From positions 1 through 60,709 of the forward strand of contig JANQSC010000040.1 in the NCBI GenBank assembly GCA_028284235.1: a stretch of 60,709 nt of DNA. Direction: 5' to 3'. Positions 1 through 60,709 of the stretch are shown one piece after another. The notes under the pieces were generated by a model. The model did no database searches. It was not told the DNA's origin and saw only the letters and a program-made list of their open reading frames with translations. Source of the stretch: Opitutaceae bacterium. GTDB lineage: Bacteria; Verrucomicrobiota; Verrucomicrobiia; Opitutales; Opitutaceae. The translations under genes were made by a program, and so were the position numbers. The number at the start of each line of letters is the position of its first letter. Position 1 is the first letter of the stretch.

Positions 1-2
1 CC

Positions 3-94
3 TGTCTCGCCGTAGCCCTTGGGCGAAGGCGGAAGGAATACCCGGCCGTGTCTCGCCGAACCCCCGCGAAGCGGAGGCGAAGGCGGAAGGGTAT
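3..94 (+). repeat. Two tandem REP-like palindromic repeats
   Basis: Two imperfect head-to-tail copies (about 3-40 and 49-94). Both begin TGTCTCGCCG and end GGCGAAGGCGGAAGG, with a variable hairpin between: GCCC-tt-GGGC at 15-24 in the first and CCGC-gaa-GCGG at 64-74 in the second. A third, inverted relative lies at 59243-59272. They sit just past the 3' end of recF, a typical REP location. No REP-associated transposase is in the window. Confidence 0.7.
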
Positions 95-166
95 TGCGAC
101 CTGAGCAAATAAGTTCTGAACCCAAATAGGACAAAAGGACGAAGGAATGGACTTATTGGACCGTCT

Positions 167-1240
167 CTATGCTCGAAACGTCCCGTCGGAAACCTCGATT
201 CGCTTCCAGTCGTTCGACCGGCTCGACGCGGGCAATTGCGTCCCCGTGGCGATGATCTGCAGTTCCGCGTCCAAGACCGACCAGAACCGGTCTTTTCGTT
301 TCGCGTCGAGCTCGCTCAACGCATCGTCCGCGAGGGCCACCGGCATGAAGCCGAATTCACTTTTCCAATACTCGATAATCGCCAAGGAAAGTGCCAACGT
401 GATCGAGCGTTGCTGTCCTTCCGATGCGAAATCGTCCGCCGGCATCCCGTTCAAGAACAGAGTGAAGTCGTCGCGATGAGGGCCCTTGCCCGTCGATTGA
501 AGATAACCGTCTCGCTTCCGATTCGTCTCCAATATCGCCAGATAGTCTCCGGGCTCAACGACTTCAGCGCTCCGCTTGTATTCAACATTCAGCGACTCCT
601 TGTCCACAGAAAGCTCCGAATGAAAACGAGACGCGCGCGCCATCAACGCGTCGATCGTCCGCTCTCTCGTCCGGCAAATCAAGCGCGCCGGCTCGTCCAT
701 CTGCGATTCAAACGCCGCTAGCGCCGCGGCGGACCCGTTGCGCTTCAAAAGCGCGTTCCGCTCCTGCAGCAGTTTCATGAAGGTCTGCAGGGCCGAAAAA
801 TAGGCTCGGTCCACACCGCAGAGAAACGCGTCGAAAAACCGCCTCCGATTTCCAGGAGTCCCCCGGGCTAATTGCATGTCGTTGGACGAGAGAATCACGG
901 TCGGGTACCGGCCCACGAAATCCGATAAGCGACGAACCGGCTCGTCGTCTATCCAGACTTCTTTGCCCGTCTTCTTAATGCGCGCCCGCAACCGGGTTTC
1001 GCCGAGATCTTCATGATCCAACTCGTAGATCAACTCCGCGACATCCAACTTCGGCCCAATCACGACACGATTCTCGTGCGTGCGAAACGGACGCAGCGCG
1101 GTCGCCAGTCCGAGCGCTTCCAGCAAGTTCGTTTTCCCCTGCCCATTAGCGCCGAACAAAAAAACCCGCGGCGAATCCAGATCCAGGTGAGCCAGCTCGA
1201 TATTCCGATAGTTGCTCAGACTCGCACGTTTGAATCGCAT
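167..1240 (-). CDS. recF: DNA replication/repair protein RecF
   Basis: RecF is a cytoplasmic SMC/ABC-type ATPase that, with RecO and RecR, loads RecA at gapped DNA. The 357 residues match the usual family length. It opens with MRFKRASLSNYRN, has a Walker A motif GANGQGKTN near residues 30-38, an ABC signature SEGQQRS near residue 270, and a Walker B/D-loop region LADDALSELD near 305-314. The ATG at 1240 lies 26 bases after the queE stop, so recF is probably the last gene of the queC-queD-queE transcript, an atypical partner for recF, which usually sits near dnaA/dnaN/gyrB. Repeats follow its 3' end. Identification is secure; operon membership is inferred from spacing and strand. Confidence 0.95.
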   Translation of the reverse strand: MRFKRASLSNYRNIELAHLDLDSPRVFLFGANGQGKTNLLEALGLATALRPFRTHENRVVIGPKLDVAELIYELDHEDLGETRLRARIKKTGKEVWIDDEPVRRLSDFVGRYPTVILSSNDMQLARGTPGNRRRFFDAFLCGVDRAYFSALQTFMKLLQERNALLKRNGSAAALAAFESQMDEPARLICRTRERTIDALMARASRFHSELSVDKESLNVEYKRSAEVVEPGDYLAILETNRKRDGYLQSTGKGPHRDDFTLFLNGMPADDFASEGQQRSITLALSLAIIEYWKSEFGFMPVALADDALSELDAKRKDRFWSVLDAELQIIATGTQLPASSRSNDWKRIEVSDGTFRA

Positions 1241-1266
1241 CGTTCCGCTATTCCCGCCGCTTCAGA

Positions 1267-1944
1267 CTAATAGCCCAGACTCGGATTCCCTCCAAGCGGG
1301 GACGCCGGCAGGCTTTTCGCGTCCAATAGGTCCGCCTGGTAGAATTTGTGCGCCTGTAGGCCCGCCCGGAACGGGGCTCCGCGGGCTTTCACAAACTCGG
1401 TGATCGACTTCAGAACGCGTGAATCGCTTCGCTTCGACCACTCCGGATTCAGCCAAACCGTCTTACCCCCAATCGACTCGCCTAGCGCCTCAAGCCAACG
1501 TTCGATGGAGGTTTCGTCCTCGACGATCAACTTGATTTCATTCGCTTGGCGCAGCCCCTCGGGTTTAGGCAAGGCCTGCCATTTTGGGCTCAAAACGATC
1601 CAATCGAAGTCACCGCGAATGGCGAACGCTCCCGAAGTCTCCAAATGGCAACGCAGCCCTTTCTCCCCAAGAGCTCTCGTTAGCGCACTCAAATCGTGGA
1701 TACACGGCTCGCCACCGGTGACCACGACAAACTCGGGATTCACTTCCAACGCTTCCTCGGCCAGCGACGCTGCAGTTCGCTTTTCAATCGTCTCCGGAAC
1801 ATAGTCCGGGTGCCAGGTTCCCGCCGAATCGCACCAGGGGCAATGGACCGGGCAACCGAAGAGACGAACGAAAAACGCCGATTTTCCCAAATGCTCCCCC
1901 TCGCCCTGCCAGGAGTGAAACGTTTCGTAAACCGGGTACTCCAT
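1267..1944 (-). CDS. queE: 7-carboxy-7-deazaguanine synthase QueE
   Basis: Radical-SAM enzyme that converts 6-carboxy-tetrahydropterin to 7-carboxy-7-deazaguanine in the preQ0/queuosine pathway. The 225-residue protein starts [16 protein letters not shown] and has the cluster motif C31-x3-C35-x2-C38 (GCPVHCPWCDS), followed by a TGGEP motif typical of radical-SAM folds. An upstream in-frame start would add 60 residues inside queD. I chose the ATG at 1944 because the family begins here and because it overlaps the queD stop by one base (TAATG), a classic translational-coupling arrangement. Cytoplasmic; acts right after QueD and before QueC. Confident call. Confidence 0.93.
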   Translation of the reverse strand: MEYPVYETFHSWQGEGEHLGKSAFFVRLFGCPVHCPWCDSAGTWHPDYVPETIEKRTAASLAEEALEVNPEFVVVTGGEPCIHDLSALTRALGEKGLRCHLETSGAFAIRGDFDWIVLSPKWQALPKPEGLRQANEIKLIVEDETSIERWLEALGESIGGKTVWLNPEWSKRSDSRVLKSITEFVKARGAPFRAGLQAHKFYQADLLDAKSLPASPLGGNPSLGY

Positions 1945-2393
1945 TACTGGGCCTCGGGTGAATACGTGGCGCTGTTTCGCGAGTCCTCGGTGACCGTGAC
2001 CGACAACAGAAAAGCCCGCCCATCCGTCATTGAGCGTACTTTTGGATCCACTACAGTAAATAAGTGCTTCGCCAGACCTTCGCTCGAGCACTGATCCACG
2101 ATGTATGGCTTGAATACCGAACAACCGTTCTCCGAGTTCAAGCGAGTGATCTCCGGCAAAAGCGGATCGTCGCGGTTGAAAATGCAGGCGTGGTCCAAAT
2201 TCTCGTCAATCCAGTCCCGGAGCCATTTCAGCTTGCCAAAGTCCACGACGAATCCGCACGCGTCCATCCGCTCGCAACCAAAGGTAAACGAGAGGCTCCA
2301 ATTGTGCCCGTGAATCTGAGCGCAATGCCCCTCGTGCCGATGTTGTCGGTGGGCGAAGGGAATGTCGGAGTAAGTCTTTTGACAGGTGTACAT
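1944..2393 (-). CDS. queD: 6-carboxy-5,6,7,8-tetrahydropterin synthase QueD
   Basis: Converts dihydroneopterin triphosphate to 6-carboxy-tetrahydropterin, the first committed step towards preQ0. The 149-residue protein shows the expected zinc triad (H15, H28, H30 in HGHNW) and the candidate catalytic Cys24 in [18 protein letters not shown] and LDHACIFN segments match the PTPS/QueD family. It starts two bases after the queC stop and its stop overlaps the queE start by one base, so the three genes are almost certainly one translationally coupled operon. Slightly longer than minimal QueD proteins at the C terminus; nothing else odd. Confidence 0.93.
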
Positions 2394-2395
2394 CG

Positions 2396-3142
2396 TTACG
2401 CGTTCGCGTCCGGCAGGCGCCAGTCGCTCTGGATCAAAGCGTCGACGCTGGGAGCGTCTGGCTCGTAGACCGTGCGATCCTCTACTCCCGACAAATGAAA
2501 CGCCTCTCTTCGCTCAATGCAAGTGCCGCATTTTCCGCAATGCGCCTCTCCTCCTTTGTAGCACGACCAGGTCCGTTCGAACGGGACGCCGAGACGAGCG
2601 CCTTCCGCCACGATATCCGCTTTGCTCGCCGACACGAAAGGCCGATACAACCGAACTGTTCTCCAGTCGCAACGCTGGATCGCCTCGTCCAAAGCCTGGG
2701 CAAACGTTTCGCGACAATCGGGATAAATCGCGTGATCCCCGCTGTGAGCCGCATAGGCAACCGCGTCCACCTTCTTGGTGATCGCCCACGCAGTCGCTAC
2801 CGAAATGAGGATCATGTTCCGATTGGGAACCACCGTTTGCTTCATCGAATCCTCCTCGTAGTGCCCCTCTGGAACCTCGGTTTCCGCATCCACCAGTCCG
2901 CAGGAGCCGAAAAGACCCGACAGCGCTCGCAGATCGGCCACCCGATGCTCGATCCCCAACTCCCCGCAAATCGCTCGAGCCGACTCGATCTCCTTGCGGT
3001 GCTTCTGCCCGTAGTCGATGCTAATCGCCCCGCGGATATCCGAGCCCGCCGCCTTCATCGCGTAGAGCATCACCGTCGAGTCCATTCCTCCGGAATAAAC
3101 CGCGACGGCCGATTGAGGAACTGAGTCCATTCCAATTGCCAT
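2396..3142 (-). CDS. queC: 7-cyano-7-deazaguanine (preQ0) synthase QueC
   Basis: ATP-dependent synthase that turns 7-carboxy-7-deazaguanine into preQ0. The PP-loop SGGMDST is close to the N terminus, and the C-terminal zinc-binding cysteine cluster (SCYKGG then HCGKCGTC) is complete. The start is uncertain: ATG 3142 (MAIGMDSV) or ATG 3130 (MDSVPQ); neither has a strong Shine-Dalgarno. A longer in-frame extension to 3220 looks non-coding. First gene of queC-queD-queE-recF. QueF, Tgt and QueA are not in this window, so whether preQ0 ends in tRNA queuosine or DNA modification cannot be decided here. Confidence 0.93.
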
Positions 3143-3235
3143 CGTGGCGGGGATAGACAGCCGTCCTTGCCAAGTCAAGGCGCCTTCAAGCGAACTCCGT
3201 TCACCCGACGCCCTAGACAAAATCGACCCGCTGCG

Positions 3236-6088
3236 CTAGCGAAGCGACAAAGTCGCCAGTTCCGGCTGAAGTCCCCGTACCAGCGCCTGGTCCCACGAAA
3301 GCCACGAGCGACACACGGAAACCACGTCCTCCGCGCTGACTCGCTCCAATGCGCCCGAATTCAGGGCATTCCACTCCTCGACCCACTCCGGCCGCTCGTC
3401 GAGGCTGTAAAGAATGTTCTCGAGAATGTAGCGATTGTCGCGAAATCCGAAATCGAACTCCGCTTCCAAACCGCGACGCGCCCCGTCCAGCTCGTCGGAA
3501 CTAATGGGCGACTCCCCGCTCGCCAAATTCCGCCAAACACGTTCGACCACCGCCAGGACTTCATCCAAATCGCGAGCCCGGCAATCCGCTTCCACCCGAA
3601 ACCTCTGAAAACCCTGGAAAGCGGGCAAGGCCCAATAGTCCACTTTCGTCGTATACGAAAGCGCCCGGTCTTTTCGCAGGGCCGTATCTAATCGACTCTT
3701 CAATATCCGTTCGCAAACGACCAACGCGAGCCGCTCCTCGTGCGTAGTCGGCCCCGGCTCTAAAATCCAATTTCCGATGGCCAAAGCGCGTTCCCCTTGC
3801 TGTTTCGGATAAGGCAGCTTCTCCAGACCCGCGTCGAACTCGATGGAAAACCGCTCCGCTTCTGTTCGTTCCGGTCGAGCCGGTCGGTCCAAAGCCCCCA
3901 AGCTCATGCCCACGATCTTGGCGACTCGATCCTTGTCCGCGTCGCCCACCACGGTCACTTCGATACTGCTTCGGTTCAAAATTTCGCCGAGCCAGCCCGC
4001 GACGGCTTCGCGATCGAGCTCGAGCCCGTCCTTGAAATCTGGATCCCACAATTCCGGGCGACCGGGAAACAACTCGCGCTGAACGCTTTGCTTCGCCAGG
4101 GCCATCCCGTCGAGCTCCACCTGCAAGCTCCGCATCATGTTCGACTTCGCAAAGGCGAATCCCCGCTCGCTCACAGTTCCCTTCTCGAGAAACGTGGCGA
4201 TCATTCCCAGAACCCAGTCGATCTCAACGGGCTCGCAACGCGCCCGAAAACAGAGGCAGTCCTCTCCTTCAATCGCGTATTCAAAATCCAACACGCGTGA
4301 CGAGAGCTCGCGATGAATGCTCTCCCACTGAAATCCGCTTACTCCGCTCCACAAAAACGAGTCCAAGGCCACCGAGCGAATCGCGGGATTCAATAGTGAA
4401 CCATCGCGGGACGAATCCGGTCGCAGTCGCACCAGAATCTGCACGAAACCCGGTTCGTTTCGAGTTCGCATGGTTGTTAGCGACGTCTGATTTTCGAATA
4501 CAAACCGATACGTCTCGTCCAGGAGAGGAACGCCGCGCTCCGAAGCGATCCCCCCCACTCTCCCATTCCAGGCCCATTCGATAGCGTTCTGCCCCGGGTA
4601 GTCGTAGGGTTCGATCGAAAGCCGACGGTAACTCAGGAATTCACGCCCTAGCGACCGCGGAGTTACAGACTCTGGAATCTCACCGCCAATCGCGAGCGAG
4701 ACCCCCGTCGTCCGCCACATTTCACGCATAGCTCGATCCAAGTCGAATTTATTGAGATCATCCAAGAAACGACGATATAAAACGTATTCATCATCCGATG
4801 ACAGATACACTTTGCCCAACATTGTCGCCTCTTCGAGTCGAACTGCAAGGCTGTGGCTGTCCGCGCGCAACCCGGCAGCACGCTCCTTGGCGATACGCCG
4901 ATTCCACCTTTTTTTTAGGGATTCGATCTCTTCGGGATGAAACCCATGACGCGACGCCTGGCGGATCATGCGATCGAGAAAGGCGACCCCCGTTCGCCAT
5001 TTCTCCGGACTCGTCGTCAAACGAGCATGAGCGTAGGTCGCCTCTAAACGCGTTTCATAAAAAACGAAATCGCTGTCGAATACCCCGACGAAACGCTGGC
5101 ATCGCTCGTTCAACAATTCGCAAGCGAACCGCCTGAGAAAGTCACGCTGCCGCAACCGCTCCGAATCGCGCCCCCTCGGCTCTTGCCAACTGCGCGATAG
5201 ATCAATCAAGGTCCGGTCCATTCCAGGAATTCGCGTCAATCCGACACGCGGTATTTGATTTTCTTCTACGTTTCCGACATCTGGTGGACTCGCCCGACCT
5301 CTTGACTGCAGAGATCCAAAATGACGGTTCACCAATCGCTCGACCTCTAATCGATCCACGTCTCCCACGACGAAAAGAGTCATCATCTCGGGCCGATACC
5401 AATTCCGGTAAAACTTCATGAGCCGGTCGCGTGTCGCCAGGTTCAACGCCGCTTCATCGCCGACGATGGGTCGTTCTCCGTATTTCGACCCTTTCAGCGT
5501 ACGCTCGAGCGCAAATGCGCTAAATTGCGCGAGTGGCTGCTCGTATTGAAGCTTTTCCGCCAGCACGATCGAACGCTGCTTCTCAATACTCTCCGCATCG
5601 AACCGAATTCCGTCCGCAAACGCTCGATACAAGGAAAATGCCGATTCTAAGTACGAGTCGGCATCGCTTTTCAAATCGATCTGATAGCACGTATAGTGGT
5701 GAGTCGTGTAGCCATTGACGTCGCTGCCCAAGCTCAGTCCCCACCGTAGAAACAGCGATTCTATGTCGGAAGCGCTGAATTCGCCCGCCCCTTCGAACGC
5801 GAGGTGCTCGATCAAGTGGGCAAAGCCAGATTCCTTTTCCGACTCGCGCAGCGATCCCACATTCACGGCGAAGCGCAGCGAAACCGCTCCATAGGGATTC
5901 CCGTCCGGCAGAATCGCATAGCGAAATCCATTTTCCAGCGTTCCCCAGCGCACGCGACTATCGGATGCGAAATCGCTGCGGTCCTTCGGCCAAAGCTGGG
6001 AAAACCGATTTGACTGCGAAAGCGCCCAAGGCGTCAGGGCTCCCGCCAAGGCCCAGAACAAAAGGCCAATCCTAACCCAAACCCCCAT
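3236..6088 (-). CDS. Secreted M16 family zinc metalloprotease (pitrilysin/PqqL-like)
   Basis: Predicted exported zinc peptidase of about 950 residues, the usual length for two-half, single-chain M16 enzymes. From the ATG at 6088 there is a signal peptide (MGVWVRIGLLFWALAGALTPWALS). The inverted zinc motif H91-L-I-E94-H95 is followed by acidic residues near 169-178 that could supply the third metal ligand. The C-terminal half has the second M16-type fold (GNWILEPGPTTHEE region). The start is supported by a purine-rich GGGGAGGA upstream; an in-frame extension to 6178 overlaps the preceding gene. It follows the propeller gene by 28 bases and is probably co-transcribed with it. Role: degradation of peptides in the periplasm or outside the cell; substrate unknown. 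Confidence 0.88.
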   Translation of the reverse strand: MGVWVRIGLLFWALAGALTPWALSQSNRFSQLWPKDRSDFASDSRVRWGTLENGFRYAILPDGNPYGAVSLRFAVNVGSLRESEKESGFAHLIEHLAFEGAGEFSASDIESLFLRWGLSLGSDVNGYTTHHYTCYQIDLKSDADSYLESAFSLYRAFADGIRFDAESIEKQRSIVLAEKLQYEQPLAQFSAFALERTLKGSKYGERPIVGDEAALNLATRDRLMKFYRNWYRPEMMTLFVVGDVDRLEVERLVNRHFGSLQSRGRASPPDVGNVEENQIPRVGLTRIPGMDRTLIDLSRSWQEPRGRDSERLRQRDFLRRFACELLNERCQRFVGVFDSDFVFYETRLEATYAHARLTTSPEKWRTGVAFLDRMIRQASRHGFHPEEIESLKKRWNRRIAKERAAGLRADSHSLAVRLEEATMLGKVYLSSDDEYVLYRRFLDDLNKFDLDRAMREMWRTTGVSLAIGGEIPESVTPRSLGREFLSYRRLSIEPYDYPGQNAIEWAWNGRVGGIASERGVPLLDETYRFVFENQTSLTTMRTRNEPGFVQILVRLRPDSSRDGSLLNPAIRSVALDSFLWSGVSGFQWESIHRELSSRVLDFEYAIEGEDCLCFRARCEPVEIDWVLGMIATFLEKGTVSERGFAFAKSNMMRSLQVELDGMALAKQSVQRELFPGRPELWDPDFKDGLELDREAVAGWLGEILNRSSIEVTVVGDADKDRVAKIVGMSLGALDRPARPERTEAERFSIEFDAGLEKLPYPKQQGERALAIGNWILEPGPTTHEERLALVVCERILKSRLDTALRKDRALSYTTKVDYWALPAFQGFQRFRVEADCRARDLDEVLAVVERVWRNLASGESPISSDELDGARRGLEAEFDFGFRDNRYILENILYSLDERPEWVEEWNALNSGALERVSAEDVVSVCRSWLSWDQALVRGLQPELATLSLR

Positions 6089-6116
6089 TCTCGACTCAGT
6101 CCTCCCCACGCGGCCG

Positions 6117-7226
6117 TCAGAATTTTGGCGGCATTCGGACAATCCGGACCCGCTGCCCTTTCCCCGCCCCGGCATCACCCGTCTCCTCGGGAACCGCCAT
6201 GATGAACGATCCGCCGGGTTCTTCCAGGAGACCGTATTTTCCCGGCGACGAGAATGTCATCTCCGGCTTGAATCGAAGGAGTCGCGACGTTTTCTTGCCC
6301 CTCGGCACATGCAGTTCGCCGGAGTTGGTCGCCAGCAGCACCTTGCCATTAGGCGTCATTCTCATGCTGCTCAAGGCAGTCAAGTCGCGGCAGACCGTCT
6401 GGATTTTCATCACGTCCTGAAAATCGTCGCTGCTCACCTTGAACACCGCTCCTTTTGTCGCTCCTTGCAGATGGTTGGCGACGAAATAAACCGAGTCGTC
6501 CCTCGACTCGTAGGAGATATCACCCGGGATACTCGAGATCTTCATCACGTCCACGTCCATCGGGGCCGTTCCCGAAAACAAGTCCACCAGTCCAGCCCGA
6601 TTTATGCGATAGACTGCAGGCTGAGCCTTCACGCGGTTTTTGAACAAGTTGCCCCCAATCCCAGTGTCCGCGATGTACAAATTGCCGCTCTTGTCGAAGG
6701 TGATACTGTTGGGCGAGATCAATGGCAGGGAGCCCTTCATCTTCAAATCGGATTCCGGCCCCAAGTCCGCCTTGCCCAGCAGTTTGCCCGAAAGCGGATC
6801 GAAGAGGGAGAGCCCGATAAAGTCGTCCGACGCGTCCTTCGTAATGCGCCCGTCCTCGGTTTCAATCAACGGCGTCCCCGACACCACGATCAACGTTCCC
6901 GCCGGGGCCACATCCCCCAGGGCCGCGGGGAGAAAGTCGATGTCGGAGGGAGCCGTCAAACCCACCACGAATCGCTTGCTCGCCAGCTTGAAAACCGGTC
7001 CTTCAGACACGGAATACTGGGTGATGGATCCCGCCTCGCGCCGAGCACCTACTTCGCCGCGAGATCGATTCACTACGAAGAGCGATTTTCCATCCGAGCT
7101 GAACATCGCGGACACCGGTCGATCAAAGCCGGGCAAGTCCTCGAGAACCTCCGGACGCGCGCCCTGGGCAAACGGTAGGATCGCGCTGAGCGCTGCAAGT
7201 GCGAGAAGACGGGGGAACGTAGTCAT
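6117..7226 (-). CDS. Secreted beta-propeller-like protein of unknown function
   Basis: Predicted secreted protein of 369 residues with signal peptide MTTFPRLLALAALSAILPFAQG. The sequence shows recurring propeller-type blades: 'SAMFSSDGKSLFVVN', 'PNSITFDKSGNLYIADTG', 'SSMRMTPNGKVLLATNSG'. This resembles NHL/SMP-30-type sensors or lactonases, but I see no clear catalytic set. ATG 7226 is preferred because the signal peptide begins there; the upstream extension to 7286 is unconvincing. It precedes the M16 protease by 28 bases, so the two may form a secreted pair. Function is not assigned. Confidence 0.75.
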   Translation of the reverse strand: MTTFPRLLALAALSAILPFAQGARPEVLEDLPGFDRPVSAMFSSDGKSLFVVNRSRGEVGARREAGSITQYSVSEGPVFKLASKRFVVGLTAPSDIDFLPAALGDVAPAGTLIVVSGTPLIETEDGRITKDASDDFIGLSLFDPLSGKLLGKADLGPESDLKMKGSLPLISPNSITFDKSGNLYIADTGIGGNLFKNRVKAQPAVYRINRAGLVDLFSGTAPMDVDVMKISSIPGDISYESRDDSVYFVANHLQGATKGAVFKVSSDDFQDVMKIQTVCRDLTALSSMRMTPNGKVLLATNSGELHVPRGKKTSRLLRFKPEMTFSSPGKYGLLEEPGGSFIMAVPEETGDAGAGKGQRVRIVRMPPKF

Positions 7227-7433
7227 TTTCGGTCGATTATGGGAAACTCTTGAAATTCGAGGCTGACGATAAACGTCTCCCCCCAACTGTCAAAGAAAGC
7301 CTCACATAACACCCTGTGACAAAAAAGGGACAGCCACATCGCAATTCAGTTCAATTCCAGGACGAGAAAAACGGGGGACGTCTGCGAATCCCTACGAAGT
7401 CGCCGCTTCGTCCGCCAAATCCAGCTGACGAAA

Positions 7434-7461
7434 GGGCCGGACTCCCGTGGGAATCCGACCC
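7434..7461 (-). terminator. Terminator-like hairpin after the TonB-type gene
   Basis: An imperfect stem pairs GGG/CCC, CGGA/TCCG and TCCC/GGGA around a two-base loop. It lies about 40 bases past the stop of the TonB-like gene at 7499. On the minus strand only a short T run (CTTTCG) follows, so intrinsic termination is plausible but weak. The surrounding 270-base gap shows no other gene. Confidence 0.4.
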
Positions 7462-7498
7462 CGTTTGTGTCGTTTTCTAGTTCATTGAGCGCCCAACG

Positions 7499-7882
7499 CT
7501 ATCTCATCGCCAGCGTCGCTTCCGGCTCCTTCGCCACGAAGGGGATTCGAACCTTTGAAGGCACCGCTTCCCCATTTTTCCGCGCTGGAAGGAACTTCCA
7601 CTGTTTCGCCGCTCGCGCTACCGCCGTATTGTGCCGGGCGTTGGTCGACCGCAGGACTTCGACTCGCGCCACTCTGCCCTTGGAATCGACCGTTACCAAT
7701 ACGTCGATTTTCAGGTCCTCCGAAACCGCTCGCAGCTTCGGTCTCACGACCTCGCTGGGAACCGCTCCACCTTGGAGTCCCTGGTTCTTTTCCACATACG
7801 CCTGCTCGTAGCTCGTCTCTGAACGCAAATTCAGAGAGCTCGCAATCGCGAACAGACAGACCATCCCTACTTTTCGTTTCAT
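7499..7882 (-). CDS. TonB C-terminal domain protein (periplasmic)
   Basis: Small exported protein (127 residues) with signal peptide MKRKVGMVCLFAIASSLNLRSE. The rest matches a single TonB C-terminal domain: 'VDVLVTVDSKGRVARVEVLRSTN' followed by 'AVARAAKQWKFLPARKNGEAV', the usual beta-alpha-beta pattern of TonB/TolA-like proteins. It lacks the proline-rich spacer and the long membrane anchor of a true energy-transducing TonB, and no exbB/exbD lies nearby, so it is better read as a TonB-fold periplasmic protein than as a transducer. ATG 7882 is chosen over an upstream start at 7918 because the signal peptide starts there. Stands alone, divergent from the GH20-like operon. Confidence 0.75.
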   Translation of the reverse strand: MKRKVGMVCLFAIASSLNLRSETSYEQAYVEKNQGLQGGAVPSEVVRPKLRAVSEDLKIDVLVTVDSKGRVARVEVLRSTNARHNTAVARAAKQWKFLPARKNGEAVPSKVRIPFVAKEPEATLAMR

Positions 7883-8101
7883 GTCAGTTTTCGTTTTGAC
7901 TAAACGCTTCCCTGCCACGTTCCAACCGCGGAACGCCGCAGTGGAAACGAATCCACTGAATCCGTATTCAAACTATGGTGTCAAATCGTTTACTGTGACA
8001 ATCGAGCGACGGGACCTGAATCCGAACTCTTATGTAAAAGCGACGCGACAAATTCGAACGTTTACAGCGCTCGCTTTCCTCGGGTAAAAAAGCGTCGCAC
8101 A
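7883..8101. promoter_or_regulatory. Divergent intergenic region upstream of the GH20-like gene
   Basis: About 220 bases between divergent genes, so it must hold both promoters. The only structure I can point to is a 7-base inverted pair, GCGACGC at 8040-8046 and GCGTCGC at 8092-8098, the latter ending three bases before the GH20-like start codon. It could fold over the translation start. No clear -35/-10 pair was recognised. Confidence 0.25.
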
Positions 8102-9199
8102 ATGCCCTCGACACGACTACTTCCTACTCTGTTTGCCTTGGCAGTGTTGACACTTCTCGGTTCCGAGATCACCGCCAAATCGGAGCCGCTGCGTGGCCTG
8201 TCGATCGCCGCTCCGGCCAAGGGCTCGGTGGCTCGATTTACCCGTTTCATCGAAGAGGAGCTGGCCGCGCGAAACGTCAACACACTCCTGATTCGTATCG
8301 ACTATCGATTCGAATACCAATCCCGCCCCGAACTCGTCGACGATGGCGCCCTCAGCCTCGGCGACGTAAAACAAATCGTCGCTGCGTGTCGCCGTCACGA
8401 CATCACGCTCATCCCCCAAATCAACCTGCTCGGACACCAGTCCTGGCACACGAAGGTCAACAAGCTCCTCGAAGTCTACCCCGAATTCGACGAAACGCCT
8501 CATGTCGTCATGCCCGAAACCTATGAGTGGCCCAACGACGACGGCCTTTATTGCAAAAGCTACTGCCCACTCCACCCCGATGTCCACGACGTCGTGTTCG
8601 ATCTCGTCGACGAGATCGTAGACGCCTTCGAGGCGAACGCGTTTCACGCCGGCATGGACGAGGTATTCTATATCGGCGACGACCGTTGCCCCCGCTGCGC
8701 CGGCAAGGACAAAGCCGTTCTCTTCGCCAACGAGGTCGAGAAGATCCGCGCCCATCTCGCCCAAACAGGGAAAGATCTTTGGATTTGGGGCGATCGACTG
8801 CTCGACGGCGTCACGACCGGATTGGGCATGTGGGAGGCCAGCGCCAACGACACCCACAGAGCGATCGATCTGATTTCCAAAGACGTCGTTATTTGCGACT
8901 GGCACTACGAACGGGCCGAACCCACCGCAGCCTACTTCGCCATGAAAGGGTTTACCGTCGCCACCTGCGCCTGGAACAAGCCGCAAGTCGCCCTGGCTCA
9001 GCTCGAACAGTTTCACCGCTTCAAGCAAAACGCCAATCCCACGCTCGCCAAACGCCACATCGGACTCATCCACACGGTTTGGTCCAGCGCAGACGCGTTT
9101 TTTGACGCCTTCGAAAACGGAGATTCAAATGACGACAATCGACAAGGCCCAGTCGACACTTTCAAGGCCCTTTTCAAATCGAGCCACTCGGAGGACTAG
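8102..9199 (+). CDS. Exported GH20-like (beta-N-acetylhexosaminidase-type) TIM-barrel protein
   Basis: Predicted exported 365-residue protein with signal peptide ending near ITAKSEP. The barrel contains 'LIPQINLLGHQSWH' and the acidic pair D186-E187 in 'FHAGMDEVFYIGDD', matching the catalytic Asp-Glu pair of glycoside hydrolase family 20 (substrate-assisted N-acetylhexosaminidases). A CPRCAGKD motif follows at 196-203, as in bacterial GH20-like proteins of PVC and Bacteroidetes genomes. It lacks the N-terminal GH20b domain and is shorter than classical hexosaminidases, so activity is inferred. The next gene starts two bases after the stop with its Shine-Dalgarno inside this gene, indicating translational coupling to an HGSNAT-like acetyltransferase; both would act on terminal amino sugars. 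Confidence 0.7.
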   Translation: MPSTRLLPTLFALAVLTLLGSEITAKSEPLRGLSIAAPAKGSVARFTRFIEEELAARNVNTLLIRIDYRFEYQSRPELVDDGALSLGDVKQIVAACRRHDITLIPQINLLGHQSWHTKVNKLLEVYPEFDETPHVVMPETYEWPNDDGLYCKSYCPLHPDVHDVVFDLVDEIVDAFEANAFHAGMDEVFYIGDDRCPRCAGKDKAVLFANEVEKIRAHLAQTGKDLWIWGDRLLDGVTTGLGMWEASANDTHRAIDLISKDVVICDWHYERAEPTAAYFAMKGFTVATCAWNKPQVALAQLEQFHRFKQNANPTLAKRHIGLIHTVWSSADAFFDAFENGDSNDDNRQGPVDTFKALFKSSHSED

Positions 9200-9201
9200 T
9201 C

Positions 9202-10410
9202 ATGAACTCCAAAGCCGCCTCTAATCCGAAAGCCGATCGCGTCGGATCCATCGACGCCTTCCGCGCCGTCACCATGCTCCTGATGCTTTGGGTCAACGAT
9301 TTCTGGACCCTCGTCGACATTCCCAACTGGCTCCAACACCAAGCCGCCGATGACGACGCTCTCGGGTTTTCCGATACGATTTTTCCCGCGTTCCTCTTCG
9401 CCGTAGGCCTCTCAATCCCCTTCGCGATTGAAAACCGAGCCCAGCGCGGCGACAGCAAACTAGCCCAACTCCGGCATATCGCGACTCGAGCCCTCGCCCT
9501 CGTCGTCATGGGCATCTTCATGGTCAATCTCGAGAACATTGCTCCCACACTACCCGTGATCGGAAAACTCGGATGGCAAGTTCTCATGACCCTCGCCTTC
9601 TTTCTCATCTGGAACCTCTACCCGAAGACCGGCTCCTGGAAACGAGCTGCCCCCTACCTCAAAACCACCGGCTGGCTCATCCTCGTGGGACTGGCGATTG
9701 TGTATCAAGGAGCCGGAGAACCACCGTCATGGATGAAAACCCACTGGTGGGGAATCCTCGGGTTGATCGGATGGTGCTACTTGATCGCGGCGACAATCTA
9801 CCTGTACTTGCCAAGAACGTTGATGGCGATGGCCCTGGCATGGATTGGATTCGCCCTGTTCAATATCGCCGAATTCACCCACCTATTCGACGCCCTCGAT
9901 CCGATAAAAAACTACGTCTGGATTGTTAGTGGTGGCTCGCTTCCCGCGATGACGCTCGCCGGAGTATTCGTATCCACGCTCTACCGACACCGTTCCCAAA
10001 ACACGGACGAATATAGATTCGTTCTCACTCTCGTCGCCATAGGTATCGCTACCCTTGCCGTCGGGATACTCCTTCGGCCCTATTGGGAGATTTCCAAAAT
10101 CCGTGCCACACCGGCATGGACGGAAATCTGCACCGGCCTCAGCATACTCTCCTTCGCCCTTTTGTACTGGATCGTCGATGTCAAGCGCCTCGTCTCCTGG
10201 ACACGCCTACTCGCCCCCGCAGGCACTGCGACGCTAACCTGCTACCTCGTCCCCTATTTCGTCTACGCAGTCGTGATGTTCCTCGGATTCTCCCTACCCG
10301 AGGCACTGCGAACTGGATCTATCGGACTCGTCAAGTCGATGCTGTTCGCCTGCTTCATCGTCGGCCTAACCGCTGTCTTGAGTCGCTACAAAATCAAGCT
10401 GCGAATCTAG
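9202..10410 (+). CDS. HGSNAT-like/DUF5009-type multipass membrane acetyltransferase
   Basis: Integral membrane protein of 402 residues with about ten hydrophobic helices. The N-terminal segment 'RVGSIDAFRAVTMLLMLWVND' matches the DUF5009/heparan-alpha-glucosaminide N-acetyltransferase (NagX-like) family, whose human member acetylates terminal glucosamine across the lysosomal membrane. A strong Shine-Dalgarno (GGAGGA, 9190-9195) precedes the ATG and overlaps the end of the GH20-like gene. Likely inner-membrane transfer of acetyl groups from cytoplasmic acetyl-CoA to a periplasmic sugar; this is a family-based inference. It converges with the YdjM-type gene with only five bases between stop codons. 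Confidence 0.75.
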   Translation: MNSKAASNPKADRVGSIDAFRAVTMLLMLWVNDFWTLVDIPNWLQHQAADDDALGFSDTIFPAFLFAVGLSIPFAIENRAQRGDSKLAQLRHIATRALALVVMGIFMVNLENIAPTLPVIGKLGWQVLMTLAFFLIWNLYPKTGSWKRAAPYLKTTGWLILVGLAIVYQGAGEPPSWMKTHWWGILGLIGWCYLIAATIYLYLPRTLMAMALAWIGFALFNIAEFTHLFDALDPIKNYVWIVSGGSLPAMTLAGVFVSTLYRHRSQNTDEYRFVLTLVAIGIATLAVGILLRPYWEISKIRATPAWTEICTGLSILSFALLYWIVDVKRLVSWTRLLAPAGTATLTCYLVPYFVYAVVMFLGFSLPEALRTGSIGLVKSMLFACFIVGLTAVLSRYKIKLRI

Positions 10411-10415
10411 TCGGC

Positions 10416-11420
10416 TCATTCGAGCCCGCGGATCAAGCGCCAGAGTCGCGACCCCACGCTTCGGTCCGCTTCGCGAAACGTGACAAATCGCGCGTGGGCA
10501 TCGGGACGGCTTGGATCGAACTCGATTCCCCAAAGCGGAACGCTCGAATCCGGCAGCATCGCGTACCGCGCATCTCCAATAATATTCGGCTCGGTCGGGT
10601 GCCAACCAAGATAGTCATCCGAAAAATGAGCAAAACGCTCGAGATCTCCGCTCAAAACGGATCCCTCAGGGAGTTCAGCCTCCAACGTTCGCCGGTCGAC
10701 ACCCCGAATCCGATCGCCTTCGTAAACCGAAACGCCGCCGCCCAAACCCACTCGAATCGCGTCCACCTGAAGACCTCCTTCGATTTCGTAAATCCCCCTC
10801 CACACAATCAGATTGCCGATAGACGGTTTTACAGAAATCCGACTCGCCTCCAAATGACCCCGTCCCTGAGCGAGCTGGATCACCGCCTCGTTCGCCCGAT
10901 AGTGCTGAACGCCTCCAAAAACCAAATACACCGTCACGAATACGAGCCCGAGCCAGACCGGCTTTCGCCGTCTCCACCAAAAGCCGAAACCGAGAGCGAT
11001 CAGCATCGCTCCTGTAAAAACCGGATCGATGATCGAAATGATGCTCCAGGCTACCCGCTCGTTCGAAAACGGCCAATAGAGCTGCGTCCCGTAACTCGTG
11101 CACGCATCGAGCAAACCCGCCGTCGCGTATCCCAAGGTAGCGTAGAGCAGCAACTCCTTGAACCCAGCCCATCGCTTCAAAACCAGCCACAAAACCGCCG
11201 CGCAGATCAACCCGCCGACCGGAATGAAAACCAGCGAATGAGTGAAGTGCCGGTGATACTCGATATTCAAAAGCGGGTCCGCGCTCGAGCGGATAAAAAT
11301 ATCCGCGTCCGCAAGCATACCGCCAGCCCAGCCCACACCCACCGCCAGGCGAAGGCGTTTTGGGTCCGCGCTCGAAGCCGCCGCGAGCGCTCCTAGAGCG
11401 CCCTGACTAACGGGGTCCAT
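10416..11420 (-). CDS. YdjM/DUF457-type membrane-bound metal-dependent hydrolase
   Basis: Membrane protein of 334 residues. The N-terminal half carries the family metal motif: 'MDPVSQGALGALAA', 'MLADADIF' and 'HRHFTHSL', with at least four membrane helices. This matches the YdjM/YbcI group of predicted inner-membrane metal-dependent hydrolases. The C-terminal third (from 'RANEAVIQLAQGRGH') is soluble and of unknown role. In E. coli ydjM is LexA-regulated, but I see no clear SOS box here. ATG 11420 is the natural start. Substrate unknown. Confidence 0.8.
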   Translation of the reverse strand: MDPVSQGALGALAAASSADPKRLRLAVGVGWAGGMLADADIFIRSSADPLLNIEYHRHFTHSLVFIPVGGLICAAVLWLVLKRWAGFKELLLYATLGYATAGLLDACTSYGTQLYWPFSNERVAWSIISIIDPVFTGAMLIALGFGFWWRRRKPVWLGLVFVTVYLVFGGVQHYRANEAVIQLAQGRGHLEASRISVKPSIGNLIVWRGIYEIEGGLQVDAIRVGLGGGVSVYEGDRIRGVDRRTLEAELPEGSVLSGDLERFAHFSDDYLGWHPTEPNIIGDARYAMLPDSSVPLWGIEFDPSRPDAHARFVTFREADRSVGSRLWRLIRGLE

Positions 11421-11454
11421 CGACTCGAATTTGCTGCATGCGCGTATCCAAGAA

Positions 11455-12465
11455 CTACTCGTACCCGGCGTCCAGCAACTTCGCGCGAGTCGACTCCAGC
11501 AACGCGACCGTCAACCGGTTTCCCTCCGCCTCGCTCAATCCGTCTCCCTCGTACTCCGCTCCCACCAGCCCATTAAAACCCGCGTCGAGAACCGTTTGCA
11601 TGCACTGGAAATAGTCGATGGTCGTCTCCGATCCATCCGGAGCGAACGCATGCGACTTCGCGCTCACGGCCCGCGTGTAGGGAGCCAAATCGAGCATTCC
11701 CTGATGCCGGTCGTAACGCCGTTCCGGGTCCAAGCCCCAGCCGCCCATAAAGAAATTGTCGAAGTCCGCCAAAACCCCCACCCGAGGGTGATCCGTCATC
11801 TCCATGAGCATGGCCAGCCACGCGCCATTGCTACCGGGATGTCCGTGGTTCTCGACGAGAATCTCCAATCCAAACGCCTTGGAAGCGTCGCCGAGACGAG
11901 CCAAACTCTCCGCGCATCGCTGACACTGTTCCAAGTAGTTGCCGTCTCCATACGGATTCGCCCGCAAGTAAGAGCAGCCCAACCTCTGTGCGGTGTCCAT
12001 CCAGCGAATGTGATTCTTCACCGCTACGTTGCGCTCGGAGCGATTACTCGCCCCGATTTTTCCGAGCTCGTCGCACATCAACCCGCCGAACCGGACGTCT
12101 TCCCCATCCGCTCGACGCTGGAACTCCCTCAGCCAAAGGGAGTCGTTCCCGCGACCGAACCAGAGAATATTCACCAAGTCCACGACATCGACACCCAGCT
12201 CGCGCGCCCGAACCACAATGTCCCGCGGATCCATAGTTCCCTTCAAAACCGAGTCCGGCTCCGAGTGGAGGGTCTTGATAAACCAATTGTAGTCCGACCG
12301 AGCGTCCCCGAAAATCGCTCGATGAAACCCCCACTGCGAGAGGGCGATCGTAAAAAGCCGATTGTCCGATCCGCCAGAAGCCTGCCCGCGAGCCAATCCG
12401 CTTCCCACAGCGCCCGCAACGACACTCCCCATCGCCAGTTTTTCGATAAACGCTCGTCGTTTCAT
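11455..12465 (-). CDS. Tat-exported sugar phosphate isomerase/epimerase-type TIM barrel
   Basis: Predicted exported protein of 336 residues in the xylose-isomerase-like TIM-barrel superfamily. It starts with a twin-arginine signal (MKRRAFIEKLAMGSVVAGAVGSGLARG), implying export after folding, probably with a metal bound. Barrel motifs include 'LEILVENHGHPGSN' and 'VGVLADFDNFF', which supply metal-binding Glu/Asp/His in this family, and 'AKSHAF' near the end. ATG 12465 is chosen because the Tat signal begins there. Such proteins act in sugar epimerisation or keto-sugar metabolism in PVC bacteria; the substrate is unknown. It is divergent from the small unknown gene at 12602, whose longer form would overlap this start codon. 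Confidence 0.8.
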   Translation of the reverse strand: MKRRAFIEKLAMGSVVAGAVGSGLARGQASGGSDNRLFTIALSQWGFHRAIFGDARSDYNWFIKTLHSEPDSVLKGTMDPRDIVVRARELGVDVVDLVNILWFGRGNDSLWLREFQRRADGEDVRFGGLMCDELGKIGASNRSERNVAVKNHIRWMDTAQRLGCSYLRANPYGDGNYLEQCQRCAESLARLGDASKAFGLEILVENHGHPGSNGAWLAMLMEMTDHPRVGVLADFDNFFMGGWGLDPERRYDRHQGMLDLAPYTRAVSAKSHAFAPDGSETTIDYFQCMQTVLDAGFNGLVGAEYEGDGLSEAEGNRLTVALLESTRAKLLDAGYE

Positions 12466-12601
12466 GCGAAATAAACTGGGCCGGCAGCGCGCCGAGCTCA
12501 ACCACTATCCAGCCCTTTCAATAGAGGAACTCGAGCACAAGGCTTCCGCATTCGTCCGAAAACGCTTCCAAAAGCGAGTGAGTCCCTCTAAGCCTTACCC
12601 A

Positions 12602-12883
12602 ATGGAAAAAGGGCGGTACGAGCCAAACGACGACGGATTCATCAACGACCACGCGCGCGAGGCGGCCAAGCATATCGGCAAAGCGATCCACGTGTATTGC
12701 GAAGGTCACTACGCGCACAGCAACGCGAAAGACATTCCGGACGATCACCTACTCGTATCCATAATGAACCAACTGAAAGAGCTGGACGAAGCGACCGCCG
12801 AACACGCCAACCGAGATCACGACCCAAAACTATTCAAAATACACAAACCCACGCGGAAAGCTAAAACCCGCTGGAATATTTAA
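12602..12883 (+). CDS. Small conserved-looking protein of unknown function
   Basis: Not recognised. From the ATG at 12602 it gives 93 residues, highly charged and His-rich (HVYCEGHYAHSN, DIPDDHLL, EHANRDHDPKLFKIH), with no signal peptide or membrane segment. Codon choice resembles the neighbours, with C/G in most third positions, supporting a real gene. An in-frame extension to ATG 12464 (139 residues) also looks coding but would overlap the divergent Tat-protein start codon by two bases; GTG starts lie in between. The gene ends 20 bases before the GH-A-like lipoprotein, so they could share a transcript. Confidence 0.5.
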   Translation: MEKGRYEPNDDGFINDHAREAAKHIGKAIHVYCEGHYAHSNAKDIPDDHLLVSIMNQLKELDEATAEHANRDHDPKLFKIHKPTRKAKTRWNI

Positions 12884-12903
12884 CACTACCGCGAAAATCG
12901 AAA

Positions 12904-14001
12904 ATGAACTACCGCATCCTACCCCTAGCTGGACTCGTCGCGCTCGCGCTCGTTTCCTCCTGTTCTGAAACCCCCGACCATCGTCCCGTCGTGTCCATTG
13001 AAGGAGACGCGTTTTACATCGACGGCGAGCCCACCTACGAAGGCCGATACTGGAACGGCAACAAAATCGAAGGGCTCTTGATGAACGCCCGCCTCGTCCA
13101 GGGCGTTTTCGACGACGAGAATCCGGAAACGCGCCCACTATTCAACTACCCCGATACCGGTGAATGGGATCCCGAACGGAACACCAACGAATTCGTCGCC
13201 GCCATTCCGGAATGGCGAGCGCACGGATTGCTTTCATTCACGGTCAATCTCCAAGGAGGCAGCCCCACCGGCTACGGCAACAAGAACTGGAAAAACACCG
13301 CCTTCACCGAAACGGGCGAACTCAAACCCGCATTCATGGATCGTCTCGCCCGCATCCTCGATCGGGCGGAAGCGCTCAAAATGGTTCCAATTGTTGGATA
13401 CTTCTACTTTGGCCAGGACCAGAACTTGAAAGACGAAGCGGCCATCATCGCCGCCGTGGACAACGTCACCGACTGGATACTCGACAAGGGCTACCGCAAC
13501 GTCCTCATCGAGGTCAACAACGAGAGCAACATCAAAGCGTACGACCACGAAATCCTCAAACCCGCCCGAGTTGCCGAGCTCATCGAACGCGTCAAATCGA
13601 GAACACGCGACGGCCGCCGACTGCTCGTCAGCACCAGCTTCGGCGGGCGCTACATTCCCGACGCTCATGTCGTCGCGGCTTCCGACTACGTGCTCCTCCA
13701 TGGCAACGGCGTCAAAGAGCCCGACTTCATCAAGGAAATGGTGGCCCGAACGAAAGCGCTCCCCACCTACCGCGGCCAACCGATCGTCTTCAACGAAGAC
13801 GACCACTACAACTACGATTCGGAAGCGAACAACTTCAAATACGCCGTCGAGTCCTACGCCTCCTGGGGCTACTTCGATTTCCGCCGCAAAGACGAGAGCG
13901 ATATAAAAATTGGCTTTCAATCAGTCCCCGTCGATTGGGGGATCAACCACTCCCGGAAAAAAGAGTTCTTCGAGTACCTCAAGGAGATCACCGGAGAATA
14001 G
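12904..14001 (+). CDS. Glycoside hydrolase-like lipoprotein (clan GH-A fold)
   Basis: Predicted lipoprotein with N-terminal hydrophobic stretch and lipobox LVSSC (Cys20), so probably anchored to a membrane facing the periplasm or outside. The barrel region has the clan GH-A style acid/base motif N206-E207 in 'VLIEVNNESN' at the end of a strand, and a second candidate Glu298 in 'PIVFNEDDH' as nucleophile. The separation of about 90 residues is compatible with GH5-type enzymes. 365 residues in total, without carbohydrate-binding modules. Exact GH family and substrate are not determined. Confidence 0.6.
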   Translation: MNYRILPLAGLVALALVSSCSETPDHRPVVSIEGDAFYIDGEPTYEGRYWNGNKIEGLLMNARLVQGVFDDENPETRPLFNYPDTGEWDPERNTNEFVAAIPEWRAHGLLSFTVNLQGGSPTGYGNKNWKNTAFTETGELKPAFMDRLARILDRAEALKMVPIVGYFYFGQDQNLKDEAAIIAAVDNVTDWILDKGYRNVLIEVNNESNIKAYDHEILKPARVAELIERVKSRTRDGRRLLVSTSFGGRYIPDAHVVAASDYVLLHGNGVKEPDFIKEMVARTKALPTYRGQPIVFNEDDHYNYDSEANNFKYAVESYASWGYFDFRRKDESDIKIGFQSVPVDWGINHSRKKEFFEYLKEITGE

Positions 14002-14019
14002 AACCGCGCCGACGAAAGG

Positions 14020-14451
14020 CTACCCCTTATCGTCGAGGTACTTCCAAAGCCCCTTGTGCCGCTTGAAGCGCGAGCGCTCATGCAGCTCGAAGGGCTCCCC
14101 GTTGACGAAGTACTCGGCGACGAACTCCACCTTGCCGGTCTTGTCTTCCGCTCCGCCGCGGCTGGTTCCGAGAATCGTCAAGAAACTCCAATTCGCCTGG
14201 CGAATCGTCTTTTCCAGTTCGCCCTTCAATCCGGGGCCTCGCGTGTCGGGATGGGTCGTCTCCACTAGATAGTCAACCATGCGGAAAAAGTAGGCGCTGT
14301 AGCGGGACCGCATCAGCTGCTCCGCCGTTTTCGGCTTGTCCTTGCCCGTGTGAAAGGGCCGGCAGCAAATCCCGTAATTCAACTGGCTTTTACACGGGCA
14401 CAGCGAACTTTCCCGCACCGTGGGAATTCGCTTCTTGTTTGTCGCCTTCAT
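14020..14451 (-). CDS. YchJ family protein with SEC-C zinc motif
   Basis: Cytoplasmic protein of about 143 residues of the YchJ/UPF0225 family. The N-terminal SEC-C-type zinc motif 'CPCKSQLNYGICC' is followed by the family hallmark 'TAEQLMRSRYSAYFFRMVDYLVETTHPDTR' (first 20 residues most diagnostic) and an NTF2-like second half containing 'FVAEYFVNGEPFELHERSRF'. ATG 14451 (MKATNKK) is preferred; ATG 14466 would add five residues. Biological role of the family is unclear. Convergent with the GH-A-like lipoprotein. Confidence 0.88.
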   Translation of the reverse strand: MKATNKKRIPTVRESSLCPCKSQLNYGICCRPFHTGKDKPKTAEQLMRSRYSAYFFRMVDYLVETTHPDTRGPGLKGELEKTIRQANWSFLTILGTSRGGAEDKTGKVEFVAEYFVNGEPFELHERSRFKRHKGLWKYLDDKG

Positions 14452-14487
14452 ACTCTTCAGCTGCAACCAAATCCCGAATACGCGAGC

Positions 14488-16029
14488 CTACTCGCTCACG
14501 GGTAAACGATAGCACGCCGCTTCCAAGTGATTGCGGACGAGCAAATACGGACCAACCAGGGCCGGAGGGTTCCAGCTCTTTCCCTCTAACGCCTGAAAAC
14601 TCCCTAAAATCGTCGGCTCTTCCGGATTGGGATCCATCAGAATCGCTTCGCCACTCTCGGTCATCACCAAAAGCCAGTCGTCTCCTAACAAGAGCTGGCC
14701 ATGGCCGTAGCGCCCTTTCTTCCAGGTCCGCCTCCCCGTTTCGGCGTCGATGCAGGTCATCATGCCGTCATCCAAACCATACAAGTATCCATCCTTGGAT
14801 ACGAAATTATTGAACTTCGCTTTCAAGTGCAGAGTAATCCAATTTTCGATCGCCTCATAAACGCCGTCCACCTTCGACACTTCAAACATCGCCGCTCCCG
14901 CGCCGTATCCACTCGAAATCGCGAACCGGTCGCCGGTCAGTCTCACCGGAATCGAAACGCGGGGAAGGTTGGGCGACCGCTTCCAGGGAAACTCCCAGAG
15001 AATCTGGCCGTCCGCGCTGTCGTGCGCCGCCACGCCCCCTTTGTTGAAAATCAAAATTTGGTCGACTCCGCCAATCGTCTGGACCACCGGAGAGCTCCAG
15101 TGAGCGCGATCGCTTCCGCCCGACCAGACGCGATCGCCCGTGCGCTTGTCATACGCCACGAGCGAATTCCCGTCGCGGCCGCCAGCGCTCAGAATCAGCA
15201 AGTCGCCGAAAACGAGAGGCGATCCAGCGACTCCCCACTCCGGGAGATTCGCGTCGTTGTCCTCCAGCAAGTTGAAGGAAAAAACCAGCTCGCCCGACGC
15301 CAAATCCCGGCAGGCCACAAAGCCGGTTGCTCCAACCGTGTACACCCGCTCCCCGTCGATCGTCGGAGTCGCTCGAGGCCCAACCCCGCCGAGCGGATTG
15401 TCGTATCGCGCATCATTTCGCTCCTTCCACAGCGTTTCGCCAGTTGTCAGATTCAAGCAGGTCACCACCTCCTGCGAGCCTTCCTGCTCCTGTGTCACCG
15501 CCCGGTCTCCCACGATCGCGAATCCCGACCACGCTTCGCCGATCGGCTGGCGCCACAGTCGCTCAGGCGGAAACTCCTCCCAGTTACGCTGCAATGAAAC
15601 CCCGTCGACATGAGCATTCCGGCTCGGGCCCAAAAACTGAGGAAACTCTCCCTCGACAATTCCTGCCTCGCCAGCGGACGCGCTCACCTCCATCGCGGCC
15701 GCCTTCGACCACTTCCAGGTGAAGATCGGTACCAAGTCGCCCGAAACGCCTCCGTAACGAACAGTCGACACAAACAAAACGCCCACGAGCGCTACGGCTC
15801 CAAGAGCGAGAAGACGGACCTTCGCCCGAATACGCGAAAACGCCGCCAGCCAAAGGATCGACAAAACGAAACAGGCCATTCCAATCCCGATCGTCTTCAT
15901 CACCAATGCCTGGCGATAGCCGCTATCCCCGTCGTTTGTCGCAACCGCGTAGCCAATCGCCGCGAAGCCAATCGCCCAGATCGCGATCAACGGCCACCAC
16001 CTGGGTCCTTTTCTCCCGTCGCTATTCAT
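14488..16029 (-). CDS. Membrane-anchored PQQ-like beta-propeller protein
   Basis: 513 residues from ATG 16029, which has a close purine-rich Shine-Dalgarno (AGAAGGGGGG). The first ~110 residues form about three membrane helices (WWPLIAIWAIGFAAIGYAV, 'GIGMACFVLSILWLAAF', 'LLALGAVALVGVLFVS'), then a long propeller of PQQ/BamB-type blades with 'W' docking repeats: 'CLNLTTGETLWKE', 'CRDLASGELVFSF', 'AYDKRTGDRVWSG', 'CIDAETGRRTWKKG'. The opening 'FPQFLGPSRNAHVDGVSLQRNW' is typical of PVC propeller proteins. Anchoring at the inner membrane distinguishes it from the three other propellers here. Binding of PQQ is unproven; could be a scaffold or an oxidoreductase. Confidence 0.82.
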   Translation of the reverse strand: MNSDGRKGPRWWPLIAIWAIGFAAIGYAVATNDGDSGYRQALVMKTIGIGMACFVLSILWLAAFSRIRAKVRLLALGAVALVGVLFVSTVRYGGVSGDLVPIFTWKWSKAAAMEVSASAGEAGIVEGEFPQFLGPSRNAHVDGVSLQRNWEEFPPERLWRQPIGEAWSGFAIVGDRAVTQEQEGSQEVVTCLNLTTGETLWKERNDARYDNPLGGVGPRATPTIDGERVYTVGATGFVACRDLASGELVFSFNLLEDNDANLPEWGVAGSPLVFGDLLILSAGGRDGNSLVAYDKRTGDRVWSGGSDRAHWSSPVVQTIGGVDQILIFNKGGVAAHDSADGQILWEFPWKRSPNLPRVSIPVRLTGDRFAISSGYGAGAAMFEVSKVDGVYEAIENWITLHLKAKFNNFVSKDGYLYGLDDGMMTCIDAETGRRTWKKGRYGHGQLLLGDDWLLVMTESGEAILMDPNPEEPTILGSFQALEGKSWNPPALVGPYLLVRNHLEAACYRLPVSE

Positions 16030-16115
16030 CCCCCCTTCTATGCGGATGGCTGGCGGCAATGCAAGCTTCATGAAAAACCCTAGCCGCGCCCGAAACGGGC
16101 TTTGGAAAATTCATT

Positions 16116-16149
16116 CTGTAACAGTTTTGTAACTACGTTTCCATAAAGT
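16116..16149 (+). promoter_or_regulatory. Candidate Pho box and -10 element upstream of the phytase-like gene
   Basis: Two direct repeats, CTGTAAC at 16116-16122 and TTGTAAC at 16127-16133, are offset by exactly 11 bases, the PhoB half-site period. Exactly 10 bases downstream is a -10-like TAAAGT (16144-16149), the spacing seen in PhoB-activated promoters where the Pho box replaces the -35. The gene behind it encodes a phytase-type esterase domain, which fits control by phosphate. Transcription would start near 16156, leaving a leader of about 110 bases. Confidence 0.6.
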
Positions 16150-16267
16150 AACAATAGACTCGTTGAGATGCGACCGATGATTTGAAACCGTTGCCGTGTT
16201 CGAGCGTTCGCCGCGTCGGCGGCGGTACGCGCCAATCCTAACAATCCCATCACGATAACCGTCAATA

Positions 16268-18685
16268 ATGAAACTATCCGCTAAACACATCGCATGCATC
16301 CTCGCGATCATCGCTGTTCTCACCTTCGCATTGTTGTCGCTTCAACGAAGCGACTCGCCCAAGCATCAATACGCTGCCATGAAAATCGAGAAGACGCTCG
16401 ACAAGTTGTACGGCTACTTGGATGACGCGCACGGAGGCGAGCCTCCGAGCAAACGCGAGCGGTACTTTCGCCGAATTTCGACCTTTCCCGTCTTTCTGAA
16501 TACAGATATCGAACTGGAAACGGTGTCCGAAATCGTCTCTGCTACCGAAGACGGCATGACTTTGGTCTACACCGACAGCGAGCAGGAACTCCTCGGGTTC
16601 GTCGATATCAGCGACCCCTACAATCCCGAGCCGGACGGCGTTGTCGAACTCGGTGGCGAACCGACGTCCGTAACCGTCACCGGGAAGTACGCCCTCGCCT
16701 GCATCAATACGAGCGCGGATTTCGTGGATACAAGCGGCGTGCTGATCGTCATCGACATCGACGCCCGCTCCATCGTGCGTGAAATCGAGCTCGGCGGCCA
16801 GCCCGACGCCATCGCCGCCAGCCCGGACGGGCAGTACGCCGGCATCGTCATCGAGAACGAACGAGACGAGGACGATGGACCCAACGACGGCGCTCCGCCC
16901 CAGCTACCCTCGGGATTCGTAGTGATCGTCGATCTCGTCGGCAGCCCCGCGACCTGGAGCCTGCGCGAGGTCGATCTCGCGGGCGTGGCCGACAAGTTCC
17001 CTGAAGACGCGGAACCGGAATTCATCGATATCAATCGTCGCAATATCGCAGCTGTCAGCCTGCAGGAAAACAACCACATCGCTTTGATCGATCTCCAAAG
17101 CGGCGTTGTCGTAAACGACTTCCCCGCCGGCACTGTCAATCTCAAGAAAATCGATACGGAAGAAAACGACCTCATCGAGTTTAATTCCAGCCTCAGCGAC
17201 GTGCCTCGCGAGCCCGACGCCCTCACGTGGGTGAGCGACTACCGAATCGCCACGGCAGATGAAGGCGACCTCGACGGCGGCAGCCGCGGCTTCACGATTT
17301 TCAACCGTCGAGGGGATGTTCGCTTCACATCCGGAAGCAACGACGACCACCTCGTGGGCATGATCGGCCACTACCCCGAAGACAGGTCGGAAAACAAAGG
17401 CAACGAGCCAGAAGGCATCGAGTTCGCCAAATTCGGCCGCGACTCCCTGCTCTTCGTCGGCTCCGAGCGTTCCAGCGTCGTGTCGGTATACAAGCTCAAC
17501 GACCGCCGCAAGGAGCAACCCGAGTTCCTCCAAGTCCTTCCCGCTGGCGTCGGGCCGGAGGGAATCCTGGCAATCCCGCAGCGCAACCTGCTTGTCGTGG
17601 CAAGCGAAGTGGACGCTCGGGACGACAAGTTCCGCTCCACCATCACCGTCTACAAGCACGCCTTCAAAGAGCCGACCTATCCGACGGTCGCTTCGGAAGA
17701 CCGCAAAAACGGCACTCCCATTCCATGGGCAGCGTTGTCCGCCTTGGCGGCGAACAAGAAGAACCCGAACCGCGCTTGGACCACCTACGACAGTTTCTAC
17801 CAGAAGAGCCGTATCTTCCGGCTGGATACATCCGCCACTCCCGCGATCATCGACAAGGAAATCGTCCTGAAAGACACCTACGGCGCCTTTGCCGCGACCA
17901 TCGCCGACGCCAACGCCAAAGGCTATGAGGACATCGTTCTCGAAGATCTGATCAACGAGGACTCGACCATCAACGTGGATCCGGAAGGCCTGGCCCGACG
18001 CCGCGGAGGATTCTGGCTCGCGTCGGAAGGAAGCGGCACCATCGGCGACGACGACCGCCCCATCCTTACTCAGGATTGGATATTCAAGGTGGCCAACAAT
18101 GGTGACATTGAAGCGGTCGTCAGCCTCCCGGACGCGGTCAACGCCAAGCAACAGCGATTCGGTTTCGAAGGCGTCGCGTCGGTCGGGAACGGCAACAACG
18201 AAGTCCTCTATGTATGCTTTCAGCGCGAATGGGACGGCGACCCGGACGACCACGTTCGCATCGGCCGATACGAGGTCGGAACCGGCGATTGGACCTTCTA
18301 CTACTACCCCATCGACGCGCCCGAGTCTCCGAATGGCGGCTGGGTGGGGCTCTCCGAGATCGTCGCTCTCACCCCGTACGACTTTCTCGTAATCGAGCGC
18401 GACAACCAAGGGGGACTCGACGCCCGCATCAAGAAAATCTACCACTTCTCGACCGAAGGCGTTACGCCATTGCCCGAGTCCAGCGCCCCCGCGTTTCCGG
18501 TGCTCGACAAGTATGAAGCGCGCGACCTCATTCCCGATCTGATCGCCGACAACGGCAGCGTGATCGAAAAGGTAGAAGGCCTTGCCGCGCTCGCCAACGG
18601 GGAACTGATCATCGTCACCGACAACGACGGCGTCGACGACTCTTCCGGCGAGACTCAATTCATCAATTTAGGGACCATAGAATAG
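16268..18685 (+). CDS. Exported phytase-like esterase (PF13449 type) with LVIVD/propeller N-terminal half
   Basis: 805-residue exported or membrane-anchored protein (hydrophobic N terminus MKLSAKHIACILAIIAVLTFALLSL). The first half is a propeller with LVIVD-like repeats ('GFVDISDPYNPEPDG', 'VLIVIDIDARSIVREIELGGQPDAIAAS' beginning, 'IALIDLQSG'). From about residue 490 the protein matches the 'esterase-like activity of phytase' domain: 'ILTQDWIFKV', 'FEGVASVGNG', 'GLSEIVALTPYDFLVIERDNQ' and a closing 'IIVTDNDGVDDSSGETQF'. This predicts hydrolysis of phosphate esters outside the cytoplasm. It stands alone, behind a candidate Pho box and before a strong terminator. Asp/Glu-rich surface fits a calcium-binding or halophilic/marine exported protein. 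Confidence 0.78.
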   Translation: MKLSAKHIACILAIIAVLTFALLSLQRSDSPKHQYAAMKIEKTLDKLYGYLDDAHGGEPPSKRERYFRRISTFPVFLNTDIELETVSEIVSATEDGMTLVYTDSEQELLGFVDISDPYNPEPDGVVELGGEPTSVTVTGKYALACINTSADFVDTSGVLIVIDIDARSIVREIELGGQPDAIAASPDGQYAGIVIENERDEDDGPNDGAPPQLPSGFVVIVDLVGSPATWSLREVDLAGVADKFPEDAEPEFIDINRRNIAAVSLQENNHIALIDLQSGVVVNDFPAGTVNLKKIDTEENDLIEFNSSLSDVPREPDALTWVSDYRIATADEGDLDGGSRGFTIFNRRGDVRFTSGSNDDHLVGMIGHYPEDRSENKGNEPEGIEFAKFGRDSLLFVGSERSSVVSVYKLNDRRKEQPEFLQVLPAGVGPEGILAIPQRNLLVVASEVDARDDKFRSTITVYKHAFKEPTYPTVASEDRKNGTPIPWAALSALAANKKNPNRAWTTYDSFYQKSRIFRLDTSATPAIIDKEIVLKDTYGAFAATIADANAKGYEDIVLEDLINEDSTINVDPEGLARRRGGFWLASEGSGTIGDDDRPILTQDWIFKVANNGDIEAVVSLPDAVNAKQQRFGFEGVASVGNGNNEVLYVCFQREWDGDPDDHVRIGRYEVGTGDWTFYYYPIDAPESPNGGWVGLSEIVALTPYDFLVIERDNQGGLDARIKKIYHFSTEGVTPLPESSAPAFPVLDKYEARDLIPDLIADNGSVIEKVEGLAALANGELIIVTDNDGVDDSSGETQFINLGTIE

Positions 18686-18699
18686 CCACAAAAACGGGA

Positions 18700-18730
18700 G
18701 CGTCGCCAGAGGGGTCTGGCGGCGCTTTCT
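18700..18730 (+). terminator. Strong, probably bidirectional terminator
   Basis: An 11-base stem (GCGTCGCCAGA at 18700-18710, TCTGGCGGCGC at 18715-18725, one G-U pair, GGGG loop) follows the phytase-like gene. On the plus strand it is followed by TTTCTTGTGTTT; read on the minus strand it is followed shortly by TTTTT (18690-18694 complement), so it can serve the convergent SMP-30-like gene too. Confidence 0.85.
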
Positions 18731-18746
18731 TGTGTTTCGACCCAAT

Positions 18747-19655
18747 TCAGCGACCGAATCCCGGCGCCACTTTTCGGCGCAGCAAATCCTTAGCGAAGGC
18801 CGCGTAGAGCCACACGCCATCGGGACTAATCCGAGCGTAGTTGCAACGCGGACGCCCCTCCGGAGACGGAACGACAATCAACGCGGCCGAGTCTTCTTCC
18901 CCCGCAGGCGGCGCCACTTGCGTTCCCAGTGCCGTCCCGACAAGCAAACGCCCGTCCGGCAAGGGCTGCATTCCGTCCAGCCGCCCAAGCCCATTCGAAG
19001 GAATGGCCAACCGGTATGCAGGCGAGCTGTTTGTATCCAGTTTTCCATTCGAATCGACGGGAAACCCGTGGATGGTTCCCGAATTGAATTCGGCAACCAA
19101 AAGCGTTTTCTGGCCCAGCGACAACGACAGCCCGTTCGGCATCCAACTCGTGTCGACCGCTTTGGCGAGTTCCCCGGTCCTACTGTCGACCCTCCAAACT
19201 GCGTGCGTGGCCGGGTCGGTGAAAAAGACTGTTCCGCCGTCGAGAATCGCGATGTCGTTCGACGCCGGGCCGCGGGCAACTGGCGCCTTGCCCCAGGTCA
19301 CTGGATCCCACGCGTAGATACTGCTCGCGCCACGAGCGCACCCGTAGAGCCGCCCGTCGGGACCAAAGGCAATCCCGTTGGCCCGCCCCGTGTTGTCGTC
19401 GATCAACACCTTTTCACCCGTCGCAGCGTCTATCTTGAACAAAAGCGATCGCGGGACGTCGGTGAAATAGAAGTTCCCTTCCGCATCCCAAGCCATGCCC
19501 TCCGCGAACTGGTGCCCGCTGGATACCAACTCCCATTCGGACCCTTCCTCGAAAATCAGATCGTCTCCGCGAATCGCCAAGGGCGCAACGATCGGGAGCA
19601 TCAAACAAGCGGCAAATATTCGTTCAGTGATCACGCGACCAGCAAATAGAACCAC
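18747..19655 (-). CDS. SMP-30/gluconolactonase-like secreted protein
   Basis: Six-bladed propeller of the SMP-30/gluconolactonase/LRE family, 302 residues, which hydrolyses sugar lactones in its known members. Visible family hallmarks are the metal-binding Glu in 'QFAEGMAWDAEGNFYFTDV', 'RANGIAFGPDGRLYGC', the Asn/Asp in 'ASNDIAILDGGTVFFTDP' and 'RLDGMQPLPDGRLLV'. The start is a GTG at 19655, with GTG 19634 as alternative; both leave a hydrophobic export signal (IFAACLMLPIVAPLAIRGDD). Likely last gene of a four-gene minus-strand run from 22342. A lactonase would fit downstream of the sugar dehydrogenases proposed elsewhere here. Confidence 0.8.
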   Translation of the reverse strand: MVLFAGRVITERIFAACLMLPIVAPLAIRGDDLIFEEGSEWELVSSGHQFAEGMAWDAEGNFYFTDVPRSLLFKIDAATGEKVLIDDNTGRANGIAFGPDGRLYGCARGASSIYAWDPVTWGKAPVARGPASNDIAILDGGTVFFTDPATHAVWRVDSRTGELAKAVDTSWMPNGLSLSLGQKTLLVAEFNSGTIHGFPVDSNGKLDTNSSPAYRLAIPSNGLGRLDGMQPLPDGRLLVGTALGTQVAPPAGEEDSAALIVVPSPEGRPRCNYARISPDGVWLYAAFAKDLLRRKVAPGFGR

Positions 19656-19692
19656 GCCCGTTCCACCAAGCCGAATCTGCCTGTTCAGAACA

Positions 19693-20889
19693 TTATTGGG
19701 AAGACGTTCCTTGCGACAATACGCGCCTGACCTGATAGAAGCAGCGACTCGCCCCTGGACTCGGATCCGTGATCGTCACCTGGTCGCCAACGAATTCGAA
19801 CACCGCTCCCGCCACCTGAGTCCAGCTGTCCGAATCCAGTGAATCGCTCTTCCACAAACTGTATTCCATCCCCTCGATAACTGCAACGGTAACCTGAAAC
19901 AACTCGCCGTTAGCAACCAAGTCGTAGGCTTCAACGCCTACCGCCTCGACGTCCAGTCCGACCACTTCGGAAAACTCGGCGACATCTTTGCCCACCAGAT
20001 CCTGAAAATCGTTCATAGCATCCGACTCGTCCTGAATAACGGACGACAATTCAGGGCTCGCAAGCGGAAGCACCAGATCGACCACCGCGTTGAGCTGATC
20101 GACGCTCGACTGCGTGATTGTGGCTCCATCCGCATCGCCCGTCAACAATGCGGAAAACGCCGGCTGGAACGCGTTGAACGTGTCGAGCACGGCCCCTCCC
20201 CCGATTTCAACTGTATTCACATTGATCACACGATCACTCCTTTCCGAAAGCGACTCCACCACGTCGAGCGCCAACGCCATCGCCTCGCCACCGATTTCCG
20301 GATTGGCGAGCATTATTTGAAAGAACTCGTCCCGGTGGATGTTATAAAGCTCGATCCACCTTCGGCCAATCTCGCTGCCCGCCATGAGTCGCTGCGTTTC
20401 GACGCCGTACCCGCGCATCGGATTGCCAAACACCGCGTCTTCCGAGTCGATCAATCGAGACGCGACGATGGTCGAATCCGAGTTTACGCAGGCGGTCAGG
20501 TCGTTCGCAGTCATCCCGTATGACCATCTCTCCCCGCCCGACATCGAGTTCGCGTTCTCGACAGTGAGCGAAACATCCCGGTCCACAAACCCTGACCCTT
20601 GGGCAAACACCAGTCTATAACTGAGAACGCCGTCCACGAGAGTTGCGTTCGCGCTGACCGTCTGAAAATTCTCCTGCCACTGGACCAGCACCTCGCCGGT
20701 CCCGACATTGTGAGTCAAGGTCGTGATCTCGCTGCCTGTATCCCCCACTTCGCCCGCGCACTCGCCAGACGCTTGCGTCACCGTGAAAAAGAAATCCCAC
20801 TCGCCCGACAGGTCGACCTGGGCGCCCGCGCCCGCCGAAATCGCCAATCCCAACCACACGCCACAGAGGGATTTTAATCCGAAGTTCAT
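19693..20889 (-). CDS. Secreted protein of unknown function with C-terminal 'FYQV' module
   Basis: Not recognised as a whole. 398 residues with a signal peptide (MNFGLKSLCGVWLGLAISAGAGA). An N-terminal beta-rich part ('QVDLSGEWDFFFTVTQ', 'LVQWQENFQT') is followed by an acidic alpha-helical middle (about 160-330). The last ~70 residues ('YSLWKSDSLDSDSWTQVAG' then 'ITDPSPGASRCFYQVRRV') resemble the C-terminal beta-sandwich ending in FYR/FYQV found on many secreted verrucomicrobial proteins. The gene follows the DUF4159 gene by 37 bases and precedes the SMP-30-like gene by 37 bases, suggesting co-transcription. Confidence 0.65.
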   Translation of the reverse strand: MNFGLKSLCGVWLGLAISAGAGAQVDLSGEWDFFFTVTQASGECAGEVGDTGSEITTLTHNVGTGEVLVQWQENFQTVSANATLVDGVLSYRLVFAQGSGFVDRDVSLTVENANSMSGGERWSYGMTANDLTACVNSDSTIVASRLIDSEDAVFGNPMRGYGVETQRLMAGSEIGRRWIELYNIHRDEFFQIMLANPEIGGEAMALALDVVESLSERSDRVINVNTVEIGGGAVLDTFNAFQPAFSALLTGDADGATITQSSVDQLNAVVDLVLPLASPELSSVIQDESDAMNDFQDLVGKDVAEFSEVVGLDVEAVGVEAYDLVANGELFQVTVAVIEGMEYSLWKSDSLDSDSWTQVAGAVFEFVGDQVTITDPSPGASRCFYQVRRVLSQGTSSQ

Positions 20890-20926
20890 ATTGGCGACAC
20901 TGTTTAATACCGCTTTTCCCCGGAGG

Positions 20927-21736
20927 TCAATGCGTCATCACGTAGGTGATGATATTGATCCCCATCGGATAGGAACTCCGCTCCGAGTACTGGCGGAAAA
21001 ACTCCATGTCCTCGCCCTCGCGTTCCCAGCCGTCGACTAGGTCGTTGTTGTGGCACAACAACACCATCATGCGACCCCTGTCGTCGTGGATCCCGTAAAA
21101 ACGCGGTTCCGGATCCTCCGCCACCCCGGGCATGGGATGGTACGTGTACCCTTGTCGCCAAATGTGAATCGGCACTACTTGCGGCTTCTCCTTAAAATCG
21201 TAGACGTTGTGGAAGATCTCGTGCTCCAGCGGGAGCTCGACTGGCTCGTACTCCGGCAGCGCCCGCTTGATTTGGTAGTAGAAGAGATCCCAATGCTGCG
21301 GCCCCCAGAACTCGTCAACCATCAAGAATCCGCCGCTGCGGAGGTAGTCCCCCAAGGCCTTCGCTTCGGCGTCGGTGAAATTGGCCGACCATGGAGCGAT
21401 GAGAAAAAGAAACGGGTAGTCCTTCAAATCGGGATCGGTCAGCTCGACCACCACCGGATTCGGGTTGACCTTCATCGAGGTCAACTCCTGCAGACGATAG
21501 GAAATATTCAAATCCGCTTCTGGATAGTCCCCGTCCCAGCCACGGCGCCCGTGCGGCACGTAGCGAACCCGGGCGAACGTGAATACGTCCTCCTTGAATC
21601 CCTCGTCATTCTCCCAAACCGGAAACTCGCTACGATCCGCGTACGAACGAGCGCCTCGCCCGCCAAATCGCTGCGACAAGGCCAGCTCGGAAAGCGACAG
21701 TCCCACCAACACCAGGACAACAAAGAAACGAGGCAT
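20927..21736 (-). CDS. Secreted DUF4159 domain protein
   Basis: 269-residue exported protein (signal MPRFFVVLVLVGLSLSELALS). The mature part matches DUF4159, a class-I glutamine-amidotransferase-like fold common in PVC bacteria: 'FTFARVRY', 'DYPEADLNISYRLQELTSMKVNP' (first half diagnostic), 'FLFLIAPW', 'LGDYLRSGGFLMVDEFWG' and the final 'YPMGINIITYVMTH'. The family has no established biochemical role. An upstream in-frame ATG at 21754 adds six residues. Lies between the Hcp-like gene and the unknown secreted protein on the same strand. Confidence 0.85.
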   Translation of the reverse strand: MPRFFVVLVLVGLSLSELALSQRFGGRGARSYADRSEFPVWENDEGFKEDVFTFARVRYVPHGRRGWDGDYPEADLNISYRLQELTSMKVNPNPVVVELTDPDLKDYPFLFLIAPWSANFTDAEAKALGDYLRSGGFLMVDEFWGPQHWDLFYYQIKRALPEYEPVELPLEHEIFHNVYDFKEKPQVVPIHIWRQGYTYHPMPGVAEDPEPRFYGIHDDRGRMMVLLCHNNDLVDGWEREGEDMEFFRQYSERSSYPMGINIITYVMTH

Positions 21737-21814
21737 CAAATCAAAGAGAGACACTCTCTCTAGACGCCAATCTGTCCGCGTCCGTTACGGGACGCCATCA
21801 AAATCTACCGGACG

Positions 21815-22342
21815 CTAACGGTTGGAACGGGTCGTGTTGTGATTCGCCGGAGCAGTGGCCGCTCGGCTGGAATTGTTCGAGCGCGAGGAGTTGTAGTCAG
21901 TCGCGGCCGCGCGGCCGACATTCGACGTTACTTTCATCGCCTTGAAGGTCAACGTGAGCTCCTCGTTCTTCCCTAGCTTTCGTACCGAAGTAACCACTAC
22001 ACCCGTCAATTCATATTGCATCCCATTTTTGGAGATCGTGATTTGGGAGGGAAATGAAGAATTGTTGCTGGAGCGGGCCAGCATCGGACTCGCCTTGTCG
22101 ATGCGCTTGGTGATTTTGATGGGAGCGTGCCGACGCTTGCCCGTCGCCAAGCCAGTCGCCGCGTCCCGTCCACCGCTCGACTCCATCAATCCCGATACCG
22201 AAAGGACGTCTATCCAGCCCTTGTGCTCCTTGTCCTTGGACTCCCCGGGAATACTCGGGATTTTTACGAAAATTGCGGATTGAAGCGGAATCGCCACAGC
22301 GAAGACCAAAGAGAGCAGAGCAAGTATGCGGAACGTTTTCAT
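21815..22342 (-). CDS. Hcp-like (T6SS tube-fold) protein with a Sec signal peptide
   Basis: 175 residues. The N terminus is a clear signal peptide (MKTFRILALLSLVFAVAIPLQSA). Immediately after it comes the Hcp signature 'IFVKIPSIPGESKDKEHKGWIDVLSVSG', here 28 residues of which the first part matches the canonical opening of T6SS Hcp proteins, followed by beta strands ('QYELTGVVVTSVRKLGKNEELTLTFKAM' region). The last ~35 residues are a disordered Ser/Asn/Arg-rich tail. Canonical Hcp is cytoplasmic and secreted through the T6SS; a Sec signal is odd. No T6SS gene is in the window. Best read as a periplasmic or secreted Hcp-fold protein of unknown role. First gene of the minus-strand run ending in the SMP-30-like gene. 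Confidence 0.75.
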   Translation of the reverse strand: MKTFRILALLSLVFAVAIPLQSAIFVKIPSIPGESKDKEHKGWIDVLSVSGLMESSGGRDAATGLATGKRRHAPIKITKRIDKASPMLARSSNNSSFPSQITISKNGMQYELTGVVVTSVRKLGKNEELTLTFKAMKVTSNVGRAAATDYNSSRSNNSSRAATAPANHNTTRSNR

Positions 22343-22514
22343 AATCTATAGAAGGGGTTATCGACAGCGGTAAAGTTACAATTTAGCCGATTCCTCTCTC
22401 CGGTCAAACGATGAACCCAGATTCCAGGAAACGCGTGTCGTGAGCTTTCCCGAAGATCAAATTCTCTCACATTTAGTCTCGCTCCGGAAACTCCCTAGAT
22501 TGTATCGATAAGGA

Positions 22515-23423
22515 ATGCCCTTCACGAAACGCTTCCTCGGAACTGCCCTACTCTGCACCCTCGCTTTCACCGCCGCCGCTCAAGAGCCGATTATCGAAAC
22601 CCGCTACGCCCTCGCCGAAGACTCCTTTCCGCAGGAAGGCGCGCCCAGAGGCGAAGTCTTCGAATTCGTTTGGGACAAAAGCGAGGTCTATCCAGGCACC
22701 ATTCGGCGCTACTACATCTACGTTCCCGCCCAGTACCAATCGAGCCAGCCCGCCGCCCTGATGGTGTTTCAAGACGGCCATGCCTACTTGAATCCCACCG
22801 GCGACTACCGAGCCCCCACCGTTCTGGACAATCTGATACACAATAAAGACATTCCCATTACCATCGGCGTATTTATAGATCCAGGACACCTCGACACTCC
22901 ACTTCCCCCGAAACCAGGCTGGCGACCTCGACCCGCAAACCGCAGCGTCGAGTACGACACGCTCAGCGATCGCTACGCCAACTTTCTCCTCGAGGAGATT
23001 ATCCCCGAAGTCCGAAATTCCTACAATATCACCGACGACCCGGAAGGCTGGGCCATCAGTGGAATCAGCAGCGGCGCCATCTGCGCCTTCACCGTGGCCT
23101 GGGAACGACCTGATCGCTTTCGCAAAGTGCAGAGCCACATCGGCAGCTTCACGAATATTCGCGGCGGACACAACTACCCGGCCCTCATCCGCAAGGGCAG
23201 CGACAAGAAACCGCTCCGCATCTTCCTTCAAGACGGCAGCGCTGACCTCGACAATATCCACGGCAATTGGCCGCTAGCGAACAAGCAAATGTACGCCGCG
23301 CTGAAATTTCGCGACTACGATGTCCGATTCGAATACGGCACCGGCGCCCACAACAGCAATCACGCCGGCTCGCTCTTCCCCGATTCGCTGCGCTGGCTTT
23401 GGCGCGACTATCAGTTGCCCTAA
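22515..23423 (+). CDS. Secreted esterase (esterase D/enterochelin-esterase-like)
   Basis: 302-residue exported alpha/beta-hydrolase with signal peptide MPFTKRFLGTALLCTLAFTAAA. The nucleophile elbow is G-I-S185-S-G, the acid is probably in 'LQDGSADLDN', and the His in 'TGAHNSNHAG'. 'RRYYIYVPAQY' and 'LMVFQDGHAYL' match the putative esterase/ferric-enterobactin-esterase-like family, which in glycan loci often removes acyl groups from polysaccharides. AAGGA directly abuts the ATG, so spacing of the ribosome site is poor. No siderophore genes nearby; polysaccharide deacylation is the more likely role, by context. Confidence 0.8.
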   Translation: MPFTKRFLGTALLCTLAFTAAAQEPIIETRYALAEDSFPQEGAPRGEVFEFVWDKSEVYPGTIRRYYIYVPAQYQSSQPAALMVFQDGHAYLNPTGDYRAPTVLDNLIHNKDIPITIGVFIDPGHLDTPLPPKPGWRPRPANRSVEYDTLSDRYANFLLEEIIPEVRNSYNITDDPEGWAISGISSGAICAFTVAWERPDRFRKVQSHIGSFTNIRGGHNYPALIRKGSDKKPLRIFLQDGSADLDNIHGNWPLANKQMYAALKFRDYDVRFEYGTGAHNSNHAGSLFPDSLRWLWRDYQLP

Positions 23424-23501
23424 CCCCGTGCCTCGCGTCAGCCACAGGAACCAATCCCGCGAATGCACTCTCCCTCTGTCTCACTCTCCAAGCGAAGCAA
23501 C

Positions 23502-24809
23502 ATGACCAGCCGATACACGATTATGCTCATTTGTTTTGCTCTGGGATTCAGCGCCCGGCTGTGGTTCGTCCGCTCGACCGCGCCGGAATCACCCCGTGAT
23601 TCCAACTCGTCCACCGACACTCAAGCCGCAACCGCTTCGAAAGCGTCCGTCGAACGCGGAAGCCCAATCGAGCCTACCGCAGGGATTCCATGGTATGACA
23701 AAGACTATAGCGGCAACTGGAACGACCTGCTGGACATCATCGCTAGCAAACCTGCTCAGGACGAGGAGTTTCGCGGACTATTCTCGCGAATCAGCGATTG
23801 GACCGACGCGGATAAGATCTCATTCCTACGAGCCGCATTCGCCCACAACAAAAGCGAGTATCTCGAATCAGTCGTCCGGACCGTCCTCTTCTCGCTCGCG
23901 CTAAAGTCGCCCCAAGCAGGATTGAATTTCCTGAACGCGCTCCCGCCCGTCGATCAAAACGAGTATGGATTTTCCGTGGTCAACGGACTCATTCAATCCG
24001 ATCCGCAATTCGCTTGGGAGTGGCTGAATCAAATTGAAAGCGATGAAGTTGAGTCGGGGCTGGGCAAAAACAAGCTGCCCGCATTTCGATTCATGCTGAT
24101 CTCCGTCATGTCATTCGACCCCAAAACCCGCGACCAGGCGCTCGAACTCGCCTACAACGCTCCAGGACGCAGAGAACGCGAGACGCTCGTTGGAACAGTT
24201 GTAAAAGCGATGGTCAACCACGATCCGGAAAACGCCATCGCACAAACCGAAAAGTATCCGGAAATTGAATCCGTTGTCATGGACAATGTCATCCGGTTCT
24301 GGGCGGAAGAGAGTCCCCGAACCGCGGCGAATTACTTGCTCGAGCGCCCCGAACTGATTTCCCGGCAGCGCGTCGTAGAGGTCGCTAAGAGTTTCATTTC
24401 CAATAAAGACGATGCCGGGTTTTCCGAGTTCTACCACAGCCTCGAATCAGAACGGATGAAATCGTTCCTCGCCTACCGGGCCGCAACCAGCAACGCCAGT
24501 CACAATGTGCCAGCGAGTATCGAATGGGTGAAGACAATCGAGGATGGCCAGTCCCGACAACAAGCCGCCATGGCTGCGATCAATGAAATGGGCTATTCGG
24601 ACACACTCGAAAACCAGGTCGAACTCATTGAATCTGCATTCCAAGGCTACGATCGCGAACGGCTCAATCTCTACCTTGAAACGCTCCAAGTCTGGCAAGA
24701 CGCCTACCCCGAGAAAGTGAATGACATCGTGAAAGGCTTGCCCGAAAAAGACCGATTTATTCGCGATACTCTCGAATCAACCTTAGCCCCCGGACTCAAA
24801 CAAAATTGA
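23502..24809 (+). CDS. Membrane-anchored helical-repeat protein, tandem paralog 1
   Basis: Not assigned to a named family. From ATG 23502 (435 residues) it has one N-terminal membrane segment (YTIMLICFALGFSARLWFV), a low-complexity linker, then an all-alpha region of about 350 residues with recurrent 'WLN/W-E' helices: 'SDPQFAWEWLNQIES', 'ESPRTAANYLLERPE', 'PASIEWVKTIEDGQSRQQAAMA', suggesting TPR/HEAT-like solenoid packing. An upstream ATG at 23463 would add 13 residues. The next gene is a paralog that starts one base after this stop. The pair resembles helical-repeat proteins often seen near glycan genes in Verrucomicrobiota; a scaffold role is only a guess. Confidence 0.65.
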   Translation: MTSRYTIMLICFALGFSARLWFVRSTAPESPRDSNSSTDTQAATASKASVERGSPIEPTAGIPWYDKDYSGNWNDLLDIIASKPAQDEEFRGLFSRISDWTDADKISFLRAAFAHNKSEYLESVVRTVLFSLALKSPQAGLNFLNALPPVDQNEYGFSVVNGLIQSDPQFAWEWLNQIESDEVESGLGKNKLPAFRFMLISVMSFDPKTRDQALELAYNAPGRRERETLVGTVVKAMVNHDPENAIAQTEKYPEIESVVMDNVIRFWAEESPRTAANYLLERPELISRQRVVEVAKSFISNKDDAGFSEFYHSLESERMKSFLAYRAATSNASHNVPASIEWVKTIEDGQSRQQAAMAAINEMGYSDTLENQVELIESAFQGYDRERLNLYLETLQVWQDAYPEKVNDIVKGLPEKDRFIRDTLESTLAPGLKQN

Positions 24810-24810
24810 A

Positions 24811-26097
24811 ATGAAGACACAGTTTCTTACTGGCGCGGGTGCCCTCATTTTAGGCTACTTGCTAGCCGTTGCGATTTTCCCCCAACCGGATTCATCCATC
24901 AAAGTGTCAAGCGACACTCAACCGCTCAACGTCGAGCGTGACAGCGCCAACAAAGTACCTATACCCTCAACCAGTGGCGCCGATGTTCCGACCGCCGAAT
25001 CCAGTGACAACTGGAACGGGATCGTCGTTGACTTCGCAAGCCATGCAAACAGCTCCCCAGAAACCAGGGCTCTGTGGAAACGCGTTCACTCTCTTTCCGA
25101 CGAGGAAAAAATCGAGCTGCTGCTGGAAGCGCTCGAATACGAAAACCGATCGCACGTTCAGCAGCTCGTATCCACATTGATATACACAGTCGCGAAAGAA
25201 AACGCGGCATTGGCTCTGACAGCGTTCGAATCAATGTCGCCCCGGGATCAATCGCAAATTGGCTCCACCTTCATTATGGGATGGGCCAATGGCGACCCGA
25301 ATGGCGTTTGGGATTGGCTGGACAACGTGGATCGAACTGGAACCGGAGCGTTTCTCCGAGCCCACACCATTCTGCAGACGAAACAGACGGCCCTTGGAGC
25401 GATCCTATCGAACGCGAATAGTCCCTACGACCCACTTGAGCTTGTCCTAAATGAGAACGATTTGCTCCAAGCCAAGCGTCTACGCGGATTCGTCATCGGT
25501 GAACTAATGAAAAAGGACCTCAATGAAACGATCGATCTAATGACCGAGCATCCGCAGCTTGGAGATGTAATCGTCGAGAAAGCGATCCAGCATTGGGCCC
25601 GAACTGATCTTCCCGAAGCAGTCCGATTCCTCCAAGAAAACGCCGACGTCGCTACTCCTGAAAGCGTCTCAGTCGTAGCCGACAAACTCATACAAAGCGG
25701 TGGAATAGAATTCCTTTCATCACTCTACTCCCAGCTAGAACAACCAGAATTGAAAGACCAAGTTGCAATCAATGCGGTAGTCCATTTGGCGAGCGACGAC
25801 TTCGAAACTGCGGTAGTCTGGTTCGAGTCGATCGAAGACGTGAAGATTCGTCGCAACGCAGGATCCGCGATTGTACGACAGATTGGCTTCGATGAAAACA
25901 TGGATACACACATCCAATTTCTCGAGTCCAGCTTCGGCCATTCAAGCGACGCGCGACCCGTATACGTGCACTCGCTTCGCGAATGGCAGAAAATCAGCCC
26001 CGATAAAGTGATCGAATACGTAGACCGCCTCCCGACCGAAGCAGCCGAGCTTCGAGCTCAACTGAATTGGCAGCTCGATCTCGGTCTCGACGAATGA
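24811..26097 (+). CDS. Membrane-anchored helical-repeat protein, tandem paralog 2
   Basis: 428 residues, same plan as the preceding gene: an N-terminal membrane helix (FLTGAGALILGYLLAVAIF), Ser/Asp-rich linker, and helical repeats. Shared landmarks with paralog 1 include 'SDNWNG' vs 'SGNWND', 'SLSDEEKIELLLEAL' vs 'DWTDADKISFLRAAF', 'NGDPNGVWDWLDNV' vs 'QSDPQFAWEWLNQI' and a 'SLREWQKISPDKVIEYVDRLP' versus 'ETLQVWQDAYPEKVNDIVKGLP' ending. The ATG lies one base beyond the upstream TGA (TGAAATG), implying translational coupling and joint function, perhaps as a hetero-oligomer. Function unknown. Confidence 0.65.
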   Translation: MKTQFLTGAGALILGYLLAVAIFPQPDSSIKVSSDTQPLNVERDSANKVPIPSTSGADVPTAESSDNWNGIVVDFASHANSSPETRALWKRVHSLSDEEKIELLLEALEYENRSHVQQLVSTLIYTVAKENAALALTAFESMSPRDQSQIGSTFIMGWANGDPNGVWDWLDNVDRTGTGAFLRAHTILQTKQTALGAILSNANSPYDPLELVLNENDLLQAKRLRGFVIGELMKKDLNETIDLMTEHPQLGDVIVEKAIQHWARTDLPEAVRFLQENADVATPESVSVVADKLIQSGGIEFLSSLYSQLEQPELKDQVAINAVVHLASDDFETAVVWFESIEDVKIRRNAGSAIVRQIGFDENMDTHIQFLESSFGHSSDARPVYVHSLREWQKISPDKVIEYVDRLPTEAAELRAQLNWQLDLGLDE

Positions 26098-26137
26098 GTG
26101 TGCCGGGCGAATCAAATAAACACGGAGACAAACAGCA

Positions 26138-26704
26138 ATGACCCACTTCCCCTCGCTCCCGGACAATCCGCAACTCTCCGACGTCCTCAAGCGCTTCCCC
26201 AAAGGAGTCGGCCACTTGCTCCGCTACCACGACGCGATTTTGCGTGGACCCTCCGAGCTCACGGTCGCCCAGCGCGAGCTCATCGCCGCCTACGTCTCCT
26301 CCCTCAACGCCTGCGGCTATTGCGCGGGCGCCCACCAGGTCATCGCGGAAGCGCACGGAATTGCTCCCGGGCTCATCGAAGCGCTTATCGAGAACGTGGA
26401 TACGAGTGATGTCGAAGAAAGGTTGAAACCCATTCTCCACTACGTCGCCAAACTGACACGTAACCCGGCAAGCGTTCGACCATCCGACGCGGAGTCGGTT
26501 CAAGCGGCCGGCTGGTCCGACGACGCGCTCTTCGACGCCATCTCGATCTGCGCCCTCTTCAACTTCATGAACCGAATCGTGGAAGGTTCCGGCGTTGTCA
26601 CCAGTCCAGAAGCCCGCGCAGGCACCGCCGCCCGCCACAAAAAAGGCTCCAGCAATACTCCGTACGAGGACTTCGGACGATCGCTCGGAATTAAATTTCA
26701 ATAA
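26138..26704 (+). CDS. AhpD-like/carboxymuconolactone decarboxylase family protein
   Basis: 188-residue cytoplasmic protein of the peroxidase-related AhpD-like group. The active-site pattern E47...C59-x2-C62-x3-H66 (RELIAAYVSSLNACGYCAGAH, abbreviated) is intact, supporting peroxide-reducing or thiol-oxidoreductase chemistry. It ends 'YEDFGRSLGIKF'. Located 40 bases after the helical-repeat pair on the same strand; ends two bases before the convergent sulfatase stop. Physiological substrate unknown. Confidence 0.85.
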   Translation: MTHFPSLPDNPQLSDVLKRFPKGVGHLLRYHDAILRGPSELTVAQRELIAAYVSSLNACGYCAGAHQVIAEAHGIAPGLIEALIENVDTSDVEERLKPILHYVAKLTRNPASVRPSDAESVQAAGWSDDALFDAISICALFNFMNRIVEGSGVVTSPEARAGTAARHKKGSSNTPYEDFGRSLGIKFQ

Positions 26705-26706
26705 TC

Positions 26707-28533
26707 CTAGAGTCGGCGGGCGTACACGTAGTACGCGCCCGCCACGCCTACACGCGGACTCTTCTCAAACCAAGTGTAGAGCCGAGTCGGGCCCGCTTCT
26801 AGGTCGAACCTAAAAGTCACCGACTTGTCGGAAGCGCTCACAGGCTGGCTCTGCGACTCCCTCCCGACTTGGATACGCGCCGATCGAATTGGCAGCGCCA
26901 CCCCCGGACCTCGACTCCCTGCAGTCAACTGAATCTCCGGCAGTCCCGCCGCGATCGGCGCATCCGCCTCGCGCGGCCAACGTCTCAGTTCAAACTCGTA
27001 GGTTCCGGATTCCGCGATCTCGAGCTCCCACCAGCCGTTCTTCTCTACGCCGCGCCGCACCTGCCCTTGCTGGTCCACAAACACGTCCAGCCATTCGCAA
27101 GCAGTCAACATAGACGGATTTTCGGCATCGTGCCCGATCACAACCCGCTGCGGTTCGTTGGCGATCGACTCGACTTCGCTCCACCATCGATCCAAGTGAG
27201 CGCTCATTTGCGCCGCAATTTTTGGATACGAACCGATCACATTCGTTTGCTGCATTGGATCGCTATCGAGATTGTACAACTCTCGATCTTCGAGCAGTCG
27301 CCACGAACCCCACAACACACCCGCGCCTTCGCGATACATGACCGACGGCGCGTCGGGCCCGGCGAATTCGAAGCCGAATGGCATTCGGCTGTAGTTTATG
27401 ACTACCATTCGGTCCGCAGGCGCCGCCTCGACCTGCCCTCGAAAAACAGGAGCCAGGCTGATCCCGTCGAACTTCGGGGCGTGGTCCAGAACCAGGCCAC
27501 ACAAGTCAATCAAGGTCGGCAACACGTCCTGGACTTGCGTCACGCCCGAAATCGGACGAGGTGGACCGAGATTTCCGTCGGGCCAGCGAAGAAAAAACGG
27601 AACGCGATGCCCTCCTTCCCAGAGTTCGGTCTTCCGCCCGCGCATCCCCGCATTGTAGTAGCGGGAGCCGAAGGTACTCCCATTGTCGGTTTGAAAGATC
27701 AGAATGGTGTTCTCCGCAAGACCCTCGTCGTCAAGAAACTCGAGCAGACGGCCCATATTGTTGTCTATGTTTAGAATCATCCCAAGGTAGCCGGCAAACG
27801 ACTCGCGCCCGTTCGCGCCAATCATCGGCAGCGTTTCGCCCTCGATCACCGCTCGCGCCTGTTCCAGCTCTTTCGCCGGCGACCAATGCGGACCGTGCGG
27901 GGCGTTCGTCGGAATAAAGGCGAAAAAGGGAGCGTCCGCCTCGGACTGGCGTTTCATCCACTTCATCGCCTCCTCGAAATAAACGTCCGTACAGTAGCCC
28001 TCCAAGACCTTTCGCTCTCCGTTCACCCAATAGGTGTCGTCGAAGTAGTCGTTATTCCACCAGTCCGGCACCGAGTTGATATGGGACGAGGGAAACCAGA
28101 GCGTTTCCTCGAAACCGCGATCCTGAGGGCGGAACGGATAGTTGTCGCCCAAGTGCCACTTGCCGAAAAGCCCTGTCCGATAGCCGTTCGCCTGGAAGAA
28201 ATCCGCCATCGTTGGCAACTCGGCCCGGAGCAGCGTACGGCCAGCGCTGACGTTGATCGCCGCATTGCGAGCCGCGTCCAGCCCGGTAAGCAACTGGCCG
28301 CGCGTCGGCGTGCACATGGGGGCGACGTGGAAGTCGACGAGACGGGCGCTTTCATCGTGCAGCCGATCTAGATGGGGTGTCTCCAAAATCGGATTACCAT
28401 GGGCCGAAAGCTCGCCGTAACCCTGGTCGTCCGTCATTACGATGATGACATTCGGCTGCTTGGCGTAGAGCGCGACATGGACCATTCCCGCAAGCAAAAT
28501 CAGAGGTAGTTTAAGATGAATTATGTTGTTCAT
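26707..28533 (-). CDS. Exported arylsulfatase-type sulfatase (S1 family), CTPTR
   Basis: S1-family sulfatase of about 608 residues with an N-terminal export signal from ATG 28533 (LKLPLILLAGMVHVALYA). Metal ligands D35-D36 (TDDQGYG), formylglycine precursor Cys74 in C-T-P-T-R, GKWHLG (Lys125, His127) and TDNGS are all present, so it should be active once matured. The last ~120 residues form an extra beta-rich domain ('GWWELEIAESGTYEFELRRWP', 'RLYTWFEKSPRVGVAGAYYVY') absent from minimal sulfatases, plausibly for packing or glycan binding. It lies 25 bases downstream of another sulfatase and is probably co-transcribed. Substrate unknown; broadly arylsulfatase A/B-like. Confidence 0.9.
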   Translation of the reverse strand: MNNIIHLKLPLILLAGMVHVALYAKQPNVIIVMTDDQGYGELSAHGNPILETPHLDRLHDESARLVDFHVAPMCTPTRGQLLTGLDAARNAAINVSAGRTLLRAELPTMADFFQANGYRTGLFGKWHLGDNYPFRPQDRGFEETLWFPSSHINSVPDWWNNDYFDDTYWVNGERKVLEGYCTDVYFEEAMKWMKRQSEADAPFFAFIPTNAPHGPHWSPAKELEQARAVIEGETLPMIGANGRESFAGYLGMILNIDNNMGRLLEFLDDEGLAENTILIFQTDNGSTFGSRYYNAGMRGRKTELWEGGHRVPFFLRWPDGNLGPPRPISGVTQVQDVLPTLIDLCGLVLDHAPKFDGISLAPVFRGQVEAAPADRMVVINYSRMPFGFEFAGPDAPSVMYREGAGVLWGSWRLLEDRELYNLDSDPMQQTNVIGSYPKIAAQMSAHLDRWWSEVESIANEPQRVVIGHDAENPSMLTACEWLDVFVDQQGQVRRGVEKNGWWELEIAESGTYEFELRRWPREADAPIAAGLPEIQLTAGSRGPGVALPIRSARIQVGRESQSQPVSASDKSVTFRFDLEAGPTRLYTWFEKSPRVGVAGAYYVYARRL

Positions 28534-28558
28534 AGATAGTAGCCGCTGTTTTGTAATT

Positions 28559-29995
28559 TCACTGCCCCGCAACCTCCAGCTCCGATTGCAGGCGATCGAG
28601 TTCTCGCTTTAGTTCGTCGACAACATACTTGTATTGATCGTTCTCATACTGATTCTCTAGCTCTAGCGGGTCCGTTTTCAGGTCGAGCAACTCCCAGCCC
28701 GACGCTTCAACGCCTTCCGTCGGATAATAGTGAATCAACTTGTACCGCTCCGTCCTCACGCCGTAGTGAGGCGGAACGTCTTGAAACTGGAGGTCGGGAT
28801 GGTCGTAGTAGTGATAGTAGAACGATGTTCTCCAGTCGTCCGGCTCCTCCCCGCGCAAAATGGGAACGAGGCTGCGTCCGTGCATATCGCCGGGAATGGC
28901 CACGCCTGCGAGATCCAGAATCGTCGGGGCGTAGTCGACATTGAGTGAATACAAGTCCGTCTTGCTCCCAGCTTCGATCATTTTCGGATAGCGGACGACA
29001 AGCGGGATGCGGAGCGACTCCTCGTCCATCAGTCGCTTGTCGAAACGACCGTGGTCGCCGACGAACATGCCGTTGTCCGAGGTGTAGACAACAACCGTAT
29101 TCTCGTCCAATCCCGCCTCCTTCAAGAACTTCATGAAACGCCCCACGTTCTGGTCCACCGACACCATCACCCGCATGTAGTCCTTAACGTACTGCTGATA
29201 AAGCCAGTCTTTCAAAGCCGCCCCTTCCAAATCGCCGGGATCCTCTTTGTTCATCGCAACTCCGAACGTCCGCCATCGCTTGATCATGTCCGGCACCAGC
29301 TGATTGGTCGCGTCTTGCACCGACTGGGCTCGACCGGATTCATCGTCGTCATAGTTCAATGGATACGGAATCTCCGCGTCTTCCCAAAGCCCGTCGTGCT
29401 CCGCGGACGGAACCCACTGGGCATGCGGCGCCTTGTGATGATAGCAGAGCATAAACGGCTTGTCTGGATCGCGTCGTTCCACCCAGTCGATGGCGATGTC
29501 GGTGATGATATCCGTAACGTAGCCCTCATGTGTGGTTCGCTCCCCCATTTCGATCAAGACCGGGTTCACATAGAGCCCTTGCCCCGGCAGCACATTCCAG
29601 TAGTCAAAACCGGTCGGCTCGCTCTTCAAGTGCCACTTCCCCACCATCGCGGTCTGATAACCTGCCGATTGCAGAAGTTTCGGAAACGTTCGCTGCGAGC
29701 CGTCGAATACCTCCCGGTTGCCCCGCTGCCCATTCGCGTGACTGTATTTCCCCGTGAGCAAGGTCGCCCGAGCTGGGGCGCACAGCGAGTTGGTGCAGAA
29801 GCCATTGCGAAATATTATCCCCTCTTCCCCAATCCGATCCAAATTTGGCGTCGCCGCTCTCAGCGTGTCGTAGGCCGACATCATTTGCGTCGCGTGGTCG
29901 TCGGTCATAATGAACACGATGTTCGGACGGGATTCGCTTCGGACAATACAGGTTGCCCACAGCAGGACGAAAGCTAGGACCGGAGGCGTTTTCAT
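28559..29995 (-). CDS. Sulfatase of GlcNAc-6-sulfatase/'mucin-desulfating' type (S1_11-like), CAPAR
   Basis: 478-residue exported sulfatase (signal MKTPPVLAFVLLWATCIVRS). Catalytic features: D32-D33 (MTDDHA), Cys72 in C-A-P-A-R followed by ATLLTGKYSHANG, GKWHL, and TSDNGMF. The stretch from 'FDGSQRTFPKLLQSAGYQTAM' through 'PTGFDYWNVLPGQG' closely follows the N-acetylglucosamine-6-sulfatase-like group (S1_11/S1_8 region of SulfAtlas); exact subfamily is from memory. Longer starts reach 30118 but the signal peptide fixes ATG 29995. First gene of the two-sulfatase minus-strand unit. 'DDHA' instead of the usual 'DDQG/DDLG' is typical of this group. Confidence 0.9.
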   Translation of the reverse strand: MKTPPVLAFVLLWATCIVRSESRPNIVFIMTDDHATQMMSAYDTLRAATPNLDRIGEEGIIFRNGFCTNSLCAPARATLLTGKYSHANGQRGNREVFDGSQRTFPKLLQSAGYQTAMVGKWHLKSEPTGFDYWNVLPGQGLYVNPVLIEMGERTTHEGYVTDIITDIAIDWVERRDPDKPFMLCYHHKAPHAQWVPSAEHDGLWEDAEIPYPLNYDDDESGRAQSVQDATNQLVPDMIKRWRTFGVAMNKEDPGDLEGAALKDWLYQQYVKDYMRVMVSVDQNVGRFMKFLKEAGLDENTVVVYTSDNGMFVGDHGRFDKRLMDEESLRIPLVVRYPKMIEAGSKTDLYSLNVDYAPTILDLAGVAIPGDMHGRSLVPILRGEEPDDWRTSFYYHYYDHPDLQFQDVPPHYGVRTERYKLIHYYPTEGVEASGWELLDLKTDPLELENQYENDQYKYVVDELKRELDRLQSELEVAGQ

Positions 29996-30321
29996 AAGCA
30001 GTCGACCCGATAAAAGCCTCTCACAGGATTGGATGCGACCCAATAAAGCGCCGCGAGCAGCCTGGGAAACGCGATCTACAAACTCGAATTGTGTAAGGGA
30101 TCGCGACATTTCGCCCATCGCCCTATAAGTTATTGAATATAAGAAGGATACAATTTCCCAGGCGAAAATGTGTCGGATTACATTACACGTTTAATTCTGA
30201 GCATGAAAAGGCGGAATTACTTTGATCCCCCTAAACTGCTAAATAGCAGTCAGTTAGAGCGCCTAATCCAAACCCCGATGCGGATTGGCCCAGAAAGTGC
30301 TTAAGGGAGGGCGAATCGATC
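29996..30321. other. Intergenic region between sulfatase and VPDSG-CTERM gene
   Basis: A 326-base gap between divergent genes, more A/T-rich from 30121 on. It contains a perfect 7+7 dyad ACTGCTA-AA-TAGCAGT at 30235-30250 and, further on, a GG-N10-GC pattern at 30287-30300 resembling a sigma-54 promoter. No open reading frame with coding character was seen. The promoters of both neighbours must lie here. Confidence 0.5.
30235..30250. promoter_or_regulatory. Perfect dyad ACTGCTA-AA-TAGCAGT (candidate operator)
   Basis: A 16-base palindrome with a 2-base centre in the A/T-rich leader of the VPDSG-CTERM gene, about 70 bases before its start. The loop is too short for a good RNA hairpin, so a dimeric DNA-binding regulator is the more natural reading. 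No regulator gene adjoins. Confidence 0.4.
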
Positions 30322-30912
30322 ATGATGAAAAAACTATCTCTTCTCGTCGCGCTTCTGGCTCCCACAACTGGCTTCAGTATCCTGTACACCGATTCCGACA
30401 CGCATGACGTCGCGATTCTCGAGGCGGCGATGCCCGGCTTCATTCACGAATGGAATTATGGTCCTATTGGCGGAGGCGAAGTCATCACGAATATCACCAC
30501 GCGTTTTTTCATGCAGGATCTCAATGGGACCGGGACACCGGAGCGGTACACGGTCTTGATCGGGGCGGGCGGTGGAACGGGGGGCGTCGAATTCAAGGCG
30601 ATCCAAATCACAGGCAACTTCGTCGCCGCGCCTGGAACGACCGAGATTAGCTTCTCCTTTGATTCTAGTTATACGTCTTCTGACGGGGACTGGGCGGATC
30701 TCGTATCCGACGCCTCGGACGGGAAACTCGGATTTAATTTCTCGGCTCCCAATTCAGGAGCGCAATTCGGCGACAACACATTCCGTCTCTATTCTTCGAG
30801 TATCGAAGTTTACACACAGGGACGAAGCGTGCCCGACAGCGGGGCGACAGTTGCATTGCTGCTGACGAGCCTGCTAGGACTGGCAGCCTTAGCCCGCCGG
30901 CGCAGTCGGTAA
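30322..30912 (+). CDS. VPDSG-CTERM sorting-domain exported protein
   Basis: 196-residue exported protein of unknown core function. It has an N-terminal signal (MKKLSLLVALLAPTTGFS), a beta-rich body (~30-165), and the C-terminal tripartite sorting signal VPDSGATVALLLTSLLGLAALARRRSR (motif VPDSG, hydrophobic helix, Arg cluster), the Verrucomicrobiota variant of PEP-CTERM processed by an exosortase. It should therefore be anchored or released at the cell surface, often with exopolysaccharide. ATG 30322 has a good Shine-Dalgarno (GGGAGGG); ATG 30325 is an alternative. A strong terminator follows. The exosortase is not in this window. Confidence 0.85.
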   Translation: MMKKLSLLVALLAPTTGFSILYTDSDTHDVAILEAAMPGFIHEWNYGPIGGGEVITNITTRFFMQDLNGTGTPERYTVLIGAGGGTGGVEFKAIQITGNFVAAPGTTEISFSFDSSYTSSDGDWADLVSDASDGKLGFNFSAPNSGAQFGDNTFRLYSSSIEVYTQGRSVPDSGATVALLLTSLLGLAALARRRSR

Positions 30913-30935
30913 GAGCCAAATTCCTCCGTATTTCC

Positions 30936-30968
30936 AAGCGAAGAGAGCCTGCTTTCTTCGCTTTTTTT
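30936..30968 (+). terminator. Rho-independent terminator after the VPDSG-CTERM gene
   Basis: Perfect 9-base stem AAGCGAAGA (30936-30944) / TCTTCGCTT (30955-30963), 10-base loop, followed by TTTTT. It closes a monocistronic transcript. Confidence 0.9.
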
Positions 30969-31159
30969 GTGTAGGCTCGATCGGGTCCGAATCAAAAAAG
31001 CCGGGCAGTCTCGCCCCTCATGCAAAAGCCTTCATCGTTAGGACGTCGATACTTGCCGCGCCCGAACATCCAATATTGCCATGGGGGAAACGAGTCGCCA
31101 ACTTTCGCAGCGAGTTGCAAACGAACTACTAATCCACCGAAACAGAACGAATCCCGTTC

Positions 31160-32266
31160 ATGAGCATTGCAGACAAAGTACTCGCGGTTAACAACGATCT
31201 CCCCATTCGTTCGGACCAGCCCGTCCACAGCGGAAAAGTACGCTCGGTTTACTGGCTGACCGAAGCGGACAGCGCTCGCCTGATCGCCGAGCGAAACTAC
31301 CACATAGCGACCGACGCTCCTCTGGCGATCATGGTTATCAGCGATCGGATTTCCGCCTTCGAGTGCATCTGGCAGGGCGAGGGCGGCATGCGCGGCGTTC
31401 CCGGCAAAGGAGCCGCCCTCAACGCTATCTCAAACCACTGGTTTACACTCTTCCGAGAAAACGGGCTGGCCGACAGCCACATCCTCGAAATCCCGCACCC
31501 GTTCGTCTGGATCGTGCAAAAAGCGCGCCCCGTCATGATCGAAGCCATCGCTCGCCAGTACATCACGGGCTCCATGTGGCGCGCCTACGACAAGGGCGAG
31601 CGCGACTTCTGCGGAATCGCCATCGCCGACGGTTTGCGAAAAGACCAGAAACTTCCCGAGCTCTTGATCACGCCCTCCACCAAGGGCGCCCTCGCCGGCA
31701 TTCCGGGCGTTCCCGAACAGGACGACGTCAACATTACCCGGAAGAACATCGTCGACAACTTCGAAGCGTTTCACTTCCGCAGCGCGGGCGACGTCGATGT
31801 CTACGAGCAATTGCTCTCGGAAGGCTTCGCCCTGATCAGCGACACCCTCGAAAAAATCGACCAAGTGTTCGTCGACACGAAGTTCGAATTCGGATACGTC
31901 ACCGATCGCGACGGCAACGAGCAGCTCATCTACATGGACGAAGTCGGCACGCCCGATTCGTCGCGCATCTGGGACGGCCCCAGCTACCGCGAAGGGAAAG
32001 TCGTGGAGAACTCCAAAGAAGGATTCCGGCAAGCGCTCCTCAACCACTTCCCCGAGCCTGACATCCTATTGAACAAAAACCGCATGGGCGAGCGCGCCGC
32101 CCTCGCGGCGAACAACGAGCTGCCTTTGGAAATCATGATGAACGTCTCCGCGACCTACACCCAGATCGCGGAGAAAATCACGGGAGAGCCGATCGTCCTG
32201 TCCGAAAATCCCAAAGCGGAGATCACCCAAATCCTGCGAGACGAATTCGGTCTCGTCGACGGGTAG
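31160..32266 (+). CDS. purC: Phosphoribosylaminoimidazole-succinocarboxamide synthase PurC
   Basis: Purine biosynthesis enzyme (SAICAR synthetase) joining aspartate to CAIR. The 368-residue protein is the long type seen in some bacteria rather than the ~240-residue form. Family motifs: '[11 protein letters not shown]' (ATP-binding region), '[18 protein letters not shown]', '[21 protein letters not shown]', 'DTKFEFGY', '[14 protein letters not shown]' (catalytic SSR). Housekeeping gene, single, flanked by accessory genes; preceded by ~190 bases without other genes. Confidence 0.95.
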
Positions 32267-32297
32267 CCCAAATTCGATCATCTCGGTCCCCGGTGGC

Positions 32298-33623
32298 TCA
32301 CTTCCGTAGATCGTAGCAAATCAGGCGCGGGTCCATCGCATTCTGATTCACGAACAGCAATCCTCGACTGACCGTGGGCACGCCCCACGTTTCCGGGGCG
32401 CTGAACAACTGCGCTTCAGCGAGAATCGTCGCCCCTTCCGGATTCAAATCGAGCCACAAGAGCGTACCCTGAGCACCAATACAGAGGAACGCTCCATCGA
32501 CTCGAAGCAAACCCGCTCTCCCCAGGCGGGCGTCTTTCAACGCAATCCCGTCGCGCCACATCTCGCGCCCAGATTCGATCTCGTAGCAAACGATCTCCGT
32601 ACCGCCCGTTCCAGAAACCCCGTACAAGTAGCCATCGTGGGCGATCGGCGTCGTAAACTGGGCGGCGAACCGCGGCGCTGTCCACCGCATACTAGCAGTT
32701 CCGTCGGGAGCGAAATCGACGAGCGCTCCGCCTTCCGAATAGCCTTCCGTTATAAAAACCGAGTTTCCTATAAGCACTGGCGAAGCGGCATTAACCGAAG
32801 CGAACATACGGGCCCTCCACGGAACTTCCGCCTCGATAGCGCCATTCGCCGGATCGACGCTCAACAAACCACCGGCGGCAGGCCGCACCATTCCGCCCGC
32901 GAACACGAACACCCGCTTTTTCCCATGAATGTATGCGGAAATCGGCGACGCGTAACTGGCGTGCCAGTCGTGCTTCGCTCCCCAAAGCAATTCGCCCGTG
33001 CGTAATTGAAAACTGGCGACGCTGTACTCGCCACCGACATTCACGATCAGTTGGTCGCCGTCGACAAGCGGGCTGCCGCCTCGCCCGAAAAAAAGCGGCG
33101 CCGGACCGTATTCCTGGTCGAGGTTCTTCTTCCATAAGACTTTCCCTGAGCGCAGCTCGAAACAATGCAAATCGCCCCGGACGCCTACCGTGAACACCCG
33201 GTCTCCGTCGATCACCGGCCCCGCTCGGGACGCGTCTTGAATCCCGTAGTTCGAGCCGAGTTTCACCGGATACCGGTGGACCCAATGACGCTTGCCCGTT
33301 TCAGGCTGGAGACACTCGACGACTTCCTGACCGTCCAAGGTATGGATCATCACCAAGTAGTCGCCGACAATCGCGACCGGCGCATGTCCGGAGCCACGCT
33401 CCACTTCCCAAACCCGATTTGGGCCCGCGGCGGGCCACGATTTGAGCAGGTTCGTTTCCCGCGATTGGAGGTCGCCGCGCGGACCCAGAAAGCGCGGCCA
33501 GTCCTCGGTCACCGCCTCCCGAGACAGGGTCTTCGGCGCCGCGTGGAACGTAAGTCGGTCAAACGCCTCCGGCGCCCCCAACAAACTCGAGCAAGACAGA
33601 AAAAGCAGCGTGCAAACTCTCAT
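32298..33623 (-). CDS. Exported PQQ-like beta-propeller protein
   Basis: 441-residue exported propeller (signal MRVCTLLFLSCSSLLG). Repeated blade motifs: 'CLQPETGKRHWVHRY', 'CFELRSGKVLWKKNL', 'SFQLRTGELLWGAKH', 'CYEIESGREMWRDGI', 'WLDLNPEG'. The opening 'DWPRFLGPRGDLQSRETNLLKSWPAAGPNRVWEVE' type (first part) is shared with the other propellers in the window. BamB/PQQ-dehydrogenase-like fold; without visible calcium/PQQ catalytic set I cannot call it an enzyme. Single gene between purC and the large cytochrome c fusion. Confidence 0.8.
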   Translation of the reverse strand: MRVCTLLFLSCSSLLGAPEAFDRLTFHAAPKTLSREAVTEDWPRFLGPRGDLQSRETNLLKSWPAAGPNRVWEVERGSGHAPVAIVGDYLVMIHTLDGQEVVECLQPETGKRHWVHRYPVKLGSNYGIQDASRAGPVIDGDRVFTVGVRGDLHCFELRSGKVLWKKNLDQEYGPAPLFFGRGGSPLVDGDQLIVNVGGEYSVASFQLRTGELLWGAKHDWHASYASPISAYIHGKKRVFVFAGGMVRPAAGGLLSVDPANGAIEAEVPWRARMFASVNAASPVLIGNSVFITEGYSEGGALVDFAPDGTASMRWTAPRFAAQFTTPIAHDGYLYGVSGTGGTEIVCYEIESGREMWRDGIALKDARLGRAGLLRVDGAFLCIGAQGTLLWLDLNPEGATILAEAQLFSAPETWGVPTVSRGLLFVNQNAMDPRLICYDLRK

Positions 33624-33667
33624 GGAAGCGCATCCACAGTAGCCGCTCGCTGGCCCGTCTCAAGCGA

Positions 33668-36574
33668 CTAATTCGTCAAAAACGCAACCAGATCCGCCAA
33701 ATCGTCCGCGCTCAGGCCCAAGGCGTCGCCGGCTGGCATGATCGACTGCCCCAGTTTCTGGCGTGTTCGAATTTGGTCTTTGGGCAAAGCGTGCTGCTGT
33801 CCACCTACGTCCTTCAAGATTAACGTGTCCCCGTCGCCGAGCACGAATCCAGACAGCGACTGTCCATCGACCGTCTCGATGATCACCGATTCGTATCCAA
33901 ACGCGATCGCGGCGGATGGATTGATGATTGAATCCAAAATGGCGCTACGGTCGTATCGTCCGCCGATCTCGGTCATATTCGGCCCGATGTCGCGCCCTTC
34001 CGTTCCATGCATGTGGCAAGTCGCGCAAACCGCCCGTCCAAAGTACAACTCGCGCCCCTTTTCCGGATCGCCGTCGAGTTTCGCGATCTCGTCGATCGGC
34101 GGAAGCAATTCGCCAGTCAGGCTTGTCTTGGGGAAATACCGAGAAGCCAAGGCCCGCACTGACGCGTCAGGATTGTTGTGAATGTGCCGGGAAACAACTG
34201 GAAAAAGAAATTGCGGCAGCTCGTTTCGACCCGCCAAATGGAGCACCATCGGACCCCCCGCCGCAGACTGGGACATTTCGACCGCCAGGGCCTCGATTTC
34301 GCTGTCGAGAGCCGTCGCCGCTTTTAACTTGTTTCGACCCTGCGTCATCCGTTTCGCCTCCGCAGCCGCTTTGGCCGCTTCCGGATCCTCCGGCAGTCGC
34401 TCCGCGAGCGCATAGGCTTTCCAGTCGTTGCTCGAACGCGCGGTTACCCACCACGCGGCATACGAACGCGCGTCTTCCGGGCCGTCGACCGCGACCGCCA
34501 AGACCGCTTCCGCCGCCGATCGACTCGATATGAACGCGAGCGCGTCGAGCGCTTGCTTCCGCTGGTCGGGCGACAAGGAGTTCGACCGAGCTCGCTTCGC
34601 CAACGCCCCAACCGCCGCCTCCGGATGCAGCCGCCACGTCAAGGCCGCGAACGCGTCCGACCACTCCAGGGGGGCGCCGCCAAGGTCTTGGTCTAGCGCC
34701 TTCCAGATTGCGGATTCCTTCCCGTCGCTTGCCGTCCCCACCGCTTCCACGTACCATCGGTCGCTCGCGTCGGTTTGCTTCGCGATCGCCAGAATCGCCG
34801 ATTTGGAGTCCTTCAACGGGACGTCGCGCAGCGACAACGCCACCTCGCGCCGCACTGCGGGCGACTCGTCAGCCGCAAGCAGATTCGCTCGAGCGACGAG
34901 TCCATCCGGGTCGTGTCTCCGCATCGCTCGATAAGCGGTAATCCGCAACTCGGGATTCGAGTCGCTCAGCATTTCTTCCACCCGCTGCCATGACCTTCGC
35001 TCAATTCGACTCTCGCTCGAACTCGGGGCTCCAATCGCGGCCAAGGCGTACAACGCTCGCGCAGCCATGCGCGGGTTCTCATCGCGGCTCATCTCCAGAA
35101 GCCCGTCTACTCCAGCCTGCGAGGGCGACTGCGTGATTTGCTCGAAGCCAACGAATTGAATCGAGCGGGAAGGATTTCTTAAGGCGGCAATTTGACCGCT
35201 GGCGTTGCTAAGGTCGACTTCGGGAGCGACGGGTCGATCGCCTTTACGCGTAATCCGGTAGATCATTCCGTGACCTTCCGTCTCCAACATTCGGTGACCG
35301 CCTACAAACGGGTCGTAGAAGTCCGCGACATAGATCGCTCCGTCCGACCCCACGATCACATCGGAAGGACGAAACCACTTGCGCGTATCGTCCTGGCCCA
35401 GCGCTTGCGGAGGCGCTTTCGGATTAGCCGTCGAAAAGAGCGTGGAGCGAACCAGCTTGTATCCCGCCCCGTCGGGAATAATCGAATACGACCAAATCGA
35501 GTTTCGACCCGCCTCGCTCGTGAACAGCCGATTCTCGTACTCCGGCCCCAACGCTCCGTTTTCGTAGTAGGCGATGCCTGTGGGCGATCCGGGGCCGTAG
35601 ATGTCGCCCGACGGGATCACCCCTGGATCGTCCTGCCTCCAGTGGGCGACGGGGGTTGCCTGGCCTGGACGATGATCCGCGCGCCAGGTCCGCTTTCCGT
35701 CCACGGAAGCGAATCCGAGATTCCCGTGCTCCATTACCCAAGTCACTCGGCAGGAGATAGTATCGTCGTTGTCGTTCTGAAAGACGTTGCCGAACGAATC
35801 CAGGCTCAGTTCGTACGGATTGCGAAAGTTATGCCCGATCACGCGCATGTTCGTACCGTTCGGTTGGATACGGATCGCCAGTCCTCCCACGTAAACGCGA
35901 CCATCGTCCGAGACCAGTCCCGCAACATTGGTTTGGTTGCTCGGCGAGCCACCTCGATAACTGCTGCCCGAACGAAGCGTCCACCCCGACTTGTCCGTAA
36001 CGACGTGCGGGCCCGCGTTGCCAGTCGTGAAGTAAAGATCGCCATCGGGGCCAGCCTTTACCGTGTGCAGCGAATGGTCGTGATCGAAGCCTCCGAATCC
36101 AGTCAGAAAAATCTCTTTCTTATCGATGTCGCCATCGAATCGCGCGTCTCGATCTACGTCGGTGTAGATAATCACGTTCGGAGAACAGGTCACCACAATC
36201 CGATTGTCGAACACTGAAATGCCCATTGGGGCCACCAAGTCGTCGTCCTGCACGAACTGATGCGACGCGTCCGCCTTCCCGTCACCGTCCGTATCTTCGA
36301 GCACCATGACGCGGTCGCCTTTCTTGCGCCACAGGTTGACCGTGTCCATGTTTCGGAAGGAACGGTAGTTGACGGCCTCCGTCACCCAAACGCGCCCTTG
36401 CGTGTCCGTATCCATATTCGTTGGATTATTGAACATCGGAGCTTCCGCCCACACAGTGGCTTCAAGCCCGTCCGCCACGAAGAATTCTTCAACCGGAGTC
36501 GGCTCGCTCGCCAACGAGGGCGACGAGACTGTTGAGAGAAGCGCACAGGCGCAAACAGATATACGGGACAGCAT
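33668..36574 (-). CDS. PVC-type membrane-bound dehydrogenase: propeller, HEAT repeats and cytochrome c domain
   Basis: 968-residue exported protein from ATG 36574 (signal MLSRISVCACALLSTVSS). Three parts: an N-terminal propeller of ~450 residues of the PVC 'membrane-bound dehydrogenase' type ('FNNPTNMDTDTQGRVWVTEAVNYR' region, 'DTDGDGKAD', 'DHDHSLHTVKAGPDGDLYFT', 'GHNFRNPYELSLDSFGNVFQNDND' opening), HEAT-like repeats (~500-800), and a C-terminal cytochrome c with heme motif C850-A-T-C853-H854 and 'LADLVAFLT' end. This predicts oxidation of a sugar or alcohol with electron transfer through heme c in the periplasm. Substrate unknown. An in-frame extension to 36694 is unlikely. Compare the homologous but larger fusion at 53688-57467. 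Confidence 0.85.
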   Translation of the reverse strand: MLSRISVCACALLSTVSSPSLASEPTPVEEFFVADGLEATVWAEAPMFNNPTNMDTDTQGRVWVTEAVNYRSFRNMDTVNLWRKKGDRVMVLEDTDGDGKADASHQFVQDDDLVAPMGISVFDNRIVVTCSPNVIIYTDVDRDARFDGDIDKKEIFLTGFGGFDHDHSLHTVKAGPDGDLYFTTGNAGPHVVTDKSGWTLRSGSSYRGGSPSNQTNVAGLVSDDGRVYVGGLAIRIQPNGTNMRVIGHNFRNPYELSLDSFGNVFQNDNDDTISCRVTWVMEHGNLGFASVDGKRTWRADHRPGQATPVAHWRQDDPGVIPSGDIYGPGSPTGIAYYENGALGPEYENRLFTSEAGRNSIWSYSIIPDGAGYKLVRSTLFSTANPKAPPQALGQDDTRKWFRPSDVIVGSDGAIYVADFYDPFVGGHRMLETEGHGMIYRITRKGDRPVAPEVDLSNASGQIAALRNPSRSIQFVGFEQITQSPSQAGVDGLLEMSRDENPRMAARALYALAAIGAPSSSESRIERRSWQRVEEMLSDSNPELRITAYRAMRRHDPDGLVARANLLAADESPAVRREVALSLRDVPLKDSKSAILAIAKQTDASDRWYVEAVGTASDGKESAIWKALDQDLGGAPLEWSDAFAALTWRLHPEAAVGALAKRARSNSLSPDQRKQALDALAFISSRSAAEAVLAVAVDGPEDARSYAAWWVTARSSNDWKAYALAERLPEDPEAAKAAAEAKRMTQGRNKLKAATALDSEIEALAVEMSQSAAGGPMVLHLAGRNELPQFLFPVVSRHIHNNPDASVRALASRYFPKTSLTGELLPPIDEIAKLDGDPEKGRELYFGRAVCATCHMHGTEGRDIGPNMTEIGGRYDRSAILDSIINPSAAIAFGYESVIIETVDGQSLSGFVLGDGDTLILKDVGGQQHALPKDQIRTRQKLGQSIMPAGDALGLSADDLADLVAFLTN

Positions 36575-36790
36575 AGAGAAACAGGTTAAGCAGTAATTGT
36601 CCTCCCCAGCCAGCCATGGTCGCGACTGGGAAGCGTAGTGTGTGTTAATTATCCAGAACGTTTGCTTTTTGGACGAAGGCCCCGGATGAATCAACTTTCA
36701 CGCCTACTCCATCGCGTCGCCATTTCGTTACAAAAAATTTGATATTCCCGACAACGTCTTGTTGAATCGAGCCACCTCCTTCCCTCCAAA

Positions 36791-38248
36791 ATGACTCGTT
36801 TTCCCCTTTTCCCCGCTTCCGCGCTGTGCGTCGTTGGACTGCTTTTCGCTGCGTGTTCCCCCGTCCAGAACGATCGTCCAAACTTCATCGTTATCTTCAT
36901 CGACGACCTCGGCTACAGCGACATCGGCCCCTTCGGCTCGAAACTGAATCGCACGCCCCACCTCGACCGCATGGCCGCGGAAGGCGCGAAACTGACCAGT
37001 TTCTACGTCGCCGCCTCGGTCTGCACGCCCTCGCGAGCCGCCCTCCTCACAGGCAGTTACCCGCAGCGTGTCGACATGGATCGAAACGCGCTTCCCGGCA
37101 CGGGCAACAATGTCGTTTTCTTTCCCGGCGACCCCAAAGGCTTGAATCCGAGCGAGAACACCATCGCGGACGCGCTGAAAACAGCAGGCTACGCAACCGC
37201 CTGCATCGGAAAATGGCATCTAGGCGACCAGCCGCAGTGGCTGCCGCGCTTCTACGGCTTCGACACCTATTTTGGCATTCCCTATTCGAACGACATGGGC
37301 GTCGCGTCGCGGTGGAACTACCCACCCCTTCCGCTGATGCGGAACGAGGACGTGATCGAGCAAGAACCGGATCAAGGACTCCTTACCAAACGTTACACCG
37401 AGGAGTCGCTCGCGTTCATCGAAGCGAACCACGACCAGCCCTTTTTCCTCTACATGCCGCACACGATGGTGCACCTGCCCCGATTCGCCAGCAGCGATTT
37501 CGCCGGAAAGTCCGACAACGGCCTCTACGGCGACATCGTCGAAGAGCTCGATTGGTCCGTCGGGAAGATCCTCGATAAACTCGTCGAACTGGGGATCGAC
37601 GACAACACCGTCGTGATGTTCTTCTCCGACAACGGCAGCACGCGAGCATCGAGCGAATACGTCGTATCGAACGAGCCACTACGCGGAAGAAAAGCCAGCA
37701 TGTTCGAAGGAGGATTTCGCGTTTGCTCGCTTGCCTGGGCCCCCGGCCGAATTCCCGCCGGAAGCGAGTCCAGCGAAATTCTCACTTCCATGGACCTGCT
37801 GCCCACCTTCGCCCAATGGGCGGGAATCTCCCAGCCGAGCCCGAATACGATCGACGGCAAAGATATCTCCGAAGTACTCGAGAACGGGGCGGCCAGCCCC
37901 CACGACGCGTTTTTCTACCGGCGGGCCAACCTGCTTTACGCAGTTCGCAGCGGACCCTGGAAACTGTTCACCCGCGACTACACCTACGGCGGTTCTAAAG
38001 TAACCGCAGGCACGCTCTACAACTTGGAAACGAATATCGCGGAAGACCAAGACCTGTCCGCCCAAAACCCGGATATCGTAGCCAAACTAAACGCCCTAGC
38101 TGAACGCTCGCGCCGGGAACTCGGCGACGGGCCGGAACATGAAGGCAACGCGATTCGCAAAGCCGCGTATATACCGCTCGACGACGCGACGACGCTGACT
38201 CCGCGGCCACATCCGTGGTCGGAGGTAAAGCTCAAGTCGGAAAACTAG
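36791..38248 (+). CDS. Arylsulfatase-type lipoprotein sulfatase (S1), CTPSR
   Basis: 485-residue sulfatase, predicted lipoprotein (GLLFAAC, Cys22). D38-D39 in '[11 protein letters not shown]', formylglycine precursor Cys78 in C-T-P-S-R ([11 protein letters not shown]), [11 protein letters not shown] and 'FSDNGS' are intact. The overall layout '[26 protein letters not shown]' (opening) is arylsulfatase A-like. First of three plus-strand sulfatases (36.8-41.3 kb) spaced 46 and 114 bases apart, likely one transcript, divergent from the cytochrome c fusion. Preceded by a 216-base gap with TTGATATT-like promoter elements of low certainty. Substrate unknown. Confidence 0.9.
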
Positions 38249-38294
38249 AGCGACCAATCCAGTATCGAGACTTGAAATGCGCCGCCAGGGCGGA

Positions 38295-39716
38295 ATGCTC
38301 CTTTCTATGAGACGACTTTTACCCCTTGTCATCGCGCTCGCGTCATTCGGCGTCGCGGCTGCGGAAACAAAACCCAACATCCTTCTGATCTGCATAGACG
38401 ACTTGCGCCCGGAGTTGAATTGCTACGGAGTCGACTACATCCACTCGCCCAATATCGACCGGCTCGCCTCCGAAGGTCGCGCTTTCTATAAACACTACGT
38501 CCAGGCGCCCACCTGCGGAGCGTCGCGCTACACGTTGCTGACCGGGACCTACGGAGGAGCAGGAAACTCCGCCCTGTTCGATCGAGCGAAGGAACTCGCC
38601 CAGAATCCAGATTCCATAGCGCCGAGCATGCCCGCCTGGTTCCGCCAAAACGGCTACCGAACGGTTTCAGTCGGAAAAGTCTCCCACCACCCCGGCGGTC
38701 GCGGAGGTCCCGATTGGGACGACGCCACCATTCCCGAGATGCCAGACTCCTGGGACCGCCACCTGCTGAACGCCGGAGCGTGGCAACACCCGAGAGGCTG
38801 GATGCACGGCCAAGCCCATGGCGAGATTCGCGGCGACGCCAGTCAGATGGACCTTCTTCAAGCCTACAAAGGCTCCGACCAGATCTATCCCGACGGAATT
38901 AGCACGGACCAAGCTCTCGAGCAACTCGACTTGCTCGCGACCAAAGAGAACGACAAGCCCTTCTTCCTCGCCTTCGGAATTCTGCGGCCCCACCTGCCCT
39001 TCGGGGCACCCCAAAAGTACCTCGATCTTTACGCGGACGCGGAACTCCCAGTCGTCCCTCACCCGAATAAACCGAAAGGCCGCACCACCTGGCACAAGTC
39101 GGGTGAATTCTACAAATACAAGCGCGACGGCATGGATCCCAACACCAACGCCGACTACGCGCTGCAAGTACGCAAGCACTACGCAGCCTGCGTGAGCTAC
39201 GCCGATGCCCAGGTTGGCCGCGCTCTGGACCGACTCGACGCCCTCGGTATTCGCGACAACACCATAGTCGTCCTGTGGGGCGACCACGGATGGCACTTGG
39301 GCGAGCACGCCATCTGGGGCAAGCACGCGCTCTTTGAAGAGTCTCTCCGGTCACCGCTAATCGTTAGCTACCCCGGCATTCCCAATCCCGGAAAACTGAC
39401 CCACTCCATTGTCGAGACGATCGACGTTTTCCCAACGCTCGTTGAACTAGCGGGCCTGCCGAAAGCGAGTCACTCTCAAGGCGTATCCTTAAAACCAATA
39501 CTCGAATCACCCGACGCTCCCGGTCATGACGCTTTTGCCTACCGGAGCTACGGCAACACGGTTCGAACCGAAACACACCGCCTGATCGCCCACAACGACG
39601 GCTACGTCGAGCTCTACGACCACCGCACCCTCGAAGGTGAAACCCGAAACGTGGCCGACGAGCAACCTGAGATCGTCGCCCAGCTCAAAGCGAAAATCGA
39701 AAAGCGGCTAAAGTAG
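38295..39716 (+). CDS. Iduronate-2-sulfatase-like sulfatase (S1_7-like), CGASR
   Basis: 473-residue exported sulfatase. Signal peptide [19 protein letters not shown]; start either ATG 38295 (AGGG four bases upstream) or ATG 38307; 38277 less likely. Metal ligands D35-D36 ('[14 protein letters not shown]', the S1_7/IDS hallmark), formylglycine precursor Cys74 in C-G-A-S-R, where the third position is Ala rather than Pro, and '[17 protein letters not shown]'. The usual GKWH motif is replaced by '[10 protein letters not shown]', as in iduronate-2-sulfatase relatives. Middle gene of the plus-strand trio. Substrate could be a 2-O-sulfated uronic acid, but S1_7 enzymes are diverse. Confidence 0.9.
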
Positions 39717-39830
39717 AGCGACTGAAGGCGCAGCGGTCCACTGGGACGCTTGAAACAGTTACACCGAAAGGTGTTTGCTAAAGGCGAATTGAGGAAACAA
39801 GGTAGCGCTCCTATCGCTACCCTGAATGAT

Positions 39831-41318
39831 ATGACTCGCATCCACGCTTTCCTGATACTCTTTGTCGCCGCTGGCTCCGTCGCCACCGCGGCCAAAGAGT
39901 CGAAAACCAATATTCTCTACATCTTCACCGACGATCAGAGCATCCGTACGCTCAGTTGCTACACCGAAGCTCAGCCGTGGATCCAAACCCCTAACCTCGA
40001 TGCCTTGGCGGAAAAGGGGCTTCGATTCCGTTACTGCTACACCGGAGCGAAGTGCGTCCCGTCCCGCGGTAACGCGCTCACCGGCATGTTCCAATTCCGC
40101 TACGATCGGGAAACGCCGTATTGGCCGAGCCACTTCAGAGCCCAAGGCTACTACACCGGCATGATCGGCAAGTGGCACTGGAATGTACCGCGCTACACGG
40201 AGGCTTGGGACTGGTCAGCCGTCTGGGAGCACCACCTCCCCGGACACAAAGAGGGATACTACTGGGATCAGACGCTCAATATAAATGGCGAGAAACGGAT
40301 TCCCGTGGAGAAATACAGCACGGACGCCTACACGGACCTGACCATCGAGTTCCTCAAAGAGCGCGCCGCCGAACCAGATCAACCTTGGTACTTCTGGCTC
40401 TGCTATGGAGCCGTACACGGTCCTTACACCCCGGCCGACCGGCACATTGGCGCGCTCGCAGACGCGCCCGAAATGGTCTACCCGAAAGACATTTTCCCGC
40501 CCCGCCCCGACAAACCGGAACACATGGTGAATCTCGCCACCAACCCGCCGCACCCCGAAACCGGGATTCCAATGAAAGGCGACAGCACGCTCGACGAAGT
40601 CGTGAAAATGTACCACGAAGCGGTTATGGCGGTCGATGAAGGCGTGGGACGTATCATGAAGGCCCTGGAGGAAACCGGACAGCTGGAAAACACGCTTGTG
40701 GTCTTCACCTCCGATCAGGGCTACGCCTGGGGCCACCACGGATTCAACCTGAAAATCGCGCCCTACGACGCCAACCTCCTCGCCCCGCTCATTGTCCACT
40801 GGCCGGGCAAAGTGCCGGCCGACACTCGGACCTCCGTTCCAGTCAACGGAGTGGACTTAATCCGCACTTTCCACAAAGTGGCCGAGATCGAGCCGGCGGA
40901 AAAACTCGATGGCCGCGACCTTACTGAGCTTTTCCTCCACCCCGAAACTCGGAGCTGGGACGACCAGCCTGTATTGCAAACCTACACTGGGAATATTTAC
41001 GGCCAGGAACGCATGCGAGACGAGCTGCTCCAAGCCCGAAAAACTGGCGACTGGTCCAGTTTCATCACGCACAAAACCGGAATCAGAGCCTGGCTCATGG
41101 TGCGTCAAGGAAAGTATAAATATATTCGATACATCTACAAAGACTACCTGGACGAACTCTACGACATGGAAGCCGACCCCGAAGAGCTCAGCAACCTCGC
41201 CGTCCGCTCTGAGTTTCACGAGACCAAGCTGGAGATGCGAGCGCTGCTGTCCGAAGAACTAACGAAAAAAGGGGTCACGTTCCTCTCTCTCCTTCCGGAA
41301 CCGGTTCAGGCTTATTAA
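39831..41318 (+). CDS. Exported sulfatase (S1), CVPSR
   Basis: 495-residue exported sulfatase from ATG 39831 (signal MTRIHAFLILFVAAGSVATA); upstream in-frame start at 39750 would misplace the signal. D34-D35 ('FTDDQSIRTLSCY'), formylglycine precursor Cys75 in C-V-P-S-R, GKWHWNVPRY and 'TSDQGYAWGHHGF' are present. The C terminus contains 'GKYKYIRYIYKDYLDELYDMEADPEELSNLA' type (first half) typical of arylsulfatases. Last of the plus-strand trio; convergent with the vWA gene across 63 bases. S1 subfamily not recognised. Confidence 0.88.
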   Translation: MTRIHAFLILFVAAGSVATAAKESKTNILYIFTDDQSIRTLSCYTEAQPWIQTPNLDALAEKGLRFRYCYTGAKCVPSRGNALTGMFQFRYDRETPYWPSHFRAQGYYTGMIGKWHWNVPRYTEAWDWSAVWEHHLPGHKEGYYWDQTLNINGEKRIPVEKYSTDAYTDLTIEFLKERAAEPDQPWYFWLCYGAVHGPYTPADRHIGALADAPEMVYPKDIFPPRPDKPEHMVNLATNPPHPETGIPMKGDSTLDEVVKMYHEAVMAVDEGVGRIMKALEETGQLENTLVVFTSDQGYAWGHHGFNLKIAPYDANLLAPLIVHWPGKVPADTRTSVPVNGVDLIRTFHKVAEIEPAEKLDGRDLTELFLHPETRSWDDQPVLQTYTGNIYGQERMRDELLQARKTGDWSSFITHKTGIRAWLMVRQGKYKYIRYIYKDYLDELYDMEADPEELSNLAVRSEFHETKLEMRALLSEELTKKGVTFLSLLPEPVQAY

Positions 41319-41381
41319 CTCGAGTGGATTGCTAACCAACCAATTGACAGCTCAAGTAACGAATTCAAAGCGCTCTCGAAA

Positions 41382-42530
41382 CTAGAGCTCGTGCTCAAGT
41401 ACAAGCTCCCATTCTACTATCTCCCAGGAATCGATGTGCTGTCGTTTTAACCGGGCTCTGTAATCCGTGGATTCCGATCCATCAAGCAAGTCTCTCTGCA
41501 AAAAGCAACTTACGCTTCCATCGTGCAGTTCCTCGCTCGACACGCTCAGTTCGATCCCTTCGAAAACTCGAATCGAATCTTCTGGAGGCGGTATAAGAAA
41601 CTCTCTGTTTTCCTCGAACTCCTTCTTCAATGTATCATTCCAGTTTTTAATCCTGATCGGTTCTTCATTGAAAATCCAAGTTTCACTCGGGTGAATTCGG
41701 GCCATTTTCACGAGCACTACCGTTTCCCACGATTTCGAATAGTGAGGTCCTACAAACTGATAGTACGATCCTCCTGTCAACTCAGCGAGATACTTCCCGT
41801 ATCGTTCAAAATTTGCCGCTGAGTCAAATTTAGGACGTTTGCCTGCATTAATTAAGTTAGCGTGAGCCTGTACCACGTTGATCGGTGGCAACTCACTTAT
41901 CTTTTTGAGGGCTCCAAGCCGCGTCCAAAAATTCGATGTATACTCATCTCCGAACAAGAATATTTCTGTTTCCAATTTTCCTGTCAGATTCTCCGCAACT
42001 TCGACCGCCTTTTTAATCCCCAGATCCCAACTGGATTCGCTGTGAAGAACATAGCGGGCAACCAGCTTAGCAATACCCAAAATTACTCGCTCCGTTTTCC
42101 TTCGATTAATTGAGCCTTTTTCCCCGCTCCATTCGACCATTAGCCTCCCATCTGTATCCAATAAAACGATATGAGATAAATTTTTGATACTGAGCAAAAA
42201 CACTAACAGCCGATCAACGACAACTTGATCTAGCAAGGATGTTTCGGGAGATCGCATGCTCCCCGAAGTATCCAATACGACAACCGCTGCCTCCAGATCG
42301 AACGTTGGCATCTGATAGTCGCCATTTTCCTCTACGACAATTTCTTTCGCCTTCAAATCGCCGGCTGTGTACTTTCTATCCAACTCAGCCCTGATTTCCT
42401 TGATACTGCGCTCTTTCCAATTCGAAAGCGGAACTCCGTTTTCCTCAGCATCCGCGCGTGCTAAGTCCGCAGCAGGAAAGACCGATAGCAAAACACACAG
42501 TCTGAGCACTCCGTTCACACACACTTTCAT
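41382..42530 (-). CDS. Secreted von Willebrand factor A (vWA) domain protein
   Basis: 382-residue protein from ATG 42530 with signal peptide (KVCVNGVLRLCVLLSVFPAADLARA). A vWA domain starts near residue 85: MIDAS motif DTSGSM (in VVVLDTSGSM), with further acidic/polar positions downstream ('LLDTDGRL', 'IFLFGDEY'). After ~residue 240 there is an unassigned C-terminal part. The gene is visibly richer in A/T than all its neighbours and uses A/T-ending codons more, suggesting recent transfer. It lies 55 bases downstream of a sulfatase on the same strand, so it may be read through from it. No MoxR ATPase or other vWA genes nearby. Function unknown. Confidence 0.7.
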   Translation of the reverse strand: MKVCVNGVLRLCVLLSVFPAADLARADAEENGVPLSNWKERSIKEIRAELDRKYTAGDLKAKEIVVEENGDYQMPTFDLEAAVVVLDTSGSMRSPETSLLDQVVVDRLLVFLLSIKNLSHIVLLDTDGRLMVEWSGEKGSINRRKTERVILGIAKLVARYVLHSESSWDLGIKKAVEVAENLTGKLETEIFLFGDEYTSNFWTRLGALKKISELPPINVVQAHANLINAGKRPKFDSAANFERYGKYLAELTGGSYYQFVGPHYSKSWETVVLVKMARIHPSETWIFNEEPIRIKNWNDTLKKEFEENREFLIPPPEDSIRVFEGIELSVSSEELHDGSVSCFLQRDLLDGSESTDYRARLKRQHIDSWEIVEWELVLEHEL

Positions 42531-42585
42531 CGTCCTCGTATTGAAGACACTATGCATGCGTCAAAAGCAACCGCTCTCGCCCAGT

Positions 42586-44064
42586 CTATTTGCTCTCAAG
42601 AATCGCTCGCATCTTCGCCCGCAGGTCGTCCGCCTTTTCCGGCATCGCGTCGATTAGATTGTTCGATTCGGAAATGTCTTCCGCCAGGTTGAAGAGCTCG
42701 ATCCCGTAGTCCTTGTTCCGATCGGACGTAAAGCCTCGGCTCCGTTTCGTATCGATCAACTTCCAATCGCCGTCGCGAATAACACGGTCGCTGTGGAGAA
42801 TGGGCGGTCGCGGCGCGCGCTTCCCATTCGGGTCGAGCAGGATGGGCAGAAAACTCTCGCTGTCTTCCGCGGCGCCCTCCTCGATCTCGCCTTGCCCCGC
42901 CAGATCGGCGAACGTGGCGAACACATCCACAAAAGAAACCGTGTGGCCCGTTTTCGATCCGGCATCGATCTCATCCGGCCACCGGGCGATAAACGGCATG
43001 CGGTGCCCGCCTTCCCAAACGCTGCCCTTGGCGCCTAGAAGCGGACCGGTAGCGCGATGCCCAAATCGATCCGTGTCCTTGTCGTACCAAACCGGCCCAT
43101 TGTCGCTGGTGAAAAAAACCAGGGTTTCATCGCTGATACCGGCTGTATCCAAACTTGCCATAACCTGTCCGACCACGTCGTCGACTTGCATAACGAAATC
43201 GCCGTACATGCCCGCTCCGCTCTTGCCGAGAAACTCCTCGGTCGGCAGCCATGGCGTGTGCGGCGAAGGCAGAGCGAGGTAGAGAAACAGAGGTCGGCTG
43301 TCGTCCCGATTCTCGATTACCTTGCAAGCTTCACTGGCGAACCGCGGCGTGACCTCGATATGCTTGAAATCCGGCGCGACCGGCCCTCCCCGCCAGAACT
43401 CCCCTTGAATCCGATTCCAGTCTTCCGGTCCGCCCACGCTGGTCCGATCGTCGACGGTATCCGTTGGAGCCATTACGGGGGACCGGTTTTCGATGTAGAA
43501 GTATGGCGGAATATCCAGCGACGCGTGCATCCCGAACAGAGTCTCAAATCCCCGGTCGACGGGACCGCCGGTCAGTGGCTGATCATAGTCGAAGGCGAAA
43601 CCAGCGGACTTCTCGCTCGACGTCCGAACTTTCTGGTCGAAGCCGAGGTGCCATTTTCCAACCATGGCCGTTTGGTAGCCGTTGTCGCGCAGGAGGCTCG
43701 CGATAGTCGCTCGACCCTCCTCCAGCAATGGTCCGGCTCGGTCGTTCAACGTCTGCCTGCGGGCCGAGAAACGACCGGTGAACAATGCGTAACGCGATGG
43801 CTTGCAAGTGGAACCGCCCGCGTGGGCATCCGTAAAAACCATCCCTTCGGCCGCCAGGCGATCCAAATGCGGCGTGGGAATCTTGCTCTCCGAGTTGTAG
43901 ACTTTCAAATCGCCGTAGCCCATGTCGTCGGAGAGGATGAAAACGATATGCGGCCGGAGCGCATGGTTCGAATCGCCGTGGTGGGCGGCCCAACCGATGC
44001 TGGAGTGAGCAAGCAGAGCAAGAGCGGATAGAGATAAGGATTCGATTAAACGCATTGGCAACAT
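42586..44064 (-). CDS. Exported arylsulfatase-type sulfatase (S1), CKPSR
   Basis: 492 residues from ATG 44064 (or 489 from 44055) with signal 'RLIESLSLSALALLAHSSIGWA'. D43-D44 region 'ILSDDMGYGDLKVYN', formylglycine precursor Cys near 84-87 in C-K-P-S-R ('GGSTCKPSRYALFTGRFS'), GKWHLGFDQK, and 'FTSDNGPVW' are intact. It resembles the arylsulfatase A group with a ~50-residue insert before the catalytic lysine. An in-frame extension to 44193 is Cys/Arg-rich and arises from translating a structured repeat; rejected. Divergent from the lipoprotein sulfatase at 44201; upstream of the vWA gene. Confidence 0.9.
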   Translation of the reverse strand: MLPMRLIESLSLSALALLAHSSIGWAAHHGDSNHALRPHIVFILSDDMGYGDLKVYNSESKIPTPHLDRLAAEGMVFTDAHAGGSTCKPSRYALFTGRFSARRQTLNDRAGPLLEEGRATIASLLRDNGYQTAMVGKWHLGFDQKVRTSSEKSAGFAFDYDQPLTGGPVDRGFETLFGMHASLDIPPYFYIENRSPVMAPTDTVDDRTSVGGPEDWNRIQGEFWRGGPVAPDFKHIEVTPRFASEACKVIENRDDSRPLFLYLALPSPHTPWLPTEEFLGKSGAGMYGDFVMQVDDVVGQVMASLDTAGISDETLVFFTSDNGPVWYDKDTDRFGHRATGPLLGAKGSVWEGGHRMPFIARWPDEIDAGSKTGHTVSFVDVFATFADLAGQGEIEEGAAEDSESFLPILLDPNGKRAPRPPILHSDRVIRDGDWKLIDTKRSRGFTSDRNKDYGIELFNLAEDISESNNLIDAMPEKADDLRAKMRAILESK

Positions 44065-44107
44065 GATGGGGAACCTGAAGGGATCGCATTGCCAGGGGAA
44101 GCCTAAA

Positions 44108-44177
44108 ACGTCGACAAGCGACCGGGGATCGCGTAGCGATAACCGACAAGATCCGAGACAAGGCGCGACGCAGCGCC
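44108..44177. repeat. Structured repeat-like element between divergent sulfatase genes
   Basis: Within ~70 bases: two direct CGACAAG copies 32 bases apart (44112-44118, 44144-44150), a hairpin ATCGC-gta-GCGAT (44128-44140) and a hairpin GGCGC-gacgca-GCGCC (44162-44177). It also contains CCGAGACAAG (44153-44162), shared with the mosaic element at 59.27 kb. Translation gives an implausible Cys/Arg-rich peptide. It lies in the divergent promoter region. Confidence 0.5.
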
Positions 44178-44200
44178 CGAAGAAATACCCCACTCATCAC

Positions 44201-45661
44201 ATGCAACGCGCCGCCCCCACTTCGTTCGCTCTTTTGACCCTACTGCTGGCATTGGCCGGATGCGCCGGCGACGCTTCCAAAACGGAATCGTCGGCTCCTC
44301 AGAAATACAATGTCCTCTTTATCGCCGCCGACGACTTGCGCATGAACCTCGGCTGCTACGGAGACGAAATAGCGGTCACTCCGCATCTCGACCGACTGGC
44401 CGCTCAGGCAATGGTGTTTGAACGAGCGTACTGCCAATCCCCCAGTTGCAACGCCTCGCGCGCTTCTATTCTCACCGGCATGTATCCACATTCGATTTCC
44501 GTCTGGAAACTCGGCGACCACTTCAGAAAGACCGCTCCGAACGCAATTACGTTGCCTCAGCATTTCAAAGCGCAGGGCTACCACACCGAGTCCATCGGCA
44601 AGGTGCTTCACAACTACGCCAAAATCCGAGACAACGAACACTCATGGAGCGTCCCCGCTCGAATGGACCAGCAAAGCCACTTCAAGGACTACGCCTTCGA
44701 AGAGAATTCCCTGAAGAACAAAGTCAAAGGCCTGGTTGCGGAAATGGCCGACGCGCCCGACCAGTCCTACGACGACGGACGGATCACGCAAGACGCCGTA
44801 ACCACGATCCAACGACTGGCGCAGCAAAAGCAGCCTTTCTTCCTCGCCGTCGGATTTCTCAAACCTCATTCACCCTACAACGCTCCAAAACGGTATTGGG
44901 ATCTCTATGACAGAGGAGACATGAGAGCCCTGGGACCCGAAGACCGACCGGAAAACCAGTCCGAATACAATTGGTACAACTACACCGAGCTGCGCACTTT
45001 TCCGGAAATACCCAACGAGGGGCCCATCCCGAGCGAATTGGCCAAACGCATGCGCCACGGCTACTACGCCGCAACCAGTTTCCTTGACACCAATGTGGGT
45101 CGCCTTCTCCAGGCGCTCGAGGATGCGGGCGTATCCGAAAATACGATCGTTGTATTCTGGTCCGACCACGGCTACCACCTCGGAGAGAACGACCACTGGA
45201 CGAAAGTCACTCCCCGCGAGCTCGATAGTCGCGTGCCATTGCTCGTTCGTGTTCCCGGCAAGGCGCCCGGCCGCGCTGCCGGTATCGTCGAGTACACGGA
45301 TCTGTACCCTACGCTCGTCGAGTTGTGCGCGCTGCCAGAAGTTGACGGCCTAGACGGAGTGAGCTTCGCCAACATGTTGGACAACCCCAAGTCGACGACG
45401 CGAGAAGCGGCCTTGACCCAAGTCATCCGCCCTTGGCCGGCCCGAGGCGCTATCGAGCAAATCGGCTACTCCATACGGGATCCAGATTTTCGATACACAC
45501 GCTGGGTAGATTTCGGTACGCGTGAGACGCTCGCAGAAGAACTCTACGAACACCCTCAGGATTCGCTTGAACGCGACAACCTTATTCAGCGGACCGACTT
45601 CCAAGCCGACAAAGTTCGACTCGCTAGTCTCATGGACGAGATCCTGCAAAACCGAAACTAG
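44201..45661 (+). CDS. Iduronate-2-sulfatase-like lipoprotein sulfatase (S1_7-like), CNASR
   Basis: 486-residue predicted lipoprotein sulfatase (lipobox LALAGC, Cys21). 'IAADDLRMNLGCYGD' (D44-D45) is the S1_7/IDS hallmark; formylglycine precursor Cys83 sits in C-N-A-S-R with Ala at the third position; 'IGKVLHNYAK' replaces GKWH, and 'FWSDHGYHLGENDHWTK' supplies later metal and substrate residues. ATG 44201 is chosen since the lipoprotein signal starts there. Monocistronic by position: divergent upstream, and convergent downstream with only three bases between stop codons. Confidence 0.9.
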   Translation: MQRAAPTSFALLTLLLALAGCAGDASKTESSAPQKYNVLFIAADDLRMNLGCYGDEIAVTPHLDRLAAQAMVFERAYCQSPSCNASRASILTGMYPHSISVWKLGDHFRKTAPNAITLPQHFKAQGYHTESIGKVLHNYAKIRDNEHSWSVPARMDQQSHFKDYAFEENSLKNKVKGLVAEMADAPDQSYDDGRITQDAVTTIQRLAQQKQPFFLAVGFLKPHSPYNAPKRYWDLYDRGDMRALGPEDRPENQSEYNWYNYTELRTFPEIPNEGPIPSELAKRMRHGYYAATSFLDTNVGRLLQALEDAGVSENTIVVFWSDHGYHLGENDHWTKVTPRELDSRVPLLVRVPGKAPGRAAGIVEYTDLYPTLVELCALPEVDGLDGVSFANMLDNPKSTTREAALTQVIRPWPARGAIEQIGYSIRDPDFRYTRWVDFGTRETLAEELYEHPQDSLERDNLIQRTDFQADKVRLASLMDEILQNRN

Positions 45662-45664
45662 CGA

Positions 45665-46627
45665 TCAGCGTCGTGGTTCTCTGGGCACTGCTTGAATCGT
45701 CTGGTCGGACCAGCTTATTTTGTTGCCTCTCAGGTGATGGTCAAAGAAGGCTTCGACGAGTTCCGTCGGCTTGGTTCCGAAGCCGCGACCGTGTTCCCCG
45801 TCCTCCACGGTGATCAGAGTTTTTTCGACCCCCTTCTCTTCCAAAGCGGCATAGAGGAGCTCCGACTGATTGAACGAAACAAGCGGATCCAAGGTGCCGT
45901 GCACGATGAGAAAAGGGGAATCGTCGGGGCTGACGTAGGTGATCGGATTCGCGGTCGCTACTTTGTCGGGATTCTCCTGGATCGGGCCGCCAATGAGCAG
46001 CGACTCAGGAGAGTCCGGGGCGTCGTGGTCCAGCCTGGCGATATCAATAGCGGTTGCGTTCATCGTCAGCAAATTAGTCGGACCGAAGAAATTGGCCACG
46101 CAGGTCACGCGGCTTGAGTATGCATTGTGGGACCCGAGAGAACCGTCCATGGCGGGGACGTCCCCGCTCGTTCCGAGCATGGCGACGAGATGTCCGCCGG
46201 CGGAAGTCCCCCAAACACCGATTCGGTCGGGGTCGAGATTGTGTTTCTTGGCGTTGGCCCGAATCCACCGAATGGCGGCCTTGCAGTCGTGAATCTGAGA
46301 AGGCCATTGAGACTCTCCACTCAGACGGTAGCCGACGGTCACCCCGGCATACTTTCCGCTGGCGACAAACGGTCTAATTCGATTTTGGCCGCCCTTTTTG
46401 TTTCCGTTGCGCCAGCCACCGCCGTGGATGAAGACGACAACTGGCAGTGGTTTGTCCACACGTTCTACCGGCAACATCAGATCGAGCATTTGTCGCGGGT
46501 TGTCTGTGTCCGCGTAGGGGATGTCTTCGACCAGCCGTATCGATTCAAGGGTTTGAGCAGAGACGAACTGAGTCGCGGCGACAACCGCCAAGACGGCGAT
46601 CAATACAGGGATTGAGTGGTGTTTCAT
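45665..46627 (-). CDS. Exported alpha/beta hydrolase (BD-FAE/HSL-type carbohydrate esterase)
   Basis: 320-residue exported hydrolase, signal MKHHSIPVLIAVLAVVAATQFVSA. Oxyanion motif HGGGW (68-72), nucleophile Ser142 in GTSAGG, acid in 'HGTLDPLVSFNQS', and His in 'EDGEHGRGFG' are all visible. The layout matches BD-FAE/acetyl-esterase-like proteins that deacylate plant or algal glycans. It lies 111 bases downstream of the AEC transporter gene and may be the third gene of a sulfatase-transporter-esterase unit. Confidence 0.85.
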   Translation of the reverse strand: MKHHSIPVLIAVLAVVAATQFVSAQTLESIRLVEDIPYADTDNPRQMLDLMLPVERVDKPLPVVVFIHGGGWRNGNKKGGQNRIRPFVASGKYAGVTVGYRLSGESQWPSQIHDCKAAIRWIRANAKKHNLDPDRIGVWGTSAGGHLVAMLGTSGDVPAMDGSLGSHNAYSSRVTCVANFFGPTNLLTMNATAIDIARLDHDAPDSPESLLIGGPIQENPDKVATANPITYVSPDDSPFLIVHGTLDPLVSFNQSELLYAALEEKGVEKTLITVEDGEHGRGFGTKPTELVEAFFDHHLRGNKISWSDQTIQAVPREPRR

Positions 46628-46738
46628 GGGGCAATGGTTCGATCAGGTTTTACGAATCGACACGACCGGCAGTATCACCCGCGACGAGTTCGCCTTCAAG
46701 CCTAACCCTCGATCGACGAAACTACTGGTACAGCGCGA

Positions 46739-47620
46739 TTACAGCACCAGCCCCAGGAGAAGGGGCAATCCAACTACGGCGAGCAGCGTCGAAGCAACGA
46801 CCAGACCCGCCACATGCTCTGCATCGCGCCCGTATTTCTGCGCAAGCATATAGGAGGTGACGGCCACCGGCGTGGCCGCTTGCAGCACCAATACGCCGAA
46901 GGCCTCATAAGACAGGTCCATCCAAGTGCCAACCAACCAGGCCGCGCCCGCGCAAATCGTAAACTTCAACGCGGAAAGGCCAAAGGCCGGCAAAAGCCGC
47001 TTTACCTCCAAGCGCGCCAATGCCACTCCCAGCGTCAACAGCATCAAGGGGATCGCCATTTGCCCGATCAGATCAATCGTGTTGGTCAGCCATTGGGGCG
47101 TCCGCCACCCCATCACCAGAAACAAAGCCCCCGCCATGGTCGCCCACAGCATTGGCTCTCTGAGCGCGCGCGTCAGTTGCCCGCCACCGGTAATCATCCA
47201 AATGCCCAAGCTGAACGACAGAACCGCCATGATCGCGAAAATGATCACTGCATGATCCAGTCCCGTTTTGCCGAAAGCGAAGAGCGCCAACGGCAGCCCG
47301 ATATTGCCGGTATTGTTGAATATCATCGGCGCCAGATAGGTCTCCGACCGCAGTCTCAAAAGCTGCACCAACGCCCAGCACGCAGCGATGATGATCGCGT
47401 AGGTAGCAAGAGTCGCCTGAAACGTCCCGCCGATTTCGGACAAGCTCACCTCGGTCGTCATCAACGCCACAAATATCAGGCAGGGCACCGAGACGGACAT
47501 GGCCAACCGCGTAACGAATTCCGTTCGGTATTCAAATCCTGCTTTGATCCAAACAAAACCGATCAAGGCCAGCGAAAAGACCGGCGCAACGATCCCCAGT
47601 ACTGTCAGCGCTAATTCCAT
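46739..47620 (-). CDS. AEC family transporter (auxin efflux carrier-like)
   Basis: 293-residue inner-membrane protein with about ten helices in the AEC/BART-superfamily pattern. Signature pieces are 'MIFNNTGNIGLPLALFAFG', 'LTLGVALARLE', 'LQAATPVAVTSYMLAQKYG'. ATG 47620 is preferred; an upstream start at 47647 adds nine polar residues. Bacterial members move small carboxylates such as malate or malonate. It sits 49 bases downstream of a sulfatase, so it might export or import an organic acid from glycan breakdown; that is inference. Confidence 0.88.
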   Translation of the reverse strand: MELALTVLGIVAPVFSLALIGFVWIKAGFEYRTEFVTRLAMSVSVPCLIFVALMTTEVSLSEIGGTFQATLATYAIIIAACWALVQLLRLRSETYLAPMIFNNTGNIGLPLALFAFGKTGLDHAVIIFAIMAVLSFSLGIWMITGGGQLTRALREPMLWATMAGALFLVMGWRTPQWLTNTIDLIGQMAIPLMLLTLGVALARLEVKRLLPAFGLSALKFTICAGAAWLVGTWMDLSYEAFGVLVLQAATPVAVTSYMLAQKYGRDAEHVAGLVVASTLLAVVGLPLLLGLVL

Positions 47621-47669
47621 CCAATACTCCGTTTTCTCGGAGTCCACAACGAGCGAACTACCACGCCCG

Positions 47670-49163
47670 CTACCAATCCCGCTTTTGAGCTTCCCGCGTC
47701 ACCGCGCGGCGTCGAAACGCATCCGCCTGTTGGGCCTCGACAAAGCCGTCGAGGTAGCTCGGGTCGTCGCGGTTTTGGAACGCGGCGAAGACTGGATCGT
47801 TGGTCCTTTCCATAAACCGGCTCAGCTTCTCGCGATGCGCCTCAATCTCGTCCTGATAGTCGGGATGGTTGATTAGATTGATTAGATTGTCCGGATCGTT
47901 CTCGACATCGAAAAACTCCTCCACGACGCGATAGTCGTACTGCTGGAGAAGCTTCGACGCAAAGGGGTCGGTTTTGGCTAGAGCGATCATCTCCCGATAC
48001 GTGAGCGTTCCTTGGCCGGCCGCTTGAAACTTTCGGCCGCCCGTTGCCCAGGGATTGAAAATGTAGTTGAATTGCTTGGACTGAACTCCCCGCATCGGAT
48101 GGCGACGACGGCCCGAGCTCTCGTTGTATTCCTTAAACACGTGATCCAATTCAGGCTGTCTTATTCCTTGCAAAACTTTGTAGAACGATCGCCCTTCAAG
48201 CCCTTTCGGGTGCTCGATCTTCGCGATGTCCAACAAGGTCGGCAACAAGTCGAGGGCGGAGATCATATGATCCGTATCATGGATACCCGGCTTGATTTGC
48301 CCAGGCCAGCGAACCATCCAAGGCGTGCGCGTGCTATGGTGATACAAGCAAGTCTTCGCGAACGGGAACGGCATCCCGTGGTCGGAGAGAAACATAACAA
48401 CCGTGTCGTCCGCTTGCCCTGACTCGGCTAGCGCCCGCAACGTCTCCCCGACACAATCATCCGCCCGGCTGACCGACATGTAGTAGTGGGCGAGCTCTTT
48501 GCGGATATTCGGCGTGTCGGGAAGGTAGCCAGGAACCGGGATTTCTTCTGGGGTATAGAGTTTGCTCGGCGTGTAGGGATCCTCCATTTCCTTCCGTTGA
48601 TTCCAGCGGTAAAACGGGAGATGCGGATCGGAAATATTGATCAGGAGGCAGAAGGGCTTGTCCGCCTCCTTCGACGCCGCGATTCCCTTGGCAGTCATCC
48701 GATAGTAGGCGCCCGCGTCCTTAATGTGATTTTCCTCCCTGACACCCTCTGCCATTTCGAGATCCCAGGGATAAGGATAGTAAGGCGTAGTATGGGACTC
48801 CTTCCCGAAAATGCCCGTAAAGTACCCGCCCGCTTTCATCAGATCTACGAGATGCGGGTAGTGCGGCTCCTTGATCGCGTAAAACCCTTCTACCAAATTG
48901 CTGTGGGACGAACGTCCCGTGAACATCACATTCCTCCCGGGGTAGCAATTGCCGACCATCACATGGGCGTATTCGAAACGCGCCCCCTCCGCCGCTAACT
49001 GGTCCATGTGAGGCGTAATCCCCTTCAACGGACTACCGTAAACGCCAACGGAATCGCAGTTCATATCATCGACGGAAATGAAGAGAATATTGGGTCGGTC
49101 GGCCGAAGCAAATGGGCTCAATGCCGCGAAAAACAGGAAAAAACGGAAAATGGGGCGAAGCAT
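47670..49163 (-). CDS. Sulfamidase (N-sulfoglucosamine sulfohydrolase)-like sulfatase (S1_8-like), CYPGR
   Basis: 497-residue exported sulfatase from ATG 49163 (signal LRPIFRFFLFFAALSPFASA). 'ISVDDMNCDSVGVYG' gives the metal aspartates; the formylglycine precursor Cys73 is in C-Y-P-G-R, an allowed but unusual C-x-P-x-R variant with Gly at position four. The GKWH motif is replaced by 'GIFGKESHTTPYYPYPWD'. Together with 'PVPGYLPDTPNIRKELAHYY' and 'LSDHGMPFPFAKTCLY' this follows the layout of human SGSH. First gene of a probable minus-strand unit sulfatase - AEC transporter - esterase. True substrate unknown. Confidence 0.88.
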   Translation of the reverse strand: MLRPIFRFFLFFAALSPFASADRPNILFISVDDMNCDSVGVYGSPLKGITPHMDQLAAEGARFEYAHVMVGNCYPGRNVMFTGRSSHSNLVEGFYAIKEPHYPHLVDLMKAGGYFTGIFGKESHTTPYYPYPWDLEMAEGVREENHIKDAGAYYRMTAKGIAASKEADKPFCLLINISDPHLPFYRWNQRKEMEDPYTPSKLYTPEEIPVPGYLPDTPNIRKELAHYYMSVSRADDCVGETLRALAESGQADDTVVMFLSDHGMPFPFAKTCLYHHSTRTPWMVRWPGQIKPGIHDTDHMISALDLLPTLLDIAKIEHPKGLEGRSFYKVLQGIRQPELDHVFKEYNESSGRRRHPMRGVQSKQFNYIFNPWATGGRKFQAAGQGTLTYREMIALAKTDPFASKLLQQYDYRVVEEFFDVENDPDNLINLINHPDYQDEIEAHREKLSRFMERTNDPVFAAFQNRDDPSYLDGFVEAQQADAFRRRAVTREAQKRDW

Positions 49164-49242
49164 AGCCGACAACCGTCCAAAAAAGAGGCAAGATACGCAA
49201 AGAAAATCAAGAAGCGCGCCAAAAACGCCTCACCCAACCGAC

Positions 49243-50751
49243 ATGCCCCAATACCTAGCGCCCGGCGTATACGTCCAAGAAGTCCCATCCGGCATCCGCT
49301 CCATCGAGGGCGTTTCGACCTCGATCACGGCATTCGTCGGACGTTGCCAACGCGGGCCTCTCGATACTCCTGTTTCCGTGCGGAGCTTCCACGAATTCGA
49401 AAATAGCTTCGGCGGCTTTTGGAAACACAGCGAACTCCCCTACGCAGCCAGCGACTTTTTCGAGAACGGCGGCAAAGAGGCGCTCGTCGTTCGTATTGCC
49501 AACGGCGCTACAACGGTCCGATTCAGCCTCCCCTCCTCCCGAAGCAAGGAGCCTCCGCTCCTACTTGAATCCGCAAATCCCGGGGCCTGGGGAAAACAGC
49601 TCGTAATATCTTCAAGCGAGGCTCCACACAATGGCTCGCTTTTCTCGCTTACAGTCTACGATCCCTCCACCAAACAAAGCGAGACCTTCGACAAACTGAG
49701 CTGTCGGCCGAAAAGCAAGTACTTCATCCCCAAAGTCCTCAATCGTTCCTCGAATTTGATTCGCGTCGTTCGCGAAAATCGAAAGTGGCAGATCCCCAAT
49801 TCCCGCCCCGCCCCCCAAAGCAAAGCCTCAGTTGTTTCGGGATTCGGCACCGATGGCAGGTCGCTGGTCGCGGACAACTTCTCCCACAACCGCCACAAAC
49901 GCCGCCGAACCGGACTCTACGCCTTGAAAAAGGCGGACATCGTCAATCTCCTCTACATCCCCCCCTACAAGTCCGACGGGTCGATCGAGCCCACGCTCGT
50001 CACAGACGCCGCTTCCTTCTGCGAACAAAACCAAGTCTTTCTCATTCTCGACCCTCCCCCCGCTTGGAACGACGTTCAAAGCGCGGCCGCTCAATCCCAG
50101 GCGCTCGCAACATCGAGCAAAAACGCAGCCGTGTTTTTTCCTCGGATACAAAAACTCGACCCCCTCGACCCTCCAAACTCGAGAGACGCCGCTCCAGGCG
50201 GGTCTATTGCGGGGATCTTCGCCCGCATCGACACAACCCGAGGCGTCTGGAAAGCCCCGGCAGGCGTCAAAGTCAACGGAGCCACCGGTCTCGCGCTCGA
50301 CGTTTCCAGCGCCGATCAAAACCTCCTCAATCCGCAAGCGATCAACTGCGTGAGGCGATTCCCAAACCGCGGCATTCTTCTCTGGGGCGCTCGCACCTTG
50401 CAAGGACGAGACTCTACGCCCTCGGATTGGCGGTACATCCCCATCCGTCGCCTTGCCCTCCACATCGAGTCGTCCCTGATTCGTGGCACTCAATGGGCCG
50501 TATTCGAGCCGAACGACGCGAATCTCTGGAGCTCGATCCGAAGCTCCGTATCCAATTTTCTCCACCAGCTCTGGCGCGAAGGCGCCTTTCCGGGCGCCAC
50601 TGCGAACGAATCGTTCTTCGTCCGATGCGATCGCTCCACCATGACGCAAGCCGACCTCGACTCGGGCCGCCTGGTGATCCAAGTCGGATTCGCCCCGCTC
50701 AAACCTGCCGAGTTCATCATGCTCCAACTCTCTCAAAAAACCGCCTCGTGA
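49243..50751 (+). CDS. Orphan phage tail/eCIS sheath protein
   Basis: 502 residues. It opens 'MPQYLAPGVYVQEVPSGIRS', the conserved N-terminal arm of contractile tail sheaths, continues 'GVSTSITAFVGRCQRGPLDTPV' and 'AASDFFENGGKEALVVRIA', and ends with the sheath C-terminal domain ('RRLALHIESSLIRGTQWAVFEPND', 'FLHQLWREGAFPG', 'FFVRCDRSTMTQADLDSGRL', 'VGFAPLKPAEFIM', each shortened). Length and both polymerisation arms look complete, closest to extracellular contractile injection systems (Afp/PVC/MAC-type). No tube, baseplate, spike, cap or AAA+ ATPase gene is within the window. Longer in-frame starts reach 49078 inside the divergent sulfatase and are rejected. Intact reading frame argues for selection. 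Role as a lone sheath is unknown. Confidence 0.85.
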   Translation: MPQYLAPGVYVQEVPSGIRSIEGVSTSITAFVGRCQRGPLDTPVSVRSFHEFENSFGGFWKHSELPYAASDFFENGGKEALVVRIANGATTVRFSLPSSRSKEPPLLLESANPGAWGKQLVISSSEAPHNGSLFSLTVYDPSTKQSETFDKLSCRPKSKYFIPKVLNRSSNLIRVVRENRKWQIPNSRPAPQSKASVVSGFGTDGRSLVADNFSHNRHKRRRTGLYALKKADIVNLLYIPPYKSDGSIEPTLVTDAASFCEQNQVFLILDPPPAWNDVQSAAAQSQALATSSKNAAVFFPRIQKLDPLDPPNSRDAAPGGSIAGIFARIDTTRGVWKAPAGVKVNGATGLALDVSSADQNLLNPQAINCVRRFPNRGILLWGARTLQGRDSTPSDWRYIPIRRLALHIESSLIRGTQWAVFEPNDANLWSSIRSSVSNFLHQLWREGAFPGATANESFFVRCDRSTMTQADLDSGRLVIQVGFAPLKPAEFIMLQLSQKTAS

Positions 50752-50883
50752 CCCGATCCCACTCCAAAATCCGCCCAAAAATGGCGTCGCCCGCCCCCGG
50801 GGCCCAAATCGATACGAAATAATCTCTTTTATGCCAATCGTCACATGCCTGAATTCGTACTATAACTCGAGTATCCCAGCCTT

Positions 50884-52176
50884 ATGAAAATTCAACCACT
50901 CCAAACTCTCCTCGGCCTCGTGGTCGCAACCCTGTTGATCCCGATCGCCTACGCTTCGGAAATCGCTACCCAGTCCGACTGGACCGGATGGCGGGGTCCG
51001 GATCAAACCAACATCTCCCCGGACACCGGCCTCCTCAAGTCGTGGCCGAAAGGCGGCCCGAAACTGCTCTGGACCTACGAGAACGCGGGAAGCGGCTACT
51101 CCAGCGCCGCGATCGTCGACGGAAAACTCTACACGCTCGGCTCGCGCAACAGCCAGGAAATGGTCATCTGCCTTGACGCGAACACCGGGAAGGAACTTTG
51201 GACGGTGGAGTTCGAAACCGATCCGGAAGAAGGATACCGCACTCAATGGGGCGCCGGACCCCGTTCGACGCCGACCGTGAGCGATGGCCATGTCTACGCC
51301 CTCGGTGTGGCGGGCGACATCGTTTGCCTCACTGCCGACAAAGGAACGGAAGTTTGGAGCAAGAACTTGGTAACTGATTTCGGCGGCGCCGTTTCGAGGT
51401 GGGGCTATTCGGAATCGCCGACCGTCGATGGCGACAAAGTGCTCGTCACCCCGGGCGGAAGCAAAGGCGCCATCGTGGCCCTCAACAAGAAAACCGGGGC
51501 AAAGCTGTGGCAGTCGAAGAAACTGAAAGACGCCGCCGAGTATTCCTCCGTGGTCGCTGCCGATGTCGATGGGAAACGCCAGTACATACAGCTATTTATG
51601 AATACGCTCGCCGGCGTCGATGCCGCGAACGGAAATTTGCTTTGGAGATCCGATTGGCCTCAAGGGCGAACCGCGGTGATTCCCACGCCGATTCACCGAG
51701 ACGGCCACGTATTCATGACTTCAGGATATCGCGCGGGCGCCAAACTCGTTAAAGTAGACGGAAAAAAAGCGGAAAACGTTTGGGAAAACCAGGAGATGAT
51801 CAATCATCACGGCGGCGTGGTTCTCATTGGCGATCACGTGTACGGATTTTCCGATCAACGAAAAGGCAACCTGATGTGCATCGATTTCATGACCGGCGAA
51901 GTCGCCTGGATGCACCGCGTCGAACGCGAACTCCACAAAGGAACCGTTCACGCGGCCGACGGAATGCTCTACTGTCTCAACGAAAGTGAAGGATGGGTTT
52001 ACCTAGTAGAAGCGAACCCGTCCGGCTTCAAGGAACGGGGCAAATTCCAGCTCCCTAAAGAGAGCGCTTTGCGCGACGATCACAACGGGAAGATTTGGTC
52101 GCATCCAGTCGTCATCAACGGGAAGCTCTACCTGCGCGACCAAGACCTGATCTTCTGCTACGACGTGAAGGGCTAG
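50884..52176 (+). CDS. Exported PQQ-like beta-propeller protein
   Basis: 430-residue exported propeller (signal MKIQPLQTLLGLVVATLLIPIAYA). Blades: 'CLDANTGKELWTVEF', 'CLTADKGTEVWSKNL', 'ALNKKTGAKLWQSKK', 'GVDAANGNLLWRSDW', 'CIDFMTGEVAWMHRV'. Opening 'DWTGWRGPDQTNISPDTGLLKSWP' is the common PVC propeller start. It follows the sheath gene on the same strand by 132 bases and converges with another propeller gene. BamB/PQQ-type fold; catalytic role not demonstrable. Confidence 0.82.
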   Translation: MKIQPLQTLLGLVVATLLIPIAYASEIATQSDWTGWRGPDQTNISPDTGLLKSWPKGGPKLLWTYENAGSGYSSAAIVDGKLYTLGSRNSQEMVICLDANTGKELWTVEFETDPEEGYRTQWGAGPRSTPTVSDGHVYALGVAGDIVCLTADKGTEVWSKNLVTDFGGAVSRWGYSESPTVDGDKVLVTPGGSKGAIVALNKKTGAKLWQSKKLKDAAEYSSVVAADVDGKRQYIQLFMNTLAGVDAANGNLLWRSDWPQGRTAVIPTPIHRDGHVFMTSGYRAGAKLVKVDGKKAENVWENQEMINHHGGVVLIGDHVYGFSDQRKGNLMCIDFMTGEVAWMHRVERELHKGTVHAADGMLYCLNESEGWVYLVEANPSGFKERGKFQLPKESALRDDHNGKIWSHPVVINGKLYLRDQDLIFCYDVKG

Positions 52177-52193
52177 CCGTTAGTCCGAGCCCC

Positions 52194-53465
52194 TCACTCC
52201 AGTCCAATCGCGTAGAGCATTTCCGAGCGTTCTTCGCCCTCGTAGTTCGCCACTCGAAAGTAGAGTCGATTGCGAACCACTGCGGGCGAAGCGAAAATCT
52301 CGTCACCCAACTTGCTTTCCCCGACCACCTTGAGGCCGACTTCATTAGGCTCGATGGCGATCACATCTCCTTCTTCATTTGCGTGGTAAAGGTAGCCTCC
52401 GGCATAGACAAGCGATGCGCTTTCAGGACTCTTCGGCAGACGTTCCCGCCAACGAATTTCTCCATTAGCCGCATTCCAGCAGTACATCAATCCGCCTTCG
52501 GAAACGCCGTAAAGCGAACCGTCGACCAATATCATCGATTGTTCGTAGCATTTAGCAGGGCTCGTCCAAGCGACTTCGCCGCTGACGACATCCGTAGCCC
52601 AAGTTTCACGTCCAGGAAATCCTCCTGACGCGTAGACGAAACGGTCGTCCCAGACCACGGTGTTAGCTGTGACTGGCGGACCGCCCTGAACGCTCCAAAG
52701 TTCCCGACCGGTTTTCGGATCGAACCCCGCTACGCGCTGGCCGTGACCACTCGTCAGAAGCTGCTCTCGGCCCGAGACTTTCCCCAAAGCAAGCGTCCCG
52801 AAAGAGGATTTCTGCGATGCCCGCGACACGCGCCAAACCTCCTCTCCGCTCGCCGTGTCGTAAGCCACGAGATAGCCGGTACCGATGCTGTCATTACTCA
52901 CCACAATGGTATTGTCCACGATAACCGGGGTTGAACCGTAGCCAAACGTATACTCGGATTCGAATACGCCAACTTTCTTCTTCCATAGAACCTCGCCGTC
53001 CTTGTTGAGCGCGAAGAGTCGGAGACTCTTGTCGCTTGTATAGAACAACGCGAACACACGCTCCCCATCGCTGATTGAAGTTGGCGATGCATGCGTGTTG
53101 TTTCCGTGGATACCATCAGGAAGCTCGCCTTCAAGCAGAACCGTCTCCCACAAAAGCTCTCCCGTAGCGGTCGAATAGGCCAGCGCGGATTGTGTACCCA
53201 TGTCTTCCCGAGCTGTGGTCAAAAAGAGCCGATCACCCGCAACGATCGGCGAAGAATGTCCACGGCCCGGTATCGGAACACCCCAAACAACATTCTCAGA
53301 AGAGGAAAATTGCGTCGGCAGGTTTTGCCCCGCAACGGCGTGCCCGTTACCGAACGGCCCTCTCCAACCAAGCCAATCTCCCGAATCTCCAGCGGCAAAA
53401 GCGGTCAATACCAACCACGAAACTCCGACGAAAAGCGCCCTTTTAAAATCGATTGCAGTAGCCAT
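52194..53465 (-). CDS. Exported PQQ-like beta-propeller protein
   Basis: 423-residue exported propeller from ATG 53465 (signal ending TAFAAGDSGDW). Blades: 'AYSTATGELLWETVL', 'ALNKDGEVLWKKKV', 'AYDTASGEEVWRVSR', 'GFDPKTGRELWSVQG', 'CWNAANGEIRWRERL'. It faces the previous propeller gene convergently (17 bases apart) but the two are not close copies. Upstream, towards the cytochrome c fusion gene, is a 222-base gap with a long hairpin (53555-53622). Confidence 0.82.
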   Translation of the reverse strand: MATAIDFKRALFVGVSWLVLTAFAAGDSGDWLGWRGPFGNGHAVAGQNLPTQFSSSENVVWGVPIPGRGHSSPIVAGDRLFLTTAREDMGTQSALAYSTATGELLWETVLLEGELPDGIHGNNTHASPTSISDGERVFALFYTSDKSLRLFALNKDGEVLWKKKVGVFESEYTFGYGSTPVIVDNTIVVSNDSIGTGYLVAYDTASGEEVWRVSRASQKSSFGTLALGKVSGREQLLTSGHGQRVAGFDPKTGRELWSVQGGPPVTANTVVWDDRFVYASGGFPGRETWATDVVSGEVAWTSPAKCYEQSMILVDGSLYGVSEGGLMYCWNAANGEIRWRERLPKSPESASLVYAGGYLYHANEEGDVIAIEPNEVGLKVVGESKLGDEIFASPAVVRNRLYFRVANYEGEERSEMLYAIGLE

Positions 53466-53554
53466 ATACACTGGCGACTACGCTTGAGAATCACGATTGA
53501 TTTTCGAAATAACCAACGAAACAACCCACATCCGGATTTTCCGCCAGATTCCTC

Positions 53555-53622
53555 CTCTATTTCTTCATACTTTCCGATTGGCCGATAGTCGGTCCGTGTA
53601 TCGGCTAGCAGAAGAAATAGAG
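53555..53622. repeat. Long two-stem hairpin in the 53.47-53.69 kb intergenic gap
   Basis: A perfect 12-base inverted repeat, CTCTATTTCTTC (53555-53566) and GAAGAAATAGAG (53611-53622), encloses a second perfect 7-base pair, GCCGATA (53581-53587) and TATCGGC (53599-53605), whose loop holds CGG-t-CCG. No U-run follows on either strand, so it is not a standard terminator. It lies past the 3' end of the cytochrome c fusion gene and upstream of the propeller gene on the same strand. Confidence 0.7.
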
Positions 53623-53687
53623 AAAGAACGAGACTCTTCTTTTCCCGCGAGAAAGCCTACCATTCACTAAGAATTGCAGGCGCAAAA

Positions 53688-56600
53688 TTAGTTGATTGGA
53701 TGAGTCGTGCGCAGATAGCCGACAAGATCGCGCACTTGCGATTCGCTCATCGCCGAAAGCAGCCCTTCGGGCATCATAGATACAGGTAGCGTTTCACGCG
53801 AAAGAATGTCCGCTTTGGAAAGCACCACATTTTGGCCGATCATTCGCAAAGTGACTTGATTGTCGTCTTCGCTTGCGATGTTGCCTGCATAGCTCCGCCC
53901 GTCTTGCGTCGAGATCGTGACGAGTTGGTAGCCTTCCGGGATCTCCCCGCTCGGATCGAGCATGTTGTGCAGAATGTAGTCCAAGTTGGCGCGATTCGAT
54001 CCGGTTATATCGGGACCAATCTCTCCGCCCTCGCCATAGAGTTTATGGCACGCGGAGCAGGTTTGTTCGTAAAGCGCCTTGCCCGCGTTCAAATCCGCGC
54101 GCGAAACAAACTCGTCCGACAGCAAAATACGATAGCGGTCCATCTCGATTTGCTTGTCGCGCGACATCGACTCGATCGATCCCCAGAAGTCCGCAAAGCT
54201 CGGTCCGATCACCCGATTCAATTGCCGGGCCGTAACCGCGGAAATATCCGACCGCGGAACATCCCCCTTCTGCAGAGCCCTCATCAACTCGCGAGCCCCA
54301 CTCCGTCGCGTCGACAGCGTTTGGATAGCGATCGACTTTTCCGTTGTCGAATACTCGTCGTAGCGACGCAGCACTTCCCCAGGGACATTCGAACGGTCGT
54401 ACACCGCCAAAGTGCGTAGCGCCGACTGGCGCAATTCCGGCTCGTCTAGCAGCGCCAGAATCGTGTCGAACGCTGGGTCGAACCGCTCTTGTCCGAAACT
54501 CTGCAAGATATCGCGTCGATCCTCCAAGTCCGCCGAAGAATCCTTAAGCAAAGCCAGTCGCGCCTTCCCCGCTTCCGCGCTGCCGAATAGCTGACCGAGC
54601 CTCAAAGCAAGACCGCGCTCTTCGTCGCTTTCCGACGACATGAGTCGTTTCTCCAAAGAGTCCCAACCATCGGGCGCATTCAAGTACTTCTGCCCCGCGA
54701 GACCATCACGGACGCCTCTCATAATCTGAATCCGTTTTTCAGCTGTATCCGTTTTCTGGAGAGCAGCTACAATAGCATCGAGCTTTTCCGCCGCCACCGC
54801 GCGTCGAGCAATGAACTCGGAAACGAGCGGAATCTCGCTCTCCACCGCATGCTCCAAGGCGACATTGGCGGAGCCCTCCACGTGCGGTTCCACGCCGAAC
54901 CAAATCATCTTCGGCAAGTTGTGGTCGTCCGCGTCACCCTCGTGTGAGAGCAGCCCTTCGGCGATCTTCCAAACATTCGCTTCGGGCACCCGTTGCAGAG
55001 CCGACGCCAGATACAAGCGAACCACAGGCGAAGGATCCTCGGCGGCCATCGTCTCGAAACGTCTCAAGGCCGCTCGGCCCGGATTGAAATCCTCGCACAG
55101 CAATTGAATGGCCCACGCTCGAATATGGGCGTCCTCGTGGTCCAGCAAGCGGGTCAACTGATTGCGATTCACTCCGTCAGTCACATGCAACGCCCAGAGC
55201 GAACGCAGCTTGCGCCCGTCATCCGGCCCATCCTCGAATTGCTTCCACAGTTTGGCGTGAACGCTGTTCGCAAGCGTTCCCTCGACAGCTCGTTCATGCA
55301 GAAGCACGCGCGCCCGCCGCACATACCAGTCATTGCGATGCATCTGCAGATCGACGAGCTCGTCGTCGGAGTATTGAGCCAAGTCGAACCCGACCGGTGT
55401 CTTGGTGCCCGGAGGGGCGACGCGATAGATGCGACCCGTGTCTTTGTAGAGAACCTCCATTCCGCAAATGTCCGGGTCGTGCCAATCCAGCATGTACACC
55501 GCTCCTTCCGGACCGATTTCCAAGCTGAACCCGATCCACTGAGGGTCGTTCGCCATCACCGTCGAGTCGCCATCGCGGCCGATGAAACCGGACCCGCTCG
55601 GCTCGAGAATATCCGTGAGCAACGCATGCTCGTGAATATTGCACATGAAAATGCGGTCGTGATACCTCTCGGGAAATGTATCTGCCAAGTAGATACGCGC
55701 TCCCCCATGGGCGGAACGATGACGGTGATCCGCGATCGTCTTGATATCCGAGTAAACATGAGGATTGATGTGCTTTCCACCCTGACGGTGGTAAATCCCG
55801 CCGGGAATGACGTGCCACAAATGCGGGATCACGCACGCGGTTATGAAAATCTGACCATGGTCGTCGAAGTCGATTCCCCAAGGATTGCTGAAGCCGTGCG
55901 CCACCACTTCAAAACGATCCTTAATCGGATGGTAGCGCCACACGCCTCCATCGATTTCCTGGGGATCTTCCGCCTCGAATTCCTCCGGAAACGGTTCCCC
56001 GTGTTTGTAAATCCGACCTTCCCCAATAGGCTTTCCCACCATCGAAGGCGTCGCGTATCCCTGACATCCATACAGCCAACCATCGGGGCCCCAACTCAAA
56101 CTATTCAAGACTTCGTGGCGGTCGCGAATGCCCCAACCGCTCAAACGGACCTCGATGTCGTCCATATCCGCTTTGTCGTCTCCATCCCGATCGGGAACGA
56201 AGAGCAAATTAGGCGGCGCTCCCAACCATAGACCATCGAATCCCCACGCCATCGCTGCCGGGAATGGAATGCCTTCGAGGAAGACTTTCTTCGAGTCCAT
56301 CACCCCATCGCCATCCTCGTCCTCCAAAATCAGGATACGACTTTCGCCATCCGCCGAAAACCCAGTCCGACGCGTTTCGTAGTCTCGATTCTCCGCCACC
56401 CACAAACGCCCCCGATCGTCCCAGCAAAACGCCATCGGCTGGGTGATTTCCGGTTCCGACGCGTAAAGGTTGACCGACAATCCGTCCGCGACCGTCATCT
56501 TCTCCACCGCTTCCGGCCCAGAAAGGAACTCGGCATTGCGGCCTTCTTGGCGAGCGATATTCCAAATCGCCCAGTTCCCACCTTGGCCACTGTAGGACTT

Positions 56601-57467
56601 CCACTGGTCGTTGACAGTCATGTCACTGAATTCACCGCTGTAAACTACGATCTGGTGCTTAAACGTCTCAGTATCTCCTTTTTTGATACTCCAAGATCCC
56701 ATTCGAGAGGGCGCCGGCCCGATGCCCAACTGTCGATCGACCCGCCAGGTCTGTGGAAAATTGCGATTGTCCGGATGGTCGAAAATCGCAATCTGCCCCC
56801 AGTCGTCGCGACCTTCTATTTCCATTCCGACGTTCACCCACATTGCCCGTTGCCCTTCGGCCCGTTCGTTGTCCTGACGTGAACTGTTGACCGCCTTGCC
56901 CTCCGACTCGCCGCGCTTGTAAGGCATTCGCAGGAACAGCCCGCCGTAGTTGTATTCGTCGAATTCGAGGTCGACCAGCGCCTCGCCCGCCCAGGTCAAA
57001 TCAATAAAGTAGCGATCATCCGCTTCCCGCATCGACCAAATTTGCGATTCGCGCATGAGCGATTCGCCCGACTCGTCGAGCAAGGCGTAGACGGTCTCCC
57101 ATTGCACGACCTCGCCCTCGCTCGCGATGACTCGACTGCTTTCTCGCTTCCAGTATCCATTCGATGGATTGTGAAAAAAGTCGCGTCCATTGATCCGCGT
57201 GAATCCCCAATACAAACCGGTTTGATGCGGATGGTGTCCCGGACTGTACTCGGTCAAAACGCCATTCCCATCGGGTGCAACAATCGGGTGAACATACGGC
57301 CTGTGGTCATCGCGAGCGTTCTGCACAAGAATGGGATCGCTCGATCCCGGCTTGAATACGCTGATCGTATTGTCCGCTTCGTTTTCGACGAGTCGCAACG
57401 GTCCTGCGAACAACGTTCCACAGAAAGTTAACGCGGCTAGGCAAGTGAGTGTCTGATTTAGTTTCAT
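53688..57467 (-). CDS. DUF6807 (PmoA-like) fused to PVC-type dehydrogenase, HEAT repeats and cytochrome c
   Basis: 1259-residue exported protein, signal MKLNQTLTCLAALTFCGTLFAG. Four parts: residues ~20-310 match DUF6807/'PmoA' proteins ('RPYVHPIVAPDGNGVLTEYSPGHHPHQTGLYWG', first half shown is diagnostic); ~325-690 is the PVC membrane-bound dehydrogenase propeller ('QPMAFCWDDRGRLWVAENRDY', 'DEDGDGVMDSKKVFLEG', 'GFSNPWGIDFDDHGQIFITACV' opening); ~700-1110 are HEAT-like repeats; the end is cytochrome c with C1137-S-A-C1140-H1141 and 'MMPEGL'. Compared with the 968-residue relative at 33668-36574 it has the extra DUF6807 module. It begins 17 bases after a sulfatase stop, so the two are surely co-transcribed. 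Predicted periplasmic sugar oxidation. Confidence 0.87.
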   Translation of the reverse strand: MKLNQTLTCLAALTFCGTLFAGPLRLVENEADNTISVFKPGSSDPILVQNARDDHRPYVHPIVAPDGNGVLTEYSPGHHPHQTGLYWGFTRINGRDFFHNPSNGYWKRESSRVIASEGEVVQWETVYALLDESGESLMRESQIWSMREADDRYFIDLTWAGEALVDLEFDEYNYGGLFLRMPYKRGESEGKAVNSSRQDNERAEGQRAMWVNVGMEIEGRDDWGQIAIFDHPDNRNFPQTWRVDRQLGIGPAPSRMGSWSIKKGDTETFKHQIVVYSGEFSDMTVNDQWKSYSGQGGNWAIWNIARQEGRNAEFLSGPEAVEKMTVADGLSVNLYASEPEITQPMAFCWDDRGRLWVAENRDYETRRTGFSADGESRILILEDEDGDGVMDSKKVFLEGIPFPAAMAWGFDGLWLGAPPNLLFVPDRDGDDKADMDDIEVRLSGWGIRDRHEVLNSLSWGPDGWLYGCQGYATPSMVGKPIGEGRIYKHGEPFPEEFEAEDPQEIDGGVWRYHPIKDRFEVVAHGFSNPWGIDFDDHGQIFITACVIPHLWHVIPGGIYHRQGGKHINPHVYSDIKTIADHRHRSAHGGARIYLADTFPERYHDRIFMCNIHEHALLTDILEPSGSGFIGRDGDSTVMANDPQWIGFSLEIGPEGAVYMLDWHDPDICGMEVLYKDTGRIYRVAPPGTKTPVGFDLAQYSDDELVDLQMHRNDWYVRRARVLLHERAVEGTLANSVHAKLWKQFEDGPDDGRKLRSLWALHVTDGVNRNQLTRLLDHEDAHIRAWAIQLLCEDFNPGRAALRRFETMAAEDPSPVVRLYLASALQRVPEANVWKIAEGLLSHEGDADDHNLPKMIWFGVEPHVEGSANVALEHAVESEIPLVSEFIARRAVAAEKLDAIVAALQKTDTAEKRIQIMRGVRDGLAGQKYLNAPDGWDSLEKRLMSSESDEERGLALRLGQLFGSAEAGKARLALLKDSSADLEDRRDILQSFGQERFDPAFDTILALLDEPELRQSALRTLAVYDRSNVPGEVLRRYDEYSTTEKSIAIQTLSTRRSGARELMRALQKGDVPRSDISAVTARQLNRVIGPSFADFWGSIESMSRDKQIEMDRYRILLSDEFVSRADLNAGKALYEQTCSACHKLYGEGGEIGPDITGSNRANLDYILHNMLDPSGEIPEGYQLVTISTQDGRSYAGNIASEDDNQVTLRMIGQNVVLSKADILSRETLPVSMMPEGLLSAMSESQVRDLVGYLRTTHPIN

Positions 57468-57484
57468 GGGTGTAGATTATCGTG

Positions 57485-59140
57485 TTATCGGCGACGGCGA
57501 ATCCATTCGTTATTGGCGTCGGTTGCCCGCGCCCATTCGTGTGGATCGACATCGATGTAGTCAGGATTCAACGACGGCATCCGAGCATCGACCGATTCCC
57601 GCCAGGCCCGCAGCATCGCGACCAGCTCTTTAGCCTTTGCCGGGTTGGATTGCGAAAGATCGTTCTGCTCGCCGATATCCTCCTTCAAGTTGAAAAGCTG
57701 GACAGTGTTGTTCTCGTAGTACTCGAGCAACTTGTAGTCCCCCGCCCGGATTGCTCCCGCTGGCGGCTGCATGCCGTGATTGCTGTAGTGCGGAAAATGC
57801 CAGTAGATCGCCTCCCGGTCGAGAGACGCTTCGCCCCTGAGGAGCGGCGCGATGCTCACTCCGTCCTGATGCTGACGCTCCACCGGCGGGAGGCCCGCCA
57901 TTTCGAGAATCGTCGGGTAAAAGTCAGTGCTGATGATTGGTTCGTCGGATACCGTTCCCGTGGCGTTTTGACCCGGCCACTTCACGATACAAGGAACTCG
58001 GATTCCTCCCTCGTATAGCCAGCCTTTGGCGCCGCGTAGCGGAAGGACCGACGTCGAAAACGCCCGGTCGAGCTGAGCCTCGGTCACCGTCCGTATGGGA
58101 CTCCCCACGTTCATTCCAGCCATACCACCATTATCGGCGAAAAAGATGACGATCGTGTTGTCGTCGATACCAAGCTCTTCGAGTCGTTCCAGTATTCGCC
58201 CCATGCTTTGGTCGACGGCTTCCACCATGCCTGCGAAATGAGTGTTGTCCTGGCGCTGCTTGATCTTCACCGTGTGCTCGGGCAGCACGCCGTATTCCGC
58301 GAACGCCGGATCCGATATCGCCTGATCCAAATAATCTCGCGAAAGCCGTTCCGGCCGATCGGGATTCCCCTCCAGAATAAACGGCTCAATTTCCGGCGGA
58401 GGGTTCTCTTTCAGCTTCTCCTCGTACTTGTCCACCAAATCCAACCGCCCGTCGATGGGGTCGTGGACGGCGAAGTGAGCCAAGTAGAGAAAGAACGGGC
58501 CGTCCTTGTTTTCGTCGATAAAGCCGATCGCCTCGTCCGTTAGCCGATCGGTCAAGTACTCGCCCTCCGGCGCGTCCTCCAGTCCCTCCAAATTATAAGG
58601 GGCGTAAAAGGTGCGATTGGGAGCGCCGCGCGACCAGTTCCTTGGGATGTGCCAGTCGAAGCCATGCTTGTCCGGCGTTGACGGCGCGCTGCCCAAATGC
58701 CACTTCCCCACCGCGGCCGTCTTGTATCCGTGGCTTTTCAGCGTTTCCGCGATCGTCGTCTCTTCGTACGGCAAGTGCTGTCCGGTCATCACGTTCAAGT
58801 ACTTTTGAAACGGGAAGTCCCGCCGTCCCGGTATCCAGTCCGTCATGTTGTTTCGGGCAGGGTACTTTCCGGTCAATATACTGGACCGCGTTGGCGAACA
58901 CACATGACAAGCCGCATAAGCGCTGGTGAATTTCACACCTTCTGTCGCAAACTGATCGATATGCGGCGTATCGTAAAAACTGCTACCGAACGCCCCGATA
59001 TCGGTCCAACCCAGATCGTCGACCAAGAAAAAGATGACATTGGGAAGGGTTCCCGATTCGGATTCAGCACCCTGATCCGAGCAACCCAAAATCGCCAAAG
59101 CGAACACGGAAACAAAACCATAGGTTCGAATATCTTTCAT
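57485..59140 (-). CDS. Arylsulfatase lipoprotein (S1_16-like), CSPTR
   Basis: 551-residue predicted lipoprotein sulfatase (LAILGC, Cys20). D41-D42 in 'LVDDLGWTDIGAFGS', formylglycine precursor Cys81 in C-S-P-T-R with 'SSILTGKYPARNNMTDWIPGRR', GKWHLGSAP, and 'FADNGGMAG' are intact; this order, especially TDWIPG, is characteristic of the S1_16-type arylsulfatase A-like enzymes (4-O/6-O-sulfated galactose or GalNAc in characterised members). Followed after 17 bases by the DUF6807-cytochrome fusion, and preceded by a mosaic hairpin element that separates it from another sulfatase on the same strand. Confidence 0.9.
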   Translation of the reverse strand: MKDIRTYGFVSVFALAILGCSDQGAESESGTLPNVIFFLVDDLGWTDIGAFGSSFYDTPHIDQFATEGVKFTSAYAACHVCSPTRSSILTGKYPARNNMTDWIPGRRDFPFQKYLNVMTGQHLPYEETTIAETLKSHGYKTAAVGKWHLGSAPSTPDKHGFDWHIPRNWSRGAPNRTFYAPYNLEGLEDAPEGEYLTDRLTDEAIGFIDENKDGPFFLYLAHFAVHDPIDGRLDLVDKYEEKLKENPPPEIEPFILEGNPDRPERLSRDYLDQAISDPAFAEYGVLPEHTVKIKQRQDNTHFAGMVEAVDQSMGRILERLEELGIDDNTIVIFFADNGGMAGMNVGSPIRTVTEAQLDRAFSTSVLPLRGAKGWLYEGGIRVPCIVKWPGQNATGTVSDEPIISTDFYPTILEMAGLPPVERQHQDGVSIAPLLRGEASLDREAIYWHFPHYSNHGMQPPAGAIRAGDYKLLEYYENNTVQLFNLKEDIGEQNDLSQSNPAKAKELVAMLRAWRESVDARMPSLNPDYIDVDPHEWARATDANNEWIRRRR

Positions 59141-59164
59141 GAGGATAAACAGTTAGGACAATCA

Positions 59165-59326
59165 ATCCCATTATCCGCGAAGCGGATACCCATTGTTCCT
59201 GCTACAGCAGGAACACTAGGCCGCAGGCCGATGTTAACACCGCTTCCGTCTTCGCTTCGCTTCGCCGAGACAAGCCGCTTGTTGCTGCTTCGCAGCAAAT
59301 GGGTGTCTCTTCGAGACAATGGGTAT
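59165..59326. repeat. Mosaic multi-hairpin repeat element
   Basis: Six perfect small hairpins stand in a row: ATCCGC-gaa-GCGGAT (59173-59187), GTTCCTGC-taca-GCAGGAAC (59195-59214), GGCC-gca-GGCC (59219-59229), CAAG-ccg-CTTG (59271-59281), TTGCTGC-ttc-GCAGCAA (59282-59298), TGTCTC-ttc-GAGACA (59304-59318). An outer inverted pair ATACCCATTG (59186-59195) / CAATGGGTAT (59317-59326) encloses most of it, AATGGGT is repeated, and an inverted copy of the left-edge REP repeat sits inside at 59243-59272. It fills the whole gap between two co-directional sulfatase genes. Confidence 0.8.
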
Positions 59327-59330
59327 TTCA

Positions 59331-60709
59331 TTACTTGATGTTAGTTTTTGGTAGTGATTGTTTTAGTTGTTCCATGACGGATCTGTATTCGACTTTCTTG
59401 GCCAAATTGCGCCACTCGTTTGGATCAGCGTCGTGATCGTACAGCTCTTCACCTCCGTCATTGTAGCGGATGTAGCGCCATCGATCCGTTCGTACGGCGT
59501 GATTCTCGTATCCAAATGTCGTCAACACGGGACGGTCCCAGGCCTTTTGCGGATTCTTCAGGAGTGGCGCGAGACTTCGACCGTCCAACACATCCCTTTG
59601 AGGCAATCCACATAATTCCAACAATGTCGGATACAAATCGATCAGGCTTACGGGTCGGTCGCACAACTGGCCCCGCGCCACACCTTCCGGCCCTGCAACA
59701 ATCAAAGTCGTTCGCGTAGTTACTTCCCACAAGGCGTGTTTCCGCCAGTGCTGTTTCTCTCCCAAATGCCAGCCGTGGTCGCCCCACAGCGCCACTATGG
59801 TATTGTCCGCGTATCGGCTCTGGTCCAACGCGTCCAACAGTCTGCCAATATGAGCGTCGACGTAGCTGATGGTGGCCAGATAGCTCTGCACCGCTCGACG
59901 CCACTGCTTGTGCTCTGTCACGACATCGTGATCCTCGCCGTGAGTCGCGTGATTCCGCGCGCCCGAAACGTCGTGAACTTCTCTCGCAAACTTCAAGCCC
60001 CAGTACGGAAGGTCGTCCCGATCATTTTCCAACGTATCGGGGAGTTCGATACTCTCTAAAGGATGCAAGTCAAAGTACTTTCTCGGGGCATACCAAGGAA
60101 GATGCGGTTTGGTAAATCCACAAGCAATAAAGAACGGTTTGTCATGCGGCTTGCTCAACTCGCCAATCGCCCAATCGACGTTTTTGACGTCGAACAACTC
60201 GGATTCGTCCCCATCCAGAGGACCCCAAGGCGCCCAAACGTCCTGCGGCAAATAGGAATCCCGTTCGCCGACGGCCCGCCGCGTTCGGTCCGGCTGATTG
60301 TAGTAGTCCCATGAATCCGAATCGTAGGGCCCGCTGCCATGAAAGGTTTTCCCGCCGCCCTGCACGGAGTAGCCACCTTTTGACCGCAAGTGCTGCATCA
60401 ACGTAACGGCGTCGGGTATTTTATCCCGCATCTTTTCTCCATTCCCATAAACCCCGGTATTCGACGGCAGTCGCCCCGTGAACAGGCTGACACGCGACGG
60501 GTTGCACAGCGGCGCATTGCAATAGGCCTTGGTGAACGACACGCCCCGCTTGGCGAGACGATCAATGTTCGGAGTCAACGCTTGCGGATGCCCGCCGAGA
60601 TGGCCCACCCAACTATTCAAGTCGTCGACAGGAATGAAGAGAATATTGGGCTTTTCCCCCGCGTTCGCAGACGCGAGAAACAGCAATAAGATAATGGTAG
60701 CGGGCGATC
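59331..60709 (-). CDS. Iduronate-2-sulfatase-like sulfatase (S1_7-like), CNPSR; 5' end outside window
   Basis: At least 451 residues; the frame stays open through the right edge (adding ...SPATIILL before LLFLASANAG), so the start and part of the signal peptide are outside the window. 'IPVDDLNSWVGHLGGH' and '[21 protein letters not shown]' mark the S1_7/iduronate-2-sulfatase type; the formylglycine precursor is in C-N-P-S-R. 'GGGKTFHGSGP' replaces the GKWH motif, as in the other two S1_7-like proteins in the window. Same strand as, and 190 bases upstream of, the S1_16-like sulfatase. Confidence 0.9.
   Translation of the reverse strand, partial: SPATIILLLFLASANAGEKPNILFIPVDDLNSWVGHLGGHPQALTPNIDRLAKRGVSFTKAYCNAPLCNPSRVSLFTGRLPSNTGVYGNGEKMRDKIPDAVTLMQHLRSKGGYSVQGGGKTFHGSGPYDSDSWDYYNQPDRTRRAVGERDSYLPQDVWAPWGPLDGDESELFDVKNVDWAIGELSKPHDKPFFIACGFTKPHLPWYAPRKYFDLHPLESIELPDTLENDRDDLPYWGLKFAREVHDVSGARNHATHGEDHDVVTEHKQWRRAVQSYLATISYVDAHIGRLLDALDQSRYADNTIVALWGDHGWHLGEKQHWRKHALWEVTTRTTLIVAGPEGVARGQLCDRPVSLIDLYPTLLELCGLPQRDVLDGRSLAPLLKNPQKAWDRPVLTTFGYENHAVRTDRWRYIRYNDGGEELYDHDADPNEWRNLAKKVEYRSVMEQLKQSLPKTNIK

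Follow-up and report, generated by a model that had tools for sequence, protein, structure and literature searches.

An intact contractile tail sheath gene without credible CIS partners in an Opitutaceae genome

The genome of an Opitutaceae bacterium carries a complete contractile tail sheath gene for which we found no credible CIS partner, and we are highly confident that this gene is the survivor of a lost CIS and has long been kept. Our preferred explanation as a whole, namely that it is the one part of that CIS still found intact, is probably kept by selection and perhaps polymerizes without a tube, has in our judgment an even chance of being correct. Present use of the sheath is plausible; its present use specifically as a polymer, argued by analogy, falls somewhat short of even. 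Intact and apparently constrained, the lone sheath also belongs to a pattern that recurs inside one family, where a series leads from a cluster via sheath plus tube and sheath alone to scraps. It offers a case in which the retention of a contractile sheath purely as a polymer can be tested. All positions refer to the window, the whole stretch of DNA analyzed, which is an entire contig (C25, 60709 bases) of genome G000 (6.13 Mb, 81 contigs, 97.12% complete, 0% estimated contamination, not closed). Between the sheath gene and the closer end of the contig lie 9958 bases.

The sheath gene (positions 49243 to 50751, plus strand) is a complete frame of 502 amino acids, undamaged across all 502 codons, with APGVYVQEVPSG near the N-terminus and VGFAPLKPAEFI near the C-terminus. 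Pfam analysis detected Phage_sheath_1 (3e-16; residues 235-386, positions 49945 to 50400) and Phage_sheath_1C (3.2e-13; residues 392-496, positions 50416 to 50730), in conserved order and both above the curated cut-offs. The solved sheaths 8bky_A and 8bl4_V, labelled Phage tail sheath (family) protein, resemble the product over its full length (residues 1-499, E 5e-87 and 3e-84). Alignment with CIS sheaths showed both terminal arms to be present, the N-terminal arm APGVYVQEVPSG occupying residues 6-17 (49258 to 49293). With both domains, both arms and the near-invariant residues discussed below, the product has the features of a contractile tail sheath protein, and the full-length gene without frameshift claimed in a preliminary description of this DNA is borne out. 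Starting at an alternative ATG (49078) would lengthen the protein to 557 residues; most homologues begin at the position of the 49243 ATG.

A database search with the window sheath as the query confirmed 569 candidates, from which the best 80 were taken and 79 loci used. Among these best 80 of 569, the top loci were 41-44% identical to the window sheath in the best segment and came from cyanobacteria, Streptomyces, Kitasatospora and a Methylobacter MAG. Within the same family as the window, the CIS sheath of genome G052 (L096) is 44% identical over its full length and has the same domain order. Unlike the window sheath, it is accompanied by an adjoining tube, a Pvc16-like cap, an AAA gene and further CIS-locus frames, with gp25, hub and baseplate J matches on contig C42, and its pI is 4.75 as compared with 9.68. 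The 8bky_A and 8bl4_V sheaths presumably come from complete systems, whereas searches of the window's genome revealed neither tube nor baseplate nor cap.

A scan of the window's open reading frames of at least 80 amino acids with 19 profiles found the sheath alone and no other CIS-locus family, in good agreement with the earlier claim that tube, baseplate, spike, cap and ATPase genes are missing for at least 10 kb around it. One core gene in 60.7 kb stands against the at least 10 clustered core genes demanded by an eCIS survey as described in PMC8213781, and a further CIS survey, as described in PMC12210884, required baseplate, tube and sheath-initiator genes. Because of these demands, lone sheaths fall outside both surveys. 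The genome-wide search for tube, baseplate and ATPase genes suggested in the preliminary description was carried out on G000, which holds one sheath gene, and yielded no credible CIS partner. The Pfam tube model gave one sub-cut-off match (20.4 bits) with an internal stop, which we take as chance since it lies antisense to a 1022-aa frame. Two sub-cut-off matches (14.7 and 13 bits) were obtained for the Pfam gp25 model and no Pvc16_N match, indicative of a Pvc16-type cap, was found in G000. Using profiles built in this analysis, tube, gp25, hub and baseplate J likewise gave no match in G000 at E 0.001 (in the tube-profile search of 252 genomes, 15 of 22 first-look candidates were scored). The AAA profile reached only 35.4 bits, the level of the general AAA match seen in nearly every genome, as compared with 188-947 bits in 11 genomes where a sheath adjoins tube and baseplate genes. 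In these 11 positive controls, baseplate J and gp25 were detected in 11 of 11 and hub in 10 of 11 (not G254), with some controls being non-independent (G068 gave rows to all five profiles, G052 to tube and AAA, G162 and G202 to AAA). The idea that a dispersed eCIS has its sheath here was rejected on these grounds: neither the Pfam tube, gp25 and Pvc16_N models nor our own tube, gp25, AAA, hub and J profiles found a credible tube, baseplate component, Pvc16-type cap or CIS AAA ATPase in G000.

Sequence extends for at least 3 kb beyond the sheath in 66 of the 79 database loci, and 65 of these 66 have a tube-type frame, a count biased toward finding tubes since the tube profiles were partly built from the same 79 loci. 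A tube-type frame is missing in one of the 13 shorter loci (L045, at a contig end). The exception among the longer loci, L094, is a Rhodocyclaceae MAG sheath (9953-11917) with no other CIS profile match in 18.6 kb and is a possible lone sheath from beyond the window's own group. A Hormoscilla MAG (L017, 5248-11584) carries three tandem sheath genes.

Pfam confirmed the two neighbors named in the preliminary description, a divergent sulfatase gene (47670 to 49163, minus strand) and a downstream gene for a PQQ-type propeller protein (50884 to 52176, plus strand). Ten of the 20 Pfam-scanned window frames, spanning 26707-60686, are sulfatase genes. The sulfatase and DUF7133/cytochrome families suggest a member of the Verrucomicrobiota. 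The proposed synteny comparison with related genomes showed that three of the same genus (G010, G002 and G006) have a sulfatase orthologue (82-83% identical) upstream of a PQQ orthologue (84-86%), as in the window, with 5-6 kb and other frames between the two in these sisters. The remaining seven same-genus genomes gave no PQQ orthologue at E 1e-60, and the site comparison comprises G010, G002 and G006. None of these three has a sheath gene by sheath profile. Scraps of the sheath, however, lie before the PQQ gene in each. The G002 scrap (27 residues, KLINQIGFASLKPAEFITLKFSPKTAS), located 170 bases 5' of the PQQ start, aligns to sheath residues 476-502 (window positions 50668 to 50748, plus strand), through the C-terminus; it ends in SPKTAS where the window sheath has SQKTAS, and the sheath stop codon is lost. 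The scraps of G010 (22 residues, 419-440, with an internal stop) and G006 (24 residues, 417-440) both lie 15 bases 5' of the PQQ start and fall within window positions 50491 to 50562 (plus strand). They should represent one event, as these genomes are close kin (PQQ dS 0.21). Although E-values are modest (0.023 for G010, 0.052 for G006), in tests with 400 dinucleotide-shuffled DNAs and 200 shuffled proteins per sister, not one equalled the score of the scrap, and each scrap is the best match in the full 19.9 kb on both strands.

The position of the scraps, 5' of the PQQ gene in all three sisters, indicates that the sheath adjoined the PQQ gene in the common ancestor. The sheath site is ancestral in several species of the genus, which has seen one or more losses of the gene, and the gene is dispensable in the sisters, where only scraps remain. 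With a sheath-PQQ gap of only 132 bases in G000 and 170 bases in G002, there is no room for a tube behind the sheath. The tube profile had no match in 11 genomes of the window's genus, though it missed a tube start of 22 codons at the edge of a G005 contig, and baseplate J had none in the three sisters with scraps. The preliminary description had named absence or decay of the gene in close relatives as speaking against its reading; scraps are indeed all that is left in three of them, but the window copy is intact. Since it has remained so after a divergence of about 1 synonymous change per site (PQQ dS from window to sisters 1.03-1.17, the sulfatase being near saturation), the sister scraps do not show it to be dead. 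A broken frame or lost conserved residues, as expected for a pseudogene, characterize the scraps and not the window copy.

In a neutral simulation counting substitutions alone, a stop was gained in 57% of copies at 0.02 changes per site, in 98.8% at 0.1 and in 500 of 500 at 0.2. That the frame is intact thus argues for selection during the greater part of the period after the split, provided that the gene lived on its own merits. The window sheath further keeps 65 of 66 near-invariant columns, defined as at least 92% conserved across 24 reference sheaths. For comparison, 23 of the 24 reference sheaths keep 64-66 of 66-71 columns and the G225 sheath 62 of 72, while other lone or split sheaths, from different clades, keep 59 (L164), 53 (L098) and 53 (L162) of 66. 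By these results, the sheath looks constrained. The residue and simulation results favor a kept gene, whereas the scraps show dispensability in its kin. The survival argument presumes that the sheath already stood on its own when the species diverged, and a CIS located elsewhere and lost lately would also explain the preserved residues. Moreover, 65 of 66 kept positions would seem to exceed the needs of a re-purposed protein.

A serious though rather unlikely alternative is a fresh leftover without function, the CIS having been lost recently or its rest having been elsewhere until recently, with the sheath whole by chance. Such decay occurs in the group, as seen from the scraps in three sisters and from L100 of G080, where all that follows the sheath is a tube frame of 84 aa. 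The window sheath also has a long terminal branch (1.37 as compared with a median of 0.45) without supported neighbors in a tree of 46 sheaths, which together with its basic shift could be relaxation. However, 502 codons without damage and the 65 conserved positions argue against a leftover, and the lack of tube-profile matches across the genus, the tube start of G005 aside, means that the loss was not obviously recent.

In our preferred explanation of a long-kept survivor, the sheath would already have stood beside the PQQ gene in an ancestor of several species, with the rest of the CIS lost. It would then have been reduced to scraps in the three sisters, whereas in the window species it stayed whole, selection probably retaining the lone gene. 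The protein alone, without tube or baseplate, may form tubes or rings in the contracted state, like phage sheaths, a step we regard as possible but slightly on the doubtful side. Recombinant sheath gp053 of phage FV3 forms tubes by itself without tube or baseplate, and phage sheaths assembled in this way show the helical parameters of the contracted state, as reported in PMC6357053; gp18 self-assembly into T4 polysheath is described in PMC9230969. The earlier statement that sheaths normally need a tube as template thus holds for the extended, firing form but not for these recombinant phage sheaths, which form tubes alone. Phage polysheath is a laboratory product of a phage gene assembling alone into tubes, whereas the window sheath is a chromosomal gene kept alone, whose protein may assemble likewise. 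Given the preserved arms and core and the tube formation of phage sheaths, self-assembly would be the most likely activity, and a biological role is putative. A firing syringe is not expected from the window sheath alone because single deletion of a baseplate, tube or sheath-initiator gene of Pvc abolishes particles (earlier work cited in PMC12210884). In the literature searched, which left out most subscription journals, no title or abstract opening described a lone sheath.

Sheath profile matches were found in 22 of 252 genomes and tube profile matches in 17 of 252. In ten of the sheath genomes (G052, G113, G126, G162, G166, G202, G232, G240, G246 and G254) the sheath lies beside tube and baseplate matches, the eleventh control, G068, being from another family. 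The G225 sheath adjoins a tube with no gp25, hub or J match. Lone and split sheaths recur in the family: five of the 22 sheath genomes have no tube match (G000, G023, G029, G127 and G244) and in three the two genes for sheath and tube lie on separate contigs (G239, G228 and G245). Three further sheath genomes were left out of this grouping (G015, phage-like with gp25- and J-type frames near; G130, a 25-bit fragment; G005, a contig end with a tube start). No gp25 or baseplate J match was found in the eight lone or split genomes, and G029 has one weak hub match (23 bits). AAA matches above the general level occur in G245 (165 bits), G023 (149 bits) and G225 (252 bits). The lone sheaths of G023, G029, G127 and G244 resemble that of the window in lacking a tube match in the genome but differ in belonging to another sheath clade with other neighbors, and are not orthologous to it. 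On the tree of 46 sheaths, which does not distinguish gain from loss, the lone-or-split label (nine rows, including the divergent L101 of G080, from another family) changes 6 times, with at least 4 changes forced by well-supported branches. Between G239 and G228, dN/dS is 0.30 for the split sheath, 0.15 for the tube and 0.25 for a neighboring frame, with 0.19 and 0.21 for nearby control genes; these split genes are kept, the sheath least strictly. The same ratio says little in the lone or split sheaths from G029, G244 and G245, owing to saturation of dS.

In G239, the sheath is found at one locus (L164, 9137-10744) and the tube with one CIS-type frame at another (L165, 8999-10165), without gp25, hub or J, and G228 shows the same arrangement (L166, 9218-10819; L167, 2087-3585). 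Sheath (L168, 8954-10528) and tube (L169, 9673-10131) of G245 each stand alone on different long contigs, and G031 has a weak lone tube (L174, 9103-9651). A conserved partner gene of lone sheaths was sought by all-against-all comparison of open reading frames from 11 sheath loci, with window frames ending at or after 36000, and four tube-only loci. This candidate was rejected, as shared frames other than sheath, tube and antisense frames came almost entirely from G239 and G228, which belong to one genus, besides four single shared pairs (L098/L174, L099/L166, L168/L174 and L173/L174). Integration linked to tRNA genes was likewise rejected as a general rule: a tRNA lies beside L098 (tRNA-Gly at 8457-8530, some 175 bases ahead of the lone G029 sheath) and L101, with none in the window, L099, L162, L163, L164, L166 or L168. 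Around the window sheath gene, no clear promoter or terminator was seen, with one promoter-like site on the minus strand (shuffles mean 0.4) and two terminator-like sites (shuffles 3.5).

These genomes also bear on an improbable alternative, a functional CIS that includes this sheath and has its remaining genes in sequence absent from the assembly. A completeness of 97.1% leaves space for a 20 kb cluster, the preserved residues resemble those of reference sheaths, and separate contigs for sheath and tube are found in G239, G228 and G245. In addition, a contig of the same-genus G005 (6% contamination) closes with the 3' end of a sheath and the start of a tube gene. However, tube, gp25, hub, J and cap would all need to be missing from the assembly, and the three scrap-bearing sisters have no tube or baseplate J match either. 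Lone sheaths also occur in G029 (about 10 contigs), G127 (about 20 contigs) and G023. The G023 assembly consists of one contig and is 99% complete, so gaps in assembly do not account for every lone sheath.

Contamination or misassembly, by which a foreign sheath was spliced into the contig, is very improbable: the contamination estimate is 0%, codon use and GC3 of the sheath fall inside the range of 28 other window genes, and sheath scraps lie at the same place in three sisters, although such a join is likely in contig C321 of G005, where the sheath 3' end and tube start (L105, 2361-3370) abut the frame of another gene at the contig end, probably as a chimera in a bin with 6% contamination. 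Among the 29 presumed window genes, the most deviant codon use belongs to a 391-aa frame without Pfam match at 41382-42557 (codon-use correlation 0.49, GC3 0.50). Prophage or plasmid cargo can be dismissed with similar confidence, for while the sheath family is common to phages and viral contigs reach 52% identity in the best segment (L236), phage sequences are 24-29% identical among the matches listed (8 of 1633), plasmid sequences at 38-44% among the matches listed (8 of 126) are no closer than CIS sheaths, the best full-length viral-contig match (E 1e-91) is weaker than chromosomal loci (2e-131), no phage gene besides the sheath was found among 20 window frames scanned with Pfam, and chromosomal neighbors and same-site sister scraps are present.

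The window sheath has the highest pI (9.68 for the protein, 9.72 for the domain envelope) among 108 sheath rows, with 83 of 85 database sheath rows at or below 8. The main source of the extra charge is a region of net charge +11 at residues 160-225 (49720 to 49917, plus strand), whose length differs between aligned sheaths. Four of nine lone-or-split rows are basic (the window, L162, L099 and L168) and five are not (L098, L163, L164, L166 and L101); the G225 sheath is basic too. An association of basic charge with the lone-or-split state is a trend at best. A broader, family-wide reading would be that sheaths of lost machines were kept several times independently as stand-alone polymers, and that the window copy is one of them, with a new, strongly basic variable region that could interact with polyanions, for instance DNA, RNA or a sulfated glycan; we consider this unlikely. 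Two further loci were observed in G080. On contig C19, a sheath is followed by the 84-aa tube frame only (L100, 5550-8059), a possible intermediate of CIS decay. On contig C12, a very divergent sheath-derived protein with a C-terminal extension (L101, 6942-8345) lies beside a tRNA-Ser gene, and a stretch that by eye resembles a signal peptide replaces its N-terminal arm; it is possibly an exported sheath.
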